Assembly (NCBI RefSeq): GCF_002906575.1
Contig: NZ_CP026309.1
Span: forward strand, 806,001-870,000
Reading direction: 5' to 3'
DNA: 64,000 nucleotides
Source: Salinigranum rubrum
GTDB lineage: Archaea > Halobacteriota > Halobacteria > Halobacteriales > Haloferacaceae
The notes under the pieces were generated by a model. The model searched no databases. It saw only the letters and a list, made by a program, of their open reading frames with translations, and was not told the DNA's origin. Below are positions 1 through 64,000 of the stretch, piece after piece. The stretch's first letter is position 1, and each line of letters begins with the position of its first letter. Both the position numbers and the translations under genes were made by a program.

Positions 1-2
1 TC

Positions 3-104
3 GACGACCTCACCGTCGACAGCCTCCCCGGGGCGATGCGCTTCTGCGTCGGCGCGGGGTACGACCCGACCCCCGTCGAATGGAGCACGCGTACCCCCGA
101 GTGA
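3..104 (+). CDS. C-terminal end of an unidentified protein (cut by window edge)
   Basis: The frame starting at base 3 is open to a TGA at 102-104 and reads 33 residues that begin DDLTVDSLPGAMRFCVG. The codons are typical of the surrounding genes, so this is probably the tail of a real gene that begins before the window. The fragment is too short to assign a family and no motif is visible. It ends 75 bases before the next gene on the same strand. Confidence 0.5.
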   Translation, partial: DDLTVDSLPGAMRFCVGAGYDPTPVEWSTRTPE

Positions 105-179
105 CGCCTCCCTCTCCGCGCAGCGCGCTCGACGCGCCCCGAGGGAAACCGTTGAGTTCGTCCGGTCCCGAACGCCGAC

Positions 180-428
180 GTGTCCGAGACGTACCTCTGT
201 TCGGTCTGTCGCGAGCCCACGGAGCGCTCGTACGGGGTCAGATACATCGTGCTGACCTGTCCCGCCTGCGGGCGACACGGGCGGCACGTCCACGCCTCGC
301 TGGTCCCGCTGCTCGACCGCGTTCCCGAGTCCGAGCGGTCCGACGACTGGGAGGACAGACCGCTGGACGAACGCCTGCTGGAGGCGCTCGAACGGGGAGA
401 CATCTCGCTCGGCGACACGGCGGTCTGA
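180..428 (+). CDS. Small zinc-ribbon protein
   Basis: An 82-residue protein starting with GTG. Two CxxC pairs (CSVC at residues 7-10, CPAC near 28-31) form a probable zinc ribbon in the first 35 residues, followed by a His-rich turn (GRHGRHVH) and an acidic C-terminal half. Small single-ribbon proteins of this kind are numerous in haloarchaea and are usually thought to mediate protein or nucleic-acid contacts. No enzymatic motif is seen. It runs toward the RNA-ligase-like gene on the opposite strand, 15 bases away. The specific role is unknown. Confidence 0.75.
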   Translation: MSETYLCSVCREPTERSYGVRYIVLTCPACGRHGRHVHASLVPLLDRVPESERSDDWEDRPLDERLLEALERGDISLGDTAV

Positions 429-443
429 ATCTCGGTCCGACCC

Positions 444-1328
444 TCAGCCCTGGTCGTCACGCCCGGCGAGGTACGCGCTCGTCGTCTCGGCGGCGGCCGA
501 CCGGAACGCGCGGACGTCGATTCCCCCCTCGAAGAGCCGTCGGTGGTGTGCGCGGGCGACGCGGTCGACGACCCGGCCGTACAGCGCGTCGAACGTCACC
601 GGCCGCCCCTCCGCTTGAAGCTGCCGAGCCACGCTGTCGAGGCGCTCTGTCGTCACGTGACGTCGAGCGAACCCCTCGGCGTCGTCGACAGTCGCCCCCG
701 TGTCGCCGTCCACGCTCGCGCTCGCACCCGCCCCGGTGTCGGCGTCGGTGCTTCCCCCGGAGTCGCCGACGGACGGGTTCGAGAGCGCACAGCGGAGCCC
801 GGTCTTGTTCCGGACCAGGACGCCGGCGGCCGGGCCGTCGTACCACGCTGAGGTGGGAAACTCGTACGACCCGGGACCGAAGTCGACCGCGCGCACCTCC
901 GCACGGACCGTGTTGAGCGGGTCGAGCCCCAGTCGGGTGTAGATCTTCTCGACGCGGTCCGGCTGACGGTACTCCCCTTCGGACCAGACGTCGACGCCGA
1001 GGAAGCTGGGGGTCGCATCCCAGTCGTAGTCGACCCCGCGGCGGTGCATCGCGCGACCGAAGAAGACGACCGACTCGACGTCGTCGACCGCCGCTCTGAG
1101 CGCGCCGCGGTCGAACGACTCGCGGACGTGCCGCACGGCGTGACCGTACGCCGGCGGCGCGTCGTCGCCGAACACCCGAACGTCGTCGCCGAACCGGAGC
1201 CGCCCGTCCTCCTGCGCCTGAAACCGCAGCGGTGCGCCGTCGACCAGTTCGTGCAGCCAGAGGTGGCCGCGCTCGAACAGTGCCGGTGGCGCTTCGGCGG
1301 CGGGTGGGTACGAGGGGAACGCCTGCAT
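444..1328 (-). CDS. RNA-ligase-like nucleotidyltransferase lacking the motif I lysine
   Basis: 294 residues from the ATG at 1328. The longer frame upstream is rejected because its first 49 residues are Arg/Ser/Thr-rich and not conserved-looking. The order of elements resembles the ATP-dependent RNA ligase (Rnl2-like) fold: a motif I position HELVDGAPLRF, a motif III region around FFGRAMHRRG, FLGVDVW as IIIa, and AGVLVRNKTG at the motif IV position. In active ligases motif I is KxDG with a lysine that becomes adenylylated; here the codon at that place is CTG (Leu). The family assignment is moderate. If right, the protein is either catalytically inert, perhaps an RNA-binding relative, or uses another nucleophile. 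A low-complexity Asp/Ala/Ser/Thr insert lies in the last third. Confidence 0.55.
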   Translation of the reverse strand: MQAFPSYPPAAEAPPALFERGHLWLHELVDGAPLRFQAQEDGRLRFGDDVRVFGDDAPPAYGHAVRHVRESFDRGALRAAVDDVESVVFFGRAMHRRGVDYDWDATPSFLGVDVWSEGEYRQPDRVEKIYTRLGLDPLNTVRAEVRAVDFGPGSYEFPTSAWYDGPAAGVLVRNKTGLRCALSNPSVGDSGGSTDADTGAGASASVDGDTGATVDDAEGFARRHVTTERLDSVARQLQAEGRPVTFDALYGRVVDRVARAHHRRLFEGGIDVRAFRSAAAETTSAYLAGRDDQG

Positions 1329-1534
1329 TCGTGTGTCGACACTCGGCGGCCACCGGGAAGTCGTTTCGCTCCCGGACGTGTGACGCTGGGCGCGTGGTGA
1401 ACGGTTCGCGGGCGTCGAGACGTGTTCGCGGGTGTCGACTCGTGGTGTGAACGCGCGGACACGCGAACGCGCCAAAAGAGCGGGTCGGTCGAGGGAATCC
1501 GCGGGGGGAGCGCGCGAACGAGTCGTCCGCCGGG

Positions 1535-2244
1535 CTATCGACGACGACGAGCGACGAACGCGGTGACGAGCGTCAGCGCGAGCGCGGTCAGCGCGATGCC
1601 GCCGGCGGGGAAGGCGAACTCGGTCGCGGTCGTCTCGGCCGCGGTGCCATCAGCGCCTTCGGCGTCCGATGGTGCGGCCGAGGCGTCTCCCGTTTCGGAG
1701 TCGGCGTCGCCCGCGTCACCCTCGGTCGCTGCGGTGTCCTCACCGGCGGTGACGGTCACGGTTCCCGACTCGCTTGCGGGGTCCACGGACGCGCCGCCGT
1801 CGGCGTCGAACTGGAGCGGTTCGACGGAGAGGGTGATGTCACCGGCCATCCCGCTGGACACCTCGACGGTCGCGAGCACGACGTCGCTCGCTCCGGGCTG
1901 GACCTGCTGGTTCAGGTCCGCGGCTTCGAGCGTGACGCTCGACCCGTCCTCGGAGAGAGCGGGCTCGGAGGTCAGCCCGAACGTGTCCGGGTAGCTCGCA
2001 CCCTGGATGAGGGCGTTGCTGTTTCCGACCGAGAGGTCGATAGCGAACCCGGCGAGGCCTTCGGGGCCGACGTCAGGACGACGTCGACGGTCGCGGTCTC
2101 GCCCGGCTGAACGGTCGCGCTCTCGACGCGGATGGTCGGGCTGTCGGTCTGGGCGGCGGCCGCTCCGGTCAGCGCCGAGGCGCCGAGTGCGAGGGCGAGG
2201 ACGCCGACGATAGCGATTCGGAACCGGTCTGTCTCTCGTGGCAT
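1535..2244 (-). CDS. Membrane-anchored cohesin-like protein (one apparent frameshift)
   Basis: Starts at the ATG at 2244 with a Sec-type signal peptide (RFRIAIVGVLALALGASALT) and runs into a domain beginning TIRVESATVQPGETATVDVV. After TSAP the frame is lost; adding one G to the G run at 2063-2066 restores EGLAGFAIDLSVGNSNALI and carries on to a stop at 1535. The rebuilt ~236-residue protein has one cohesin-type beta-sandwich (with PGETATVDV, GLAGFAIDL and VLATVEV, the usual cohesin strand signatures), then an Asp/Ala/Glu/Thr-rich spacer, then a C-terminal transmembrane segment and RRRR tail that would anchor it with the cohesin outside. It lies 73 bases downstream of the dockerin-bearing PhoX on the same strand. 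Partnership with that dockerin is inferred. Confidence 0.7.
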
Positions 2245-2317
2245 GTGTGTGGAGTTGTGGGTGGGTGCCGAACGAGCGGGGACGCGGCGGCGTGCCGCCC
2301 GTGTCCGTCCGCTCGGT

Positions 2318-5110
2318 TCAGTTGTCGCTGCTGTCGCTGTCGTTGCCGTTACCGTTGTTACCGTTACCGTTGTTACCGCTATTTCCGTTACCGTCGTCGC
2401 TGTCGCCGTCGTCGTCGCTGCTCCCGCCGTCGCCGTCGACACCGGCCTCCTCGTACAGCGTGACGAGGTCGGCGTAGTCGAGTTGTTCGTTGCCGTTGAA
2501 GTCGAACGCCCGCGCGTTGGACTTCACGTTGCTGTTCTCGAGGTTGTTGAACAGGGTGACGACGTCGTCGTAGTCGACGCGGCCGTTGCCGTTGACGTCC
2601 TCGTAGAGACCATCGCCGTCGGGGTCCTGCGGCGCGGCGCCGCCGGCACCGATGCTGGCGGGGCCGGTCATCGCAACCCCGGAACGGGGCTCGACGTCGA
2701 TGGCGTTCCCGTTGTCGTCGTCGAGCGACGCGCTGGTGTCGATGTCCGTGGAGCCCGCGCCCATGCCGCTGAGCGTGACGGTCGCCAGCTTGAACTCGGT
2801 GCCCTCCGGCTGCATCGCCATGTTCGTGTCGGCGAACTTGAACGTCGCCGTCGCCCCCGCTTCGATGGTGGGCGAGGCCGAGAGGCCGACCGCGTCGGGG
2901 TAGGAGGCGCTCGTGATCTCGACGACGCTGGGGTCGGCGACCTCGACCGTGAACTCGCCGCCGGCGATTCCGTCGGGGACGTGCTTGGCCATGACGTCCG
3001 CCTGGACGGACTCGCCCTGACCGACGGCGACGGAACTGACGTAGACCTGGGTGTTCGGCTGGTAGACGTACAGGCAGTCGTTGGGGTACGAGCGCCGGGA
3101 CTCGTTGAACCCGTCCTCACAGCAGAGGACGCGGCCGTCTTCCATCACGTAGACGTTGTCGATGTTGCGCAGCGCGTCGTTCGCGACCTCCGCAGCGTCC
3201 GTGAAGTCCGGGCCGACGATGACCGCTTCGAGCGTCGAGACGTTGTAGTTCGCGTCGAGTTCGCCGCGATAGACCACGCCGCCGTCGACGCGGTCCATCC
3301 GGATGTCGCCCTCCTCGTCGGAGAGCGCGTCGTTGAACTCGGAGATGCCGAAGTAGACGTAGTCGCCGGGACCGGAGCCGGGTCGGCTGTCGACGCCCTC
3401 GGCCTTGTTGAACTCGATGGACGCGCCGATCTCTTTGGCCGCGGCGCGCGTTTCGAGGAACGGCACTTTGCGGAGTTCCTCGTCGACGCCGTTCCAGCCG
3501 TTCTCCTCGTACTGGGTGGCCCACTCGATGATCTCCTCGTTCGTGATGTAGTTCTGGTTGCCGTTCGCGATGACTTCGAGGTCGGCCTCCTTCAGCGCTG
3601 CTTCCGTGTCCTCGCTCCAGTCCGTGTCGGCGTGGGTTTCGAGGTAGTCGACCTGCGTGACGTCGTCGTACTCGGCGATCCACTCCTCACACTCCGCGTT
3701 GGAGGCGTGACCGAGCGGGATCCACTCGACTTCGAGGGTGACGTCGGCCGGCGAACTGCGCTCGCCGGACTCTTCGACGTTGGCTGCGTCGTTGGTGATC
3801 TTGGGCGCGTAGAGGGTGCCCTCGACGTCCATCGGGTCGTCGTAGCCGGGGATTTCCTCGTTGGCGACGAACTTGTAGATGCCCTTCGAATCGCCGTCCG
3901 AGCAGCCGTACACCGTCTTGAGGTCGTTCTGGAAGTCCGGCGCCTCCCAGGAGGCCCGGCCCATCACGTAGTACTTGATCGGTTCGACGTCTTCGGCGTT
4001 CGCCGCGTCGGAGTTGCGGAAGTCGAGTTGGTAGCCGTAGCGGTAGGGGTTGGGGTAGACGTCGCCGATGGGGTTGATACCGTTGGTGTCGCCGTTCTGG
4101 TCGACCTGCTCCGCGCCGAGGTAGTACGCGAGGAACTCGACGCCCGACAGGGCGAACGCGCCCTGGGGGTAGAAGCTCCCGCTGATGTCGCCGTTGTCGG
4201 CGTAGTCGGCGACGACGCCCGGAATCGACGCCGGGTTCGGTCGGTTCCAGAACTGACACGCGCCGGTGAGTCCGTCGCCACCGTTCTCGACGATGTCGCC
4301 GACGGTGCTCGTCAGGTTGACACGGGTGTGCGCGTAGTTCTCCTCGGAGGAGACCATCGTGTTCCACGGGCTGAGGTCGCCGTAACAGTTGATGCGGGTC
4401 CCACCCAGGTCGCGCAGGGCTTCCGTGTTCGCCATGTTGGCGGCGTCCTTGGGGTCTGCCTCCCACTCGCCGTCGTCGGTCTGGCTGATCTTGATCCGGC
4501 TGACGTTGCCGGGGCTGTTCTCCCAGTTGGTGTACAGGTACCCCTCCGTCCCCTCGTCGTTTGTGGCGACGAACTGGTTGCAGTCGGGGTTGGTCGCGGC
4601 GGCACCGTACTGCGTGCCGGCGAAGTTGTCCATCGTGATGTCGGTTCCGTCGGGCGTCTGCGTCACGCCGAAGCGCTCCGACTGACCGATGGGCTCGCGG
4701 GCCTGCGCGAGGTAGACGTACTCGCCCTCGCTGGACCGGATCTGGCGGCGCTGTTCTTCGGTCTCGGGAATCGGTAGCTCCGAGAAGTCGTCGTTGTCGC
4801 CGTCCAGGTCGAAGTGGAACCCGCTGAAGTAGCCCACTCCGGGGTTGCTGAACGGTCCGATGTTGTCCGCTGCGGGGTGCTGGTTGCTGTACAGAAGCCC
4901 CCCGTCCGCGAAGACGAACGGTCCCGTGACCTCCGCCCCGTACGCGGTGTTCGAGAAGCGCTTGAGTTCGCCCTTTACGCTCGGCGCACCCGGTGTGTCC
5001 GATTCGTCTATCTCCGTCTCGCTCGCGCTCGCGGCACCGCTGGCCACACCCACGCCGAGCGCGGCAGCCACCGATGACGCCATCAGGTTCCGTCGACTAA
5101 AATCGACCAT
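2318..5110 (-). CDS. phoX: Secreted alkaline phosphatase PhoX with cohesin-like and dockerin domains
   Basis: 930 residues from the ATG at 5110; the paralogue begins with the same MVDFSRRNLM, which decides the start over an ATG 15 bases upstream. A twin-arginine signal (SRRNLMASSVAAALG) predicts Tat export. Residues ~45-680 are a PhoX/DUF839 phosphatase: NCYGDLSPWNT at 241-251 followed by SSEENY is the family's Cys/Glu metal-binding signature, and VMGRASWEAP and CSDGDSKGIYKF are other family blocks. PhoX enzymes release phosphate from organic esters using Fe and Ca. Residues ~688-820 are a cohesin-like domain. Residues ~833-889 carry two dockerin repeats (DVNGNGRVDYDDVVTLF and DFNGNEQLDYADLVTLY), each with a Ca-binding loop. 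The last 40 residues are Asn/Gly/Asp/Ser-rich. It appears to have its own promoter in the AT-rich gap upstream. Confidence 0.9.
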   Translation of the reverse strand: MVDFSRRNLMASSVAAALGVGVASGAASASETEIDESDTPGAPSVKGELKRFSNTAYGAEVTGPFVFADGGLLYSNQHPAADNIGPFSNPGVGYFSGFHFDLDGDNDDFSELPIPETEEQRRQIRSSEGEYVYLAQAREPIGQSERFGVTQTPDGTDITMDNFAGTQYGAAATNPDCNQFVATNDEGTEGYLYTNWENSPGNVSRIKISQTDDGEWEADPKDAANMANTEALRDLGGTRINCYGDLSPWNTMVSSEENYAHTRVNLTSTVGDIVENGGDGLTGACQFWNRPNPASIPGVVADYADNGDISGSFYPQGAFALSGVEFLAYYLGAEQVDQNGDTNGINPIGDVYPNPYRYGYQLDFRNSDAANAEDVEPIKYYVMGRASWEAPDFQNDLKTVYGCSDGDSKGIYKFVANEEIPGYDDPMDVEGTLYAPKITNDAANVEESGERSSPADVTLEVEWIPLGHASNAECEEWIAEYDDVTQVDYLETHADTDWSEDTEAALKEADLEVIANGNQNYITNEEIIEWATQYEENGWNGVDEELRKVPFLETRAAAKEIGASIEFNKAEGVDSRPGSGPGDYVYFGISEFNDALSDEEGDIRMDRVDGGVVYRGELDANYNVSTLEAVIVGPDFTDAAEVANDALRNIDNVYVMEDGRVLCCEDGFNESRRSYPNDCLYVYQPNTQVYVSSVAVGQGESVQADVMAKHVPDGIAGGEFTVEVADPSVVEITSASYPDAVGLSASPTIEAGATATFKFADTNMAMQPEGTEFKLATVTLSGMGAGSTDIDTSASLDDDNGNAIDVEPRSGVAMTGPASIGAGGAAPQDPDGDGLYEDVNGNGRVDYDDVVTLFNNLENSNVKSNARAFDFNGNEQLDYADLVTLYEEAGVDGDGGSSDDDGDSDDGNGNSGNNGNGNNGNGNDSDSSDN

Positions 5111-5549
5111 GCGGGTGGACAGCATAACCGTTTCATAAAAGTATTTTATAATATATCTCTAAATTACACGTAACTCGCGGTTGCCTTACGGGGCGGTGAA
5201 CAGTACTACGCACTCGTGTGTGTCATACGTTCCATTACATAGTCTCTCACGGGAGGTTGGCCGCCCGTGTAAACAAGCTATAGAGCGCTTGAATCTGGAT
5301 TTGGTGGCGATATCGGTACGTCTGTTCGGTCGGTATCAACGACGATTCCGACCGTGTCATCCGACGTGTCTCGGCGGAACGACGGCGACATATCTGTCTG
5401 ATCGATGTCTCAGTCAAAAACATACGAAAAGTCATAAAAAGTAAAAAATTTAAAATTTATTATCTATCTACGAAGGACGGCTCCGTCGGGCCGAACTCGT
5501 CCTCGAAACGGCCCCCGTCACGGGCGATGGCGAGGCGGTGTGAACGGGG
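5111..5549. other. AT-rich intergenic gap holding a T-rich terminator and the PhoX promoter
   Basis: No convincing gene. Read on the minus strand, the first part (about 5475-5405) is a run of T-rich tracts just after the stop of the 142-residue gene, suitable as an archaeal oligo-T terminator. Close to the PhoX start, 5135-5155 contains a long A+T stretch (minus strand atatattataaaatac) suitable as the TATA element. The AT content contrasts sharply with the ~67% GC around it. The middle of the gap shows nothing. Confidence 0.55.
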
Positions 5550-5978
5550 TTACTGGAGACCCTGCTTTTCGGCTCCCGCTCGAATCTCTTCGGCACGCTC
5601 GCGTACCCAGCCCGTATACTTGTCGACCCAGTACGGTTTCTTCCCGAAGAACGACGCGACCCACAACTCGTCGTGACCCGGTTGGGTGAGCATGTACGAC
5701 GCCAGCACCGCCCGGCCGGCCGCGACGACCACCGGGGGGATGCCGCGCTCCCCGGTGCCCGCCTCCTCGAACCCGTTGACGCAGAAGTAGACGTCGGCGT
5801 ACAGCGTGGCCATCTCGGGGTCGTCGAACGCGACGCCCCGGTGCTGGGGTGCCTCGAACCGGTACCGCGGCTCGTCGTTCTCGGGGGTGGAGAGTTCGAC
5901 GACTCGAACGTCGAGCACGTACTGTTCGTACACCGATACCTGTTCCGCGCCGGTCGGCTGGTGGTCCGTCTTCGACAT
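5550..5978 (-). CDS. Conserved haloarchaeal protein paired with PhoX (copy 1)
   Basis: 142 residues, no signal peptide or membrane segment. It is clearly homologous along its length to the protein at 9034-9456: both have SVYEQYVLDVR near the start, PRYRFEAP, TLYADVYFC.NGF, GTGERG.PP, and VASFFGKKP near residue 110. Each copy lies directly upstream of a PhoX gene on the same strand, so the pair was duplicated as a unit. I do not recognise the family. One cysteine (FCVNGF) is shared by both copies. Predicted to be cytoplasmic; a role connected to phosphatase expression or phosphate use is only inferred from position. A probable TATA element (ttataaacg on the minus strand) lies near 6067-6075. 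Confidence 0.75.
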   Translation of the reverse strand: MSKTDHQPTGAEQVSVYEQYVLDVRVVELSTPENDEPRYRFEAPQHRGVAFDDPEMATLYADVYFCVNGFEEAGTGERGIPPVVVAAGRAVLASYMLTQPGHDELWVASFFGKKPYWVDKYTGWVRERAEEIRAGAEKQGLQ

Positions 5979-6184
5979 GGGTTGTCTCGTTCGTCGCCAC
6001 AGCCCGTCCTCGTCGGGCGGATGCGACGTTCACATCGGGGACTGACGGGAGCGGGGGGTAGTACGTTTATAATTCGGATATATATCGGTGGTGAGAGGTT
6101 GGTCCCGCTCTCGACGGGTACTGACCCGTCGGCGAGGGAGCGACGGTCGACGACCGCCCTGTCACCGAGAGCGACGGCTCGGTC

Positions 6185-8932
6185 TTATTGGCCGCCGTCG
6201 CCGTTCCCCTCGTTGCCGTTCTCGCCGCTGGTGCCGTTGTCACCTTCGCCACCGTTGCCGCTGTTACCGTCGTCGCCGTCACCGCCGTTGTCACCTTCGC
6301 CACCGTTGCCGCTGTTACCGTCGTCGCCGTCACCGCCGTTGCCACCTTCGCCACCGTTGCCGTTGTTATCCTCGTCGCCGTTCCCGTCCTCACCGTTTTC
6401 TTCCTCGCTGCCGCTGTCACTGCTGACGCGTACGGTCCCGTCCTTCGTCTCGAATTCGATGTCCTCGGGGACTCTCTCTTCGAGCGGCGTCGTCACCTCG
6501 AGCGACGTCTCACCGGCGGCGTTCCCGGCGACCGTGACCGTCGCGATCGCCGTCTCGACGCCGTCCATCTCGACCTCCTCGACCGGGCCGAGCGGGAACC
6601 GCGCCGCCCCTCCGTCCTCGATAACGGCGGGGCTCCCCGACGCGGTCACGCCGTCGCCGTAACTCGCGTCCGTGATGGTCGCGACGGACGCGTCGGCGAC
6701 GCTGACGGTCACCTGGCCGCCGACGTTCGGTAGTTCGTTCAGCACGTCGGGCGGGTGAGAGAGCGTGAGGGCGCTCTCGGCGCTCCCGCCGACGTCGACC
6801 GCGACCGACTCCGCCGTCAGCATGGGGTTCGGCTGGTAGACGTACAGACAGTCGTTGGGGTACGACCGCCCCGACTCGGCGAAACCGTCCTCACAGCAGA
6901 GGACGCGGCCGTCGTCCATCACGTAGACGTTGTCGACGTTGCGCAGCGAGTCGTTGGCCGCGTCGGGACCGTCGGTGAAGTCCGGGCCGACGATGACGGG
7001 TTCGAGCGTCGAGACGTCGTAGTCGAGGTCGAGTCTTCCGCGGTAGACCACGCCGCCGTCGACGCGGTCCATCTGGACGTCGCCCGTCTCGTCCGAGAGG
7101 TCGTCGTTGAACTCGGAGATGCCGAAGTAGACGTAGTCGCCGGGACCGGCGTCCGAGACGCTGTCGACGCCTTCGGCCTTGTTGAACTCGATGGACGCAC
7201 CGATCTCTTTGGCCGCGGCGCGCGTTTCGAGGAACGGCACCTTGCGGAGTTCCTCGTCGACGCCGTCGTGACCCTCTGCCTCCCACTGTTCGGCCCACTC
7301 GACGATCTCCTCGTTCGTGATGTAGTTCTGGTTGCCGTTCTCGATGACCTCGAGGTCGGCCTCTTCGATCGCCGTTTCCACGTCCTCTTCCCAGTCCGTG
7401 TCGGCGTGGGTTTCGAGGTAGTCGATCTGCGTGACGTCGTCGTACTCGGCGATCCACTCCTCACACTCCACGTTGGAGGCGTGACCGAGCGGCAGCCACT
7501 CGACCTCGAGTGAGACGTCCGCGGGCGAGGCCGGCGGGTCCGCGGTGGTCTCGTCCGTGTTGGTGATCTTGGGCGCGTAGAGGGTGCCCTCGACGTCCAT
7601 CGGGTCGTCGTAGCTGGGAATCTCCTCGTCGGCGACGAACTTGTAGATGCCCTTCGAATCGCCGTCCGAGCAGCCGTACACCGTCTTGAGGTCGTTCTGG
7701 AAGTCCGGCGCCTCCCAGGAGGCCCGGCCCATCACGTAGTACTTGATCGGCTGTGGCGGGTCGCCGGCCGGGTCGCGGTAGTCGACGTGGTAGCCGTAGC
7801 GGTAGGGGTTGGGGTAAACGTCGTCGATGGGTGTCGTCGTGTTCGCGTCGGCGCTCTGGTCGTCCCGGTCGGCGCCGAGGTAGTACGCGAGGAACTCGAC
7901 GCCGGCCAGCGCGAACGCGCCCTGCGGGTACCACGCTCCCTGACTCCCGTAGTACTGGCCGATGTCTCCCGGAATGGTGGAGGGGTTCGGGCGGTTCCAG
8001 AAGTGCGCGGCACCGACGATGCCCACGCCGCTCCCCGCTTCGACCCAATCGCCGACGGTGGTGGTCAGCGAGACACGCGGATGCGAGTAGTTCTCCTCGG
8101 AGGAGACCATCGTGTTCCACGGGGTGAGGTCGCCGTAGCAGTTGATGCGCGTCCCTCCCAGGTCACGAAGCGCGTCCGTGTTCGCCATGTTGATGGCGTT
8201 CTCCAGGTCGGCTTCCCACTCGCCGTCGTCGGTCTGTGCGACGGGGATGCGCGAGACGTTGCCGGGGCTGTTCTCCCAGTTGGTGAAGAGGTACCCCTCC
8301 GTGCCCTCGTCGTTCGTGGCGACGAACTGGTTGCAGTCGGGGTTGGTCGCGGCCGCCCCGTACTGTGTCCCCTCGAAGTCGTCCATCGTGATGTCGAACT
8401 GATCGGGCGTCTGCGTCACGCCGAGGCGCTCCTCGTTGTTGTTGATGGAGTCTCGCGCCTGTGCGAGGATCTCGAAGGTGTGCTCGGCCGACCGAACGCG
8501 GCCCTGTTCCTCGACGGTCGTCGGAATCGACACCTCCTCGAAGTCGTCGTTCGACCCGCCCATCTCGAACTGGAACCCGCTGAAGTAGCCGATACCGGCC
8601 CGGTCGTACGGCGGTTCGTTCGCCTTCGTCGCCGGTTCGGGCTCCGAGTACTCGGGAACCGTGTCGTCGAACAGGTCGGGGTCACGCGTGCCCTGATAGG
8701 GGTGCTGGAGGCTGTGCAGGAGCGACCCGTCCGCGAAGACGAACGGTCCCGTGACCTCGGCACCGAAGGAGGTGTTCGAGAAGCGCTTGAGTTCGCCCTT
8801 CACGCTGGGGGCACCCTCCGTATCGGACTCGTCGATCTCGCTCTCGCTCGCGCTCGCGCTCCCCGCGACGCTCGCTCCGAGCGCTGCTGCTACCGAACTC
8901 GCCATCAGGTTCCGTCGACTGAAGTCGACCAT
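6185..8932 (-). CDS. phoX: Secreted alkaline phosphatase PhoX with cohesin-like domain and Gly/Asn/Asp tail
   Basis: 915 residues, paralogue of the product at 2318-5110. The Tat signal (SRRNLMASSVAAALG) and PhoX blocks (NCYGDLTPWNT, SSEENY, VMGRASWEAP, CSDGDSKGIYKF) are kept, so it should also be an exported metal-dependent phosphatase. It has a longer insert near residues 80-110. Residues ~700-835 form a cohesin-like beta-sandwich (LTAESVAVDVGGSAES to the ETSLEVTT region). There is no dockerin: the last ~75 residues are a low-complexity Gly/Asn/Asp/Glu tail containing a 17-residue repeat (GGDGDDGNSGNGGEGDN). It differs from its sister in exactly the module that would let it dock. It has its own AT-rich promoter (aaaaatttaaaag on the minus strand) within 40 bases of the start. 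Confidence 0.9.
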   Translation of the reverse strand: MVDFSRRNLMASSVAAALGASVAGSASASESEIDESDTEGAPSVKGELKRFSNTSFGAEVTGPFVFADGSLLHSLQHPYQGTRDPDLFDDTVPEYSEPEPATKANEPPYDRAGIGYFSGFQFEMGGSNDDFEEVSIPTTVEEQGRVRSAEHTFEILAQARDSINNNEERLGVTQTPDQFDITMDDFEGTQYGAAATNPDCNQFVATNDEGTEGYLFTNWENSPGNVSRIPVAQTDDGEWEADLENAINMANTDALRDLGGTRINCYGDLTPWNTMVSSEENYSHPRVSLTTTVGDWVEAGSGVGIVGAAHFWNRPNPSTIPGDIGQYYGSQGAWYPQGAFALAGVEFLAYYLGADRDDQSADANTTTPIDDVYPNPYRYGYHVDYRDPAGDPPQPIKYYVMGRASWEAPDFQNDLKTVYGCSDGDSKGIYKFVADEEIPSYDDPMDVEGTLYAPKITNTDETTADPPASPADVSLEVEWLPLGHASNVECEEWIAEYDDVTQIDYLETHADTDWEEDVETAIEEADLEVIENGNQNYITNEEIVEWAEQWEAEGHDGVDEELRKVPFLETRAAAKEIGASIEFNKAEGVDSVSDAGPGDYVYFGISEFNDDLSDETGDVQMDRVDGGVVYRGRLDLDYDVSTLEPVIVGPDFTDGPDAANDSLRNVDNVYVMDDGRVLCCEDGFAESGRSYPNDCLYVYQPNPMLTAESVAVDVGGSAESALTLSHPPDVLNELPNVGGQVTVSVADASVATITDASYGDGVTASGSPAVIEDGGAARFPLGPVEEVEMDGVETAIATVTVAGNAAGETSLEVTTPLEERVPEDIEFETKDGTVRVSSDSGSEEENGEDGNGDEDNNGNGGEGGNGGDGDDGNSGNGGEGDNGGDGDDGNSGNGGEGDNGTSGENGNEGNGDGGQ
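6237..6390. repeat. 51-bp tandem repeat encoding the PhoX tail
   Basis: Two adjacent 51-bp copies (starting at 6241 and 6292) are identical at nearly every base, and a third degenerate copy follows from 6343. They lie inside the second phoX gene and encode the 17-residue unit of the Gly/Asn/Asp/Glu tail. The length is a multiple of three, so copy-number change would keep the frame and only lengthen or shorten the tail. Confidence 0.85.
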
Positions 8933-9033
8933 ACCGCGATTGACTCACTCGCCTTCTTTTAAATTTTTCACGATTAATCAAACTGTTTATTCGGACGGAA
9001 AGTTGGGCTCGAATGGGTTTCCGCCGCTCGCCC

Positions 9034-9456
9034 CTACCCGAGTTCCCGCTCCGTCACGCCGGCTCTGATCTCGTCGGCCTGCCCGCGGACCCACTCGACG
9101 TACTTTCGGACCCGATGTGGCTTCTTCCCGAAGAACGACGCGACCCAGTCGCGGTCGATTCCGGGTCGCGTGAGGAGATACGCCGCGAGGACGGCCCGGC
9201 CGGCCCCGATGACCGCCGGGGGGACGCCGCGCTCGCCCGTTCCCTCCTCGACGAACCCGTTGGTGCAGAAGTAGACGTCGGCGTACAGCGTCGCCGTCTC
9301 GGCGTCGTCGAAGACCACTCCGACGTGGTCGGGCGCTTCGAACCGGTACCGTGGCTCCTCCGCGCCCGTCGTCTCGACGATGCGGACGTCGAGGACGTAC
9401 TGCTCGTAGACCGATTCGTGCGTCTCGTCGAGCGCTCGGTCACCGGTGTTCGACAT
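9034..9456 (-). CDS. Conserved haloarchaeal protein paired with PhoX (copy 2)
   Basis: 140 residues, homologous to the product at 5550-5978 (shared SVYEQYVLDVR, PRYRFEAP, TLYADVYFC, GTGERGVPP, WVASFFGKKP). No export signal. It starts the minus-strand phosphatase locus, and its stop is 100 bases from the second phoX, which has its own TATA-like element. The family is unrecognised. The N-terminal 15 residues are the only part that does not align with the sister protein. Its start codon is shared-promoter distance from the divergently transcribed GlcG-like gene. Confidence 0.75.
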   Translation of the reverse strand: MSNTGDRALDETHESVYEQYVLDVRIVETTGAEEPRYRFEAPDHVGVVFDDAETATLYADVYFCTNGFVEEGTGERGVPPAVIGAGRAVLAAYLLTRPGIDRDWVASFFGKKPHRVRKYVEWVRGQADEIRAGVTERELG

Positions 9457-9574
9457 CTGTGTTCTTCCCGCGAGTTGGGACGCGTCCGGACGACCCGGCC
9501 GCCCTCGTCGCTGCGTCCATGTCCTCCGGGTGTCACTTTACGCTTACGCCGCGTTCGATGCGTTCGGGGCCGAC

Positions 9575-9636
9575 GTGTCTCGGAGAAAAACAAATTTTAA
9601 ATCGTTATGCACTGATACGTTCCCTGGCTCACAACG
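9575..9636. promoter_or_regulatory. AT-rich divergent promoter region
   Basis: An A+T-rich block (9588-9606, containing aaattttaaatcg) sits between divergent genes. It lies about 30-45 bases before the ATG at 9637, a fitting TATA distance for the GlcG-like gene with a short or no leader. For the minus-strand gene at 9456 the distance is larger, so a second start site would be needed. Confidence 0.5.
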
Positions 9637-10044
9637 ATGACACACGTAACCCTCGACGCCGCGAAGACGATGATCGACGCCGCCGAAGACCGCGCCGCCG
9701 ACATCGATGTCCCGATGTGTATCGCCGTGATGGACGACGGGGCGAACCTCGTCGCCTTCCACCGGATGGACGGCGCGCTCCTCGCGAGCGTCGACATCGC
9801 GCAGAACAAGGCGTACACGGCGGTGACGATCGAACTCGACTCGGCGACCGTCGGCGACCTCGCCCAGCCCGGCGAGGAACTGTACGGCATCGGCGGGACG
9901 AACGACGGGCGCATCGTCACGTTCGGCGGCGGGGTTCCCCTCGAAGTCGACGGGGACGTCGTCGGTGCCGTCGGCGTCTCCGGCGGCAGCGTCGAGGAGG
10001 ACGTCACGGTCGTCGAGGCGGCAGTCGAGGCGTTCGAGCCCTGA
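9637..10044 (+). CDS. GlcG/HbpS (DUF336) family protein
   Basis: 135 residues, the usual length for this single-domain family. Recognisable blocks are MTHVTLDAAKTMIDAAED at the start, MCIAVMDDGANLVAFHRMDG in the first strand pair, AQNKAYTA in the central helix, and FGGGVPLEVDGDVVGAVGVSGG toward the end. HbpS members bind haem or cobalamin and act in extracellular redox sensing; others are encoded with glycolate or propanediol pathways. Here there is no signal peptide, so it is probably cytoplasmic. The next gene on the opposite strand is a cobalamin adenosyltransferase, and the two genes end 6 bases apart. A corrinoid link is suggestive only. Confidence 0.85.
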   Translation: MTHVTLDAAKTMIDAAEDRAADIDVPMCIAVMDDGANLVAFHRMDGALLASVDIAQNKAYTAVTIELDSATVGDLAQPGEELYGIGGTNDGRIVTFGGGVPLEVDGDVVGAVGVSGGSVEEDVTVVEAAVEAFEP

Positions 10045-10050
10045 CTCCAC

Positions 10051-10584
10051 TCAGTACGTCGGGCTCTCTTCGGGGACGCCGTCGCGGGCGTTGACGAGCC
10101 GCGCGGCGACGAACAGGAAGTCCGAGAGTCGATTGAGGTACGCGACTGCCTCGGCGTTGATGGGTTCGTCCTGTAGCAACACGACGGCGCGCCGCTCGGC
10201 TCGTCGGCAGACCGCCCGAGCGTGGTGGAGTCGCGCCCCCGAGTCGCCGCCGCCGGGGAGGATGAACGAGGAGAGCGGTTCGAGTTCCTCGTCGGCGGCG
10301 TCGATCCACTCTTCGACCTGTGCCGTGTGTTCTTCCCGGAGCACGGGGTCGTCTTCGTCGGGTGCGGGGTTCGCGAAGTCGGCCTGGATGATGTGGAGGT
10401 GGTTCTGTGCGGTCGCGAGCCACTCGTCGACGTCGTCGTATCCGGTGGGTCGGACACGGCCGACGAGCGAGTTCACTTCGTCGACGTTCCCGTACGCCTC
10501 GATGCGGGGGCTCGCCTTCGAGGCCCGGGACATGTCCCTGAGGTCGGTCTGTCCTTCGTCGCCGCGGCGGGTGTATATCTTCAT
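10051..10584 (-). CDS. Cob(I)alamin adenosyltransferase, PduO type
   Basis: 177 residues from the ATG at 10584 (MKIYTRRGDEGQTDL). The N-terminal TRRGDEGQT loop is the ATP-binding signature of PduO-type ATP:corrinoid adenosyltransferases, and CRRAERRAVVL plus YLNRLSDFLFVAARLVN are the conserved C-terminal helices. It transfers adenosyl from ATP to cob(I)alamin to form coenzyme B12. The longer upstream extension in frame is Arg-rich and is rejected. Length fits the family. Convergent with the GlcG/HbpS-like gene. Confidence 0.93.
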   Translation of the reverse strand: MKIYTRRGDEGQTDLRDMSRASKASPRIEAYGNVDEVNSLVGRVRPTGYDDVDEWLATAQNHLHIIQADFANPAPDEDDPVLREEHTAQVEEWIDAADEELEPLSSFILPGGGDSGARLHHARAVCRRAERRAVVLLQDEPINAEAVAYLNRLSDFLFVAARLVNARDGVPEESPTY

Positions 10585-10832
10585 GGGTTCGTGAACGGTG
10601 TCGTCGCCCGAACGGTCCGTTGTCGGTCGTTCGACTGTCGGGTCCGTCGTGGGGCCGCCGCCCGGTCGCGTCCGTGGTCGGACGGCATCCCTTCGTGCGG
10701 CACGTCCCGACGTTGGACGGTCCGGTATTAAGAGTACGGCCGACCGTCGGGCGTGATTCCGACCGCGCGTCCCGTGGGACGCGCGGCGTGCTCGACACAA
10801 CATACATACAGCGCTCCCCCGTGAGTACGGTC

Positions 10833-11497
10833 ATGAGTCGCGTCCTGTGGCTCGTCCGGCACGGTGAGCGCCGAGACGAGGCGGACCCAGCGTGGGCGGA
10901 AGACGCCGACAGGCCACACGACCCCCGTTGACCGAGCGAGGGCGCTGGCAGGCCGAGCGGGTCGGCGAACGCCTCCGCGGGCAGGGCATCGAAGCCATCT
11001 ACGCCTCGCCGTTCCTCCGTGCGACCGAAACTGCCCACCTCGTCGCGCGCGCCCTCGACCGCTCCGTGTTCGTCGACTCCGGCCTCTCCGAGCACCTCAA
11101 CCCCGCGTGGTTCGACGTCGCGCCGTCGGTGTTGACGCCGCGGAAACTCGCCGAGCGATTCGACACGGTCGACCCGACGCACGCCTCGGTGCTCCGGCCG
11201 AACTACCCCGAGACCGACGAGGAGGCCGCCGACAGGAGCGTCCGGGCGGTCCGACGACTCCTCGCCGACAGCCCCGAGACGAGCCTCTTCGTCGGACACG
11301 GCCTCACCGTCGCCAGCGTCGTCGACGCGTTCACCGGACGGCGGGAGGTATCGACCCCACTCGCCGGCGTCACCCGACTCGCCTCGTACCCCTGGGGCTG
11401 GGACGTCGACGTCCTCGCGGACACGTCGCACCTGTCGGAGGCGGAATCGGGACCAGGCGGCGCGGAGCGTGACGACGTGACCGACGCTGACGAGTGA
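10833..11497 (+). CDS. Histidine phosphatase / phosphoglycerate mutase family (one apparent frameshift)
   Basis: Begins MSRVLWLVRHGERRDEAD with the RHG catalytic histidine motif; a GTG four codons upstream is an alternative start. As read, the frame stops at 10931. Adding one C to the C run at 10922-10926 gives DADRPHDPPLTERGRWQAE and joins a frame that runs to 11497 with SPFLRATETA, the second arginine motif, and FVGHGLTV, the second catalytic histidine. The rebuilt protein is ~221 residues, normal for a SixA/GpmB-like phosphatase. Substrate unknown. Since every catalytic element survives on either side of the shift, a sequencing error is more likely than decay. Confidence 0.8.
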
Positions 11498-11667
11498 CGC
11501 CGCTGGCCGTTCTGACGCCTCTCGATGGTGCTGTGCGGACGATGTAAGGGAATGGGAGGGAGCGTGTGACTTGTTCGTCCCTCCACGTTCGAATACTCCG
11601 TTCGCGATAATAGCTGTTGTGTAATCGAGCTAGACTGTAGTGCTGCTGTGAACTACGGACGACGCGG

Positions 11668-11973
11668 TCAGTCGAACGTCACGCGCGCGAGCGCGACGAG
11701 CGCGACCGTTTCGAGGACGTGCAGCGCCAACAGGGCACGCCAGGCGACCACGGGGACGGCCGTCGCGAACCAGGCCGAGAGCGTCGGATCGGCCTGGTAG
11801 ACGTAGAGCGCGACGGCGTTCTCCGCGAACAGCAGAGCAGCGAACACCACCAGTCCGGCCGCGTGCGTCGACCGGAACGTCAGGTAGTTTCGGCCCCAGA
11901 CGGCTCCCAGCCCCGCGAGTAAGAGGAGGTTCGCGGCGGCGGCGACGCGGGCGACGTCGAGCCAGACGGTCAC
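11668..11973 (-). CDS. Small integral membrane protein, three helices
   Basis: 101 residues with three hydrophobic segments: about residues 7-27 (VARVAAAANLLLLAGLGAVW), 38-58 (HAAGLVVFAALLFAENAVAL) and 75-98. A charged NYLTFRSTH loop follows the first. Short three-helix proteins like this are common in haloarchaea and often sit near transcription regulators or redox proteins; here it lies 70 bases downstream of the ferritin-like lipoprotein on the same strand and could be cotranscribed. No functional family is recognised. Confidence 0.7.
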   Translation of the reverse strand: MTVWLDVARVAAAANLLLLAGLGAVWGRNYLTFRSTHAAGLVVFAALLFAENAVALYVYQADPTLSAWFATAVPVVAWRALLALHVLETVALVALARVTFD

Positions 11974-12042
11974 GGGCGACAGCGCCCCGTGGGGTGCGTG
12001 CTGGACGTGCGGTCGCGCTCGACGGGGGAGCCGTCCGCCATC

Positions 12043-13395
12043 TCAGTTCACGATGAACTGCCCGGCGACCTCTCGCACCTCGGCCATCGTCATCGCCTCG
12101 TCGACCCCGGCGGGGAACGGCGACGAGACGTTGAGTTCGTTGAGGAAACTCGCGTGACGGGCCTCGACGCTGTGGATGCCGATGGCGGCCGCGAAGATGT
12201 CGTCGTTCTGGACCGTCGGTGCCGCGCCGGCGTAGGCGGCGACGCCGGTGTTCTCCAGCGCCTGCGCTACGCCCAGGAACTCCGAGGGAGTCTCGTAGCC
12301 GAAGTCGTACTCGGCCTCCTCGACGGGCGTCCCGCCCAACTGTTCGACGACGTCGGTCAGTGCCGTCACGTGGGCGGCCTCGTGCTCGCCGACCGTCGCG
12401 AGGCGGCCCGGGACCGTCGCCCGGAGGTCTTCACTGAACACCGACAGCGCGTCCGCGCTCATCAGTTCGTCGTCGGAGAACGCCGCGAGGCCGTCGCGGT
12501 AGAAGGCGTTCTCGAGGTGTTCGAGCGTCAGTGCGTAGTTCAGGACGTCGAGGTCGCTCACCTCGTTCTCCTGTTTGCGCGCGATGGGTTTCTCCATCGT
12601 CTCCGGCGACTCCGACATCCCGCTCGTGTCCGAGGTGACGAACTGCCCGGCGATTTCGAGGACCTCCGCCATCGACCTGGCCTCGTCGACTGCCTTCGGG
12701 TAGGGACTGTCGCCGTTGACGAGATTGAGGAAGCTGGCGTGGCGCGCCTCGACGCTGTGGATACCCGCCGCCGCCGAGAGCACGTCGTTGCTGTGGATGG
12801 AGGGTGCCGCGCCGGCGTAGGCGGCGACGCCGGTGTTCTCCAGCGCCTGCGCTACGCCCAGGAACTCCGAGGGAGTCTCGTAACCGAAGTCGTACTCGGC
12901 CTCCTCGACGGGCGTCCCGCCCAACTGTTCGACGGTCGCTGCGATGGCTTCGACGTGCGCCGCCTCGTGTTCGCCGACCACCGTCAGGTACTCGGGGACG
13001 TCCATCCGGACCTGCTCGTCGAAGTTCGAGAGGACGCTCGCGCTCATCAGTTCGTCGTCGGAGAACGCCGCGAGGCCGTCGCGGTAGAAGGCGTTCTCGA
13101 GGTGTTCGAGCGTCAGTGCGTAGTTCAGGACCGGCACGTCGGGGTCGACCCGCTGCATCGTCTCGGTTTCGGTCTCCGTCATGGGCTCTTCGGTCGGCGT
13201 CGGCGTCTCCGTGGCCGTCGCCATCGGCGTGTCGGTCGCCGTCTCGGTCGCGGCCCCGGAGCCGTCCGAGCCCATACACCCGGCGAACGCGAGTGCGCTG
13301 AGCGTCGCGGCCGAGCCGAGGAAGGCGCGGCGGGAGGCGCGGGAACTGGTCGAGGACGAGTCGTCGCGGTCGGACGCGGTCTGGTTCGGCTTCAT
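12043..13395 (-). CDS. Tat lipoprotein with two ferritin-like domains
   Basis: 450 residues from the ATG at 13395. The N-terminus has a twin arginine followed by a lipobox (RRAFLGSAATLSALAFAGC), so it should be exported folded and lipid-anchored. A Thr/Glu/Pro-rich linker leads to two ferritin-like four-helix domains (roughly residues 90-245 and 278-450). Both contain LEHLENAFYRDGLAAFSDDE, GEHEAAH, a YDFGYETPSEFLGVAQAL block and HSVEARHASFLN, supplying the Glu/His ligands of a di-metal centre. This resembles the desiccation-related/DUF4439 ferritin-like group. The function is probably oxidative-stress or metal handling at the outer membrane face. The two halves share long identical stretches of DNA. 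Confidence 0.85.
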   Translation of the reverse strand: MKPNQTASDRDDSSSTSSRASRRAFLGSAATLSALAFAGCMGSDGSGAATETATDTPMATATETPTPTEEPMTETETETMQRVDPDVPVLNYALTLEHLENAFYRDGLAAFSDDELMSASVLSNFDEQVRMDVPEYLTVVGEHEAAHVEAIAATVEQLGGTPVEEAEYDFGYETPSEFLGVAQALENTGVAAYAGAAPSIHSNDVLSAAAGIHSVEARHASFLNLVNGDSPYPKAVDEARSMAEVLEIAGQFVTSDTSGMSESPETMEKPIARKQENEVSDLDVLNYALTLEHLENAFYRDGLAAFSDDELMSADALSVFSEDLRATVPGRLATVGEHEAAHVTALTDVVEQLGGTPVEEAEYDFGYETPSEFLGVAQALENTGVAAYAGAAPTVQNDDIFAAAIGIHSVEARHASFLNELNVSSPFPAGVDEAMTMAEVREVAGQFIVN

Positions 13396-13603
13396 TGTCG
13401 TCGACTGCGACTGGGGCGAAAACACGGATGAAGATATTCCGAACTGTGACGGGACTGTGCCCCCGTTGCGACGGTATTCTCACCCAATTCCGACCCCCAA
13501 ACCGTCTTTCGCCCCTCGGCGGACGTGTCGCTTCGCTGTCTCACACTTTCACTTTCACCGCGCTAGGCGGAGCTACAAGCCCGTTCGACCCGTTTCTCCG
13601 TTC

Positions 13604-13771
13604 ATGCTCGCCTCGAACGACACCCGTGAGCTCCGAACGCGACGCCGCATCGAGATCACCGAGCTCCCGGCCGATACGGTCGACGACTACGTCCGCATGC
13701 AGGCACCCGACGCCGTCGAGTGCTCGCTGGAGCGCCGCGGCGCACGCACCTACCTCGTCGTCGAGTCCTAA
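13604..13771 (+). CDS. Small conserved haloarchaeal protein (55 aa)
   Basis: Starts MLASNDTRELRTRRRIEITE and ends RTYLVVES. The codons match neighbouring genes and the ATG is preceded by a plausible short leader. Predicted soluble and mixed-charge; it looks like one small alpha/beta unit. I do not recognise the family. The long open frame upstream has unlikely composition and is not used. Confidence 0.5.
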   Translation: MLASNDTRELRTRRRIEITELPADTVDDYVRMQAPDAVECSLERRGARTYLVVES

Positions 13772-13852
13772 CCGTCGGCTCGAGGACTGCACCGGCGTGT
13801 CGCTTTCGGAAATCGAAACCCATTACTTACCTCACCGTCCAGTAGCAGATGA

Positions 13853-13937
13853 GCCGAGGTAGCCTAGCCTGGCCAAGGCGGTAGATTCGAAATCTACTGT
13901 CCATTCGGACACGTGAGTTCAAATCTCACCCTCGGCG
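13853..13937 (+). tRNA. tRNA-Ser (CGA)
   Basis: 85 bases. The acceptor arm GCCGAGG (13853-13859) pairs with CCTCGGC (13930-13936), with G as discriminator. The anticodon stem GTAGA/TCTAC encloses the loop TTCGAAA, anticodon CGA. A long variable arm (tgtccattcggaca region) is typical of class II serine tRNAs. The T arm GTGAG TTCAAAT CTCAC closes perfectly. No CCA is encoded. The accessory-looking region begins just after its 3' end. Confidence 0.97.
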
Positions 13938-14129
13938 CTACTCCTTCCGTTCTCATCTGAACGCTTGACCAGTGGTGTCGCCGAAGGGGTTCCGGCGTGG
14001 ACTCTCTCGCCCCCGCTCACGTCGTGACTTCGTCTCCAGCCGAGGTTGTCGGACGCGTCCTCGTGTCATAGTGGTATAGTAAGTGTAGCTAAGAATTGGT
14101 TTTTCTACACCGCAACCGAGAGCTACACG

Positions 14130-14516
14130 ATGAACTCGTTGGACGAGCTCTTTCAGCTACTCAGTCAGGAACGCCGTCGGTTCGCGTTGTACTATCTCGA
14201 TCAGGCGGACGGGCCTGTCGCGCTCGAAGAACTCGCACGAGAGGTCGCTCGGCGGGAGAACGGTTCCCCGGGTCCCGCCTCGTCCGACGACTACGCTGAG
14301 CAGCTTATCACCCTGAAACACAACCACCTTCCGAGAATAGCGGATGCCACGCATATCGAGTACGACCGCGATAACCGTTTCATCCGAATCACTGGTATGA
14401 CGCCCGAGGCGGACCTGCTACTGTCGGTCTCGAAGAAGTTAGACAAGGTGCCGGGCACCCCGGATATCTCTTCGATGCCCTGGGGGTCGGATGAGACCGA
14501 AAAGGCCGACCGCTGA
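14130..14516 (+). CDS. Haloarchaeal winged-helix protein (DUF7344-like)
   Basis: 128 residues from the ATG at 14130. The N-terminal part MNSLDELFQLLSQERRRFAL continuing YYLDQADGPVALEELAREVA is the usual first helix-turn-helix of the DUF7344-type haloarchaeal regulators, and the block LKHNHLPRIADATHIEYD is their conserved winged segment with the HxHLP signature. Likely a DNA-binding regulator of unknown target. An in-frame start 84 bases upstream would add an uncharacteristic segment. The upstream region has an inverted pair gtgtag/ctacac around a T-rich stretch at about 14085-14110. First gene of the stretch after tRNA-Ser. Confidence 0.8.
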   Translation: MNSLDELFQLLSQERRRFALYYLDQADGPVALEELAREVARRENGSPGPASSDDYAEQLITLKHNHLPRIADATHIEYDRDNRFIRITGMTPEADLLLSVSKKLDKVPGTPDISSMPWGSDETEKADR

Positions 14517-14662
14517 ACAGCGAGACGCCAGCCACATCCACTGTCCGACGAAACGGGGCCTGGTCGCGGTTCCTGTTCTGGACCGCCGTCGGTCGGGGGC
14601 TCGCGGTCGGTACCGGCCCCCCATCGCGTCGTCGCGCGTACGATTAAGGGAGTGGTGGTCCC

Positions 14663-14902
14663 ATGAGTAGCTATCAGATGTTGTCGAAGATGAACGACGC
14701 CACGGCTGACGCCCTCGGTGTGCTCCGGGAGGCCGATGGACACGAGAAAACGGGATACAGCGTCGACGTCGCAGGGCCGACGCGGCCGTCCGTCTCGTCT
14801 CGCCTCGACCGCCTCTACGTCGCCAGCCGTATCGAGTACGTCCCCGAATCGGCCGCGCTCTGGCGGCTCGTGAACGACCCACGGGAGGACGGAGATGGCT
14901 GA
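14663..14902 (+). CDS. Small winged-helix-like protein
   Basis: 79 residues starting MSSYQMLSKMNDATADALGV. The segment GPTRPSVSSRLDRLYVASRI followed by EYVPESAALWRLV looks like a recognition helix followed by a wing, as in small marR/DtxR-like helix-turn-helix proteins. Its stop overlaps the start of the next zinc-finger gene by 8 bases, so the two are probably translated together. Family not recognised; the regulatory role is inferred. Confidence 0.55.
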   Translation: MSSYQMLSKMNDATADALGVLREADGHEKTGYSVDVAGPTRPSVSSRLDRLYVASRIEYVPESAALWRLVNDPREDGDG

Positions 14903-15023
14903 CATCCGGTGTTGCGCCTGCGGCGAGCAGTTCGCCACTGAAGCCGAGGCACAGGACCACTTCATGAGTGAACCGCCGAAGCACTTCTTCGAAGTCGTTG
15001 AGGAGACCGACGCCCCCGACTGA
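14895..15023 (+). CDS. Zinc-finger microprotein (42 aa)
   Basis: Reads MADIRCCACGEQFATEAEAQ, then DHF and KHFFEVVEET. A C-x2-C pair (Cys6/Cys9 or Cys7/Cys9 region) followed about 12 residues later by two histidines gives a C2H2-like finger. It begins inside the last codons of the preceding gene (8-base overlap), a strong sign of translational coupling. The pair may work as a DNA-binding unit, which is inference. Confidence 0.6.
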   Translation: MADIRCCACGEQFATEAEAQDHFMSEPPKHFFEVVEETDAPD

Positions 15024-15900
15024 CGGCACGACGCCCGGCACGCTCACGCCCGACGCACGGGTCGGGGTTGTACGACTCGGCTGGGATGAAGACGGCCGAC
15101 GCTCGACTTGATCGGAGCGGAGTGGGTCGAGCGACGACCCACTCCGGAACATGGTGGGACATGCCTGGGCTGGAGGGCCGAACTTCGCGAACGAAGCAGG
15201 GTGAGTGCCAGAGGTGGGACTCCCCCCCAGCGCCTCGGCATCTCGGAGGACGAGCAGGTGACGTATGAACCTCTCGCCCCGAGTATCACCCTGGAGAACG
15301 GCAGCGGGTGAACGCATCGACGTGCCGGGCGTCGACCTCGTCTCGGAGTGCAACGAGACACGCGTTGCGCAGTACGGACGGAACCGGGAGAGTGAGCCAC
15401 AACCAACCCGCAGCGTCGGCACACGTCCACGCCCGTTGTTCGTTGCTGTCGCTGCTCCCGTTTTTCTCCCGGGCTCGCTGTACGCACGGGTCCACGGGGG
15501 CCGCTGACCCCGCGAGTTCGAGTCGGTCACACCGGCGCTCACGAGCGACAGTTCCCCGCCACGACGACCAGTTTCCCCCGACGGCGAACAACTCTCGACG
15601 GACACCTCTCAAAGTCGATAATTTGACACCGAGGTTTTTGTACGGTGTCTACTGAGTGAGAGTCGAGGCGGTTGACGCGGTGAGTTTCGCGTTGGAACCC
15701 AAGCTCGCATCGCGTGACCCCGCCTCAGTCTCTCTTCACCGTCGCACAGTCGACTCTACGGTCGAACACCGCCCGGGCATACACATCCGTCCGTTCCGGG
15801 TGTCAGCCAAGAAATCTGTCCCGGGAGAGGCCCGACTCGATTCGCCCGATTCTAGCATCGAACTAGTTAACACACTGGAGACTGTTGGTATCACAGTCAC
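15024..15900. other. 877-bp gap without a supported gene; structured element inside
   Basis: All six frames contain only short frames with non-native codon use. What stands out is a perfect 12-bp hairpin at 15118-15146 followed by a smaller one (cttcgcgaacgaag, about 15184-15197). A plus-strand frame ending ISEDEQVTYEPLAPSITLE near 15308 has some coding character and could be a decayed small regulator. The final 60 bases before 15901 hold an AT-rich stretch (ctagttaacacactgg) that is a plausible promoter for the PadR gene. Confidence 0.5.
15118..15146. repeat. Perfect 12-bp hairpin
   Basis: CGGAGTGGGTCG (15118-15129) and its exact complement (15135-15146) flank the loop AGCGA. It lies alone in a gene-free stretch, about 95 bases after the zinc-finger microprotein. 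No T run follows on either strand within 15 bases, so it is not an obvious terminator. It could fold in a transcript from either strand. Confidence 0.8.
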
Positions 15901-16191
15901 ATGTCTCTCTTTCAGTTGACTGGGTTCCAACGCGACCTCATGTACGTAACCGCCGCGCTTGATCGGCCATCAGGCCAGGAAATCAAAGACCGGTTGGAGG
16001 AAGAACTCGGAGTCGAAACGACCCACGGCCGTCTCTACCCCAACCTCGACACGCTGGTAAACAAGGGGTTCGTCGAGAGGGGAGAAATCGACCGACGCAC
16101 GAACTACTACGTGTTATCCGATGCGGGACGGCAGGCGCTGCTCGAACGCCGCGAGTGGGAAAGCCGGTTCTTCGAGCTTGGTGACGAGTAG
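15901..16191 (+). CDS. PadR-family transcriptional regulator
   Basis: 96 residues: MSLFQLTGFQRDLMYVTAAL, then PSGQEIKDRLEEELG, GRLYPNLDTLVNKGFVERGE, RTNYYVLSDAGRQALLERRE. The recognition helix GRLYPNLDTL with the wing R-x-N-Y-Y-x-L matches PadR-like winged-helix proteins, of which haloarchaea have many short single-domain copies. They bind DNA as dimers and often repress a neighbouring gene. No obvious partner lies adjacent, so the target may be its own promoter (gttaacacactggagactgt upstream). Confidence 0.88.
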   Translation: MSLFQLTGFQRDLMYVTAALDRPSGQEIKDRLEEELGVETTHGRLYPNLDTLVNKGFVERGEIDRRTNYYVLSDAGRQALLERREWESRFFELGDE

Positions 16192-16445
16192 GCCGTCTGC
16201 GGCTCTCTCGGTCTCCCGACCTTGCCGTTCGGAATACTCGTAGGGAGACTGCTATCGGTTAGCTGGACTCCCTGGACGTGGTGGGCTTTCGGCCATGTAT
16301 CACCACGTCGCGCTGTCTGATGCACCGTCGCGTCTCGGTCTCGTCGAGGCGTGACGTCGCTCCTGGCCCTCCCCGATCCGCGCCCACTCCGGCCACGACT
16401 CGGCAGTGCGCTCCGGGTAGTCGTGCCTGACCACTGCCCTCTCTC

Positions 16446-16559
16446 TCACATCTGCATCTGATGCTCGGTCCGCGCGTGTGTTTTCAACGCTCTTCTGCTC
16501 TCGAACGTGCGCCCACAGAGGTCGCACGTGAACTCGCCGTCGGGGCTCTCTGATGACAT
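16446..16559 (-). CDS. C2H2 zinc-finger microprotein (37 aa)
   Basis: Starts MSSESPDGEF at 16559 and contains a classic finger: CDLC at residues 12-15, 12 residues, His28, four residues, His33 (C-x2-C-x12-H-x4-H), with the hydrophobic Phe and Leu at the usual internal positions (RTFESRRALKTHARTEH). The frame is open upstream to a GTG at 16610, which would add a disordered 17-residue acidic lead. The finger alone is almost the entire protein. It could bind DNA or a partner protein. The surrounding ~900 bases contain no other gene. Confidence 0.7.
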   Translation of the reverse strand: MSSESPDGEFTCDLCGRTFESRRALKTHARTEHQMQM

Positions 16560-17085
16560 CGGTGGTCGTTCGCTGTCGTCGGGTACTCTCTCGCTCTCGG
16601 TCCCGGACACGTCGGGTGTGCGCTCGTCGTTCGGCGTGTGACCAGTTTACACGGCGATGTGCCACAGCTACCGCTGCGAATCACATCACTCTTGTGCTGG
16701 CACGGGCACGCTGGCCTCGACCGACGCCTGTCCGGCTAACCGTTCGCACGGCGTGCGGACGCCACAGGGCTCGCCCGCTCGCGTTCTTCGCGATGACGCA
16801 GTCGTCGCCGCCTGAGGTGCGTGCGTCCGTCGCTGGAGACCGTCCGAGTCTCCCCTCGCCGACTCGACGGTTCCGTCGGCGGGCCACGGTGTCGACTGAC
16901 CGACCGAACAGGTTCCCCGATTCCGTTCCCCGACACATCGGCAGGGTCGACGACCGGGTGCGGGGACGTTCTTCGATACGATATTTTCACGAATATTGAA
17001 CTTGCCTGTCAGGATTCTCAGTCCTGATGCTCAGGGGCGAGCGTATATCTACCATACTCTCCTCTACGCGGACAGACACCACCCG
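16560..17085. other. Gap of about 525 bases with no supported gene
   Basis: Only short frames of unlike codon use are present. The end of the gap is AT-rich (16978-17002, atacgatattttcacgaatattg) and then has the imperfect dyad cctgtcagga/tcctgatgctcagg around 17008-17036; together these could be a promoter and regulator site for the gene at 17086. Confidence 0.4.
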
Positions 17086-17370
17086 ATGCAGTCGTCACGA
17101 AGCCCGACCGTCTACGTTCCGTCCGCCGACCACGCGCCGGAGTTCCACACGACCCGCCGCTGTCGTCACTGCCCTCCGTCGTCGCGAGAGGTCTCACGCG
17201 CCGAGGCGCGCGACGCGGGCCTCGTCGAGTGCGAGACGTGCTACGAGGACCGCGTTTGCGGGGCCGGCGTCCCGTTTACGCTCGTCTCACCGCCGCGGGA
17301 ACCGATGCCGTCCGTGGCCTCTCGCGTCGAAGACTCGGTTCGTGACCGACGGATCCCAGGCGACGACTGA
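17086..17370 (+). CDS. Small cysteine-rich haloarchaeal protein
   Basis: 94 residues from the ATG at 17086. Four cysteines are arranged as CRHC (residues 26-29) and CETCYEDRVC near 50-59, with an intervening Arg/Glu helix, suggesting one zinc site. The tail is Arg/Asp-rich. The upstream in-frame extension to 16996 covers the AT-rich promoter and is rejected. I do not recognise a family. Followed after 78 bases by another zinc-ribbon microprotein on the same strand. Confidence 0.6.
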   Translation: MQSSRSPTVYVPSADHAPEFHTTRRCRHCPPSSREVSRAEARDAGLVECETCYEDRVCGAGVPFTLVSPPREPMPSVASRVEDSVRDRRIPGDD

Positions 17371-17448
17371 GACGTCTTGCCACACTCGCCACCGCGTCAA
17401 GCGACGAAACGCTGATGAGGCGGGTCCGCGTCGACCCGGACGACCCGA

Positions 17449-17577
17449 ATGAAAACGTGTGACTCCTGCGGAAACCGTATCTACCGCGAAGAGCCGACGA
17501 ACGCGGAGTACGGCGTCGCCGTCGTCGACGGCAAACCGTACCCCGACGCGTGTCCCAACTGCGGCGACTCACTGTGA
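17449..17577 (+). CDS. Zinc-ribbon microprotein (42 aa)
   Basis: Starts MKTCDSCGNRIYREEPTNAE and ends DACPNCGDSL. Two CxxC knuckles (CDSC at residues 4-7, CPNC near 35-38) separated by 27 residues form a textbook zinc ribbon. The last 9 bases overlap the end of the convergent gene on the minus strand. Likely soluble; function unknown. Confidence 0.75.
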   Translation: MKTCDSCGNRIYREEPTNAEYGVAVVDGKPYPDACPNCGDSL

Positions 17578-17979
17578 GGCGAGCCAGTCGGTGATGCGCT
17601 CGCCACCGTACCGTGTCGCCGTCTCGTCGCCGGTCGATTCGGCGGCGACCCGTTCGTAGTCCGCGAGCCACGCCTGTTCGTGCTCGCGTTCTCGTCCATC
17701 CGGACGCCCCGCGGCCTCGGTCGAATCGAGTGTCCCGTCGAGTGGGGGCTTCCCCCGGTGGAGCCACCCGACGAGGTACGCGTCGACGTCGGAGCGGTCG
17801 TCGGGGTTCGCGGCGCGGATCCAGACGTGTGCGTCGTCGTCGGTGAGGTCGGCCGCCCAGGACTCGGCCTCGTCGCGGGAGGCGAATCGGTGCGAAGCGC
17901 CACGCTGGCAGACGACGCTGCCGACGGCGGCGTTCGACTTCCGCGCCGACCGCTTCACCTCGACGAGATACCCCGACAC
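17569..17979 (-). CDS. Conserved haloarchaeal protein (136 aa)
   Basis: Starts MSGYLVEVKRSARKSNAAVG. The first ~60 residues look like a compact alpha/beta unit (VVCQRGASHRFASRDEAESW then AADLTDDDAHVWIRAANPDD) reminiscent of small haloarchaeal DUF-type proteins with an SRDEAExWA motif. The C-terminal half is charged and helical. No signal peptide or membrane segment. Ends overlapping the zinc-ribbon gene at 17577 by 9 bases. Family not identified. Confidence 0.65.
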   Translation of the reverse strand: MSGYLVEVKRSARKSNAAVGSVVCQRGASHRFASRDEAESWAADLTDDDAHVWIRAANPDDRSDVDAYLVGWLHRGKPPLDGTLDSTEAAGRPDGREREHEQAWLADYERVAAESTGDETATRYGGERITDWLASQ

Positions 17980-18130
17980 GGACGGGTGTACGAACGCGTC
18001 CGACTTTTACACGTCGCTTCGCCGCCGTCGAAGCGGGCGTTCGCGGATACGACGAGCGGAAGACGAGCGAGCGAGAGCGACGTGCGGCCGAACGGTCGGT
18101 CGTCAGCCGTCAGTTGTCATCCGCCAGTCG

Positions 18131-19708
18131 TCAGTCGTCCGCCGGGACGTGCGTCGAGTCGGCCGTGAGCAGGCGGTCGAGCGCGTCGATCATGGCCTGG
18201 ACGCTCGCCCGCGTGATGTCGGCGTCCGACGCCGCGACCGTCACGGAGCGGTCGCCGCGAGACATCTCCACCTCGACGGTGACCATCGCGTCCGTCCCGC
18301 CGGTGATGGCGTCGACGTGGTACGATTCTAACTCCGCGTCGGCGCTCGCCGTGAGCGCGGCGCGGACGGCCTCGACGGCGGCGTCGACCGGGCCCGACCC
18401 GGTTCCGCTCGCGACGCGCTCCTCGCCGTCGACGAGGAGACGGACGCTCGCGGTCGGGGTTCGTCCCCCGGACGCCGCGGTGAGGTCGACGAGTTCGACC
18501 CGGCGGTCGCGCTCGCGTCCCTGGACGTCCTCCGCGATGGTGAGGAGGTCGGCGTCGGTGACGCGCTTGCCCCGGTCGCCGAGTTCCTTCACGCGCTGGA
18601 CGACCTGCTTGAGTTCGTCCATCGAGACATCGACGCCGTGTTCGTCGAGCGCGGCGCGGACGCCCGCCCGGCCCGCGTGCTTCCCGAGGACGAGCCGTCG
18701 CTCCCTCCCGACCGTCTCTGGCGAGTAGGGCTCGTACATCGCGTCGTCTTTCAGGGTGCCGTCGGTGTGGATACCGCTCTCGTGGGTGAAGGCGTTCTGC
18801 CCGATGACGGCCTTGTTCGGCGGGAGTTCGACGCCGGTCCGCCGCGAGACGACCTGCGCGAGGTCGTACAGTTCGTCGAGTTTCACCGTGTGGACGCCGT
18901 AGACGTGGTGGAGGGCGATGGCGACCTCTTCGAGGGCGACGTTGCCCGCGCGTTCGCCGATGCCGTTGACCGTGCAGTGGACGAGGTCCGCGCCGGCTTT
19001 CAGTGAGGCGTAGACGTTCGTCATCCCGAGGCCCAAATCGTCGTGGGTGTGGGTGCTCGTCGGGCCCAGGGCTGAGAGCCGCGAGACCGCCTCGTAGGCG
19101 CGTTCGGGGCCCGCGTGGCCGACCGTGTCCGCGAAGCAGATGCGGTCCGCTCCCGCGTCGAGCGCGCTCCCCAGTAGCTCTTCGAGGTAGTCCAGATCCG
19201 CCCGGGAGCCGTCCTCGCCGATGACCTCGACCCAGAGGCCGTGGTCTTTGGCGTACTCGACCAGTTCCTGGGTCGACGTGACGTTGTCCTCGTACGTCGT
19301 CCCGACCTTGTCCTCGATGTGTCTCGCGCTCGCGGGGACGACGAGGTTGATGCCGTCGACGTCACAGTCGAGCGCCAGGTCGACGTCCGTCTGGATACCG
19401 CGACAGAAGGACGTCACCGTCGCGTCGAGGTCGAGCGACGTTACCTTCCGAATGGTTTCGCGCTCGCCCGTGCCGGTGCAGGCGCTGCCGGCCTCGACGT
19501 ACTGGACCTCGGCGCGGTCGAGCGCGCGGGCGATGTCGGCTTTCTCGCTCGGCGTCAGCGAGATGCCGGGCGCCTGCTCGCCGTCGCGCAGCGTGGTGTC
19601 GAGGAGCTGTACTGTCGTGTCGGAGACGAGGGAGCCGTCGCTACCCTCGAAGAGGTCAGTGTCTGTCAAAATGGGGTCCTGTCGGTCAGTCTCGCCGGGG
19701 AATTTCAC
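18131..19708 (-). CDS. cimA: (R)-citramalate / 2-isopropylmalate synthase family
   Basis: 525 residues. N-terminal TIM barrel with LLDTTLRDGEQAPGISLTP (acetyl-CoA/metal site Arg and Asp), FADTVGHAGP, HTHDDLGLGMTNVYASLKAG (HxH metal ligands) and NGIGERAGN; ESGIHTDGTLKD is the linker signature. The last ~130 residues form the LeuA allosteric dimer domain (VRLLVDGEERVASGTGSGPV onward), so feedback by a branched-chain amino acid is expected. It condenses acetyl-CoA with pyruvate (citramalate, isoleucine route) or 2-oxoisovalerate (leucine); which one cannot be read with certainty. Start is GTG; the ATG of a short overlapping frame lies upstream. Confidence 0.88.
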   Translation of the reverse strand: MKFPGETDRQDPILTDTDLFEGSDGSLVSDTTVQLLDTTLRDGEQAPGISLTPSEKADIARALDRAEVQYVEAGSACTGTGERETIRKVTSLDLDATVTSFCRGIQTDVDLALDCDVDGINLVVPASARHIEDKVGTTYEDNVTSTQELVEYAKDHGLWVEVIGEDGSRADLDYLEELLGSALDAGADRICFADTVGHAGPERAYEAVSRLSALGPTSTHTHDDLGLGMTNVYASLKAGADLVHCTVNGIGERAGNVALEEVAIALHHVYGVHTVKLDELYDLAQVVSRRTGVELPPNKAVIGQNAFTHESGIHTDGTLKDDAMYEPYSPETVGRERRLVLGKHAGRAGVRAALDEHGVDVSMDELKQVVQRVKELGDRGKRVTDADLLTIAEDVQGRERDRRVELVDLTAASGGRTPTASVRLLVDGEERVASGTGSGPVDAAVEAVRAALTASADAELESYHVDAITGGTDAMVTVEVEMSRGDRSVTVAASDADITRASVQAMIDALDRLLTADSTHVPADD

Positions 19709-19763
19709 AGCCAGCCGCCTCGCGGCGACTTCCTCTATCCTCCGTCGGGGTGTGTTCCGACAT
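19686..19763 (-). CDS. Possible upstream short ORF overlapping the synthase start
   Basis: A 25-residue frame, MSEHTPTEDRGSRREAAGCE then IPRRD, starts at the ATG at 19763 and overlaps the first 23 bases of the synthase gene in another frame. A TATA element lies ~28 bases upstream of this ATG, so a leaderless transcript would begin almost exactly at it. It has no run of Leu, Ile or Val codons, so it does not look like a classical attenuator peptide. Whether it is translated is unknown. Confidence 0.3.
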   Translation of the reverse strand: MSEHTPTEDRGSRREAAGCEIPRRD

Positions 19764-19800
19764 TGTACTGAGGGGATACGTGTCCCTCGTTATAAATCGG
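19764..19800 (-). promoter_or_regulatory. TATA element for the citramalate synthase transcript
   Basis: Minus-strand gatttataac at about 19789-19798 is a good haloarchaeal TATA box. Initiation 25-27 bases downstream would fall at about 19764-19768, immediately before the ATG of the short upstream frame. Confidence 0.55.
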
Positions 19801-19857
19801 CCGGTTTGGGGCCGGTTCGCCGGTTCGTCGGCGTGGTCCGGCGTCGTCGGCCCCGGT

Positions 19858-20208
19858 TCACTCGTCGACGACGCGCACTCGGTCACCGACTTCGACCCCC
19901 TCGGCGACACCGGCCGGCAACTCCACCACGCAGTCCGCGCGTCCCCACCCGAGGCCGGTCCACGCATGGAGTCGCTTGACCTTCGTTACCTCCTCGTCGC
20001 AGAGCCACACGGCGTCGATGGGGAACGGGACGCAGACCATGTGGAGGCTCCGCTTCCCCACGCCGTCGAACGGGAAGACGAGCGCGTACTCCTCGGGAAT
20101 CGAGCGGCGAAACATCAGTCCACGCGCCTGCGCCAGCCTCGACTCGGCGACGTCGACCCGCGAGGCGAGCGTCCGAGTCGTGCCGTCGTGTTCGTGTACG
20201 AGTCGCAC
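19858..20208 (-). CDS. DUF192 family protein
   Basis: 116 residues. The block ARGLMFRRSIPEEYALVFPF, then MVCVPFPIDAVWLCDEEVTK, and the end GRADCVVELPAGVAEGVEVG match the DUF192 fold, a small beta-rich protein usually exported in bacteria but without a signal peptide here. Conserved Met-x3-(V/P)-x-D in the second block is typical. Function unknown. It ends 95 bases before the short ORF ahead of the synthase gene, on the same strand. Confidence 0.88.
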   Translation of the reverse strand: MRLVHEHDGTTRTLASRVDVAESRLAQARGLMFRRSIPEEYALVFPFDGVGKRSLHMVCVPFPIDAVWLCDEEVTKVKRLHAWTGLGWGRADCVVELPAGVAEGVEVGDRVRVVDE

Positions 20209-20270
20209 GTTCAGGCCTCGCCCGGGACCGAGAAAAGCCCTCCCGTCGGCCCGTCTTCTCTCCCCTCTCG

Positions 20271-20339
20271 TTTTCGCTTTCTTCTCGTCTTCGCTTTCTT
20301 CTCGTCTTCGCTTTCTTCTCGTTTTCGCTCTCTTCTGTC
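20271..20339. repeat. 17-bp tandem repeat, pyrimidine-rich
   Basis: Four copies of a 17-base unit (ttttcgctttcttctcg, then tcttcgctttcttctcg twice, then a diverged copy ttttcgctctcttctgt). One strand is almost entirely pyrimidine. It lies between DUF192 (minus) and the zinc-ribbon gene (plus), i.e. in a divergent promoter gap. Confidence 0.85.
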
Positions 20340-20406
20340 TCCCGTTCTCACGCTGTCAGAGCGTGGTCGACGCTTTATGCGCCGTGCTACTGCACCTCAC
20401 GATGTG

Positions 20407-20553
20407 ATGCCACACGACCCGTCCGACACCCCCGACGTCCGCACGTTCGAATGTCTCGACTGCGGCAGGCGTCTCGATAGCGAGAGCCAGCCCATGCGCT
20501 GTGAGCAGTGCGGCGGCGACGTGCGCGACATCAGCGTCCCGCGCGAACCGTGA
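20407..20553 (+). CDS. Rubrerythrin-like zinc-ribbon microprotein (48 aa)
   Basis: Starts MPHDPSDTPDVRTFECLDCG with a second knuckle CEQCGGDVRDISVPREP. The arrangement ECxDCG...CxxCGGxxRxxSVPRE is the common haloarchaeal short rubrerythrin-like zinc protein. The upstream long frame is unrelated. A TATA-like ctttatgcg lies about 35 bases before the ATG. Function unknown; these small proteins occur in several copies per genome. Confidence 0.85.
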   Translation: MPHDPSDTPDVRTFECLDCGRRLDSESQPMRCEQCGGDVRDISVPREP

Positions 20554-20924
20554 GGTGATGTGACGACGCACGTGATGTGAGACGGAGCGTGGCTCGAAAT
20601 CGCGCCGGGAGAACGAACGACGACACGGCCACCGGGCGGCACGGCGCGCGCGAGGTATCCGTGAGGGAACCGAACGAACGGCTCGAAGCGGCGACGCCGC
20701 TTCGGTGTCTGCACGAGTGAAACGCGTGCAGGCTCGGAGCAACGGAGTTGCTCCGGTGGGTGAGGCTACGGTCACACCGCGTCCGTGCACCGCTCGATGT
20801 TCTCACCGAACCGAGCAGTCGTGACGACGAACCCCTCCCCAGCCACCGGGACGCACGCTCTCCGCCCTCCCCCAGTCGCCGAATCCGCCCACAGTTTCAA
20901 CTCCGTGTACGTCCTCTCACGCGC
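20554..20924. other. 371-bp gap with three consecutive hairpins
   Basis: No gene is supported. Bases 20684-20755 hold three hairpins in a row, described separately. The bases before them repeat gtgatgtga twice (20553-20580). The remainder up to the HNH gene shows nothing. Confidence 0.6.
20684..20755. repeat. Three tandem hairpins (two with perfect 9-bp stems)
   Basis: Hairpin 1: CGAAGCGGC / GAC loop / GCCGCTTCG, 20684-20704. Hairpin 2: CTGCACG / 9-base loop / CGTGCAG, 20709-20731. Hairpin 3: CGGAGCAAC / GGA loop / GTTGCTCCG, 20735-20755. The first, with its 5' flank cgaacgaacggct, matches in reverse complement the element at 61088-61120. Confidence 0.85.
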
Positions 20925-21467
20925 ATGGAGCGCACGCCCGAGGGAACGCCCGTCGGCGTCGACGACCCCTACGAAGTCGCCGGCCCGTGCGACCACCTGA
21001 CGAGCGACGGCCGGTGTCGGTACGCCCTGGAGCGCGCGGGTCACGACCCCGAGTTCGCCGAAGAGCGTCGCCGAGCGGACTACGAGTGCGTCGTCGCCGA
21101 CGACGGCGTGGAGTGGCGCGACTGCCCCCACTACCGCTCGACGGCCCGCGAGAGCGCCTGCCAGCGCTGCGGCCTGGAGGAGGTCCGCCTCGCCCACGAG
21201 TCGGCCCGGCCGCTCCTCGAAACGCACCACCTCTCGTACCACGACCGCGGGACGAGCCACGAGATCACCGTGACGCTCTGTCGGTGGTGCCACGCGAAGG
21301 TCCACAACTCCTTCGCCCGCATCGACGACGACGCCTCCCCGACCACGGAGGCGCTCGCCGCCCGCGAGGAACGCCGGAGCAAGGAGCAGGCCGAACTCGG
21401 CTTCTCGTCGGCCCGCGAGCGCGCCGAGTCTTCTAACGCCCCTTCCGGGGACGAGACCGACCGCTGA
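20925..21467 (+). CDS. HNH-fold zinc protein (DUF7097-like)
   Basis: 180 residues from the ATG at 20925 (MERTPEGTPVGVDDPYEVAG). The N-terminal Cys-rich half (CDHLTSDGRCRYA, DYECVVADDGVEWRDC) is followed by CQRCG and a typical HNH core: LETHHLSYHD, then TVTLCRWCHAKVHNSF. Cys pairs plus the HH and CHxxxH residues give the zinc and metal sites of an HNH nuclease. A Ser/Glu/Arg tail follows. It may be a nuclease or a non-catalytic DNA-binding relative. Stands alone between the hairpin gap and an MFS transporter on the same strand (54-base spacing). Confidence 0.8.
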   Translation: MERTPEGTPVGVDDPYEVAGPCDHLTSDGRCRYALERAGHDPEFAEERRRADYECVVADDGVEWRDCPHYRSTARESACQRCGLEEVRLAHESARPLLETHHLSYHDRGTSHEITVTLCRWCHAKVHNSFARIDDDASPTTEALAAREERRSKEQAELGFSSARERAESSNAPSGDETDR

Positions 21468-21521
21468 CCCGCGTCGTCTCGTAAGAGCGCCTTTTTCACC
21501 GCCCCGGCTCGACGCCTTCGC

Positions 21522-22775
21522 ATGGATTCGACGGCGGCTCCGGAGGCAGCCGATTCGGACGCCGACGCCGATGCTGGAGCCGAGACCGAAGCCGGCACCG
21601 CCGCCGTCGACCCGTCGCTCCGCCGCCAGTGGGCGCTCGTCGTCTTCGCGTTCGCGGCGCTCGTCGGCCTGCTCCTCCAGACGCGCGGGGCGCTGCTCCC
21701 CAGCTTTCAGACGACGTTTGGCGTCACGGAGGCCCAACTCGGTCTGCTCGCGCCGCTGGCCTCCGCGGCCTCCTTTCTCGTCGTCCTCGTCGTCGGCCTC
21801 CGAGCCGGTGACGTCGCCTTCGAACGGGCGCTCACGCTCGGACTGGCCGGCGTCTCCCTCGCCCTCCTCGTGGTGTGGTGGGTGCCGACGTTCGCGTTGC
21901 TCGTCGTCGCCATCGTCGGTGCGACGGCGGCCGCGGGCGTCGTCCGCGCGCTCGACCGCCCGGTGTTGAGTCACCTCTACCCGTCGGCGCGCCCCCGCGT
22001 GTTCAGCCTCTACGAGATGTCGTGGGCCGTCGGCGCGACGACCGGGCCGCTCCTCGCCACCGCGACAATCGCGCTCGGCGACTGGCGGCTCACCTACCTC
22101 GTCGCCGCGGCGTGTTTCGGCGTCCTCGCCGTCGCAGTCTCCCGTCTGGACCTCCCACCCTCCGTCGGGCGCGAGCGCTCGTTCGCCCTCTCGGGCCTCC
22201 CGGACCTGCTCTCGCACGCGACGGTCCGGACGATGGTGCTCGCGCTCTTCTGCTCGGTCGCCGTCGAGGCCGGCGTCTTCACCTGGCTCCCCTTCTACGC
22301 CACGACGTTTCTCGCCCGCGAGACGGCGACGCTCCTCCTCTCGGTCTACCTGGTCGCGTACGTTCCCGGGCGGTTTCTCGCCGGTCGCGTCGTCGCCCGC
22401 GTCGGTCCCGAGCGGGTCGTCCTCGCGGCAGCGGTCGGCGGCGGTGTCGCCCTCCTCGCCCTGCTCTCGGTCCGGACCGCGCTCGCGGCCGGCGTCACGA
22501 GCTTCACCCTCGGCTTCTTCGTCTCGGCGGTCTACCCCACCGTCCAGGCGTGGGCGACGGGTGCCCTGCCGGAGGTGAGCGGCCCCATCAACGCCGTGGC
22601 GAACGCCGCGGCCACGCTCGGTGTCGTCGTCTCGCCCGCGCTCGTCGGGTTCGTCGCCGAGGCGACCGGCATCACCCGCGCGATGTGGCTCCTGCCCCTG
22701 TTCATGGCCGGCCTCCTCCTGCTCGCGCTCGGAACGGTCGTACGGTCGAGGGCGGCGGCACGGCCCTCGTCGTGA
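21522..22775 (+). CDS. MFS transporter
   Basis: 417 residues with about 12 hydrophobic helices after a ~35-residue acidic N-terminus. The loop after helix 2 (GLRAGDVAFERALTLG) is the site of the MFS A-motif, and a second half-motif GRVVARVGPERVVLAAAVGG appears after helix 8. Other segments: SLYEMSWAVGATTGPLLATA in helices 4-5 and ANAAATLGVVVSPALVG in helix 11. The substrate is unknown; the overall look is that of haloarchaeal YfcJ/NarK-type sugar or drug carriers. It converges on the histidine kinase gene 24 bases away. Confidence 0.88.
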   Translation: MDSTAAPEAADSDADADAGAETEAGTAAVDPSLRRQWALVVFAFAALVGLLLQTRGALLPSFQTTFGVTEAQLGLLAPLASAASFLVVLVVGLRAGDVAFERALTLGLAGVSLALLVVWWVPTFALLVVAIVGATAAAGVVRALDRPVLSHLYPSARPRVFSLYEMSWAVGATTGPLLATATIALGDWRLTYLVAAACFGVLAVAVSRLDLPPSVGRERSFALSGLPDLLSHATVRTMVLALFCSVAVEAGVFTWLPFYATTFLARETATLLLSVYLVAYVPGRFLAGRVVARVGPERVVLAAAVGGGVALLALLSVRTALAAGVTSFTLGFFVSAVYPTVQAWATGALPEVSGPINAVANAAATLGVVVSPALVGFVAEATGITRAMWLLPLFMAGLLLLALGTVVRSRAAARPSS

Positions 22776-22799
22776 CAACCGGGGAGGGAGAGCGTCCGT

Positions 22800-24610
22800 T
22801 CAGTCGTCGTCGGGACACGGAAGGACGAACTCGAAGCGCGCACCGCCCTGTTCTCCCTCCGTCAGGCCGACGTCCCACCCGTGTGCTTCGGCGACGTTCC
22901 GGACGATAGCGAGCCCGAACCCCGTCCCGCCGTCGACGGTCGTGACGCCCACGTCGAAGACGGTGTCGCGGATGTCGTCGGGGACGCCGGGGCCGTCGTC
23001 CTCGACGAAGAAGCCACACCCGGCGTCGAGCCGCCCGACACGGACCTCGACCGGCGTTTCGGTGTCGCTCGACCCGTGCTCGACCGAATCGTCGGTCTCC
23101 GGCCGGCTGTTCGTGGAACCGTGCTCCACGCTGTTCCGAAAGAGGTTCTCGAACAGTTGTCGGAGGCGGCTCTCGTCGGCGTCGACCTCCCACTCCGCCT
23201 CGACGGCGAGAGTCGCCCCCGCCGTGTCGACGGTGTCCCAGGCGGCACGGGCGACGTTCCCAACCGAGACGCGTTCGACACGGTCGAAGTCGAGCGTCCG
23301 CCCCTCGCGAGCGAGGTCGAGCATCTCGTCGATGAGTTCGGACGCCCGTTCGAGGCTCGCCTCCGCGTGGTCGAGGTGCGACAGGTCGCCCGTCCGTCGG
23401 GCGAGTTCGACCCGCCCGCGAGCCACGGCCAGCGGGTTCCTGAGGTCGTGGCTGACGATGGCCGTGAACTCCGCCAGCCGCTCGTTCTGCCGGGCGAGCG
23501 CGCGCTGGTGCTCGTGCTGGTCGGTCACGTCCACCTGCGAGCCGAGGAAGTGGACGAGGTCGCCCTCGTCGTCGAAGATGGGCGTGATCTCGACGTGGTT
23601 CACGAACGGCGTGCCGTCCTTCCGGTAGTTCGTGATGTCGACGGCGACCGACTCGGCGTTCGCGACGGCCTCGCGCATCTTCCGTCTCGCTTCGGCCTCC
23701 GTCTCCGGACCCTGGAGGTGTCTGGGGTTCTTCCCGAGCACCTCCCTGGCCTCGTAGCCGGTCATCCGCTCGTACCCCTCGTTGACGTACACGAGCGGGT
23801 TGCCCGGTTCGGTGGGGTCCGTGAGACACAGTCCGATGGCGGCGGCGTCCATCGCGCGCGACCGCACGAAGAGGTCGCGCCGGCGCTCGGCCTCGTCGGT
23901 GACGTCGCGGGCCATCGCCAGCCCGGCTACGACCTCGTCGCCTTCGGTGACCGGCACGACGTCCAGTCGGAACCGTCTGTCCTCGTACGCGAACTCGACG
24001 GTGGACCGCTCGCCGTCGAACGCCTGCCGGTAGGCGTCGCCGTGTGCGTCGAGGAACGACGGCGAGTGGACCTCCTCCAGCGACTCCCCCGCGACGTCGT
24101 CGGGGTCGAGGCCGATCTGCTCGAACACCTCGCCGCCGACCCGCGTGTACCGCAGGTCGCGGTCGAACAGCGCGACGCCGCCGTTCGGGACGTTCTCCAC
24201 CAGCGTCCGGTAGGCGGCCTCGCGCTCGATCAGTTCCTCGTCGGTCGTCCGCTCGCCGTCCGCACTCTGCTGTCGCTGCCGGTCGGCCAGGACGGCGTCG
24301 ACGACGCGCGACTCTAGCGTTGCGAGGTCGTCGGCGCGGTGGTGGCGAACGCGCGCGTGGTCCGTCAGGGGGGCTGTCGACCCCGCGGTCACCACGACGA
24401 GCGGACAGGCGGGGTCGCCGTCGACGCGGTCGAGGAACTCCCGGGCCGGGCCGGCCGTGGCGACGACGCAGTCGCAGTCGCCCTCCCGTGGCAGGGACAC
24501 CGCCTCCTCGACCGTCTCGACCACACGGACTCCCAGGTGGGCGAGCGCCTCCCGGACTGTCGTGACTCCCTCGAAGCCCTCGTCTCCGAGGACGATGACC
24601 CCCCGATCAT
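22800..24610 (-). CDS. PAS-domain sensor histidine kinase (apparent frameshift in the N-terminus)
   Basis: From a GTG at 24524 the frame encodes 574 residues. Upstream of it the same frame reads VIVLGDEGFEGVTTVREALA but has no start. Adding one base to the six-C run at 24599-24604 joins it to an ATG at 24610 (MIGGVIVLGDEGF), giving a receiver-like N-terminal domain of ~110 residues. Then follow two PAS domains (FDRDLRYTRVGGEVFEQIGL and VYVNEGYERMTGYEAREVLG, the latter LOV/PAC-like with ITNYRKDGTPF), a phospho-acceptor H box (FTAIVSHDLRNPLAVARGRV), and the ATPase domain with N box LFENLFRNSVEHG, G1 VEDDGPGVPDD and G2 GTGFGLAI. No membrane helix, so it senses something in the cytoplasm. No response regulator is adjacent. 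Confidence 0.85.
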
Positions 24611-24866
24611 GTGTTGGCTACTGTGTGGCCGACTGATGTATAGCCGTACCGGTCAGCTTCGCTGAACGATGTTCATTTCGCCTCACAACCGCTCACGACG
24701 GCACAGACGTGTCGACGCTCGCTGCCGTGCGGCCCGAGTGATCAGTCGTGTTCGGCGGTGTACCGAGTCCCTCCTGCGGGAGCGTCCGCGACGTTCCAGC
24801 GAGGGGTGTCGTGGCGGGAACCGACTTCCGATTCGCTTTTAGGTTCCTCCGAACTATCTCGGCGCA

Positions 24867-25424
24867 ATGACCCGTATCGCCGTCGTCGACAACCACGGGC
24901 AGTTCACCCACCTCGAACAGCGCGCGCTCCGTGACCTCGGCGTCGACGCCGATCTCGTCGACAACGACACACCACCCGAAGACGTCGTCGGAGACGTCGA
25001 CGGCGTCGTCCTCTCGGGCGGGCCGTCGATGGAGCGCGTCGGCCACGCCCGCGAGTACCTCGACGTCGACGTTCCCGTCTTCGGCATCTGTCTCGGCATG
25101 CAACTCATCGCGGACGAACTCGGCGGCTCTGTCGGGAGTGGTGAGTACGGCGGGTACGCCGACGTCGACGTCGACATCGTCGACCCGGACGACCCGCTCG
25201 TCGGCTCGCTGGCCCCCACGACGCGCGTCTGGGCGAGCCACGCCGACGAGGTGACGGAGGTCCCGCCCGGGTTCACGCTGACGGCCCGAAGCGACGTCTG
25301 CGACGTCGAGGCGATGAGCAACGCCGACGAGGACCTCTACGGCGTCCAGTGGCACCCCGAGGTCGCCCACACCGAGCGCGGCGACGAGGTGTTCGAGAAC
25401 TTCGTCGCCCGCTGTCGGCGCTGA
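24867..25424 (+). CDS. guaA: GMP synthase, glutamine amidotransferase subunit
   Basis: 185 residues, the length of the separate archaeal GATase subunit GuaAa. Class I triad: the nucleophile Cys in VFGICLGMQLIADELGG, and the His/Glu in GVQWHPEVAHTERG. VVLSGGPSMERVG is the oxyanion loop. It supplies ammonia from glutamine to the separate ATP-pyrophosphatase subunit that aminates XMP; that subunit is not in the window. A TATA-like cttttaggt lies about 30 bases before the ATG. Confidence 0.96.
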   Translation: MTRIAVVDNHGQFTHLEQRALRDLGVDADLVDNDTPPEDVVGDVDGVVLSGGPSMERVGHAREYLDVDVPVFGICLGMQLIADELGGSVGSGEYGGYADVDVDIVDPDDPLVGSLAPTTRVWASHADEVTEVPPGFTLTARSDVCDVEAMSNADEDLYGVQWHPEVAHTERGDEVFENFVARCRR

Positions 25425-25553
25425 GGCGTTCCGAGGCGACGAGCCCCGTTCGTTACACGACATCACCGGGGAAAATCAGGACGGTGAGAGCGTCTGCCAC
25501 CCGTCTGACGGCGAAGGAGAGGATTTTACCACCTCGACGGGAAAGGGGAGACG

Positions 25554-27451
25554 ATGACGGCGACACAGAGCGATCTCGCTGGGCTGTCGCGGTTCATCTT
25601 CCGCGCGCCGCGGTGGTACACCAGCCTCGGCTTCGCCCTCCTCATCGCCGCGATGGCCGGTATCGCGGCGTTCGACTCCGGCACGTCGACGGCGTCGTGG
25701 CGGCGGGTGTTCATCGTCGGCCAGGACGCCTGGGAGGGGATATTCTACATCGGCATCCCGACGGTCGTCGCCTCGGTCGGGACCGCCGGCGTCGACCGCT
25801 TTCTCGGGGGAAGCTCACGCCAAACCGTTCCTCACTGCTGGCGCTCGTCTGTGAGTTCATCCTCGTCGTCGCCCTGACGGCCGCGGCCGTCGTCACCGTT
25901 CTCACGCCGCTCGGGCAGACGTTCGTCTTCGACGTGCTCGTGGTCGCGCTCTCGTCGATCTTCGCGTTCCGACTGCTGGTCGTGATGGCGGTGTCGCGGT
26001 CGTCTATCCTCGTCGCCGCCGTCCCCGCGAGCATCCAGACAGTCACCTCCGCCGTGTTGCTGTTCGTCTACAGCGGCACCGTCCGCTTCCTCGAAGTGGG
26101 CGGCCCCCTCCTCCAGGCGTACCTGATGCCCTACCTCGCCAGGGCGGACCGCGCGCCGCCCGAACTGCTCATCGTCGGCCCGAACCACTTCACCCTGCTC
26201 GTCGTCACCTCGTTCATCTACGCCACCGCGGTGTACGTGTTCGTCCGCACCATCGACCGGCCGTGGGAGCGCTCGCTCGGCGTGTCGATGCTCGATTTCC
26301 TCCGCGGCTTCATCGGCCACATCGAGGGCACGCGCGAACTGGAGGACTTCTTCGAGCAACTGGGCCAAGAGGCCGTCGTCCCCGTGACCGTGCTCTCGTT
26401 CCGCCGCCTCGACGGGACCGAGAAGGCGCGGTGGATCCTCCCGATGATCCACCCGGGGCCGATGGGCGAAATCGGCGGCGGCAACTTCCCCGAACGGGTC
26501 GCCGCCCGAACCGACGGCATGGCCTTCCCGCCGCACGCGACCGCGGGTCACGACTTCAACCTCGTCACCGAACGCGAGGTCGACACCATCCTCGACGCGG
26601 CCGACCGTGCGTTCGGGAAGATCACCTACTCGCGGGAGGCGACGCCGGGAATCCGCGTGCAGTCCGGCGAGGCGAAGATGCTGGGCCAGGCGTTCGACGA
26701 CAGCGCCCTCCTCGTGTCCACCTACGCCCCCGGCTTCGCCGACGACGTGGAGTACGCCGTCGGCCTCTCCGCGGCGGCCGAGGCGCGGACGACCGGCCTT
26801 CGAGACGTCCTCCTCGTCGACGCGCACAACTCCAACAACGGGCTCGACGGCCCCGACCTCGGGCACGTCACGCCAGGCTCGAAACGCTCCTTCGACATGA
26901 TCGAGGCCGCGGGCGACGTCGGTCGTCGCCTCGCCACCGCGCCGCGCGGCGAACTCGAACTCGGCATCGCGTGGGACCGGACGCCGTGGACGCCCGTCGA
27001 CGGCATCGGCCCGCTCGGCATCCGCGTCACGGTCACGGACGTGGACGGCCACACGACGGCGTACGTCCTCGTCGACGGCAACAACATGGACCCCGGTCTG
27101 CGCGACCGCGTCGTCGACGCCCTCGGCGACCGCGTCGACGAGAGCGAGGTGATGACCACGGACACGCACATCGTCAACACCGTCGAGGCGGACAACCAGG
27201 TCGGTGCCGCCATCGACCACGACGAGTTCGTCGCGCTCGTCTCCGACCTCGTGGACGAGGCGCTCGACGACCGCGAACCCGTCACTGCGGGGATGGCGAC
27301 CGAACGCGCCGAGGTGACCGTCTTCGGAAACGACCGGACGGAGACGCTCGCGAGTCACGCCAACGCCGTCGTCTCGCTCGGCGGCGCCCTCGCGGGGGCG
27401 GTCATTCTCGCCGCGATGGCGGTCAGCGTCCTCATCTTCTTCCTCGCCTGA
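25554..27451 (+). CDS. DUF2070 family membrane protein (one apparent frameshift)
   Basis: Starts MTATQSDLAGLSRFIFRAPR with a first helix LGFALLIAAMAGIAA. The frame is lost after GVDRFLGG; adding one G to the G run at 25806-25810 continues KLTPNRSSLLALVCEFILVV and runs to 27451, giving ~632 residues. The first ~260 residues have about 6-7 membrane helices; the rest is a soluble domain with PMIHPGPMGEIGGGNFPERV, ATAGHDFNLV, VDAHNSNN, and a last helix at the C-terminus (LAGAVILAAMAVSVLIFFLA). DUF2070 is an archaeal family of unknown function; the His/Asp-rich soluble domain (HPGPxG, GHD, DAHNSNNG) suggests a metal-dependent hydrolase. Confidence 0.85.
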
Positions 27452-27505
27452 CCCCACCCGACAGCCGTCACTCACCGCCTGTTCTGCTCGACCGCTTTTC
27501 GTTAG

Positions 27506-27709
27506 TCAGCGCCGTAGCTTGAGCGTCCGGCGCTCGACGGCGCCACAACTCGGACAGAGGTGCCGGTAGTCGACGCGGTCGCCGGTCGTCCGCGCCTGCC
27601 ACTCCCCCTCTTCGTCGACGTAGCCACACTCCCCACACCGCAGGTCACGGTCGTACCGCGACTTCAGCCGGTCGAGCGGCGTCGTTCCCCCTGTGTGCCA
27701 GACAGACAT
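27506..27709 (-). CDS. HVO_0649-family zinc-finger protein
   Basis: 67 residues. MSVWHTGGTTPLDRLKSRYD, then CGECGYVDEEGEWQ and CPSCGAVERRTLKLRR. Two CxxC knuckles and the conserved GGTTPLDRLK start fit the haloarchaeal HVO_0649 zinc-finger family. In Haloferax this family also sits close to the Pcc1/L37Ae neighbourhood, which agrees with the context here. Probably a zinc-ribbon adaptor; role unknown. Confidence 0.85.
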   Translation of the reverse strand: MSVWHTGGTTPLDRLKSRYDRDLRCGECGYVDEEGEWQARTTGDRVDYRHLCPSCGAVERRTLKLRR

Positions 27710-27900
27710 GTGTTACCATACAGCACGAACCGTAATAGCCCCTGCGGTGACCTGTCACGGCTTCGGTCCGCCGCTCCGCTCGTACGCCTCGGGCGACCCG
27801 GTCGTCCGAGGCGAGAGAGCACGGCGCTGTGGCTCGGGGCGAAAAGAGACGACGTGTGGACGCCGGTCGTGTCCGCCTCGGCGGCGTCCTACGGTGTACG

Positions 27901-28158
27901 TTACTGCGGTTCGTCAGCCTCGGCCTCGGCCGCGAACAGGTCGTCGACGGCGTCCTGCGCCGCCCGTGCGGCCTCGTCGGCGACCCGCTGGGCCTTCTCG
28001 TCGTCGGGCGCGTTCAGGTAGACGTCGACTTCGAGGACGCCCTCCTCGAACGTGACGGTGACGTCGACGTCGCGAACCGCGCTCTGTTTGTACCGCTCGA
28101 AGATGAGGCCCTCGGCGGCCTCCGAGGCGGCCTGGACGACTTCCTCGTCCGTCGGCAT
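27901..28158 (-). CDS. DUF3194 family protein
   Basis: 85 residues from the ATG at 28158. MPTDEEVVQAASEAAEGLIF, then VRDVDVTVTFEEGVLEVDVY and a helical tail (RVADEAARAAQDAVDDLFAA). DUF3194 is an archaeal family encoded directly downstream of prefoldin beta; here the gap is 8 bases. It looks like a small alpha-beta-beta-alpha protein of unknown role, probably linked to the chaperone by coexpression. Confidence 0.9.
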   Translation of the reverse strand: MPTDEEVVQAASEAAEGLIFERYKQSAVRDVDVTVTFEEGVLEVDVYLNAPDDEKAQRVADEAARAAQDAVDDLFAAEAEADEPQ

Positions 28159-28166
28159 CGCTTCGA

Positions 28167-28556
28167 TTACGCGCCGCCCGCGCCGCCGGGACCCATCGGG
28201 CCGCCACCGGCGCCGCCCTGCAGCATCTGCTGCAGTTCCTGCTGGAGGCTCTCGAACTGCTCCTGGACGCGCGACTCCTGCTTGTTCAGTTGCTCGACGC
28301 GGATCTCGAGCGTGTCGACGCGGTCCTGGAGGCTCTCGTAGGCCTCGTCGTACTCGGTCTCGACGAGCAGTTCGCCGACCTCGCGGTACATGACGGTGTC
28401 CTCGTCGATGTCGTCGAGCGCGTCGAGGGCGGTCTGGGCGTCGTTCAGCGTCGACTCCGCGGACTCCTTCTGGGCGGCGACCTTCTGGGCCGTCTCCTGG
28501 AGGTCCTGCAGTTCTTCGAGTTTCTCCTGCGCTTCCGGCGGTAGGCTTCCCTGCAT
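28167..28556 (-). CDS. pfdB: Prefoldin subunit beta
   Basis: 129 residues from the ATG at 28556 ([20 protein letters not shown]). Two long heptad-repeat helices (residues ~10-50 and ~75-115) flank the beta-hairpin turn around [12 protein letters not shown], the prefoldin beta layout. The C-terminus is Gly/Met/Pro-rich ([12 protein letters not shown]). Prefoldin captures unfolded protein and hands it to the thermosome. Followed by DUF3194. In other euryarchaea this pair normally lies next to Pcc1 and Rpo12; here a two-gene insert on the other strand separates them. Confidence 0.95.
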
Positions 28557-28687
28557 ACGCGAGGGGAAGGTATCCACCCTGAAAAAGCCCCGTATTCGTC
28601 CTCGTGAGTCCCGAAATCGTGTGAGTCGTTCCCGTCATCCGTTCGCCGACGACGGGTTGGCGACGGTCGTCGGCGCGTCGTTCGCGC

Positions 28688-28740
28688 GATAGAAACGTGA
28701 TAGATATACTCTATCAATACTTAACTATCTGTCACGTGAA
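28688..28740. promoter_or_regulatory. AT-rich promoter with a perfect palindrome ahead of the LGFP/SGNH pair
   Basis: TGATAGA / TATAC / TCTATCA at 28698-28716 is an exact 7-bp inverted repeat with a 5-base spacer. A further half-site (cgatagaaa, 28687-28695) precedes it and a reversed half-site (ctatctg, 28725-28731) follows, then CACGTG at 28733-28738. The A+T-rich block lies about 35-55 bases before the ATG at 28753, where a TATA box and an operator would overlap. Confidence 0.6.
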
Positions 28741-28752
28741 CCCCACCCGGGC

Positions 28753-30561
28753 ATGAAAGACATCGACGACTTCGAGGAGTTCCCGGACGAGGAGGGCGAG
28801 ACTGACCCCGGCGGCGGGCGCGGACCGGACGTCCCGTCGGGTGGGGGCGGGACGACACCCCCACCGGACGACGATCGGACGGAAGCCGAGCGAGCCATCG
28901 ACGCCAAACGTCGGCAACTCGACCGGTCGGGCCGCGGACTCGGCGCGCCGAAGACGGGCGTCGAGGACGCCGGACACGGCGGCCGGGTGCGGACGTTCGA
29001 GCGGGGGCGAATCTACTGGCACCCCGCCACGGGCGCACACGAGGTCCACGGGGGAATACTGCGGGCGTACCTCGAACGGGGCGGCCCGAACCGAAACCCG
29101 AAGACGGGGCGACGGAATCTGAAGTTCCCGACCAGCGACGAGGGGCGCGCGGCCGACGGGCGGACGCCGGTGAGTCGCTTCGAGGCCGGGTCCATCTACT
29201 GGGTCGACGGCGTCGGCGGCGTCGCCATCTACGGCGACATCGAGACGCAGTGGCGGCGGATGGGGGCCGAACAGGGTTGGCTGGGCTTCCCGCTCACCGA
29301 CCCCCACGAGCGAGGCGGCGTCACCGTCGCCTTCTTCGAGCACGGCTGTCTGTGGGCCGGGGAGGCGAGCGACGGTCGGGTGTTGTCGTACCGGTTCAAC
29401 GCCCGCCCCCTCGACGGCCGACAGACCGTCGCCGACCCGGACGAACCCGAGACGCTCTCGTTCCCGTCGCCGCTCGTCACGAGCGTCGCGGACGCGACCG
29501 TTCCCGATGCCGACATCGACATCGACATCGACGGCAGCGTGTCTGCGACGGCGCGCCCACGCGTCGACGGACCCGATGGGCCGGTCGGTCCGGACGGACC
29601 GGTCGACCCCGACGACCCGGGGCATCGGGGACCGCCGGGACCGCCCATCGACCCGGACGACCTCGACGCTGTCGACCCCGAAGTGGAGCGACAGGTCGCC
29701 GCAGTGGGGCGGGCCATCTGGCGGGACGCCCTCGTGTTGACCGCCGCGGACGGCGGCGCGCCGTCCGTTCCGCTTCGAGTCGAGTACGGCGGAGCGACGC
29801 TGGTGGACCTCGACGACACGGTCATGTTCAGACACGACCTGCGGATCGACGACCCCGCGCGCCTCGAACCGGGGGCTCCGTACGACGTGCGACTCCGCCT
29901 CCCGAACGGGCGACGGTACCGGCTGTTCACCGACGCGGTCCTCGCGCGGAGCGACGCGAGCGCCGAACGGAGCGACATCGTCTTCGTCGACGACGAGATC
30001 GACGTCGTCGGGCGCGTCCGTCTTCGGCGTCGACGCGACAACCCCGAAACCCTCCTCCTCGACACCGAGGAGGGAAACGTCGTCCTCGGCGGCGACGAGC
30101 GCGACGGCGACCTCCGAATGCGGGACGGAGCGGGGGTCGAACGCGTCCACCTCGACACGGGCGCACCGAAGGCTGTCGACCGCGAACACGTCCGTGTCTA
30201 CGTCGACGGACGCGAGGGAAACCTCACACTCGGCTCTCACGGGACGGACGGCCGCGACGGCGACCTCCGAATGCGTGACGGCGACGGTACCGAGCGAATC
30301 CACCTCGACACGGGCGCGCCGAAGGCCGTCGACCGCGAACACGTTCGGATTCGACTCGACGGCCGCGAGGGAACGCTCCTCTTGGGTGCCGACGGGGTCG
30401 CCGGGTCGGTCGAGATTCGCGACGGCGACGGGCGGAAGCGACTCGTCCTCGACGGGGAAACGGGCGACGTCCGCCTCGACCCCGCGGGCGACGGCACGAC
30501 CGAGAGTCTCCGAGCACGCATCACGGACCTCGAACGCCGCATCGCCGACCTGGAGGGGTGA
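28753..30561 (+). CDS. LGFP-repeat protein with collagen-like and beta-repeat segments
   Basis: 602 residues with no signal peptide. The N-terminal ~45 residues are disordered and Gly/Pro/Asp-rich. Residues ~60-220 contain LGFP-type repeats: LGAPKTGVEDAG with FERGRIYWHPATGAHEVHGG, then RFEAGSIYWVDGVGGVAIYG and GWLGFPLTDPHER. LGFP repeats in bacteria are associated with cell-wall or surface proteins. Residues ~270-300 are collagen-like (Gly-Pro-Asp triplets). The C-terminal third repeats a ~50-residue unit twice (DGDLRMRDGxGxER.HLDTG then APKAVDREHVR), a likely beta-helix or stalk, and ends in a short coiled coil (ESLRARITDLERRIADLEG). The architecture suggests a fibre or structural protein. 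One base separates its stop from the next ATG, so the two genes form an operon. Confidence 0.8.
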   Translation: MKDIDDFEEFPDEEGETDPGGGRGPDVPSGGGGTTPPPDDDRTEAERAIDAKRRQLDRSGRGLGAPKTGVEDAGHGGRVRTFERGRIYWHPATGAHEVHGGILRAYLERGGPNRNPKTGRRNLKFPTSDEGRAADGRTPVSRFEAGSIYWVDGVGGVAIYGDIETQWRRMGAEQGWLGFPLTDPHERGGVTVAFFEHGCLWAGEASDGRVLSYRFNARPLDGRQTVADPDEPETLSFPSPLVTSVADATVPDADIDIDIDGSVSATARPRVDGPDGPVGPDGPVDPDDPGHRGPPGPPIDPDDLDAVDPEVERQVAAVGRAIWRDALVLTAADGGAPSVPLRVEYGGATLVDLDDTVMFRHDLRIDDPARLEPGAPYDVRLRLPNGRRYRLFTDAVLARSDASAERSDIVFVDDEIDVVGRVRLRRRRDNPETLLLDTEEGNVVLGGDERDGDLRMRDGAGVERVHLDTGAPKAVDREHVRVYVDGREGNLTLGSHGTDGRDGDLRMRDGDGTERIHLDTGAPKAVDREHVRIRLDGREGTLLLGADGVAGSVEIRDGDGRKRLVLDGETGDVRLDPAGDGTTESLRARITDLERRIADLEG

Positions 30562-30562
30562 G

Positions 30563-32215
30563 ATGAGCGACACCGAGGCCGGGAGCGAGGGTCAAATCGG
30601 GACGATGGTGGCCATCGGGGACTCGGCGATGTGGGGACAGGGGCTTCGCCACGACCGGAAGTACGTCGCGCAGGTCTACCGCGCGCTCTCGGGTGGCGAG
30701 CGACTCCCCGAACGGAACGTCAAGGCGCACTCTGGGGCGGTCATCGGCGTGGCTCACGGCCGTCCGAGCCTCCGTCAGGACTACCGTGCGGAGTCGGTTC
30801 GGACCGGCGTCGAACAGGACATCGGCCCGGTCGGAACGCGCACTGGACGCCACGAGAAGCCGTACGGCGGCCTCACGATCCTCCAGCAACTCGACCGCCT
30901 CCCGTACGACTACTTCGGCCACGACCCGCCCGCGGGTCGCGACCTCAGAACGGAGACCGACCGCGCGTACGACCGCGTCGACGACGTCGACCTGGTCCTC
31001 CTCGACGGGGGTATCAACGACGTGGGGACGACGGCCGTGGTGACGCCCTGGGCCGACCACCACGACATCGACGCGGCGACGCGGCGACACTGTTACGACC
31101 ACCTGACGTACCTCGTCGAGCGGACCCGGCGGAAGTTCCCGACGGCACTCATCGTCGTGACGGGCTACTTCCCCTTTCTGAGCGACGAGTCGGACCTGAA
31201 ACTCGCCGAGTTGACGCTGGCGCTCGCGCTGGTGTTCGGCCTCCCGGTCGGCGTCGCGGCCGGACTGCTCGGCGAACTCGGGAAGGCGTTCGCCGTCCAG
31301 AACGTGCTCTTCTTCAACCGCCGGCAGCGCCACTACGTCCGCAAGGCCGTCGCGGAGGCCGACCGCGAACTCGACGGGCCGGGCGTCCTCTTCGCGTCGC
31401 CGGGGTTCGGCCCGGAAAACAGCACGAACGCCGACCGCGCCTGGCTGTGGCCCGCTCCCTCGATGGGCCACGCGACGGTCGGTGACGAGCGACACGCCGT
31501 CTGTCACGGCGGTGAGACACACGTCGACGGTTCTTTCGAGGACCTGCTCGATGGCATCGAGGGCTTCCTGGGAATGGTCGGGGTCGGCGACGACGCGTTC
31601 ATCGAACACCTGATGTGCACGTTCGCGCCGTCGTTCCACCCGAACCCCGACGGAGCAGACGCGTACGCGCGGGCGGTCCTCGACCGCTACGAGGCCCACG
31701 CCGACGCGAGCGTTCGCGACTCGGTGTCGGCGCTCGGGGACCCGCGGAATCGAGCGCGGGGACGCGAGAGCGTCCGTGCCGCGCTCGACCGGTACGACCT
31801 GCGCCCCGAGTCGGGAACCCGGGCGGCCCTCGGACACGACGTCGTCGACAGCATCCTGGTCGAACTCGTCACGGGCGACGACGGGACGGACAGCGCCGTC
31901 TTCCTCGAACTCGCGGGCGAACGGTGGCGCCTGAACACGGCACTCACGGAGGACTTCTTCGGCTCGAACGACTTCGAACCGGGCGACCGCGACCGGTTCG
32001 CGGTCGACCCGTTCTTTTCGACCGACCGGACCACCGACGACCCCATCCGCCTCGCGGAGATAGACGGCGTCACGGTCCACAAGCAGAGCAACTTCGAGGC
32101 CTCCTGGGAACTCGCCGAGTTCCGACTCTGGCTCAACGGCGTTCGGGTGTTCGAGACGACCCGTCCGCGCACGCTCACCGGGGACGACAGACACACGTTC
32201 GCGTACCCCCGGTAG
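30563..32215 (+). CDS. SGNH-type hydrolase with PLAT-like C-terminal domain
   Basis: 550 residues from the ATG at 30563. TMVAIGDSAMWGQGL carries the GDS nucleophile block, DGGINDVG the block III region, and SFHPNPDGADAYA the D/H-x2-H block with the catalytic histidine. A hydrophobic stretch at ~215-240 (LALALVFGLPVGVAAGLLGE) could contact membranes or lipid. The last ~130 residues (VELVTGDDGTDSAVFLELAG, NDFEPGDRDRFAV, FEASWELAEFRLWLNG) match the beta-sandwich pattern of PLAT/LH2 lipid- or protein-binding domains. A lipase, esterase or deacetylase acting on surface glycan or lipid is plausible. No signal peptide. In operon with the LGFP protein. Confidence 0.8.
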   Translation: MSDTEAGSEGQIGTMVAIGDSAMWGQGLRHDRKYVAQVYRALSGGERLPERNVKAHSGAVIGVAHGRPSLRQDYRAESVRTGVEQDIGPVGTRTGRHEKPYGGLTILQQLDRLPYDYFGHDPPAGRDLRTETDRAYDRVDDVDLVLLDGGINDVGTTAVVTPWADHHDIDAATRRHCYDHLTYLVERTRRKFPTALIVVTGYFPFLSDESDLKLAELTLALALVFGLPVGVAAGLLGELGKAFAVQNVLFFNRRQRHYVRKAVAEADRELDGPGVLFASPGFGPENSTNADRAWLWPAPSMGHATVGDERHAVCHGGETHVDGSFEDLLDGIEGFLGMVGVGDDAFIEHLMCTFAPSFHPNPDGADAYARAVLDRYEAHADASVRDSVSALGDPRNRARGRESVRAALDRYDLRPESGTRAALGHDVVDSILVELVTGDDGTDSAVFLELAGERWRLNTALTEDFFGSNDFEPGDRDRFAVDPFFSTDRTTDDPIRLAEIDGVTVHKQSNFEASWELAEFRLWLNGVRVFETTRPRTLTGDDRHTFAYPR

Positions 32216-32257
32216 TCGTGTCGTCTCGATACGTCCACCTCTCCGTCGGCCGGGCGC

Positions 32258-32533
32258 TCACGCCGCCAGCGAACAGACGTCCTCGGCGGTCTCGACGAGG
32301 CGAATCCACGTGTTGACGCCCGCGCGGAGGGCGACGAGGTCGCGCGCGAACACGTCGACCGCGAGGCGGTCCCCGTCGCGAGCGACGCGTGCGGTCGAGC
32401 GGTCGTCGTCGATCTCTCCCACCTCGACGGCGACGGCGTCGCCGACGACCCGAGCGACCCGCTCGTCGTCGTACTCGAAAGACAACCCGATACTGTGGGG
32501 GTAGTCGTCGTCGGGTGCGAGGGTCGGTGTCAC
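32258..32533 (-). CDS. pcc1: KEOPS complex subunit Pcc1
   Basis: 91 residues, the usual size. HSIGLSFEYDDERVARVVGD then STARVARDGDRLAVDVFARD and LVALRAGVNTWIRLVETAED follow the Pcc1 alpha/beta pattern with the conserved R-x2-x-N-(T/S) near the end. Pcc1 is the dimerising subunit of KEOPS, which makes t6A37 in tRNA together with Kae1, Bud32 and Cgi121. It follows Rpo12 by 16 bases in the operon. Confidence 0.93.
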   Translation of the reverse strand: MTPTLAPDDDYPHSIGLSFEYDDERVARVVGDAVAVEVGEIDDDRSTARVARDGDRLAVDVFARDLVALRAGVNTWIRLVETAEDVCSLAA

Positions 32534-32549
32534 CGTCCGCTCCCCGCCG

Positions 32550-32684
32550 CTACTCGACGGGGACTTCCTTGACCGTCGGCGCGCGCTCTTTCAGGAGGAC
32601 GCGGTGCCCACAGAACGGGCACCGGACCCCGCCGTACTCGTCCAGTTCGACGTCGCGCTTGCAGCGGGAACACTTGTAACTCAT
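32550..32684 (-). CDS. rpo12: RNA polymerase subunit Rpo12 (RpoP)
   Basis: 44 residues, the usual length: [20 protein letters not shown] then [20 protein letters not shown]. The CSRC...CPFCG zinc ribbon and the RVLLKERAP tail are diagnostic for archaeal RpoP/eukaryotic Rpb12. The gene starts 5 bases after the L37Ae stop. Confidence 0.97.
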
Positions 32685-32689
32685 CGGTC

Positions 32690-32962
32690 CTACTCGTCGC
32701 TCTCGGTGCTGAGTGCCGCGCGGATCGAGCGGGTGACCTGCCGGCCACCGGGCGTCTGCGGGCGGTACGCGCCGCCGGTGAAGAGTTCGCCGGTGCGTTC
32801 GTTCTTCCAGATGCCCGTCCCGACGCGCTTGACGTCGTCGCCGTCGACCTTCGAGTCGCGCATCTCCGCTTCGATCTCCTTGACACGTCGGCGGGCCACG
32901 CGCCCGTACCGCGCGCCGAACCGGCCGGCGCTCCCGACCTTGCTCGCTTTGCTGTCGGCCAT
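32690..32962 (-). CDS. rpl37ae: 50S ribosomal protein L37Ae without zinc-binding cysteines
   Basis: 90 residues: [20 protein letters not shown], then [20 protein letters not shown] and [19 protein letters not shown]. The frame, RYGR block and GGAYxPxTPGG block are those of L37Ae, but the four cysteines that normally hold zinc between residues ~36 and 58 are all absent (the region reads [22 protein letters not shown]). Cysteine-free versions may exist in some haloarchaea; the fold is probably held by other contacts. First gene of an operon with Rpo12 and Pcc1. Confidence 0.95.
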
Positions 32963-33055
32963 AGTACCGCGATGTACCCCGAGCGGAGGGATAAACCCTA
33001 CGAGTCGTCGCGCTCGACGACACAGAATTATGCCCCTCGCGCTCGTCTCCGACGT

Positions 33056-34012
33056 ATGAGTCGACCGCTCCACGTCGTCGTCGGGACCGGCCCGCTCGGT
33101 CTCGCCGTCGTCGACGAACTCCGCTCGCGCGACGGCGACGCTGTCGACGTCCGCGTCGTGAACCGCAGCGGCGTCGCCGACGTCCACGCCGACGTCGAGG
33201 TGGCCGCCGCCGACGTGACGGACCACGACGCCGCCCGCCGCGCCTGTGCGGGCGCGAGCGTCGTCTACAACTGCACGAACGCACCGTACACCGACTGGCC
33301 CGCGGCGTTCCCGCCAATCTGGGAGGGCGTCCTCGCGGGCGCGATGGCGGCCGACGCCGCCCTCGTCTGTGCGGACAACCTCTACTGCTACGGCGCGGTC
33401 GACGGTCCCGTCACCGAGGACCTCCCGTGGGACGCCGAGACGAGAAAAGGAACGGTCAGGGCGGAGATGGCCCGACGCGTCCTCGACGCCCACGAGGCCG
33501 GCGAGGTCCGCGCGACCCTCGCCCGGGCCTCCGACTTCTACGGCCCGCGCGTCCGCGAGTCGACGGTCGGCGAGCGCGTCTTCGGGAACCTCATCGATGG
33601 GAGGCGAGCCGAAGTCATCGGCGACCCGGACCAGCCACACACCTACACCTACGTCGGTGACTTCGCCCGCGCGCTGGTCCTCCTCGGCGACGACGAGCGG
33701 GCGTGGGGGGAAGTCTGGCACGTCCCCTCGGCGGCGACGCTCACGACCCGGGAGTTCGTCGAACTGGTCGCCGAGGAAGCCGGCGTCGAGCCACGGATGC
33801 GCGTCGCACCCGGGTGGTTCGTCCGCCTCGCCGGCGTCGTCTCGCCGACGATGCGCGAACTCGACGAGATGCGCTACGAGTTCGAGGAACCGTTCGTCGT
33901 CTCGTCGGCGAAGTTCGATTCGACGTTCGAACTCGAACCGACCTCGCACAAGGACGCGATCGCCGAGACGGTGGCGTGGTACCGGCAGGTGGGCGTCTCA
34001 CCGACTCTTTGA
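33056..34012 (+). CDS. NAD(P)-dependent epimerase/dehydratase
   Basis: 318 residues from the ATG at 33056. N-terminal Rossmann motif [16 protein letters not shown] (GxGxxG), [14 protein letters not shown] and [15 protein letters not shown] follow the extended-SDR layout; a catalytic-type pair is not the usual YxxxK, since the corresponding region reads [20 protein letters not shown], so it may be an atypical [21 protein letters not shown] and [20 protein letters not shown] are conserved in haloarchaeal members annotated as nucleoside-diphosphate-sugar epimerases. Substrate unknown. A TATA-like cagaattatg lies about 25 bases before the ATG, so probably leaderless. Confidence 0.85.
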
Positions 34013-34018
34013 GTCCGC

Positions 34019-34750
34019 TTACTCCTCCTGTAACCCTTCTTCGCGGAGCGCCGCGTTGAGGTCCTCACGCACGCGTTCGCCCGTCTCGCGGTCCATCGCC
34101 GTCGTCACGACGCGGTTCTCCTGGACGCTCGACCCCGCCCTGAGAAGGAGTCGGACGTTGCCGTTCCCGTCCGCGCGCGTCACCTTCGCGCGCAACCCCT
34201 TTCGAGAACTCATCCCGCCCGCCTCGATGGGCCCGGGGACGACCTTCTTCACGTGGGGATGTTCGGCGACGACCCCGATGGCTCGCCTCCCCTCCCGTCC
34301 GCCGATGAGCGTGGTGTGACTCCCCCCGAGTTTCTCCTTCGGCGCGGCCTCCACCACGTCGAGCGCCCGTTCGCCCCTCCGAGAGAGCACGGACCCGACG
34401 GGGTCGGAGTCGTCTCGCACCCGAAAGACGTCGTGGTGTAACTGGGCTCGGATCTCGCGGATGACGCGGTGGTCGCCGGAGACGTACACCTCGTCGGGGC
34501 GCTTGCGGTGGACCTCGTCGGCGACGAGGCCGGCGAAGTTCCGGAGTTCGACGACCGCGCGTTCCCCGTCCTCGTCCTCGGGGACGGTGGTGACGGTGAA
34601 CTCTCCCACGACCGCCTCCTCGTCGAGCATCGACAGCGTCGCTCTGTCCCGCGACACGTCGACGACGACCGTGTCGCAGTTGGCGGTGTCGCAGGTGAGA
34701 CAGTAGTCGCCCGGGCGTTCGAGCGGGGACTCACACCGCCGACAGTTCAT
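34019..34750 (-). CDS. DUF2103 family predicted metal-binding protein
   Basis: 243 residues. Starts with a Cys-rich ribbon MNCRRCESPLERPGDYCLTC then DTANCDTVVVDV, followed by an alpha/beta middle (RNFAGLVADEVHRKRPDEVY, VSGDHRVIREI) and the conserved block EKLGGSHTTLIGGREGRRAI, GVVAEHPHVKKVVPGPIEAG. DUF2103 is an archaeal family with an N-terminal zinc ribbon and is otherwise uncharacterised. The conserved HPHVKKVVPG loop may bind nucleic acid or metal. Convergent with the epimerase, 6 bases apart. Confidence 0.82.
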   Translation of the reverse strand: MNCRRCESPLERPGDYCLTCDTANCDTVVVDVSRDRATLSMLDEEAVVGEFTVTTVPEDEDGERAVVELRNFAGLVADEVHRKRPDEVYVSGDHRVIREIRAQLHHDVFRVRDDSDPVGSVLSRRGERALDVVEAAPKEKLGGSHTTLIGGREGRRAIGVVAEHPHVKKVVPGPIEAGGMSSRKGLRAKVTRADGNGNVRLLLRAGSSVQENRVVTTAMDRETGERVREDLNAALREEGLQEE

Positions 34751-34901
34751 GGTCGACGGTGGTGACGGTACGCTAAAAACGCGTCCGTTTCCCGCCGTTC
34801 TCCCGCCACGACCCGGGTACGTGTTGTGAGGCCCACCCCGTGTACGATTCGCGTGAACGTCGACGCCACCATGGGAGGCGTCGCGTGCGACTCTTTTCGG
34901 A

Positions 34902-34979
34902 GCGACCGTGTTGATCCTCGCCAGCGATGCCGCCGACTACGTGACCGGGGAACTGCTCTACGTCGACGGCGGGTGGTAG
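34902..34979 (+). pseudogene. C-terminal remnant of a short-chain dehydrogenase
   Basis: In one plus-strand frame ending at the TAG at 34977 the sequence reads LILASDAADYVTGE then LLYVDGGW, the canonical last 22 residues of a classical SDR. The frame upstream of about 34899 carries no SDR similarity and the sequence before it is non-coding. The remainder of the gene is gone, so this is a relic of a deletion or insertion at the 3' side of truD. Confidence 0.7.
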
Positions 34980-34991
34980 ATTGACTGAAAT

Positions 34992-36380
34992 TCAGAGTTC
35001 GAGCGGGTCGCTCTTCAGGAACTCTCTCAGGAGTACCGTCGCGTACGACCCCCGCGGGAGCGCGAAGTCGAACGTCGCACCGTCCTCGTCGACCTCCGCG
35101 TCGAGCCGCGTCCGAACGAGCACCGCCCGTCGCGTCCCGGTCGAGTCGAACGCCCCCGGCAGGGAGAAGTCCTCGGGGGCGAGGTCCAGGTCGTCGAGCA
35201 CCTCACGTTCGATTTCGCCGGGTTCGCCCTCGCCCAGGTCGGTTTCGGTTCCGACGAGCGGTGCGGTGACGAACGCCCGACCGCGCGCACAGTGTTTCTC
35301 CATCACGCCGACGCGCCGCTCGGTGACGCGCTGCTCGCGGCTCGTGTCGGGCACGCCGAACGCCTCGTCGAGCGAGCGGTCGGCGAAACAGACCACGTCG
35401 CCCTCCACGGGGCGTGCGAGCGGGACCCCCCGCCGAAGGCGCTCGCTCACGATTCTGTTGAAGGCGTACGACTGCGCGGCGTTGACGAACAGCCGTTGGA
35501 GGTTGGAGGGGACGGCTTCGAGCGCGCGTCGGAAGCGGTCGGCTTCGCGTTCGCCTTCCTCGGTCCCTTCCGCCAGCCGGTGCAGCATCGACCGCTCGTA
35601 CCGCAGGTACCCCGGTATCGCGTCGAGCGCCCGCTGCCAGTCGGGGTCGTCGCTCGCGGCCTCCCCGTCGACGACGGCCCGGGCCTCCTGCGTCTCCTCG
35701 GGTTCGGTCTCCGCGGGACTGCCACAGTACGCGAGCACCGCCTCGCGCCACTCGCCCCTGACGACGTGCAAGCCCACGGTGTGCGTGACGGGCCGGCGCG
35801 ACCCGAACCGCTGGTGGCCGAAGTAGTTGGGGACGCCGACCGCCCTCTCGCTCTCGCCGTCGGTGCCGTCCCCCCCGAACTCCGCGAGCGCGTCGGTGAC
35901 CGCGCTCACCCGCTCACGGGCGACTTCGGTGTCACAGGCCAGGTCGCGCACCCTGACGGAGAAGTCGTTGCCCGCGAGGTCGCCGAACTGGAGGGCCCGG
36001 CCGAGACGACCCACGACCTCGACCTCCGCGTCGTTCACGTCGGGGACTTGCTGGGCCGAGACGCCCTGCAGGGAGAACAGCTGGGTCGTCACGGCGTGTT
36101 TGTCCTTCGTCCCGGCCCACGAGACGCGCTCGCGGCTCATCCCCAGCGCGTCCGAGAGGCGGGCGGCGAAGTCGTTAGTGTCCCAGCCGCGGAGCGTCGC
36201 CCGAACCAGGAGGTGCGCGTAGTCGCCCGGGTCGCCGTCGACGGGGGCGGCCTCGACTGTCTCGACCTCTCGCACGCGAAAGTCCTCGGGATGGGTTCGA
36301 AGGCGGCCGCCAACGCCGTCGGCGTCGCTCGCGTACCACTCCATACCGACCGTCCGCTCGCGTGGATGGGCCTCGCGCAT
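34992..36380 (-). CDS. truD: tRNA pseudouridine(13) synthase TruD
   Basis: 462 residues from the ATG at 36380. [20 protein letters not shown], then [16 protein letters not shown] and [20 protein letters not shown] (the catalytic Asp loop GTKDK), [20 protein letters not shown] and a long helical insertion; the C-terminus [18 protein letters not shown] is conserved. TruD isomerises U13 in tRNA. The start codon shares one base with the Pth2 stop (TGATG), so the genes are coupled. The same frame stays open far upstream, but the residues there are shadow sequence. Confidence 0.95.
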
Positions 36381-36718
36381 CAATAGAGCGAGAGGTCGCC
36401 GGTCACGCGGTCGACCTCGTCGTCCTCGGCGGGCCCGACCGCCACCGCCGTGACCGTTCCCGGGTCGAGTTGGGTGTGGCCGGCGTCGCGGATGACCGCG
36501 TTGGGGATGCCGAGGCGCTCGGCCTCCGAGGCGACGTCGAACACCGCCTGCTCGCCCGACACCTTGAGGACGACCTTCTTCTGTCCGGACCCTTTCCACG
36601 CCTTTCGCGTCGAGGGGGAGGCGTCCTCGTACGCCGACAGCGACGCGTGGGCGACCTGTGCGGCGAGCTTCCCGCGCCCCATGCCGAGGTCGGTCCGCGC
36701 GGCGATGGCTTGCTTCAT
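36380..36718 (-). CDS. pth2: Peptidyl-tRNA hydrolase Pth2
   Basis: 112 residues. [20 protein letters not shown] then [42 protein letters not shown]: the K-G-K-x2-A-Q-x-x-H-A helix and the DAGHTQ-x-x-PGT loop are the Pth2 active-site signatures. It releases peptides from peptidyl-tRNA. Located immediately upstream of truD with a 1-base overlap. Confidence 0.96.
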
Positions 36719-36767
36719 ATCCTCCTCTCGCCGCCCCGGGGCGTAAGTCTCCTGCTATCCGCGTCCG

Positions 36768-36986
36768 CGCGTCGCCCGCTCGCTCGTCGTCGGACGCCGC
36801 CGACTCGCCGGAACCCGTCGTCGACTCGGCGTACTCCGTGGCGACGACGACGAGTTCTCCCTCGGGGACCGCCGCGACCGACTTCGACTCGGGGACCGTC
36901 GTCCCGTCCGCCCGCAGCCCGACGCTCTCGCCGGCCCTCCGCGTCTCTCCCGCAACGGATCGGCGACCATCCGGATCGACGGCCAA
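36768..36986 (-). other. Short coding-like stretch upstream of Pth2, no closed gene
   Basis: Within the 330-bp gap 36719-37048 one minus-strand frame reads [47 protein letters not shown] with codon use as strong as in neighbouring genes (GTC GTC GTC GCC ACG GAG TAC). It has no good start, and its own stop is lost because the frame stays open into truD. In the next frame a stop overlaps the Pth2 ATG (ATGA), as expected for a coupled gene. This may be a small gene with another sequencing frameshift or a decayed gene. Family unknown. Confidence 0.3.
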
Positions 36987-37048
36987 CGTGGGAGCAGCGG
37001 GTCGCCGCCGACACGAACAACTAAATCCGTCGCCGACTGCCACCCTGT

Positions 37049-37633
37049 ATGATTCTCTCCGACACGGACCTCCTCGCGCGGTTGCGCGACGGGGATCTCG
37101 TCGTCGAACCCCTCGACGACGTCGATATGCAGGTCCAGCCGTCGAGCATCGACCTCCGTCTCGGCTCGGAGTTCCTCGAGTTCCAACGGACGAACATCCC
37201 GTGTATCCACCCCAACCGGGAGGACGAGGTGTCGAAGTACGTCCGAGAGACCCACGTCGACGAGGGCGACGAGTTCATCCTCCACCCGGGCGATTTCGTG
37301 CTCGGCACGACGAAAGAGCGGGTCGAAATCCCGCCGGACCTCGTCGCACACGTCGAGGGGCGCTCGTCGCTCGGCCGGCTCGCAATCGTCGTCCACGCGA
37401 CGGCCGGGCTCTGTGACCCCGGGTACAAGGGACAGATCACGCTCGAACTCTCGAACCTCGGGAGCGCCCCGGTCGCGCTCACGCCCGACATGCGCATCTC
37501 GCAGTTGACGTTCACCGAGTTGACGTCGCCCGCGACGCGTCCGTACGGAACCGAACGGGGCTCGAAGTATCAGGACCAGCGTGGGCCGCAGGCGTCACGC
37601 ATCGGCGAGGACCCGGAGTTCGCCGACCGATGA
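37049..37633 (+). CDS. dcd: dCTP deaminase
   Basis: 194 residues, the usual length. [96 protein letters not shown]: the EGRSSLGR and H-x-TAG-x2-D-x-G-(Y/F)-x-G blocks are those of Dcd/Dut trimers, with the deaminase-type arrangement (E at the catalytic position in the strand after the Ser-Ser). It deaminates dCTP toward dUTP for dTTP synthesis. Its last four bases overlap the next gene (ATGA). Confidence 0.95.
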
Positions 37634-38532
37634 AGTTCATCGAGGAAGTCGTCGTCGAGGAGTTCCTCCCGACGTTCCGCTCGATGCTCGCAGAGGACCT
37701 CCGTGCCAGAGGGCTCACCCAGAGCGAGGTCGCCTCGGCGCTCGGAATCAGCCAGAGCGCCGTCTCGAAGTACGCCCACGGCGAGGTGGCCCGCAACGAC
37801 CGAATCGAGACGGACGACCGCGTCCGCGCGCTGGTCGAGCGGGTCGGCGAAGGGCTCGCCAGCGGCGACATGACGCCCGTACAGGCGCTCGTCGAGAGCG
37901 AGGTGCTCGTCCGCCGGCTGGAGCGCGGTGACATCCTCGCGGACCTTCACGAGGGGGCGATGCCGGCGCTCGCAGCGGTCGACCACGCCCGCATCCACGA
38001 CCCCGACAGCGCCGTCCGGGCCACGGAACGCGTCCGCTCCTCCGTTCGGAGAGGAGTCAGGACGCTCACGAACGCCTCGGGCTTTTCGACCCTCATCCCG
38101 AACGTCGGCTCGAACCTCGTCGAGTGCCTCCCGGAGGCGACGGGCGTCGAGGACGTCGCGGCGGTTCCGGGGCGCATCTTCGACGTGAAGGGGCAGGCGA
38201 CGGTGCCGGGTGACCCCGAGTTCGGTGTGAGCGAGTACGTCGCTTCGGTCCTCCTGGCTGCGCGCGAGCACACGGACGCGCGGGCCGCGGCCAACATCCG
38301 CTACGACCCCGACCTCGTCGACGCACTCGCCGACGCCGGCTACACCTGCTTGGCGTTCGAGCCCGACGGCGACAGCGAGGTCGAGGGCGTCCGGTCGGTG
38401 CTCGCCGACGCACCGGAACTCACCGACGTGTTCGTCCTCTACCAGACCGGCGGGTACGGCATCGAACCCATCACGTACCTCCTCGGCCCGGACGCGCCGA
38501 CGGTCGCCGACTGCGTCCGCGACCTGCTGTGA
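37630..38532 (+). CDS. thiR: HTH-ThiN regulator (ThiR-like)
   Basis: 300 residues. A helix-turn-helix of the XRE type at residues ~20-60 ([20 protein letters not shown]) is followed by a helical linker and a C-terminal ThiN domain (~120-300: [97 protein letters not shown]). Archaeal HTH-ThiN proteins are thiamine-phosphate-sensing repressors of thiamine genes. The domain ends with the conserved GxEP motif. ATGA overlap with dcd and a GTG overlap with the following methyltransferase suggest one transcript. Its targets are not in this window. Confidence 0.85.
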
Positions 38533-39245
38533 CCTCTCGTTCCCACAACCGCCCCGACGGCGGCGTCGCCACCACGCAGGACTTCTACTCGCGGTGGGCC
38601 CGCCTGTACGACACCATCGCCCGCCGCTCGCCGGGCGTCCAGAGCCTCCGCGAGCGCGCCGCCGACCGGCTCGCCCCCCCCGCGGGTGGCGTCGTCGTCG
38701 ACATGGGCTGTGGGACGGGCGCGAACCTCCCGTTTCTCTCCGGCCAGGTCGGCCCCGAGGGACGGGTCCTCGGCGTCGACTTCACCCCCGGGGTGCTCGC
38801 CGTCGCCCGCGACCGGCTCTCCACGCTCCCCGACACGGGACCGGGCGCACCCGTCGGCGTCGTCCGCGGCGACGCCACCCGCCCGCCCGTCCGCGACGCC
38901 GACGCCGTCTTCGCCTCGTTCGTCTCGGGCATGCTCGCGGACCCGGCTGACGCCGTCGACCACTGGGCCGACGTCGTCGGTCCCGGCGGCCGGCTCGGGC
39001 TGCTCGACCTCGCGCGGAGCACGCACCCGCTCGGCCGCCCGCTCAACGGTCTGTTCAGGGCCGTCGTCCGCGGAACTTCGCCGCCGGGGACCCGTTCTCG
39101 GGTGAGTACGTCGCCGGCGGCGCTCCTCGACCGGCGGGTCGTCGCCGCCCACCGCGCCCTGTTCGACCGCTGTGTCGACGTCGAACACGAGACGCATGCG
39201 CTCGGCTACGCCCGACTGACCGCCGGGACCGTCGCCGACTCCTGA
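38529..39245 (+). CDS. SAM-dependent methyltransferase (class I)
   Basis: 238 residues starting at the GTG at 38529 that overlaps the ThiR-like stop. FYSRWARLYDTIARRSPGVQ, VVVDMGCGTGANLPFLSGQV (motif I, GxGxG), RVLGVDFTPGVLAVARDRLS (acidic residue binding the ribose), and the later motif PGGRLGLLDLARSTHPLGRP are UbiE/COQ5-like. The C-terminal helices (AALLDRRVVAAHRALFDRCV) are haloarchaeal. Substrate unknown; a quinone-type or lipid methylation is possible from the fold alone. Confidence 0.85.
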   Translation: MTSRSHNRPDGGVATTQDFYSRWARLYDTIARRSPGVQSLRERAADRLAPPAGGVVVDMGCGTGANLPFLSGQVGPEGRVLGVDFTPGVLAVARDRLSTLPDTGPGAPVGVVRGDATRPPVRDADAVFASFVSGMLADPADAVDHWADVVGPGGRLGLLDLARSTHPLGRPLNGLFRAVVRGTSPPGTRSRVSTSPAALLDRRVVAAHRALFDRCVDVEHETHALGYARLTAGTVADS

Positions 39246-39316
39246 GTTCGAGACGGCAGTCCTGTTTCGCCGGGGGTTGTAGTTTTTTCACCCGTTCCTG
39301 CGTGTATCTGTGTGAC

Positions 39317-40939
39317 ATGGGCTACGTTGTCAAGATGCCGAAACTGGGAATGGACATGGACCAGGGAACCATCGTCGAGTGGCTCGTCGACGAGGGCGAC
39401 GAGGTGGAGTCGGGGCAGGTCGTCGCCGAAATCGAGTCCGAGAAGACGACCGGGGAGATCAAGGTCCGCGAGGACGGCGTCGTCCACCGACTGCTTCTCG
39501 GCGTCGGCGACAGCGTCGAACCGGGTGGGGACGTCGCCGTCGTCGGCGGAGCCGACGAGGACGTCTCGGGACTGGTCGAAGGCGAGGCCGGGGGCGAGGC
39601 GGCCGCAAGCGAGTCGGGTGAAACGGCCGACGCGGCCGCGACCGGTGGCTCGGGCGACGCGTCGCCACAGGCCGCGAGTCTCGACGGACCCTCCGCGGTC
39701 TCGGAAGGAGGGTCGGCGTCGGCGTCGGCGGAGTCGGTGAAGGCGACGCCGCGGGCGAAGAAACGCGCCGAAGAACTGGGCGTCGACCTCACGACCGTCG
39801 AGGGGACCGGCCCGCAGGGGGCCGTCTCCGAGGAGGACGTCGAGGCCGCGGCAGAGGGAGGAGAAGAAGCGGCGGCCGAGTCGGTGAAGGCGACGCCGCG
39901 AGCGAAGAAACGCGCCGAGGAGTTAGGTGTGGACCTCACGACCGTCGAGGGGACTGGCCCGCAGGGTGCGGTGTCGGAGGAGGACGTCGAAGCGGCGGCG
40001 GAGTCGGCCCCGACGGAGGAGACGGAACAGGTGGCCGAGGCGTCGGCCGCCGAGGGTCGCGTCTTCGCCCCGCCGCGCGTCCGCAGACTCGCCCGGGAAC
40101 TGGGCGTGGACCTCGCGGCCGTCGAGGGCTCCGGCCCCAGCGGCGCCATCACCGAGGGGGACGTCCGCGCGGCCGCAAACGGCGAGTCGACGGTCGAACC
40201 GACAGCCGAGGGTGAGGAGGCGGCCGAAGCCGACGTCGGCACCCGGGACGAGGAGCGGCCGCTGAGCGGGATGCGCCGGACCATCGCCAACCGACTGGGC
40301 CAGAGCGACCGCGAGGCCGTCCACGTCACGGAACACCGCGGGGCCGACGCCGAGGAGTTGCTCGCGGCCGCCGACGCCGCGGACGACGCGCTCGGCGTGA
40401 AGGTGACGGTCAACGACGTGCTGCTCTTGGCGCTGTCGGCCACGCTCGACGAACACCCCGCGTTCAACGCCACGTTCGAGGAGGAGGTTCACCGCCTCCA
40501 CCGGACGCAGGACATCTGCATCGCCATCGACATCGAGGAGGGACTCATCGCGCCGGTGGTGCGAAACGTGGGCGAACTCTCGCTGTCGGAACTCGCCGAG
40601 AAGCGCCGAGCCGTGACGGAGAAGTCGCTCTCGGGCGAGTACACGATGGAGGACCTCTCGGGCGGGACGTTCACCGTCTCGAACCTCGGGGTGCTGGGCG
40701 TCGAGTCGTTCGACCCCGTCATCAACCCCCCGCAGGTCGCCATCCTCGGGGTGAACACCATCAAGGACGAAGTCGTTCCCGTCGGGGAGGACGAGGTCGG
40801 CGTCAGAAAGCGCATCTCGTTCGACCTCTCGTTCGACCACCGTATCGTCGACGGGGCCGACGCGGCGCGGTTCCTCGGTTCGCTGGTCGAACACGTCGAG
40901 AACCCCTGGCCGCTCGTCATCGCCGCCGGGGGACGGTGA
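39317..40939 (+). CDS. 2-oxoacid dehydrogenase E2 (dihydrolipoamide acyltransferase) with three subunit-binding domains
   Basis: 540 residues from the ATG at 39317. Lipoyl domain at 1-80 with the lipoylated Lys43 in ESEKTTGEI. Then three peripheral subunit-binding domains: residues ~142-181 and ~191-230 are nearly identical (ATPRAKKRAEELGVDLTTVE, then GTGPQGAVSEEDV) and ~252-290 is divergent (APPRVRRLARELGVDLAAVE). The catalytic domain (~310-540) ends with SFDHRIVDGADAARFLGSL, whose His and Asp are the acyl-transfer residues. Acidic Ala/Glu/Ser linkers separate the modules. It moves the acyl group from E1 to CoA and cores the complex. E1 genes for this complex are probably those at 42.7-44.7 kb. 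Most E2s have one or no more than two binding domains. Confidence 0.93.
   Translation: MGYVVKMPKLGMDMDQGTIVEWLVDEGDEVESGQVVAEIESEKTTGEIKVREDGVVHRLLLGVGDSVEPGGDVAVVGGADEDVSGLVEGEAGGEAAASESGETADAAATGGSGDASPQAASLDGPSAVSEGGSASASAESVKATPRAKKRAEELGVDLTTVEGTGPQGAVSEEDVEAAAEGGEEAAAESVKATPRAKKRAEELGVDLTTVEGTGPQGAVSEEDVEAAAESAPTEETEQVAEASAAEGRVFAPPRVRRLARELGVDLAAVEGSGPSGAITEGDVRAAANGESTVEPTAEGEEAAEADVGTRDEERPLSGMRRTIANRLGQSDREAVHVTEHRGADAEELLAAADAADDALGVKVTVNDVLLLALSATLDEHPAFNATFEEEVHRLHRTQDICIAIDIEEGLIAPVVRNVGELSLSELAEKRRAVTEKSLSGEYTMEDLSGGTFTVSNLGVLGVESFDPVINPPQVAILGVNTIKDEVVPVGEDEVGVRKRISFDLSFDHRIVDGADAARFLGSLVEHVENPWPLVIAAGGR
39731..40024 (+). repeat. 147-bp tandem duplication in the E2 gene
   Basis: Copies starting at 39731 and 39878 share most of ~125 bases that encode the first two subunit-binding domains (gagtcggtgaaggcgacgcc opens both). 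The 147-bp period is 49 codons. Differences are largely synonymous, so the amino-acid sequence is conserved by selection or the duplication is recent. Confidence 0.85.
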
Positions 40940-40948
40940 CCGGTCGCC

Positions 40949-41455
40949 CTACTCGGGGTACGTCCGATCCGGTTCCTGCATCGCCTCCAGGTTCGTCGCC
41001 GTCTCGAAGACGACGCCGTTCAACTGCTCTTGGGTGTCGAAGTACCAGTACGGCACCTCGCCGAACACCCCGCTCTGGAGCACGGGCATTCCCGCCTCCT
41101 CGAACTCCCTGACGACGGCCTCGGTGTCGTCGAAGGCGAAGCAGGCGACGTGGTGCAGTCCCTCCCCGTGTTCGTCGAGGTGCTCGGTGTAGATGCTCGG
41201 TCCCTCCAGCGGTTCGATGAGTTCGATCATCGTCTCCCCGACGAACGTCAGCGCGAGGATCATCGAGTAGTCGTGCGGTTCGCCTCGATACGTGGTGTCG
41301 GTCAGCGTCGGCGGCTCGAACCGGTAAATCTCCCACGGGCCGAGACCGAGGACGCCGCCGAAGCGGTCCATCCCGTCCTCGATGTCTCGGACGACGAACG
41401 CGATCTGGCTGATCTCCGGAATATCGATGCCGAGGTCTGGAACTGTCGGGTCCAT
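40949..41455 (-). CDS. VOC-family protein (glyoxalase / methylmalonyl-CoA epimerase-like)
   Basis: 168 residues: GIDIPEISQIAFVVRDIEDG, LGPWEIYRFEPPTLTD, GETMIELIEPLEGPSIYTEH, EGLHHVACFAFDDTEAVVRE, WYFDTQEQLNGVVFETATNL. The paired beta-alpha-beta-beta-beta modules, with metal ligands at the usual His/Glu positions (QIAFVV, ELIEP, LHHVACF, FETAT), define VOC. The LHH motif and GP-W-E-I-Y are typical of proteins annotated as methylmalonyl-CoA epimerase or lactoylglutathione lyase. Substrate not determined. Convergent with the E2 gene (10-base gap). Confidence 0.88.
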   Translation of the reverse strand: MDPTVPDLGIDIPEISQIAFVVRDIEDGMDRFGGVLGLGPWEIYRFEPPTLTDTTYRGEPHDYSMILALTFVGETMIELIEPLEGPSIYTEHLDEHGEGLHHVACFAFDDTEAVVREFEEAGMPVLQSGVFGEVPYWYFDTQEQLNGVVFETATNLEAMQEPDRTYPE

Positions 41456-41678
41456 GCCTCCGATTCGTCGCCGTCGAAAATATACTTCTACGTAAACATG
41501 ATGATAGTTTCGGATAGAATCGAAGTCGGAACCATCGAGCCGACGTGTCCTGGCACGGCCCGATGCGAGACTCGTCCCGGGACCGAACGCAGTACTGACG
41601 GTACAGCGGACCGCCTCGGTTGACCCACTCGGAGAGGCCGACGCCGGCGAGTCCTCCGACGACAGCGGCCCGGAAGGG

Positions 41679-42676
41679 TCAGCCCCTTCGGAAGAAGCCG
41701 TTGCGTGCGGCGTGGTCGTACACCGCGTCGACGTCGACCACCCGGGGGCCGTCCGCGACGGGGCGGACGTCGACGACGGCCTCCCTGAGTTCCAACTCGC
41801 GCTCGCCGTCGACGGAGACGACGCCGCGGGGGAGTTCGAACGTCATGACTTGGTCGTCGTCCAGCCGCTCCCACTCGCGGATGCCGAGGCGTTCGACCAC
41901 GCCGGGGACGGTGATGGCCCGCACCCGGTCGGCACACTCGTCGGCCGGGCCGAGTCGGTAGCCGACGCCGCCGGGGTTTTGCGGCGGGTGGACGGTGAGT
42001 CCCCGGCGATTCCCGAGAGGCCGATCTCGGTGGGGAACGCCCGCGAGACCACGCCGCCGATGATCTTCTCGGCGTCGAGGATGGCGCGGGTGCCGATGAA
42101 CTTGTGGTCGAGGACGCCGAGGGTCGCCAGCCCTTTGATGCGGCGCTCGCCGTTCGGCGTCTCCGCGACGGCATCGACCATCCCGTGCCGGTAGGTCGTC
42201 TCCGCTCGGGGGACGCCCCCGGTCGCGATCAGGCCGGCGGCACCGCCCGCGACGGTGCCGTCGATGGCGTTCGGGAAGACGTTGTTCGTCCCGGTCGAGA
42301 CGCTCACCAGCGGCACGTCACCCGAGGTGTGCGCGACGTCCCTGTTGGTCCCGTCGCCCCCGAGGACGACGATGACGTCCGCCTCGTCGGCGAATATCTC
42401 CGCTGCGCGCCTGGTGTCCTGACCGTCGCCGCCGACGGTCATCTCCAAGAGCCCCACGTCGAGGTCGTCGGGCGCGCGTTCGACGAGTCGCTGACCTAAG
42501 CTTCCGCGGTCGGGCATCACGAGCACCTCGACGTCGTCGACGAGCGTCAGCCCCGAGAGGACGCACTCGGCGGTCCGGCGTTTCTCGTAGTCGTCGCTGA
42601 CGCTCGCGCCGCCGGTGAGGCGGCGGATGTCCCGTCCCGCGGCAGGGTTGACGACCAGACCGACGGTCGCGCCCAC
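41679..42676 (-). CDS. AcoX-like NAD-kinase-fold protein (one apparent frameshift)
   Basis: Starts with the GTG at 42676 directly after the E1 beta stop (MGATVGLVVNPAAGRDIRRL). LGGDGTNRDVAHTSGDVPLV carries the GGDG phosphate-binding loop, and VSTGTNNVFPNAIDGTVAGG is the next conserved block. The frame is lost after IGLSGIAG; adding one base to the four-base run at 42001-42004 continues GLTVHPPQNPGGVGYRLGPA and runs through VVSVDGERELELREAVVDVR to 41679, for a ~332-residue protein. AcoX is a conserved but uncharacterised member of the NAD-kinase/diacylglycerol-kinase superfamily encoded with acetoin dehydrogenase subunits. It follows E1 alpha and E1 beta in one operon. Confidence 0.8.
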
Positions 42677-43687
42677 TCAGACCACGCGGTCGATGGCCGC
42701 GCGGACGTCCTCGGCGTGCGGGAGGATCTCCTCTTCGAGCACCGGGCTGAACGGGATGTGGGTGTCAGCGACGCCGACGCGCTGGATGGGCGCGTCGAGG
42801 CTGAAGAAGCCCTCCTCTTGGACTCTGGCCACGACCTCAGCGTGGGTCCCGTACGAGAGGGGGCTCTCGTCGGCGACGACGAGGCGTCCCGTCTTCTCGA
42901 CGCTCTTCAGCAGCGTGTCGGTGTCCATCGGGTACAGCGACTGGAGGTCGATGACCTCGACGCTCGTCTCCCCTTCCAACTCGTCGGCGAGTCCGAGCGA
43001 CTCGCCGACCATCCGCTGTGTGGCGACGACGGTGACGTCGTCGCCCTCGCGCTCGACGCTCGCCGTGCCGAGCGGGATGGTGTAGTCCTCGCTCACGGGC
43101 ACCTCGCCCTCCTGCTCGTAGATCTGCTTGTTCTCGAAGACGATGACCGGGTCGTTCGAGCGGATGGCGGCCTTGGTCAGGCCCTTCGCTGCGTGCGCCG
43201 TGCCGGGGGCGACGGCCATGATGCCCGGGAGGTGCGCGAACCAGGTGTGGATGGTGCCCGAGTGCTGGCTGGCGGCGCCCATCCCGCCACCCTCGGTCGT
43301 TCGGATGGTGACGGGCATCTCGGTCTTCCCGCCGAACATGTAGCGGTTCTTCGCCATCTGGTTGAGGATCTGCTCGGAGCAGACGCCGATGAAGTCCGAG
43401 AACATGATCTCCACCACGGGGCGGGTGCCGGTCGCGGCCGCGCCGACGGACGCGCCCGTGAACCCGGCCTCGCTGATGGGGGTGTCCCGGACCCGCTCCT
43501 CGCCGAACTGCTCGACGAGGTCGCCCGTTACCCCGAGGACGCCGCCGAAACGGCCGACGTCCTCGCCCATGACGAACACGTCCTCGTCGCGTTCTAACTC
43601 CTCGCGAAGCGCCTGCCGGATGGCCTCGCGGACGGTCATCGTCTCCGTGTCGGAGAACCCACCTCCGCTCGCGGTGTCAGTGCTCAT
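42677..43687 (-). CDS. acoB: 2-oxoacid/acetoin dehydrogenase E1 component, beta subunit
   Basis: 336 residues. TVREAIRQALREELERDEDV, FVMGEDVGRFGGVLGVTGDL, RDTPISEAGFTGASVGAAAT, GGGMGAASQHSGTIHTWFAH, PVIVFENKQIYEQEGEVPVS and DLQSLYPMDTDTLLKSVEKT are the blocks of the PDH/AcoB E1 beta family, including the catalytic TPP-facing Glu and the QHSG loop. Pairs with E1 alpha in an alpha2beta2 tetramer. The start codon overlaps the E1 alpha stop (TAATG). Confidence 0.92.
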   Translation of the reverse strand: MSTDTASGGGFSDTETMTVREAIRQALREELERDEDVFVMGEDVGRFGGVLGVTGDLVEQFGEERVRDTPISEAGFTGASVGAAATGTRPVVEIMFSDFIGVCSEQILNQMAKNRYMFGGKTEMPVTIRTTEGGGMGAASQHSGTIHTWFAHLPGIMAVAPGTAHAAKGLTKAAIRSNDPVIVFENKQIYEQEGEVPVSEDYTIPLGTASVEREGDDVTVVATQRMVGESLGLADELEGETSVEVIDLQSLYPMDTDTLLKSVEKTGRLVVADESPLSYGTHAEVVARVQEEGFFSLDAPIQRVGVADTHIPFSPVLEEEILPHAEDVRAAIDRVV

Positions 43688-44718
43688 TATCTCTCACCTC
43701 CGTCGGCGCGCATCCGCGCCGCGAAGTCGTTGATCTCGGGTACTGTCGCGTTGAACATGTCCTCGTACGCCTCCGACGGGTCGGGGTAGTCCGCCTCCTT
43801 CGCGCGTTCGGCGGCGTCGTCGATCTCCGCTTCGATCTCGTCGCGCATCTCCTCGAACTCCTCCTGGGTGATGGCACCCGCCTCGACCAGTCGGTTCTTG
43901 AACGTCTCGATGGCGTCGCGGTCCTTCCAGAGTTCGATGTCCTCCTCCGTGCGGTAGGGCTGGTGGTCGCCCTCGAAGTGACCCTCGTACCGATACGTAT
44001 CGGCCTCGATGAACGTCGGTCCTTCACCCGAAGACGCGCGTTCGCGCGCCTCCTTGACGGCCTCGTAGACGGCGGTGACGTCCATTCCATCGACAGTAAA
44101 ACCGGGGATGTCGTACGCCTCGGCCGTCGCGGAGAGGTGTTCGACGTTGTGCTGTTGCTCCATCGGCGTCGCCTCGCCGAAGTGGTTGTTCTCGACGACG
44201 AAGATGGCCGGGAGGTCCCAGGTCGCGGCGAGGTTGATGCCCTCGTGGACCTGTCCCTGCGCGACGGCGCCGTCGCCGAAGAACGCCAGTGCGACCTTGT
44301 CCTCGCCTTTGTAGTCGGCGGTCAGCGCCGCGCCCGTCGCCAGCGGCGGCCCGGCGCCGACGATGCCGTTCGCCCCCAGCATCCCCGCGTCAACGTCGGC
44401 GATGTGCATCGAGCCACCCTTGCCGTTGCAGTAGCCGTCCCGCTTCCCGTAGAGTTCGGCCATCATCTGATAGGTGTCGAGCCCCTTCGAGATGCAGTGG
44501 CCGTGGCCCCGGTGGGTGCTGGTGATGTAGTCCTGTTCTTCCAGCGCCGAGATGGCCCCGACTCCCACGGCCTCCTCGCCGATGTAGAGGTGGACGAAGC
44601 CGGGCAACTCCCCGTCGGCGAACAACTCGCCAGCCTTCGTATCGAACGCCCTGATGGTCAACATTCGACGGAGGATTTCTCGCTGTCCGTCCTCCGTCTC
44701 GATGTCTATTGATACCAT
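43687..44718 (-). CDS. acoA: 2-oxoacid/acetoin dehydrogenase E1 component, alpha subunit
   Basis: 343 residues. LRRMLTIRAFDTKAGELFAD, GFVHLYIGEEAVGVGAISAL, RGHGHCISKGLDTYQMMAEL, GKGGSMHIADVDAGMLGANG then IVGAGPPLATGAALTADY, and the TPP motif FFGDGAVAQGQVHEGINLAA then VVENNHFGEAT (GDG...N). The MHIADVDAGMLGANGIVG wording is typical of acetoin:DCPIP oxidoreductase AcoA rather than pyruvate dehydrogenase. First gene of the operon E1 alpha, E1 beta, AcoX. The promoter lies in an AT-rich region with a palindrome (44811-44829). Confidence 0.92.
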   Translation of the reverse strand: MVSIDIETEDGQREILRRMLTIRAFDTKAGELFADGELPGFVHLYIGEEAVGVGAISALEEQDYITSTHRGHGHCISKGLDTYQMMAELYGKRDGYCNGKGGSMHIADVDAGMLGANGIVGAGPPLATGAALTADYKGEDKVALAFFGDGAVAQGQVHEGINLAATWDLPAIFVVENNHFGEATPMEQQHNVEHLSATAEAYDIPGFTVDGMDVTAVYEAVKEARERASSGEGPTFIEADTYRYEGHFEGDHQPYRTEEDIELWKDRDAIETFKNRLVEAGAITQEEFEEMRDEIEAEIDDAAERAKEADYPDPSEAYEDMFNATVPEINDFAARMRADGGER

Positions 44719-44955
44719 GCATCGGAATACAGCGCTGGTATCCTCATAATTGTTCGTATACTTAATATATCCCTGAGGTATATGACTGAATATTAACCGA
44801 CGGCGTGTGTGATACTACCGCGTAGTATCTTCGAGTAGTGGGTGCGGTGAGAGAGGGGTGTCCGTTCGCTCTCACCGACCGGCGCAGTACCGAGCAACGC
44901 TTTTCGGCGACGAGCCCCTTCTCTCACTCATGCAGGCACGCCCTGCGGTGATTCG
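44719..44955. promoter_or_regulatory. Divergent promoter region with an 8-bp palindrome
   Basis: Between acoA (minus) and the GST-family gene (plus). An AT-rich stretch at 44745-44800 (cgtatacttaatatatccc; gaatattaacc) holds plausible TATA elements for acoA. GATACTAC / CGC / GTAGTATC at 44811-44829 is a perfect inverted repeat with 8-base arms, and a nearby motif gagtagtg repeats its half. A regulator site for either or both genes is likely. Confidence 0.6.
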
Positions 44956-45984
44956 ATGAACATGCTCGTCGACGGCGAGTGGCGGACGAACGCCTACGAG
45001 TCGACGAACGACGACGGCGAGTTCGACCGTCAGGAGACCTCGTTCCGTCGATGGGTCGGCGGCGAGGACGTCCGCGACGGTGCCGCTCCCGACCCGGACG
45101 CCGAGTTCCCCGCCGAGGCCGGCCGGTACCACCTGTACATCTGCCGGGCCTGCCCGTGGGCACACCGCGCGGCGATGACGCGGGCGCTGAAGGGACTCGA
45201 AGACGTCGTCTCGCTCTCGCTCGTGGAACCGGTTCGCATCGACGACGGCTGGGAGTTCTCCGAGGAGTACCCCGACCCGCTGTACGACGAGCCCTATCTG
45301 CGGGACATCTACACCCGCGCCGACGCCGACTTCACGGGACGGGTGACGGTCCCCGTGTTGTGGGACAAAGAGGCGGAGACCATCGTGAACAACGAGTCCC
45401 GCGAGATCATGCGGATGCTGAACGTCGCCTTCGACTCGCTGGCAGAGCGCGACGTCGACCTCTGGCCCGAGGGCCGGAGGGACGAGGTGGAAGAACTCCT
45501 CGACGACATCTACGAGCCCATCAACAACGGCGTCTACCGCGCGGGCTTCGCGGGGAGTCAGGAGGCGTACGACGAGGCCGTGAGCGACCTGTTCGACGCC
45601 CTCGACCGCTACGAGGAGCGCCTCGAAGAGAACCGGTATCTCGCCGGCGACGTCCTCACCGAGGCCGACATCGCCATGTTCGTCACCCTGGTCCGGTTCG
45701 ACCACGTCTACCACACCCACTTCAAGTGCAACCGGCGGGCGATTCACGAGTATCCGAACCTCTGGAACTACACGAAGGAACTGTACCAGCTTCCGGGGGT
45801 AGCACAGACGGTGAACCTCCAGCACATCGTCGACCACTACTATCAGAGCCACGGCGACATCAACCCCGCTCGGCTCGTCCCGACCGGACCCGACATCGAC
45901 TTCGCCGAACCGCACAACCGCGACCGGCTGGCGGGCGGTCCGCCGGACTCCCTCCTCGACACCGCGGCGACGGCGGACGACTGA
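44956..45984 (+). CDS. Glutathionyl-hydroquinone reductase-like protein (ECM4/YqjG family)
   Basis: 342 residues. MNMLVDGEWRTNAYESTN, LYICRACPWAHRAAMTRALK (catalytic Cys in CPWAH), VTVPVLWDKEAETIVNNESR, YEPINNGVYRAGFAGSQEAY, YLAGDVLTEADIAMFVTLVR, HTHFKCNRRAIHEYPNLWNY. This is the typical ECM4/YqjG layout of a thioredoxin-like N-domain and an all-helical C-domain. These enzymes reduce glutathionyl-hydroquinones; haloarchaea use gamma-glutamylcysteine instead of glutathione, so the thiol partner is probably that. The start at 44956 is preferred over a longer frame because the family begins there. Not in an operon. Confidence 0.92.
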   Translation: MNMLVDGEWRTNAYESTNDDGEFDRQETSFRRWVGGEDVRDGAAPDPDAEFPAEAGRYHLYICRACPWAHRAAMTRALKGLEDVVSLSLVEPVRIDDGWEFSEEYPDPLYDEPYLRDIYTRADADFTGRVTVPVLWDKEAETIVNNESREIMRMLNVAFDSLAERDVDLWPEGRRDEVEELLDDIYEPINNGVYRAGFAGSQEAYDEAVSDLFDALDRYEERLEENRYLAGDVLTEADIAMFVTLVRFDHVYHTHFKCNRRAIHEYPNLWNYTKELYQLPGVAQTVNLQHIVDHYYQSHGDINPARLVPTGPDIDFAEPHNRDRLAGGPPDSLLDTAATADD

Positions 45985-45994
45985 GAGGACGAGG

Positions 45995-46219
45995 CTACTT
46001 GCCGGCACCCGCCTGGAGCGCGTCGTCCGACGCACTTCCGCCCATCGCCCCGAACCCGGTCGCAATCGCGGCGACCGCAAACACGGCGAACAGGACGGTC
46101 TCGAACGTGGCCGACAGAACGATAGAGAGGAGGGACGCGGACCCGGCCGCGACTCCGGGGTACACGACGGCGTCCCGGCCGACGACGACCGCCACTCGGC
46201 GCGCGTTCGGCTCGACCAT
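45995..46219 (-). CDS. Small membrane protein (74 aa)
   Basis: Starts MVEPNARRVAVVVGRDAVVY, with two hydrophobic segments: about 22-42 (GVAAGSASLLSIVLSATFET) and 41-58 (VLFAVFAVAAIATGFGAMG). Ends in a Ser/Ala/Asp tail. No family recognised; ends 10 bases after the preceding convergent gene's stop. The longer frame upstream is Arg-rich and not used. Confidence 0.6.
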   Translation of the reverse strand: MVEPNARRVAVVVGRDAVVYPGVAAGSASLLSIVLSATFETVLFAVFAVAAIATGFGAMGGSASDDALQAGAGK

Positions 46220-46332
46220 GTGTGGCAACCCGGCCGCCGAGCCGAAAAACGTGTGGCGTCGACGCACGGTCCGGTCGCCCGCTCGGTGGCGACGACCCGG
46301 ACGCTTAACTCCCCCATCCACCTCCCCTCGGT

Positions 46333-47487
46333 ATGCCCACCCCGACCGCGAGAGTCCGCGACTGCTCACACTCTTCCATCCGGGTGATGTTCGACCTCGC
46401 CCAGTCCTCCGAGCAGGACCTCGTCCGCCTCGAAGTCGGCGAACCGGACTTCGACACGCCCGAACACGTCATCGACGCCGCGACGCGCGCCGCACGCGAG
46501 GGCCGGACCCACTACACCTCGAACGCGGGCCTCCCGGCGCTCCGGCGGGCCATCGCGTCGACGCTCGACCGCGACTTCGCCGTCGAGACGGCCCCCGAGG
46601 ACGTCCTCGTCACCACCGGCGGGATGGAGGCGCTCCACCTCGCCGTCCTCTCGACCGTGGGACCCGGCGAGGAACTCGTCGTCCCCTCGCCGGGGTGGCC
46701 GAACTACTGGATGCAGGCCCGCCTCGCCGACGGCGTTCCCCGGGAAGTTCCGATGCCGGTCGAGACCGGATTCGACCTCGACGCGTCCCGGGTGATCGAA
46801 GCCATGGGGCCCGAGACGGCAGCCGTGATGCTCTGCCGTCCCTCGAACCCGACCGGCCGGGTCGCCTCTCCCGATGCGGTCCGGGCCGTCGTCGAGGCCG
46901 CCGCCGACCACGACGCCTACGTCGTCGCCGACGAGGTGTACCTCTCGCTCACCTACGACGGTGATTCGCGGGGCATCGCCGCCCTGGTCGACGACGCGAG
47001 CCACGTTCTTACGATTGGCTCCTGCTCGAAGAGCCACGCGATGACCGGGTGGCGCGTCGGTTGGCTGGCGGGGACGAGTTCGGTCGTCGACGAGGCGACC
47101 AAGGTGAGAGAATCGACGACCGCCTGCACCTCAAGCGTCGCCCAGCACGCCGCCCTCGCCGCCCTCACCGGCCCACAGGAGCCGTTTCAGGAGATGTACG
47201 ACGCCTTCGCCGAGCGTCGGAACGCCGTGATATCCCGGGTCGAGGAGATAGACGGCCTCGACTGTCCCCACCCCGAAGGAGCCTTCTACGCCTTCCTCGA
47301 CGTCGACCTCCCCGGAACGAGCCTCGAAGTCGCGAAGCACCTCCTCACCGAACACGGCGTCGTTCTCGCGCCCGGCGGCGGGTTCGGCGACGCCGGCGAG
47401 GGCCGCCTCCGACTGAGCTTCGCCAACAGCCTCGACCGACTCCACGAGGGGTTCGACCGCATCGAACGGGCGCTCGACGACGCCTGA
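46333..47487 (+). CDS. PLP-dependent aminotransferase (class I/II)
   Basis: 384 residues. VRLEVGEPDFDTPEHVIDAA, GRTHYTSNAGLPALRRAIAS, VTTGGMEALHLAVLSTVG, LCRPSNPTGRVASPDAVRAV (aspartate/Asn ring-binding), VVADEVYLSLTYDG, and the Schiff-base lysine in IGSCSKSHAMTGWRVGWLAG. RLRLSFANSLDRLHEG carries the carboxylate-binding Arg. Fold type I, aspartate-aminotransferase-like. The specific substrate is unknown. Alone; divergent or convergent to the neighbours. Confidence 0.93.
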   Translation: MPTPTARVRDCSHSSIRVMFDLAQSSEQDLVRLEVGEPDFDTPEHVIDAATRAAREGRTHYTSNAGLPALRRAIASTLDRDFAVETAPEDVLVTTGGMEALHLAVLSTVGPGEELVVPSPGWPNYWMQARLADGVPREVPMPVETGFDLDASRVIEAMGPETAAVMLCRPSNPTGRVASPDAVRAVVEAAADHDAYVVADEVYLSLTYDGDSRGIAALVDDASHVLTIGSCSKSHAMTGWRVGWLAGTSSVVDEATKVRESTTACTSSVAQHAALAALTGPQEPFQEMYDAFAERRNAVISRVEEIDGLDCPHPEGAFYAFLDVDLPGTSLEVAKHLLTEHGVVLAPGGGFGDAGEGRLRLSFANSLDRLHEGFDRIERALDDA

Positions 47488-47506
47488 ATCCGGCTCGACG
47501 CCGACT

Positions 47507-48235
47507 TCAGCGCATCAGTTCGCCGCCGTTGACGTTCAGCGTCTCTCCCGTCACGAACGTCGCGTCGCGCAGGTACGCGACCGCGTCGGCGATCTCCGCG
47601 GGACGCCCGAATCGCCCGAGCGGAATCTCCGCGCGCTCCTCGCGCTTTTCGGCGGCGCTGCGGTCCGCGGTCATGTCCGTCTCGACGTGACCGGGTGCGA
47701 CGGCGTTCACGCGGACGTTCGGCGCGAAGTCCCCCGCGTGGCTCTTCGTCAGCGACACCAGCGCACCCTTCGACGAGGCGTAGTGACACTCGACCGGCGC
47801 GCCGGTGTACGCCAGGATGGAGGAGACGTTCGTGACGGAGGGGTCGTCGTCCGAGTCTTCGAGACGTGACAGCGCCGCCTTCGTCACGTTGAACGCGCCG
47901 TTGACGTTCACGTCCATCACGTGGTCGAAGTCCGCCGGCGACAGGTCCTCGGTGTAGACGTGCTGGTCGATGCCGGCGTTGTTGACGACGTGGTCGAGAC
48001 CGCCGAACGCCTCCTCCGTGGCCGTGACGAGTCGTGCCGCCGCGTCGGGGTCGCTCACGTCGGCGCCGACGACGGTCGCTTCCCGCCCCGCGTCCCTGAT
48101 GCTCTCGGCGACGTCGGCCGCGGCGTCAGCGTTCGTGTGGAAGTTCACGGCGACGTCGTAGCCGTCGCGGGCGAAGCGAAGGGCGATAGCGCGGCCGATA
48201 CCCCGGGAGGAACCGGTGACGAGTGCGGCTGGCAT
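47507..48235 (-). CDS. Short-chain dehydrogenase/reductase (FabG-like)
   Basis: 242 residues. ALVTGSSRGIGRAIALRFAR (GxxxGIG), HVVNNAGIDQHVYTEDLSPA (NNAG), VTNVSSILAYTGAPVECHYA then SSKGALVSLTKS (Ser-Tyr-Lys triad), and the end AVAPGHVETDMTADRSAAEK with DATFVTGETLNVNGGELMR. A classical NADPH-type SDR, most like 3-oxoacyl-ACP reductases but possibly acting on CoA esters or other alcohols, since haloarchaea do not make fatty acids by the FAS II route. Not in an obvious operon. Confidence 0.92.
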   Translation of the reverse strand: MPAALVTGSSRGIGRAIALRFARDGYDVAVNFHTNADAAADVAESIRDAGREATVVGADVSDPDAAARLVTATEEAFGGLDHVVNNAGIDQHVYTEDLSPADFDHVMDVNVNGAFNVTKAALSRLEDSDDDPSVTNVSSILAYTGAPVECHYASSKGALVSLTKSHAGDFAPNVRVNAVAPGHVETDMTADRSAAEKREERAEIPLGRFGRPAEIADAVAYLRDATFVTGETLNVNGGELMR

Positions 48236-48403
48236 CGTCCCCCTCGACGGGAGCGTCCCACTTGGGCGTTCGTGCCAACACTGGCGCGCAGGCGTTCGTG
48301 TCACACACCGGCGCACAGTCGTTCGCGCCCCGACTGCGGTCGACCGTCGCTGACGCGCCCGCGAGGCCGACGCGTTCATCCCCGTCGACCCCTTTCCACC
48401 CGT

Positions 48404-49459
48404 ATGGCCGGGCCGTCGCTCGCCGCGCTCGAACCCCGACCGCGCCTCGTCGACTGGTCCATCCTCGCGTGCGTCCTCGTCGAGACGCTGACGGGAGTGG
48501 TCTCGCTCGGTGCCGGCGCGACCGCGCAGTGGCCGCTCTTCTGGGTTCACCGCGTCGTCGGCCTCACGCTCCTCGTCCTGCTGTTCTTCAAGCTTCGAAG
48601 GGTACGGCCGCGGCTCCGACGCGACCGGTGGGACCGCGCGACTCCGCTCTCGATTCTCACCGCCGTCGTCGCGCTCGCGGCGCTCTCGACGGGGGCGGCG
48701 TGGGTGTTCGGCGTCGACGTCGACCTCGCGTTCTGGACGCTCCTCAACGTCCACATCGGCCTCGGTCTCCTCCTGGTTCCGCTCGTCGTGCTCCACCTTC
48801 GCGCCCGCTACCGTCCCGTCCGTCGCGTCGACTTCGAGGGCCGACGCACCGCGTTGCAGTACGGCGCACTCCTCCTCGGTGGGGCGCTCGTGGTCCGCGG
48901 CCAGGAACTGACGAACCGCGTCGTCGGGGGTGGGGAAACACGGCGGTTCACGGGCTCGAAACCGGTCGAAGGCGAGGGATTCCCGGTCACCTCGTGGGTC
49001 GCGGACGACCCCGCCCCCGTCGACATCGACGAGTGGCGACTCCGAGTCGACGGCCTCGTCGAGACGCCGCTTGACCTGTCGGACGAGACGCTCGACACGG
49101 CGGACGAACGGCGAGCGCTCCTCGACTGCACGAGCGGGTGGTACACCGTCGAGGACTGGCGCGGCGCCGCCCTCGGTACGCTGCTCGACGAGGCCGGCGT
49201 CGACGCGAGTGCTCGGTGGGTGACCGTCCACTCGGTGACGGGCTACCGCTGGAGTTTCCCCCTCGACGAGGCCCGCGGCTTCCTCCTCGCGACGCACGTG
49301 GGCGGGGACCGACTCTCACACGGTCACGGCTTCCCGCTCAGACTCGTCGCACCGGACCGACGGGGCTTCCAGTGGGTGAAGTGGGTCACACGAATCGAGG
49401 TGCGGAGACGGCGCGACGCCTCTCAGTACCTCGCGACGCTGGTCAGCGGCGTCACCTGA
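48404..49459 (+). CDS. Membrane-anchored molybdopterin oxidoreductase (sulfite-oxidase fold)
   Basis: 351 residues from the ATG at 48404. Four hydrophobic helices in the first ~140 residues (WSILACVLVETLTGVVSLG, VHRVVGLTLLVLLFF, LSILTAVVALAALSTGAAWV, LLNVHIGLGLLLVPLVVLHL) resemble the cytochrome-b561-like haem region, with His in VHRVVG and NVHIG positioned as ligands. A fifth helix near 155 precedes a soluble domain whose LLDCTSGWYTVEDWRGAALG supplies the molybdenum-cysteine. EWRLRVDGLVETPLDLSDET begins the oxidored-molyb domain. A quinone-linked reductase or oxidase at the membrane is inferred; the physiological substrate is unknown. Confidence 0.85.
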   Translation: MAGPSLAALEPRPRLVDWSILACVLVETLTGVVSLGAGATAQWPLFWVHRVVGLTLLVLLFFKLRRVRPRLRRDRWDRATPLSILTAVVALAALSTGAAWVFGVDVDLAFWTLLNVHIGLGLLLVPLVVLHLRARYRPVRRVDFEGRRTALQYGALLLGGALVVRGQELTNRVVGGGETRRFTGSKPVEGEGFPVTSWVADDPAPVDIDEWRLRVDGLVETPLDLSDETLDTADERRALLDCTSGWYTVEDWRGAALGTLLDEAGVDASARWVTVHSVTGYRWSFPLDEARGFLLATHVGGDRLSHGHGFPLRLVAPDRRGFQWVKWVTRIEVRRRRDASQYLATLVSGVT

Positions 49460-49522
49460 CGCGCTTCCGAACGCTCGACGCTCCCCTGCCTCGCTCGGCT
49501 TCTCACCCCCGCTCGGGTCCCG

Positions 49523-50323
49523 CTACTTCCGCTCGCCGTTCGTCCGCGGATCGGACTCGGCATCCGATTCGAGCCTCCCGCCACGAATCGCGGACTCGGC
49601 CTCCGCGAGTGCCCCCGCGGTGTCGAACGTCTCGACGACGGCTTCCAGTTCCTCCCGCGGCCGCCCCGCGAGGTCCCGCGCGTGCGTCGTGATGTTCGGC
49701 AGGGCGCGGACGATGTTGTCGACGATGGGAACGGTGGCCGTCTGCGCCGACCGTGAGAGGGGGTTGAGGTCGACGACGATTTCGGTCTTGCCGACCGCGG
49801 CGAGTGCCTCGGCGCGGTCACCGTCTTCGAGCGGGACGAGGACGACGTCGGCGTCGCCGATGCCGTCGGCGTCGACGACCGCGCGCTTGTGGTCCAGTCC
49901 GGGAATCCGGGCGTCGCCGTTCAGGCCTTTCACCTCTCCCGCGCCGTGTTCCCGCAGATGGTCGACGATGGCTTGCATTCGCTCGTCGGTGCGGTTGAAC
50001 AGGTTCACCTCGACGTCGGCGTCGACGACCGCCGCGAGTTCGACCACGTCCTCGGGAACGAGCGCGGCGACGTTCCCGTTCACCGAAATGACCGGATGGC
50101 GCGCGAGGAGGAGGTGCGCGGCGGCCGCCCGCGCGGCGTCGTCGGCGGTCGGGAGCGTCCGCTCGCCGAGCAGATAGTCGAACGCCTCGCCGCGTCCCTC
50201 GGCGATGAGGCCCTGCTTCGAGGTGATGCCCTTCTCGACGCCCTCCTCGATACGGTGTCGCGTCCGCAGCGACAGATACCGGGGGTGTGACTCCGGTAAC
50301 TCCGATAGCTCCGCGTCGCTCAT
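49523..50323 (-). CDS. 4-phosphopantoate--beta-alanine ligase (phosphopantothenate synthetase)
   Basis: 266 residues. SHPRYLSLRTRHRIEEGVEK, GLIAEGRGEAFDYLLGERT, LLLARHPVISVNGNVAALVP, AVVDADVEVNLFNRTDERMQ, GLDHKRAVVDADGIGDADVV and KTEIVVDLNPLSRSAQTATV are the archaeal PPS signatures, including the NGN and DLNPLSRSAQ blocks. It joins 4-phosphopantoate to beta-alanine in the archaeal CoA route. Lies 79 bases downstream of pantoate kinase on the same strand: an operon for the two archaeal-specific steps. Confidence 0.93.
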   Translation of the reverse strand: MSDAELSELPESHPRYLSLRTRHRIEEGVEKGITSKQGLIAEGRGEAFDYLLGERTLPTADDAARAAAAHLLLARHPVISVNGNVAALVPEDVVELAAVVDADVEVNLFNRTDERMQAIVDHLREHGAGEVKGLNGDARIPGLDHKRAVVDADGIGDADVVLVPLEDGDRAEALAAVGKTEIVVDLNPLSRSAQTATVPIVDNIVRALPNITTHARDLAGRPREELEAVVETFDTAGALAEAESAIRGGRLESDAESDPRTNGERK

Positions 50324-50402
50324 GGTGGTGTGAGGTCGCCGCGAGGGTAAAAATCGGCCGTCTTCGTTCCGCCCGTCCTCTGCCGCCGCGCCGCCGCCTC
50401 GT

Positions 50403-51239
50403 TCAGCGTTCGAGATGCGCCCCCGAGGGGTACGTCTCACACACCTGTGGGTCGTATCCCGCGTCCGACAGCCCGGTGTCGAGGGCGAACACCGACCGGC
50501 CGAGCATCGCCATCGCCGCCTCCCCGCCGGCATCACTGACAGCGTCGATCGCCGTCTCGACCTCGGGGACGAGCAGTCCCGCCTCGCGGGCGAACCGCCG
50601 AGAGAGTCGGAGCAGGTGTCGGAGGGTCGGTCGCTCGCGGAGTTCACCGAGCGCGCGCTCGCCCGCCCGGCTGAGCCGGGTCGTGTCGCCCTCGATGACC
50701 TCGGCGGTCGACAGTTCCCCGAAGGTGACGTACTCGACGCGCGAACTCGTCGGGACGCCGTCCAGCACGCCGTGACCCGGCGCGCCCGGTTCGACCCGGA
50801 TGGGGACGCCACCGTGCGCCTGGGCGACGACGTCGCCGAGACCCGTGCCGGCGACCACCTCGGCGACGTGCGCCAGTTCGACGAGGTCGTTCTCCGATCG
50901 CTCGCCGTCGAACACCGTGTTGCTCGCGTAGGCGGCTCCGAGCGCGGCCGCGCCGGAGACGCCGAAGCCCGACCCGACGGGGAGTTCGCTCTCGATAGTG
51001 ACGCGCGCCGTCGCGTCGAACGCGTCGAGGACGTGCTCGACCGGTTCCATCTCGACGCGTTCCCCGCCGAGAGCGACGTGCGTCGTCTCCGACGGGACGA
51101 CCCGCACGCGGACGCCGTCCGAGAGCGTCAGACCGCCGCCACGCGACCCAGTCGTCGCCGGGTTGCCCGTTCGGTGGGCGCTGAAGAACCCGGTGACGTG
51201 GCCCGGCACGAACGCGGTCGCCGTCGACTGGTCGGTCAT
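50403..51239 (-). CDS. Pantoate kinase
   Basis: 278 residues of GHMP-kinase type: ATAFVPGHVTGFFSAHRTGN, SELPVGSGFGVSGAAALGAA (the P-x3-G-x-G-x-S phosphate loop), EVVAGTGLGDVVAQAHGGVP, and a C-terminal LFALDTGLSDAGYDPQVC-like tail. Archaeal pantoate kinase phosphorylates pantoate before the beta-alanine ligation; the next gene downstream encodes that ligase. The family's GHMP fold and this pairing make the call secure. Confidence 0.93.
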   Translation of the reverse strand: MTDQSTATAFVPGHVTGFFSAHRTGNPATTGSRGGGLTLSDGVRVRVVPSETTHVALGGERVEMEPVEHVLDAFDATARVTIESELPVGSGFGVSGAAALGAAYASNTVFDGERSENDLVELAHVAEVVAGTGLGDVVAQAHGGVPIRVEPGAPGHGVLDGVPTSSRVEYVTFGELSTAEVIEGDTTRLSRAGERALGELRERPTLRHLLRLSRRFAREAGLLVPEVETAIDAVSDAGGEAAMAMLGRSVFALDTGLSDAGYDPQVCETYPSGAHLER

Positions 51240-51544
51240 CTACTGTCTCTTACCCCACGAGTGCCGTATAACGCTTCAGATTTCCGCCTCGCCGTGCGCC
51301 CCGTCCTCACCCCCCGCCATCCGGCGCACCGCTGACTCTCGGAACTGATGCCCGGGCCGATACGTTAAGATACTCGTCTTGCGTCCGGTCAGTCGCCGCC
51401 ACACCACGAGGATGGGACGGCGACTCGGTATCAACCACCGACACCCCTACCCGCGTTTTTCCGCACCGCTGTCTTCGACCCTATCCGAGCGACGCGTTCG
51501 AACAGTGCCTCTCCCCACGCGAGTGACCAAGCGTCCGTGCCGCG
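51240..51544. other. 305-bp intergenic gap
   Basis: No gene is supported. Upstream of pantoate kinase (minus strand) the bases 51245-51275 are relatively AT-rich and hold the probable promoter. A stretch acgttaagatactcg at about 51362 could be part of a divergent promoter, but the plus strand has no gene until 58114. Nothing else visible. Confidence 0.4.
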
Positions 51545-52135
51545 TCAGCGAGCGTCCTCGGCCAGTCTCACGTTTCCGTCGGGATGCTGGTCGGCGTCCT
51601 CGGCGAGGACGCCCTCCACTCGGAGTTGTTCGACCTCGCCTCTCACCGCCTCCCGGTCGAGGCCGCCGACGACGGCTGCGACGTCGATGAGGAAGCTCTG
51701 CGGGACGCCGTCGCCCGCCTTCTGTTCCCCGGCCCCCCCGCGCTGGAGCCCCGCGTCGCTGTCGGCGATGGCCGTCGTCAGCACCTCGACGTACCGCCGG
51801 ACGTCGCGCTCGCCGGCGAGTTCGTCGTACCACGACTGTGGGAAGAGGCTCACCCTCCCCTCGCCCGTCGCGTACAGCGCGTCCTCTCCGACCCACGTGG
51901 TGTCGTCGACGAGGCGGTCGTCGACGGCCGGCCGGATGCTGTCGGGGTCGACCGGGTGCCCTCCCTCGGCGAGCCGCTCCGCGTACGCGACGAGGCGGTC
52001 GACGCGGACGCCGTCCCGACCGTCGTCGTCGTAGCGGGCGACGAGTTCGATGAGGTCGTCTATCAGGAGTGTCTCACCGCGCTGGCCTGCCTCTTCGAGG
52101 ACGTGCGTCGAGAGCTCTCGCTCCTGTTCGCTCAT
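51545..52135 (-). CDS. Uncharacterised haloarchaeal protein (196 aa)
   Basis: Starts MSEQERELSTHVLEEAGQRG and ends DQHPDGNVRLAEDAR. Soluble, very acidic, and predicted mostly helical. The middle (DVRRYVEVLTTAIADSDAGL, FLIDVAAVVGGLDREAVRGE, VEQLRVEGVLAEDADQ) looks like a winged-helix-type segment at the C-terminus, which suggests a regulator or an adaptor. I do not recognise the family. Confidence 0.6.
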   Translation of the reverse strand: MSEQERELSTHVLEEAGQRGETLLIDDLIELVARYDDDGRDGVRVDRLVAYAERLAEGGHPVDPDSIRPAVDDRLVDDTTWVGEDALYATGEGRVSLFPQSWYDELAGERDVRRYVEVLTTAIADSDAGLQRGGAGEQKAGDGVPQSFLIDVAAVVGGLDREAVRGEVEQLRVEGVLAEDADQHPDGNVRLAEDAR

Positions 52136-52253
52136 TGTGTCGGGGGGTTAGACTCGATGGGTAAAGGCTCCGTGGCTGGCACTCGCCGGGTAACGACATC
52201 GCCGGACGGGTGCGTTCGTTGGCGGTTCGACGAGACTCGCTCCGCTCGTCGGT

Positions 52254-52323
52254 CAGCGACGTCGCCTTACGGCGACAGTCGCTGCCGGTCTCGCGGAAAC
52301 AGCGTGGAATCGGAGATTCCACG
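52254..52323. repeat. Two strong hairpins downstream of aspS
   Basis: 52254-52284: CAGCGAC plus GTCGCC pair with GGCGAC and GTCGCTG around the loop TTAC with a single bulged A (13 paired bases). 52303-52323: CGTGGAATC / GGA / GATTCCACG, a perfect 9-bp stem with GGA loop, of the same design as the hairpins at 20735 and 61088. The aspS stop follows 29 bases later on the other strand, so in the minus-strand direction these are 3' to aspS and could act in its termination or mRNA stability. Confidence 0.8.
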
Positions 52324-52351
52324 GGCTCCCACGTTCTGACCGCGGTTTCGC

Positions 52352-53656
52352 CTACGGGCTCAACCGCTGTCTATCACGTGGGAACAACACGCCCTCGCGG
52401 ATGTTCGGCAGGCCGAGCATCGTCATGACGAGGCGCTCACAGCCGAGACCCCAGCCGGCGTGCGGGGGCATGCCGTACTTGAACATCTTCGTGTAGTACT
52501 CGAACGCCTCGGGGTCCAGACCCTGCTGTTCGAAGCCTTCCACCAGGTGGTCGTAGCGGTGTTCACGCTGGCCGCCCGAGACGAGTTCCATCCGCGGGTG
52601 CATCATGTCGAACCCCGTCGACAGCTGCTCGTCGTCGTCGTGGTCCTTGATGTAGAACGGCTTGATCTCGGCGGGCCAGTCGGTGATGAAGTAGTGAGAA
52701 CCGACGTCTTCTCCCAGTGCCTTCTCGCCCTCGGTCGGCAGGTCGTCGCCCCACACCAACTGCTCGTCGAGTTCGCCCGTCGCGTTGATGCGCTCGATGG
52801 CTTCCTCGTAGGTGAGCCGAGGGAACTCTTCGGGAGGGACCTCGAACTCGTCGGTGAGGTCGAGCGCCTCTAACTCCTTCTGGCAGTTCTCGGCGACGCC
52901 CTCGTAGGCGGCTCTCACCACTTCCTCACAGGCGTCCATCGCCTCGGTGTGGTCGGCGAACGCCGACTCGAAGTCGATGGAGGTCGCCTCGTTGAGATGT
53001 CGGGGCGTGTTGTGCTCCTCGGCGCGGAAGATGGGTCCGATCTCGAACACCCGCTCCAGCCCGGAGCCGACCATCAGCTGCTTGAACAACTGCGGCGACT
53101 GGTTCATGAACGCCTCGCGGCCGAAGTACGTGATGGGGAAGAGTTCGGTCCCGCCTTCGGTACCGGTGGCGACGATTTTCGGGGTGTTGATCTCGGTGCA
53201 GCCAAGCGAGCGGAACGCCTCGCGCACGGAGCGAAGGATTTCGGCGCGGATCTCGAAGATGGCCTTCACTTCCTCCTTTCGGAGGTCGAGCGTCCGGTTG
53301 TCGAGTCTGGTAGAGAGTTCGGCGTCGACCTTCCCGGAGGGGTCGAGCGGTAGCTGCGGGTCGGCCTCGGCGAGCACCTCCACGGAGGCGGGGGTGACTT
53401 CGACGCCCGTCGGCGCGCGCGGTTCCTCCTCGACGTCGCCGGTGACGACGATGACGCTCTCGCGGTGGACGCCCAGCCCCGTCTCGACGAGGTCGTCGTC
53501 CATCTCCTCCTTCTCGAACTTGACCTGAATCTTCCCAGTGGTGTCTCGAAGGATGAGGAACGCGATTCCACCGAGGTCCCTGATCTCGTGGACCCAGCCG
53601 GCGACCGTGACCGTGTCGCCGGGTTCGGCGTCGGCCGTGTAGGTTCGGTCCTGCAT
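52352..53656 (-). CDS. aspS: Aspartate--tRNA ligase (archaeal type)
   Basis: 434 residues from the ATG at 53656 ([20 protein letters not shown]). N-terminal OB-fold anticodon domain ([20 protein letters not shown]), then class II motifs: motif 1 around [15 protein letters not shown], motif 2 [20 protein letters not shown], motif 3 [20 protein letters not shown]. Haloarchaea make Asn-tRNA by transamidation of Asp-tRNAAsn, so the enzyme is expected to be non-discriminating; GatB for that route is encoded 6 kb away. Short-leader promoter upstream. Confidence 0.96.
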
Positions 53657-53855
53657 GTTCCCTGATTCCGGTGGCCCGGTCTTAAACGCCGTCATTCCGT
53701 TCCGTATCGCTTCCGTGCGCTGGGCCTTCGGAGCGCTCCGCCTCTCCCCGATGGAGACGACGAACCCTCCTCCGGACGTCGCCTTCCGTCGCTGCCGCGA
53801 CGGCCTCGCTCACGTCACCCGAGCGCGACACCGCCCACGTCCGGTCGTCGCCGAC

Positions 53856-54341
53856 TCACCCGTACGCCGTCGCGAGCAGTCCACGGAGGGCGACGGCGAC
53901 CTCCTCGACCCGGTCGACGTCGAGGTCCTCCGCCGTGAGGAGGAGTCCGTGGTCGCCGACGATGACCCGACAGACGAAGCCGTCGGTGAAGACGCGGACG
54001 GTGAACTCGTAGTCGCCGAGCGCCGGGTCGCTTCCGGCCCCCGCGGCGTGGGGCTCGTACCGTTCGTCCGAGGAGAAGCCGACGCGCTCGCGCTCGACGA
54101 GGCTCGCTTTTACCTCCAGCGCGCGGCGGCGGTCGTCGCCGTAGAGGTCCTTTCGAAGGTACAGCAGTTCCGAGTCGTCGCGCGTGAAGTGGATGACGCT
54201 CCGCAGCGCGTCGCCGACGGCGGTTCGACAGATGGAGACGGTTTCCGCCTCCGTCGGCGTGTGGACCGAGTGGGTGACATCGACGGGGAGCGGTGGCTGG
54301 GCGGTCGGTCCGGGCGTGGACGGTGCGGCACGTCGACTCAT
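53856..54341 (-). CDS. Uncharacterised haloarchaeal protein (161 aa)
   Basis: Starts MSRRAAPSTPGPTAQPPLPV, with a disordered first 30 residues, then TEAETVSICRTAVGDALRSV, FTRDDSELLYLRKDLYGDDR and YEFTVRVFTDGFVCRVIVGD, which look like an alpha/beta sensor-type fold resembling haloarchaeal DUF7522. No signal peptide or membrane helix. The AT-rich stretch at 54365-54400 upstream (gataaatattgcctatatt) is its probable promoter. Function unknown. Confidence 0.65.
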   Translation of the reverse strand: MSRRAAPSTPGPTAQPPLPVDVTHSVHTPTEAETVSICRTAVGDALRSVIHFTRDDSELLYLRKDLYGDDRRRALEVKASLVERERVGFSSDERYEPHAAGAGSDPALGDYEFTVRVFTDGFVCRVIVGDHGLLLTAEDLDVDRVEEVAVALRGLLATAYG

Positions 54342-54436
54342 ACCCCTCTCTTAGCGCGAGGAGAGATAAATATTGCCTATATTTTACCACTTCGGTATTT
54401 TACACCTGAAAATGGAACAGAACGGTAACAGGGCGG

Positions 54437-55147
54437 TCAGTCCGCGTGTGCGTCCTTCACGCCCTCGACGGTCTCGCGCACGGCGTCGCAGCCCTCGTCG
54501 TGGAGCAGGTCGCCGACGACGATGGTGTCGGCGTTCTTTCCCATCTCGTACGCCGAGTCGTAGTCGTGGATACCGCCGCCGTAAAACAGCGTGGCGTCGT
54601 CGAGCGCGTCCCGCGCGGCGGCGACCTTCTCGGTGTCGCCGAACGTCCCCGAGTACTCGATGTAGACGATCTCCTGGCCGAACATCCGCTCCGCCACCCG
54701 CGCGTAGGAGGCGACGTCCTCCGCGGACTGGTCGCAGTCGGCGTTGGTGTACTCCGCGACCGCCGACTCGGGGTTGAGGACGATGTACGCCTCGGTGTGG
54801 GTCCGTTTCCAGTCGAGGCCGTCCGCGATGCGGACCCACTCCTTGTGCGCGCCCGTCACCCAGAAGACGTCGCCCGCGTTGAAGACGGTCGGGATGAGGT
54901 AGCCGTCGAGCGCGTCGGAGTCGATGACGACGCCCGGGTTCGACGGTTCCTGGTAGAGCGGGACGCCGTACTCGGCGCAGGCGTCGATCACCGCGCTCAT
55001 GTTGTGTTTGGTCATCCCGGTCGTTCCGCCGATTTCGATGGCGTCCGTCCCCGTCTGGCAGACGTCCGCGAACGTCTCGTCGCCGACGAGGTCCTTGTCG
55101 GGGTCCACCTTCAGGATGTGGTCCCACGATTCCCACGGCCCGGTCAT
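54437..55147 (-). CDS. Geranylgeranylglyceryl phosphate synthase
   Basis: 236 residues. [100 protein letters not shown] and [20 protein letters not shown] then DTIVVGDLL. The TIM-barrel PcrB/GGGPS family with the phosphate-binding GGGI and GD loops. It makes the first ether bond of archaeal lipids from GGPP and glycerol-1-phosphate. Starts just upstream of topA on the same strand, 70 bases from its end. Confidence 0.94.
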
Positions 55148-55217
55148 TGATGCCCTGTCGATGGGGGACGACTAAAAAGAGCGCGGATTGCGTGAGTCGG
55201 CCCGAGCGAGCGATGCG

Positions 55218-57794
55218 TCAGTCCGCCTTCGCCTGCCACTGCCGGACTCTCTCGGCGCCGACGCCGTCGACTCTCGCCGCTATCTCGTCGGGGTCGGCGT
55301 TCTTCAGCGACTCCACGTCGGTTATCTCGGCCATCTTCAACTTCTCGGCCGTCTTCTCGCCGATTCCCTCGATGGTCTCCAGTTCGGAGCCGTTCTGCCG
55401 CGCCTGGTACTCCCGGTAGTTGCAGATGGGACAGCCGAGTTCCCACGGTTCCCGGTCGGAGTCGGGGTAGACGATGTGGAGTTCGGGGAGGTCGTGTTCC
55501 TCACAGCGGTCGTCGGTCACCTCGACGTCGCCTCTCCGGGGTAGCGGCAGCGAGTACTCGCAGTCGGGGTACCGCGTACAGCCGACGAGCCGCGAACCGT
55601 TGCGGAGGCGCTTGATGGCCAGTTCGCCTCCGTGTTCTCCGTCGACGGTTTCACCGTCTCCGTCTCCGTCCCGCGGCGTCTCCGACGCCGCGCTCTCCCC
55701 ACACTCGGGACACGCCCCGATGACGAGGTCCTCCTCCTCCTCGGCGGCGTCGGCCTTGCACTGCGGACAGCCGTGGACGAACGTCTTCCGCCCGGCGAGC
55801 ATCTTCACCTCGCGGAGGCCGTGTTCCTCGCACGTCTCCTCTAAGATGAGCGGTCGCCCCGTCGAGGGAAGCGGGAGGGTGTACGTGCAGTCGGGGTAGC
55901 CGTTGCAGCCGACGAAGTACGAGCCGTGTCGCGATTTTCGGACCAGGAGGTCGTCGCCGCACTCGGGGCAGGGACCGAGCGTCTTGTCGGCCTTCATCGA
56001 CTTCTGGAGGTGGTCGCCCAGCGCCTCGCGGTTCTCCATCAGTCCCTCGAAGACGTGTCTGAGGTACTCGCGGGACTCCTCGGTCACGTCGTCGAGCGTC
56101 GCCTTCCCCTCGGCGATGGCGGCCATGTCCTGTTCGAGTTGGGCGGTCATCTCCTCCGACACGATGAGGTCGGCGAACTCCTCGCTCGCCTCGACGACAG
56201 CCCGTGCCAGCCGCGTGGGTCGCGGCGGGTCGCTCTCGATGTAGCCGCGGTCGTACAGCTTTTGGATGACGTCGTGACGGGTCGCCTTGGTCCCGATACC
56301 CATCTGCTCCATCGTCTCGATGAGCCGCGACTGGCCGTATCTCCTCGGCGGCTGGGTCTGTTTCTCCTCCAGCCTGAGGTTCGACACCGCCAGTTCCTCC
56401 CCCTCTTCGACGTCCGGGACGATGTTCTCCGAGGAGTTGTAGTACGGGTAGACGGCGTGGTAGCCCGGTTCGAGGAGTCGCTTCCCGTTGGCCTTCAGCG
56501 ACTCGCCGCCGACCTCGGCGACGACCCGGAGGTGTTCCCAGGTCGCCGGCGGCGCCACCGTCGCGAAGAAGCGCCGCACGACGAGTTCGTACACCTCCCA
56601 CTCGTCGTCGGAGAGCGCCGACGGCGAGGGGAGTTCGCCGGTGGGGTGGATGGGCGGGTGGTCCGTCGTCTCCTCGTCGCCTGCGGTCGGTTCGATCTCC
56701 TCTTGGTCGAGCAGCGACTCCGCGTCGTCGGCGAACGTCGAACCGGAGAAGGCCTCCAGCAACTCGCGCGGGTCGAGGTCCTCGGGGTAGACCGTGTTGT
56801 CCGTCCGCGGGTAGGTGATGTACCCGGCGGTGTAGAGGTCCTCGGCGATGCTCATCGCGCGCTGAGCGGAGTAGCCGATGCTCCCCGCGGCGCGAATGAA
56901 CTGCGTGGTGTTGAACGGCGCCGGGGGCGTGTCCGTCCGGGTCCGTCGCCTGACGTCCGTGACGGTGGCCGACTGTGCGGACGCGAGCGCCATGTGCGCC
57001 GTCTCCGCCTGGGTCTGGTCCCAGACCCGCTCGGCTTCGGTGCCGTCGTCGTCGATGTAGAAGTACTGCGCCTCGAACTTCTCTTCTGCCTCGTCCGCTC
57101 CGCCCGCGGTCGTGAGGTCGGCGTACAGTTCCCAGTAGTCCTCGGGGTCGAACGCGTCGATTTCGCGCTCGCGGTCGACGATGAGCTTCAGCGTCGGACC
57201 CTGCACCCGGCCGACGGAGATGAAGTCCTCGCCCAGTTGACGCGCCGACAGCGAGAGGAAGCGCGTCAGCGCCGCCCCCCACATGAGGTCGACGATCTGT
57301 CTCGCCTCGCCCGCGGCGGCGAGGTCGAAGTCGAGGCTGTCGGGGTTCGCGAACGCCTCCGTCACCTCCCGGTCGGTGATGGAGGAGAAGCGGACCCGGC
57401 TCACGGGAACGTCCTCGTTCACCTCGCGGACGAGTTCGTACGCCTCCTTGCCGATGAGTTCGCCCTCGCGGTCGTAGTCGGTCGCGATCACGACACTCCC
57501 CGCCTTCCGTGCGAGTCGTCTGAGCGCGCGGACGATGTTCTCCTGCGTGGGCCGCTTCTCGACGCTCGCGTCGATGAGTTCGACGGGTTCGACGTCGCGC
57601 CAGTCCGAGTACTCCGCCGGGAAGTCGACGCCGACGACGTGGCCCGACAGACCGACGACGCGCTTGCCTCCCCAGGTGTAGACGTTCACGCCGTTCATCC
57701 GTTCGGTCTCGGCGGTGCCGCCGCTCAGGATGTCCGCGATCCGTCGCGCGGCGTTGTCCTTTTCAGTGACGATCAACTCCGGGCCGCTGGTCAT
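55218..57794 (-). CDS. topA: DNA topoisomerase I (type IA)
   Basis: 858 residues. N-terminal Toprim domain (LIVTEKDNAARRIADILSGG; VIATDYDREGELIGKEAYEL), the catalytic tyrosine in AGYITYPRTDNTVYPEDLDP, GRVQGPTLKLIVDREREIDA and MGIGTKATRHDVIQKLYDRG. The C-terminus has four zinc-ribbon modules, including CPECGDDLLVRKSRHGSYFV, CTRYPDCEYSLPLPRRGDV and CPICNYREYQARQNGSE, and a helix-hairpin-helix end (LETIEGIGEKTAEKLKMAEI). Relaxes negatively supercoiled DNA. Confidence 0.96.
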   Translation of the reverse strand: MTSGPELIVTEKDNAARRIADILSGGTAETERMNGVNVYTWGGKRVVGLSGHVVGVDFPAEYSDWRDVEPVELIDASVEKRPTQENIVRALRRLARKAGSVVIATDYDREGELIGKEAYELVREVNEDVPVSRVRFSSITDREVTEAFANPDSLDFDLAAAGEARQIVDLMWGAALTRFLSLSARQLGEDFISVGRVQGPTLKLIVDREREIDAFDPEDYWELYADLTTAGGADEAEEKFEAQYFYIDDDGTEAERVWDQTQAETAHMALASAQSATVTDVRRRTRTDTPPAPFNTTQFIRAAGSIGYSAQRAMSIAEDLYTAGYITYPRTDNTVYPEDLDPRELLEAFSGSTFADDAESLLDQEEIEPTAGDEETTDHPPIHPTGELPSPSALSDDEWEVYELVVRRFFATVAPPATWEHLRVVAEVGGESLKANGKRLLEPGYHAVYPYYNSSENIVPDVEEGEELAVSNLRLEEKQTQPPRRYGQSRLIETMEQMGIGTKATRHDVIQKLYDRGYIESDPPRPTRLARAVVEASEEFADLIVSEEMTAQLEQDMAAIAEGKATLDDVTEESREYLRHVFEGLMENREALGDHLQKSMKADKTLGPCPECGDDLLVRKSRHGSYFVGCNGYPDCTYTLPLPSTGRPLILEETCEEHGLREVKMLAGRKTFVHGCPQCKADAAEEEEDLVIGACPECGESAASETPRDGDGDGETVDGEHGGELAIKRLRNGSRLVGCTRYPDCEYSLPLPRRGDVEVTDDRCEEHDLPELHIVYPDSDREPWELGCPICNYREYQARQNGSELETIEGIGEKTAEKLKMAEITDVESLKNADPDEIAARVDGVGAERVRQWQAKAD

Positions 57795-58113
57795 TGACCT
57801 CCGCTATGCGCAGCGAGTGGGTAAAGGTTTCGTGGAAGAAAACCGCACGACTGCAACGGGTCAAGGCGTGCGTGCGCGACGCGGACGAGCGCGAACTTCG
57901 GAACGCAGTGGTCGCGGTGCGGTTGTCTCTGGCGACCGTGATGGGGCTATTTCGACCCGTCGTGGGGGTCGTCCCTCGTTCGTCGGGAGCCTCCGCCTGC
58001 CTCCACCCGGGACCTCCGACCGTCGCCGTCGCGCTCGTCCCGTCGTTCTCCCCTTCGTGACAATCGTCTTCTCTCTAGGTGAGTGTTTTGCTAACACGTG
58101 ACGTAGCTCCCCT
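57795..58113. other. 319-bp divergent intergenic region
   Basis: Between topA (minus) and the MCM-N-like gene (plus). A frame across the start (MTSAMRSEWVKVSWKKTARL) is not supported by composition. The last 40 bases (ctctctaggtgagtgttttg then ctaacacgtgacgtagctcc) are the most likely plus-strand promoter region. Nothing else seen. Confidence 0.4.
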
Positions 58114-58863
58114 ATGCAGTCCGAAGCCGACCTGCGTGCGGCCTGGGAGCGCTACTGGGACGCCTACGACGCGGACGAGCGACAGGCGCGGCGCGTGCGG
58201 GCCGTCGCGACCGACTACCCGGTAAAGCGCGGTCTCGTGGTCTCGTATCCGGACCTGCTCGACGCCGGCGCGAGCGAGCGCGAACTCCGGACGCGACCCG
58301 ACCGGACGCTCGGGATGGGCGTCGAGACGTTCGCCTCGCACGTCCGCGGCCTCGACCTCGACGACGTCTGGGAGCGGTCGTTCGACGTGCTCATCCTCCA
58401 CGTCGACGACCTCCCCGGCGGGTTCAAGCCGTTCGACTCGAACCTCATGGCGCACCTGAACGAACTCGTCCAGCTAGAGGTGACGTTCGACGCCGCCCCC
58501 GAGCGCATCTCCGATCTGATGGAGGCGGCGTTCGTCTGCACGTCCGGGCACGTCACGCGACTCCACCAACCGGGTCGCCGCCGGCGGGACATCGGCCACT
58601 GTCCGACGTGTGGCGACCCCGTCTACCTCGAAGAGCGTGAGAGCCTCTTCGCCGAGATTCGGCGGGTCTCGGTGAGCGGCGACGGGTTCGACGGCCTCAC
58701 CGGTATTCTGGGCGGCCGCCGGTGGAAGGGCGTCTCCATCGAGGAGGACGATACGGCGACCGTGAACGCCGTCCCGCGGGCGGACTTCCGCGAGGACTCC
58801 ACGCACGGGTCGGCGTACCTCGACCTCTTGCACGTCGAGGTCGAGGCCGACCTGCCGTTCTGA
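58114..58863 (+). CDS. MCM N-terminal-domain-like protein without an ATPase
   Basis: 249 residues. RGLVVSYPDLLDAGASEREL, VRGLDLDDVWERSFDVLILH, SNLMAHLNELVQLEVTFDAA then ERISDLMEAAFVCTSGHVTR and a second CPTCGDPVYLEERES knuckle. The order helix bundle, HLNELVQLEVTF OB strand, MEAAFxC zinc knuckle matches the N-terminal half of MCM helicases (where LNxLVxVxGxVxxxSxVxPKIxEAAFEC is conserved). There is no Walker A or Walker B. It could be a DNA-binding MCM relative that interacts with the MCM hexamer or a separate regulator. The C-terminal 70 residues are unique. Confidence 0.65.
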   Translation: MQSEADLRAAWERYWDAYDADERQARRVRAVATDYPVKRGLVVSYPDLLDAGASERELRTRPDRTLGMGVETFASHVRGLDLDDVWERSFDVLILHVDDLPGGFKPFDSNLMAHLNELVQLEVTFDAAPERISDLMEAAFVCTSGHVTRLHQPGRRRRDIGHCPTCGDPVYLEERESLFAEIRRVSVSGDGFDGLTGILGGRRWKGVSIEEDDTATVNAVPRADFREDSTHGSAYLDLLHVEVEADLPF

Positions 58864-59033
58864 GCCCCGGCGCGTCCGCGGCACCTGCCGCGTCTCGACC
58901 TCGGCGTGTTCTCGTCTTGGACGACCCGCCCGTCTCGGACGACGTCTGGCGGACGCTCCCGGCGGCCGACCGAGGGGTCGAGTTGCCTGGCCGTCGCCGC
59001 TGCGGAAGGACTATTGTCAATGGAGGATGACTT

Positions 59034-59219
59034 ATGCGCATGGCTCACGCACCAGAGCAAGTCGAACAGTACGTCTGTCTGAACTGTCAGGTGACGTACG
59101 CCGGGTCGGTCACGAGCGAGGACGGCCAACGCCACTTCCACCCGCCCGACGACTGCCCCGTCTGTGGCGACCCGGAGTTCGTCGAACTCGACGCGTACGT
59201 CCACCGGGCGCTCGACTAG
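59034..59219 (+). CDS. Rubredoxin-like zinc protein (DUF7130-like)
   Basis: 61 residues: MRMAHAPEQVEQYVCLNCQV then DDCPVCGDPEFVELDAYVHR. Two CxxC knuckles 35 residues apart with the TYAGS/GQRHFHPPDD spacer are typical of a haloarchaeal rubredoxin-like family. An internal ATG at 59040 is a possible alternative start. Electron transfer or zinc-ribbon structural role; unknown partner. Sits 170 bases after the MCM-N-like gene on the same strand. Confidence 0.8.
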   Translation: MRMAHAPEQVEQYVCLNCQVTYAGSVTSEDGQRHFHPPDDCPVCGDPEFVELDAYVHRALD

Positions 59220-59338
59220 TCCACGCCACGGGTGCGTTGCACACGTTCGGCTGACGGCGGCTGAGCCACCCCGCCGGTCACTCGATCGGACGGTTCCCGA
59301 CAGCGAGGCGGTACCGGTGGGCAGCGACAGGCGACCGC

Positions 59339-60859
59339 TCAGGAGTCGAGTCGCTCGCGGAGGGCTTGGTTGACGGTCCCGGGGTCGGCGCTCCCCTTCG
59401 ACTTCTGCATCACCTGTCCGACGAGGAAGTTGAGCGCGCCGTCCTCGCCGTTGTCGTAGTCCGCCACCGCGTCGGGGTTCTCCTCGATGGCCTCCTCGAC
59501 GAACGTCTCGATGGTGTCGTCGTCCGTCTTGCCGAGTCCCTCCTCCTCGACGATTTCGTCCGGCGTCTTCCCCTCGTCGAGCATCGTTCGCAACACGGTC
59601 TCGCGGGCGTTCTTCGCCGTGATCTCCTCCTCGGCGACGAGTTCGACCAGCCGTTCGACCTCGTCGAGTCGCCCCTCGATGTCGGTGATCCGCATGTCGC
59701 GGTAGTTCAGTTCACCGAGAAGGGTGTCCGCGACCCACGTCGCCGCGAGGTCCGGGTCGAACGCGTGGGCCAGATCCTCGTAGAAGTCCGCCACCTCCTT
59801 GGTCGAGGTGAGCTTCGAGGCGGATTCGGCGTCGAGACCGTACTCCGACTGGAAGCGGTCGCGGCGGGCGTCCGGCAGTTCGGGGATGGCGATTTCGTCG
59901 CGCCAGTGTGCCACCCGGAGCGCGGGCAGGTCGGCCTCGCGGAAGTAGCGGTAGTCCTTCTCCTCCTCCTTGGAGCGCATCGACACCGTGATCCCTCTCG
60001 ATTCGTCCCAGTGGCGCGTCTCCTGTTCGACGCTCCGACCGCGCTTGATGGCGTTCTTCTGTCTGGTGACCTCGTACGCGAGCGCCTTCTCGGCTCCCTT
60101 GTGCGAGGAGATGTTCTTCACCTCGGTCCGGTTGGCCGATTCGAGCGTCTCCGTCGGGATGGAGCCGTCCTCCTCCACCTCCTCGGCGGCCACCATCGAG
60201 ATGTTCGCGTCCACCCGCAGGGAGCCATCTCGGCTCGCGTCGAACACGCCCAGGTATTCGAGGACTTCCTCCAGTTTGGCGAGGAACGCCCGCGTCTCCT
60301 GTGGCGAGCGGAAGTCGGGTCGGGTGACGATCTCCATCAGCGGCGTTCCCGCCCGGTTGTAGTCGACGAGCGTGTAGTCCGCGCGGTCGACGCTCACCGT
60401 CCGGTTCTCGATGGGCCGGGTTCCCTCTCTCACGTGCCGGAGGCTCCCGGGGTCCTCTTCGAGGTGGGCGCGCTCGATACCGATCTCTCTCGCGTTCCCC
60501 TCGACCGACACCTCCAGGTGGCCGTCCGCGCAGATGGGCGCGTCGTACTGGGTGATCTGGAAGTTCTTCGGCAGGTCGGGGTAGTAGTAGTTCTTCCGGT
60601 GGAACGTGGTCTCCGCGACGACGTCGGCCGAGAGCGCCTTGCCGACCTTCACGGCCGACTCGACGGCGGCCTCGTTCAGCACGGGCAACGCGCCCGGCAG
60701 GCCGAGACAGACCGGGCAGGTCCGCGTGTTCGGTTCTTCGCCCTCCACAGACTCGGTCGAACAGCCGCAGAAGACCTTCGTGTCGGTCTCGAGCTGGACG
60801 TGGACCTCGAGCCCGATGACGCACGCGAGTTCGCGCCCTTCGAGCGCCTGAGCAGTCAT
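59339..60859 (-). CDS. gatB: Asp-tRNA(Asn)/Glu-tRNA(Gln) amidotransferase subunit B
   Basis: 506 residues. CVIGLEVHVQLETDTKVFCG, NTRTCPVCLGLPGALPVLNE, AETTFHRKNYYYPDLPKNFQ, HLEEDPGSLRHVREGTRPIE, VDYNRAGTPLMEIVTRPDFR, EVKNISSHKGAEKALAYEVT and the C-terminal YqeY-like helical domain are the GatB signatures, with the zinc Cys pair at CGC and CPVC. GatB activates the mischarged Asp by phosphorylation. GatA and GatC are not in the window. In haloarchaea GatCAB forms Asn-tRNA, consistent with the archaeal AspRS at 52352-53656. Confidence 0.95.
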   Translation of the reverse strand: MTAQALEGRELACVIGLEVHVQLETDTKVFCGCSTESVEGEEPNTRTCPVCLGLPGALPVLNEAAVESAVKVGKALSADVVAETTFHRKNYYYPDLPKNFQITQYDAPICADGHLEVSVEGNAREIGIERAHLEEDPGSLRHVREGTRPIENRTVSVDRADYTLVDYNRAGTPLMEIVTRPDFRSPQETRAFLAKLEEVLEYLGVFDASRDGSLRVDANISMVAAEEVEEDGSIPTETLESANRTEVKNISSHKGAEKALAYEVTRQKNAIKRGRSVEQETRHWDESRGITVSMRSKEEEKDYRYFREADLPALRVAHWRDEIAIPELPDARRDRFQSEYGLDAESASKLTSTKEVADFYEDLAHAFDPDLAATWVADTLLGELNYRDMRITDIEGRLDEVERLVELVAEEEITAKNARETVLRTMLDEGKTPDEIVEEEGLGKTDDDTIETFVEEAIEENPDAVADYDNGEDGALNFLVGQVMQKSKGSADPGTVNQALRERLDS

Positions 60860-61389
60860 TGAACGCGGTTCGACGCCGGCGGGCTAAAGACTAACGGGAC
60901 GGTCGAATCGCGGTCAGCGGTGTTCGACTGCGGAGACGGGTCAGAGGAACGGATCTAGGTCGCGGATACGGACGGCACTGCGGAGAGTGTTCGATTACGG
61001 GTACGGGCCGCGGTGAGGGGGTGCTCGACCGCGGGCACGGACAGCAGGAACACCGCACGGTCGCCAGGGCGGTGACGCCACACCCACCGAAGCGGCGGAG
61101 CCGCTTCGAGCCATTCGTTCGCTCGTTGCACTCGCTTACGAAGACTCCCCAGCCGATTCGCTCACTCACTCCGTCCGTTCGCTCATCCCTCGCGCGTGTC
61201 GCGCGGTCGTCGCGTTCACATCTACGCAGTCGTCGTTCTCGCCCGCCTCGTGGTCGTCGCGTTCTCACCCGCACGGTCGTCGATTTCCTCGGTACCGACA
61301 TCAGAACTGATAGCCGTAGCGGCTGTGGGCCCCGTTGTCATCCGTCCGTCTGACGCACCTTTATGCAAACGCCACGAGGGCTAGTGAGC
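60860..61389. other. 530-bp gap with imperfect repeats and a hairpin
   Basis: No gene is supported. Bases 60919-61040 contain three imperfect copies of a motif like gtgytcgaycrcgggyacgg (starts about 60919, 60986 and 61020), and the phrase cgcggatacggac near 60961 resembles their ends. A hairpin of the 9-bp/GGA family is at 61088-61108. The last 80 bases before 61390 are mixed and hold the start region of the coiled-coil gene. Confidence 0.5.
61088..61108. repeat. Perfect 9-bp hairpin, GGA loop
   Basis: CGAAGCGGC / GGA / GCCGCTTCG. In reverse complement with its 3' flank (agccattcgttcg) it matches hairpin 1 at 20684-20704 and its 5' flank (cgaacgaacggct), the differences being one flank base and the loop bases. 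Confidence 0.85.
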
Positions 61390-61806
61390 ATGAGTAATCG
61401 CGTGGAGGAACTCGAACGGAAGGCGTCGGAACTCCAGGCAGCGGTCAACGGTCTCACCGAAGAACTCGTCGAGACGAAGGAGCGACTCCGGCAACTCGAG
61501 GACGCGGTGGAAGTCGACGACCCGGCGGTGCGGGCGAAGCCGCGGAGCGAACCGGAGACGGAGACGGACGCGGCGGACGACGGGGCCGACACCGAGACAG
61601 ATTCCGACGCGGACGCCGACGCCGAACCGGCGGCCGAGGAGGACGAACCCGAACAGCGCTTCGTCGACGCCGACGAACACGAGAAGACGCTCGAAGACAC
61701 CGTCGGACCGGAGGGGAACAACAGCGGCGAAGAGGCTAAGACCGAGGACGATAAGGAGGAGGAAACGGAGTCCGAGCAGGACGGAAGCGACATCATCGTC
61801 GCGTAA
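61390..61806 (+). CDS. Coiled-coil acidic protein upstream of smc (DUF7518-like)
   Basis: 138 residues from the ATG at 61390 (MSNRVEELERKASELQAAVN). Residues 1-45 are a heptad coiled coil (LEDAVEVDDP ends it); the rest is a long disordered Asp/Glu/Ala/Thr tail. In haloarchaea a short coiled-coil gene of this type precedes smc. It may interact with the SMC arms. The tail has no repeats. It lies 27 bases upstream of smc on the same strand, probably cotranscribed. Confidence 0.75.
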   Translation: MSNRVEELERKASELQAAVNGLTEELVETKERLRQLEDAVEVDDPAVRAKPRSEPETETDAADDGADTETDSDADADAEPAAEEDEPEQRFVDADEHEKTLEDTVGPEGNNSGEEAKTEDDKEEETESEQDGSDIIVA

Positions 61807-61833
61807 GCTCGCGACTCCACTCGCGAGCACCCC

Positions 61834-64000
61834 ATGCACATCAAAGAGCTCGTCTTAGACGATTTCAAGAGTTTCGGCCGGAAGACCCGCATCCCCTTTT
61901 ACGAGGACTTTACGGTAGTGACGGGCCCGAACGGATCGGGCAAGTCGAACATCATCGACGGCGTCCTGTTCGCGCTCGGCCTGGCTCGAACGCGGGGCAT
62001 CCGCGCCGAGAAGCTCACCGACCTCATCTACAACCCCGGCCACGACGGGGACAGCGACGTCTCGGGCCCCCGTGAGGCGTCCGTCACGGTCGTCCTCGCC
62101 AACGACGACGGCACGCTCTCGCGCTCGCAGGTCGCCTCCGCCGCCGGGACGGACGACGTCGGCGACGTCGACGAGATAACTGTCAAGCGCCGCGTCAAGC
62201 GGACCGAGGAGAACTACTACTCGTACTACTACCTCAACGGGCGCTCGGTGAACCTTTCGGACATTCGGGACCTCCTCGCGCAGGCGGGCATCACGCCCGA
62301 GGGCTACAACGTCGTCATGCAGGGCGACGTCACCGAAATCATCAACACCACGCCGTATCGCCGGAGAGAGATCGTCGACGAGATCGCCGGCGTCGCCGAG
62401 TTCGACGCGAAGAAGGCCGACGCTTTCGAAGAGTTAGAGGCGGTCAAAGAGCGGGTCGAGGAGGTCGACCTCCGCATCGAGGAGAAGGAAGACCGACTCG
62501 AACAGCTAGAGGACGAGCGCGAGACGGCTCTCCAGTACCAGGACCTCCGCGAGGAGAAAGAGGAGTACGAGGGGTATCTGAAGGCGGCCGAGTTGGAGGA
62601 GAAACGCTCCGACCTCGCGTCTACAGAGAAGAAGGTCGAGGCGACCGAGCAGGAACTCGCCGACGTTCAGGCCACGCTCGACGAGCGGCAGGGAGCGGTC
62701 TCCCGACTCGAATCCGAACTGGAGGAGCTCACCCGCGAAATCGAGCGGAAGGGCGAGGACGAGCAGCTGAGAATCAAGTCCGAGATGGAGGAGATCAAAG
62801 GCGAGATCCGCTCGCTGGAGAACGACATCGAGGCCGCAGAAGAGCGCAAGGAGGGCGCAGAGAACGAGCGCCGGAAGGCGTTCGTCGAACTCGACCGCAA
62901 GAACGAGCGCATCTCGGACCTCGAAAGCGAGATCAGACAGACGAAAGTCGAGAAGGCGTCGGTCAAATCCGAGACCCAGTCGACCGAGGCCGACCTCGCC
63001 GAGGTCGAAGCGGAGATCGAGAGCGTCGACACGGCGTTCGACGAACTGAAGTCCGACCTCCAGGAGAAGAAAGAGCGCCGGGAGTCGCTCAAATCCGAGC
63101 GGAACGACCTCCAGCGCGAGAAGGACCGCCTCCTCGACGACGCCCGCCGCCGCTCGAACGAACTCTCCGAGGCGCGCGACGAACTCTCCGAGGCGAAAGA
63201 GGCCATCCCGAGAAGAAGAGGCGCATCTCGGAACTGCACTCCGAACTGGACAAGGCGGAGAAGAACAAGGCGAAGATCGACGACGTCATCGACGACCTCC
63301 GCGAGAAGAAGCAAGAACTGAAAGAGCAGCTCTCGGAGGTCGAGAGCGACCTCAGAGGCAAGCAGAACGAGTACGCCGAACTCGAAGCCCGCGCGGGCAG
63401 AGACGGCGACGACTCCTATCCACGGTCCGTCACGACCATACTCAACGCGAGCATCTCGGGCGTCCACGGCACCGTCGGCCAACTCGGTGCCGTCTCCGGC
63501 GAGTACGCCACCGCGTGTGAGACGGCCGCCGGCGGTCGGCTGGCCCACGTCGTCGTCGACGACGACGGCGTCGGCTCCTCGTGTATCGACTACCTCAAAT
63601 CCAGGAACGCCGGCCGTGCGACCTTCCTGCCCATCTCGAAGATGGACGACCGGAGCCTCCCCCGAAAGCCCTCTCACGCGGGCGTCGTCGACTTCGCACG
63701 GAACCTCGTCGACTTCGACGCCCGGTACGACCCGGTGTTCTCCTACGTCCTCGGCGCGACGCTCGTCGTCGAGGACATGCAGACGGCACGGGACCTGATG
63801 GGCCAGTACCGGATGGTGACGCTCGACGGCGACCTCGTCGAGAAATCGGGCGCGATGACCGGCGGTTCCGGCTCAGGCTCCCGCTACTCCTTCTCGAAGT
63901 CGGGCAAAGGAAAGCTCGAACGGCTCGCCGAGGAGATATCGGAACTCGAAGAGACGCGGCGCTCCTTCTCCGAAGAGATCGACGACGTCGAGAGCCGTCT
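61834..64000 (+). CDS. smc: Chromosome segregation protein SMC (truncated by window end; one apparent frameshift)
   Basis: Starts MHIKELVLDDFKSFGRKTRI, with Walker A VVTGPNGSGKSNIIDGVLFA. ARTRGIRAEKLTDLIYNPGH, YNVVMQGDVTEIINTTPYRR and REIVDEIAGVAEFDAKKADA are the head-domain blocks. A long coiled coil follows. At 63207-63209 the frame is lost; adding one C to the CCC run restores EAIPEKKRRISELHSELDKA and the hinge (GQLGAVSGEYATACETAAGG, then MTGGSGSGSRY). The window ends in the second coiled-coil arm, so the C-terminal Walker B and signature are outside. SMC organises chromosomes in a complex with kleisin ScpA. Confidence 0.93.

Follow-up and report, generated by a model that had tools for sequence, protein, structure and literature searches.

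Between the prefoldin beta and Pcc1 genes of the haloarchaeon Salinigranum rubrum lies a two-gene unit that we read, with roughly an even chance of being right, as an old and dispensable, laterally acquired pair of a carrier and an acyl-esterase, the esterase docking on lipid surfaces. On this reading, a probable lipid-ester hydrolase was acquired across domains together with a dedicated fibre-like partner by a host expected to have ether lipids, and the site of acquisition carries a fossil copy in a sister species. SGNH hydrolases with a carrier are already known as a kind; the pair stands out by its anatomy, its bacterial relatives and the fossil copy.

The unit was analysed within a stretch of 64,000 nucleotides (the window; positions 806,001 to 870,000 of contig NZ_CP026309.1), and its features are collected in Table 1. 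The first-pass annotation had described a plus-strand pair among minus-strand housekeeping genes, and both open reading frames were confirmed, with a single base between the stop of gene 1 and the start of gene 2; the two genes are probably co-transcribed. On the minus strand, the pair is flanked by prefoldin beta and DUF3194 at one end and by Pcc1, Rpo12 and L37Ae at the other, all five being putative assignments taken over from the first-pass annotation. The palindromes described in the AT-rich promoter region were recovered as well, as an exact TGATAGA/TCTATCA pair and a surrounding 12-nt pair matching at 92%; they are nested and possibly form the site of a regulator.

The pair had also been thought to split an information-processing cluster; that it cuts an operon did not hold up. 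The unit is divergent from prefoldin and convergent with Pcc1. Some 25-35 bases before the prefoldin start lies the box GGGGCTTTTTCAG, which is kept in most relatives examined, including those without the unit, and which by position and conservation is probably the prefoldin promoter. As prefoldin has its own conserved box, the unit would lie between two transcription units, with no operon cut at prefoldin.

Table 1 Features of the two-gene unit and its flanks (window coordinates).
Feature	Position	Strand	Basis or remark
Prefoldin beta (flank)	28167..28577	-	start codon probably ATG near 28557
Promoter-like box of prefoldin, GGGGCTTTTTCAG	28581..28593	-	position and conservation in relatives without the unit
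AT-rich promoter region with nested palindromes	28695..28737	+	sequence
Gene 1, LGFP / beta-repeat fibre-like protein	28753..30561	+	602 aa, no signal peptide
Two LGFP repeats (residues 63-113 and about 125-175)	28939..29277	+	Pfam; PDB match to PS1
Short collagen-like Gly-Pro strip (residues about 272-303)	29566..29661	+	sequence
Three beta-repeat units (starting at residues 441, 489 and 540)	30073..30489	+	homologous repeats in G071 (same family) and on a Rhodobacteraceae plasmid
C-terminal coiled-coil-like helix (residues 583-601)	30499..30555	+	sequence; helix in a low-confidence AF2 model
Gene 2, SGNH hydrolase with C-terminal PLAT/C2-like domain	30563..32215	+	550 aa
SGNH domain (residues 10-381)	30590..31705	+	GDSAMWGQGL with Ser21, GIND, HPN with His359; hydrophobic segment 212-240
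PLAT/C2-like domain (residues 429-549)	31847..32209	+	fold comparison of predicted model
Pcc1 (flank)	32258..32533	-	convergent with gene 2, 42 bp between

The assignment of gene 2 to the SGNH hydrolases is carried by profile, alignment and fold. The GDSL profile (PF13472) matched with E 3e-8 and 34.6 bits against the Pfam cut-off of 32.9, and an alignment of six homologues showed block I with the catalytic serine, N152 and D153 of block III (GxND) and H359-P-N of block V to be invariant. The Asp of the block V DxxH is missing in all six aligned homologues. Some members of the SGNH family are Ser-His dyads rather than Ser-Asp-His triads, and gene 2 would likewise work with a Ser-His dyad, like 1esc. 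In an AF2 model of moderate quality (pLDDT 59), the SGNH domain matched known SGNH esterases, namely EstL5 (Z 15.4), Streptomyces phospholipase A1 (4hyq; Z 14.4) and the Streptomyces esterase 1esc (Z 14.1); the two Streptomyces enzymes share the fold with gene 2 but lack the PLAT-like domain, and their identity of 20-22% applies to the aligned part only. In the same moderate model, residues 429-549 form a beta-sandwich that resembled PLAT/C2 domains, namely the C-domain of clostridial alpha-toxin (Z 12.7, rmsd 2.1 over 109) and the domain of the lipoxygenase 15-LOX-2 (Z 11.1, rmsd 2.3 over 103). The PLAT-like domain proposed earlier was thus borne out by fold comparison and not by Pfam, where the PLAT profile PF01477 was absent among the matches at E<=1. 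Together with the hydrophobic stretch at residues 212-240 (hydropathy 2.2), which also occurs in the Flavobacteriaceae and Priestia homologues, these fold matches lead us to predict that gene 2 is a lipid-ester hydrolase.

Gene 1 shows all four elements described earlier, i.e. LGFP repeats, a collagen-like strip, duplicated beta repeats (residues 441-579) and a coiled-coil end. The two LGFP repeats scored above the Pfam cut-off (PF08310, E 8e-29) and matched the LGFP domain of corynebacterial PS1 (6swz, 6sx4; E 2e-18), with which gene 1 has the repeat module in common; this match covers residues 75-200 only, and the remainder of gene 1 as well as gene 2 have no counterpart in PS1. The beta repeats align with fibre-like proteins in G071 (E 8e-16) and on the Rhodobacteraceae plasmid (E 6e-8). 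Judged from its sequence, the protein may be rod-shaped. Structure prediction of both proteins gave a moderate model for gene 2 and, from a single sequence, an unusable one for gene 1 (pLDDT 36). LGFP is very rare in the class and was found in 3 of 381 genomes. Elsewhere in the order, LGFP proteins with five repeats are encoded in two genomes of a different family (L072:7460-9019 and L073:7227-8768); a signal peptide is not obvious in them, and no SGNH gene adjoins theirs.

All full-length homologues of gene 2 that were found came from bacteria. No relatives appeared among viral contigs, queried with the single protein or an alignment, among phages, or in a plasmid search with gene 2 itself. 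Searches of 346 genomes of the class of Virgisporangium and 391 of the unit's own class added none beyond those known, the best three first-look candidates per genome being scored, so that weak homologues may be missed. In Streptomyces sp. S3 (L040) and Gordonia rhizosphera (L041), a member of the same SGNH family without a signal peptide adjoins a fibre-like protein. The Streptomyces homologue matches gene 2 over its full length, C-terminal part included, and is overlapped by the fibre-type gene by 4 bp; in Gordonia, the fibre-type gene follows the homologue after 53 bp. Compared with the haloarchaeal unit, the gene order is reversed, and the fibre lacks LGFP and has at its C-terminus a domain of the GADCAEEFD type. 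In Virgisporangium, the fibre-type gene lies 4.5 kb from the homologue, which, like those of Streptomyces and Gordonia, has an N-terminus without a signal peptide. The Ferruginibacter homologue carries a Tat-like signal and has no adjoining fibre-type gene.

The fibre-type family (L036:14026-15486, L040:6648-7496, L041:10081-10863, L038:2420-3520 and L054-L061) is defined by a conserved C-terminal domain of about 140 aa (GADCAEEFD...PGTV...VAGVVSGAG...GDLLTT...GHAMKA) with no Pfam match. It is widespread, occurring in Actinomycetota, Bacteroidota, Cyanobacteriota, Pseudomonadota and a haloarchaeon, and the genes next to it are often unknown or metallopeptidase-like (L057, L058).

Two plasmid-encoded proteins join related parts in one chain. 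The SGNH/GDSL hydrolase WP_209152273 of Priestia shares the SGNH core of gene 2 at 28% identity over 362 aa (E 3e-27), to which structural domains of the Gly-rich and TIG types are fused; it is a single chain without LGFP and ends after SGNH block V, and therefore lacks the PLAT-like domain. WP_050070393 of Arthrobacter alpinus (plasmid NZ_CP013746) combines LGFP repeats with an SGNH/GDSL hydrolase as in the gene pair. It differs in being one chain with an apparent Sec signal and four LGFP repeats but no beta-repeat rod; no PLAT-like domain was found in it, and its GDSL part fails to align with gene 2. The earlier statement that no described system has such a combination was therefore too strong, since this fusion of LGFP to a different GDSL lipase gives the LGFP/SGNH combination a precedent. 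In the literature, we found no LGFP-plus-SGNH pair described in archaea. What recurs in bacteria, in a small sample, is an SGNH enzyme paired with or fused to a structural partner, while the structural parts vary. The recurring SGNH-plus-fibre pairing, seen in Actinomycetota, Bacillota and a haloarchaeon, is named in none of the family libraries searched.

The earlier view of a fibre-like protein with a hydrolase acting on a lipid or ester is thus supported, and the pair is absent from the site in most relatives. In the reading that we prefer, gene 1 would be an elongated carrier, its LGFP repeats binding envelope or another polymer, its beta repeats forming a rod and its coiled coil serving to oligomerise. 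Gene 2 would be an SGNH acyl-esterase with a Ser-His dyad that attaches to lipid surfaces through its PLAT/C2 domain and, given this docking, probably cleaves acyl esters of lipids in the manner of a lipase or phospholipase. The two proteins may associate physically, the carrier bringing the enzyme to its substrate. Since archaea have ether-linked membrane lipids, a lipid-ester hydrolase would spare its producer; bacterial lipids or imported or stored esters are candidate substrates. As first proposed, neither protein has a signal peptide (best N-terminal 19-residue hydropathy -0.91 for gene 1 and 0.5 for gene 2) or an N-terminal twin arginine, which suggests either an action within the cell or a release through lysis or some unknown route. 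Several observations speak against the carrier-esterase reading: the bacterial fibre-type neighbours have another C-terminal domain, lack LGFP and stand on the opposite side of the SGNH gene; there is no such neighbour in Ferruginibacter and only a distant one in Virgisporangium; the DxxH Asp is missing; and the models reach a pLDDT of only 36 (gene 1) and 59 (gene 2).

A possible, if rather doubtful, alternative is that both proteins are intracellular and have no extracellular role, gene 2 being a soluble esterase that acts on storage esters or scavenged ones and is kept at granules or membranes by its PLAT domain together with a gene-1 scaffold. This would fit the lack of signal peptides in both proteins, in the homologues of Streptomyces, Gordonia and Virgisporangium and, as far as is obvious, in the stand-alone LGFP proteins of two other haloarchaea. 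However, LGFP repeats elsewhere occur mostly in envelope-type proteins and endolysins, and the Tat-like signal of the Ferruginibacter homologue also speaks against this alternative. We regard it as unlikely that the unit is a fibre-plus-lipase weapon, in which the LGFP fibre would bring the bacteria-derived enzyme to competitors and the enzyme would cleave their ester lipids, the ethers of the producer being safe and export proceeding by an undescribed route or lysis.

The history of the unit can be followed at the prefoldin-Pcc1 site. Of 170 family genomes, only the unit's own has it intact, and one congener (G167) has a relic. The relic lies between prefoldin and Pcc1 and has lost about 3.2 kb. 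What is left of the two genes stands in the original order: from gene 1 roughly the first 20 codons (78% over 60 bp, E 6e-8), and from the tail of gene 2 two pieces (85.5% over 76 bp, E 2e-19, and 87% over 38 bp, E 7e-7). In G165, G166, G063 and G081, the prefoldin-Pcc1 gap is about 100 bp and holds no unit. A tree of the flanks grouped the genomes as ((G000,G165),(G166,G167)), where G000 is the unit's own genome, with support of 100 and 95. Given this tree and the relic at the same site, the simplest history is that the unit was present at the root of the genus, was lost in G165 and G166 and decayed in G167; a history with two separate arrivals there is possible, though more complicated. The unit is therefore most likely an old, often-lost lateral acquisition.

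The first-pass annotation had taken the unit for an insertion. Comparison of gene order did show that the flanks adjoin without the unit in relatives, but it did not bear out a fresh insertion. That a mobile element or virus inserted the unit recently is very unlikely: the distribution is patchy, with a clean, short gap between the flanks in G165, G166 and other genera, yet the relic in G167 keeps both broken ends at the same site, which would otherwise need two independent hits, and by the tree of the flanks the unit was already there at the root of the genus. Moreover, GC3 (0.85 in gene 1 and 0.89 in gene 2) matches the neighbours, in a host with DNA of 68% GC and acidic proteins, and gene 2 has no viral homologue.

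Even less credible is the proposal that the unit serves a contractile injection system or phage-tail-like particle as its cargo or fibre. The fibre-like anatomy and the lack of signal peptides would suit such delivery, a sub-threshold eCIS_core match (E 0.011) precedes the Geodermatophilaceae homologue, and contractile systems carrying DUF4157 cargoes are known in haloarchaea (PMC11566945). Against it, the unit's own genome, 98% complete, gave no match to the contractile sheath (PF04984) or to the tube (PF06841), the latter being found in 31 of 99 family genomes; eCIS_core likewise gave no match there, in a search without a positive control. The congeners G165 and G167 are tube-bearing and lack or have lost the unit, and the absence of viral gene 2 homologues also argues against this route. 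The tube genes of these congeners lie at G167:C2:746486-747983 and G165:C5:586912-588381. The gene before the Geodermatophilaceae homologue (L042:3282-4535) also contains an HEMTH motif. Finally, that the unit belongs to the L37Ae-Rpo12-Pcc1-prefoldin cluster as one of its normal, conserved parts, as its position alone might suggest, is refuted with near certainty by its absence from the cluster in the other genera examined.

Elsewhere in the window, two tandem paralogues of about 920 aa with twin-arginine N-termini (2318-5125 and 6185-8932) each adjoin a paralogous gene of about 140 aa (5550-5978 and 9034-9456).
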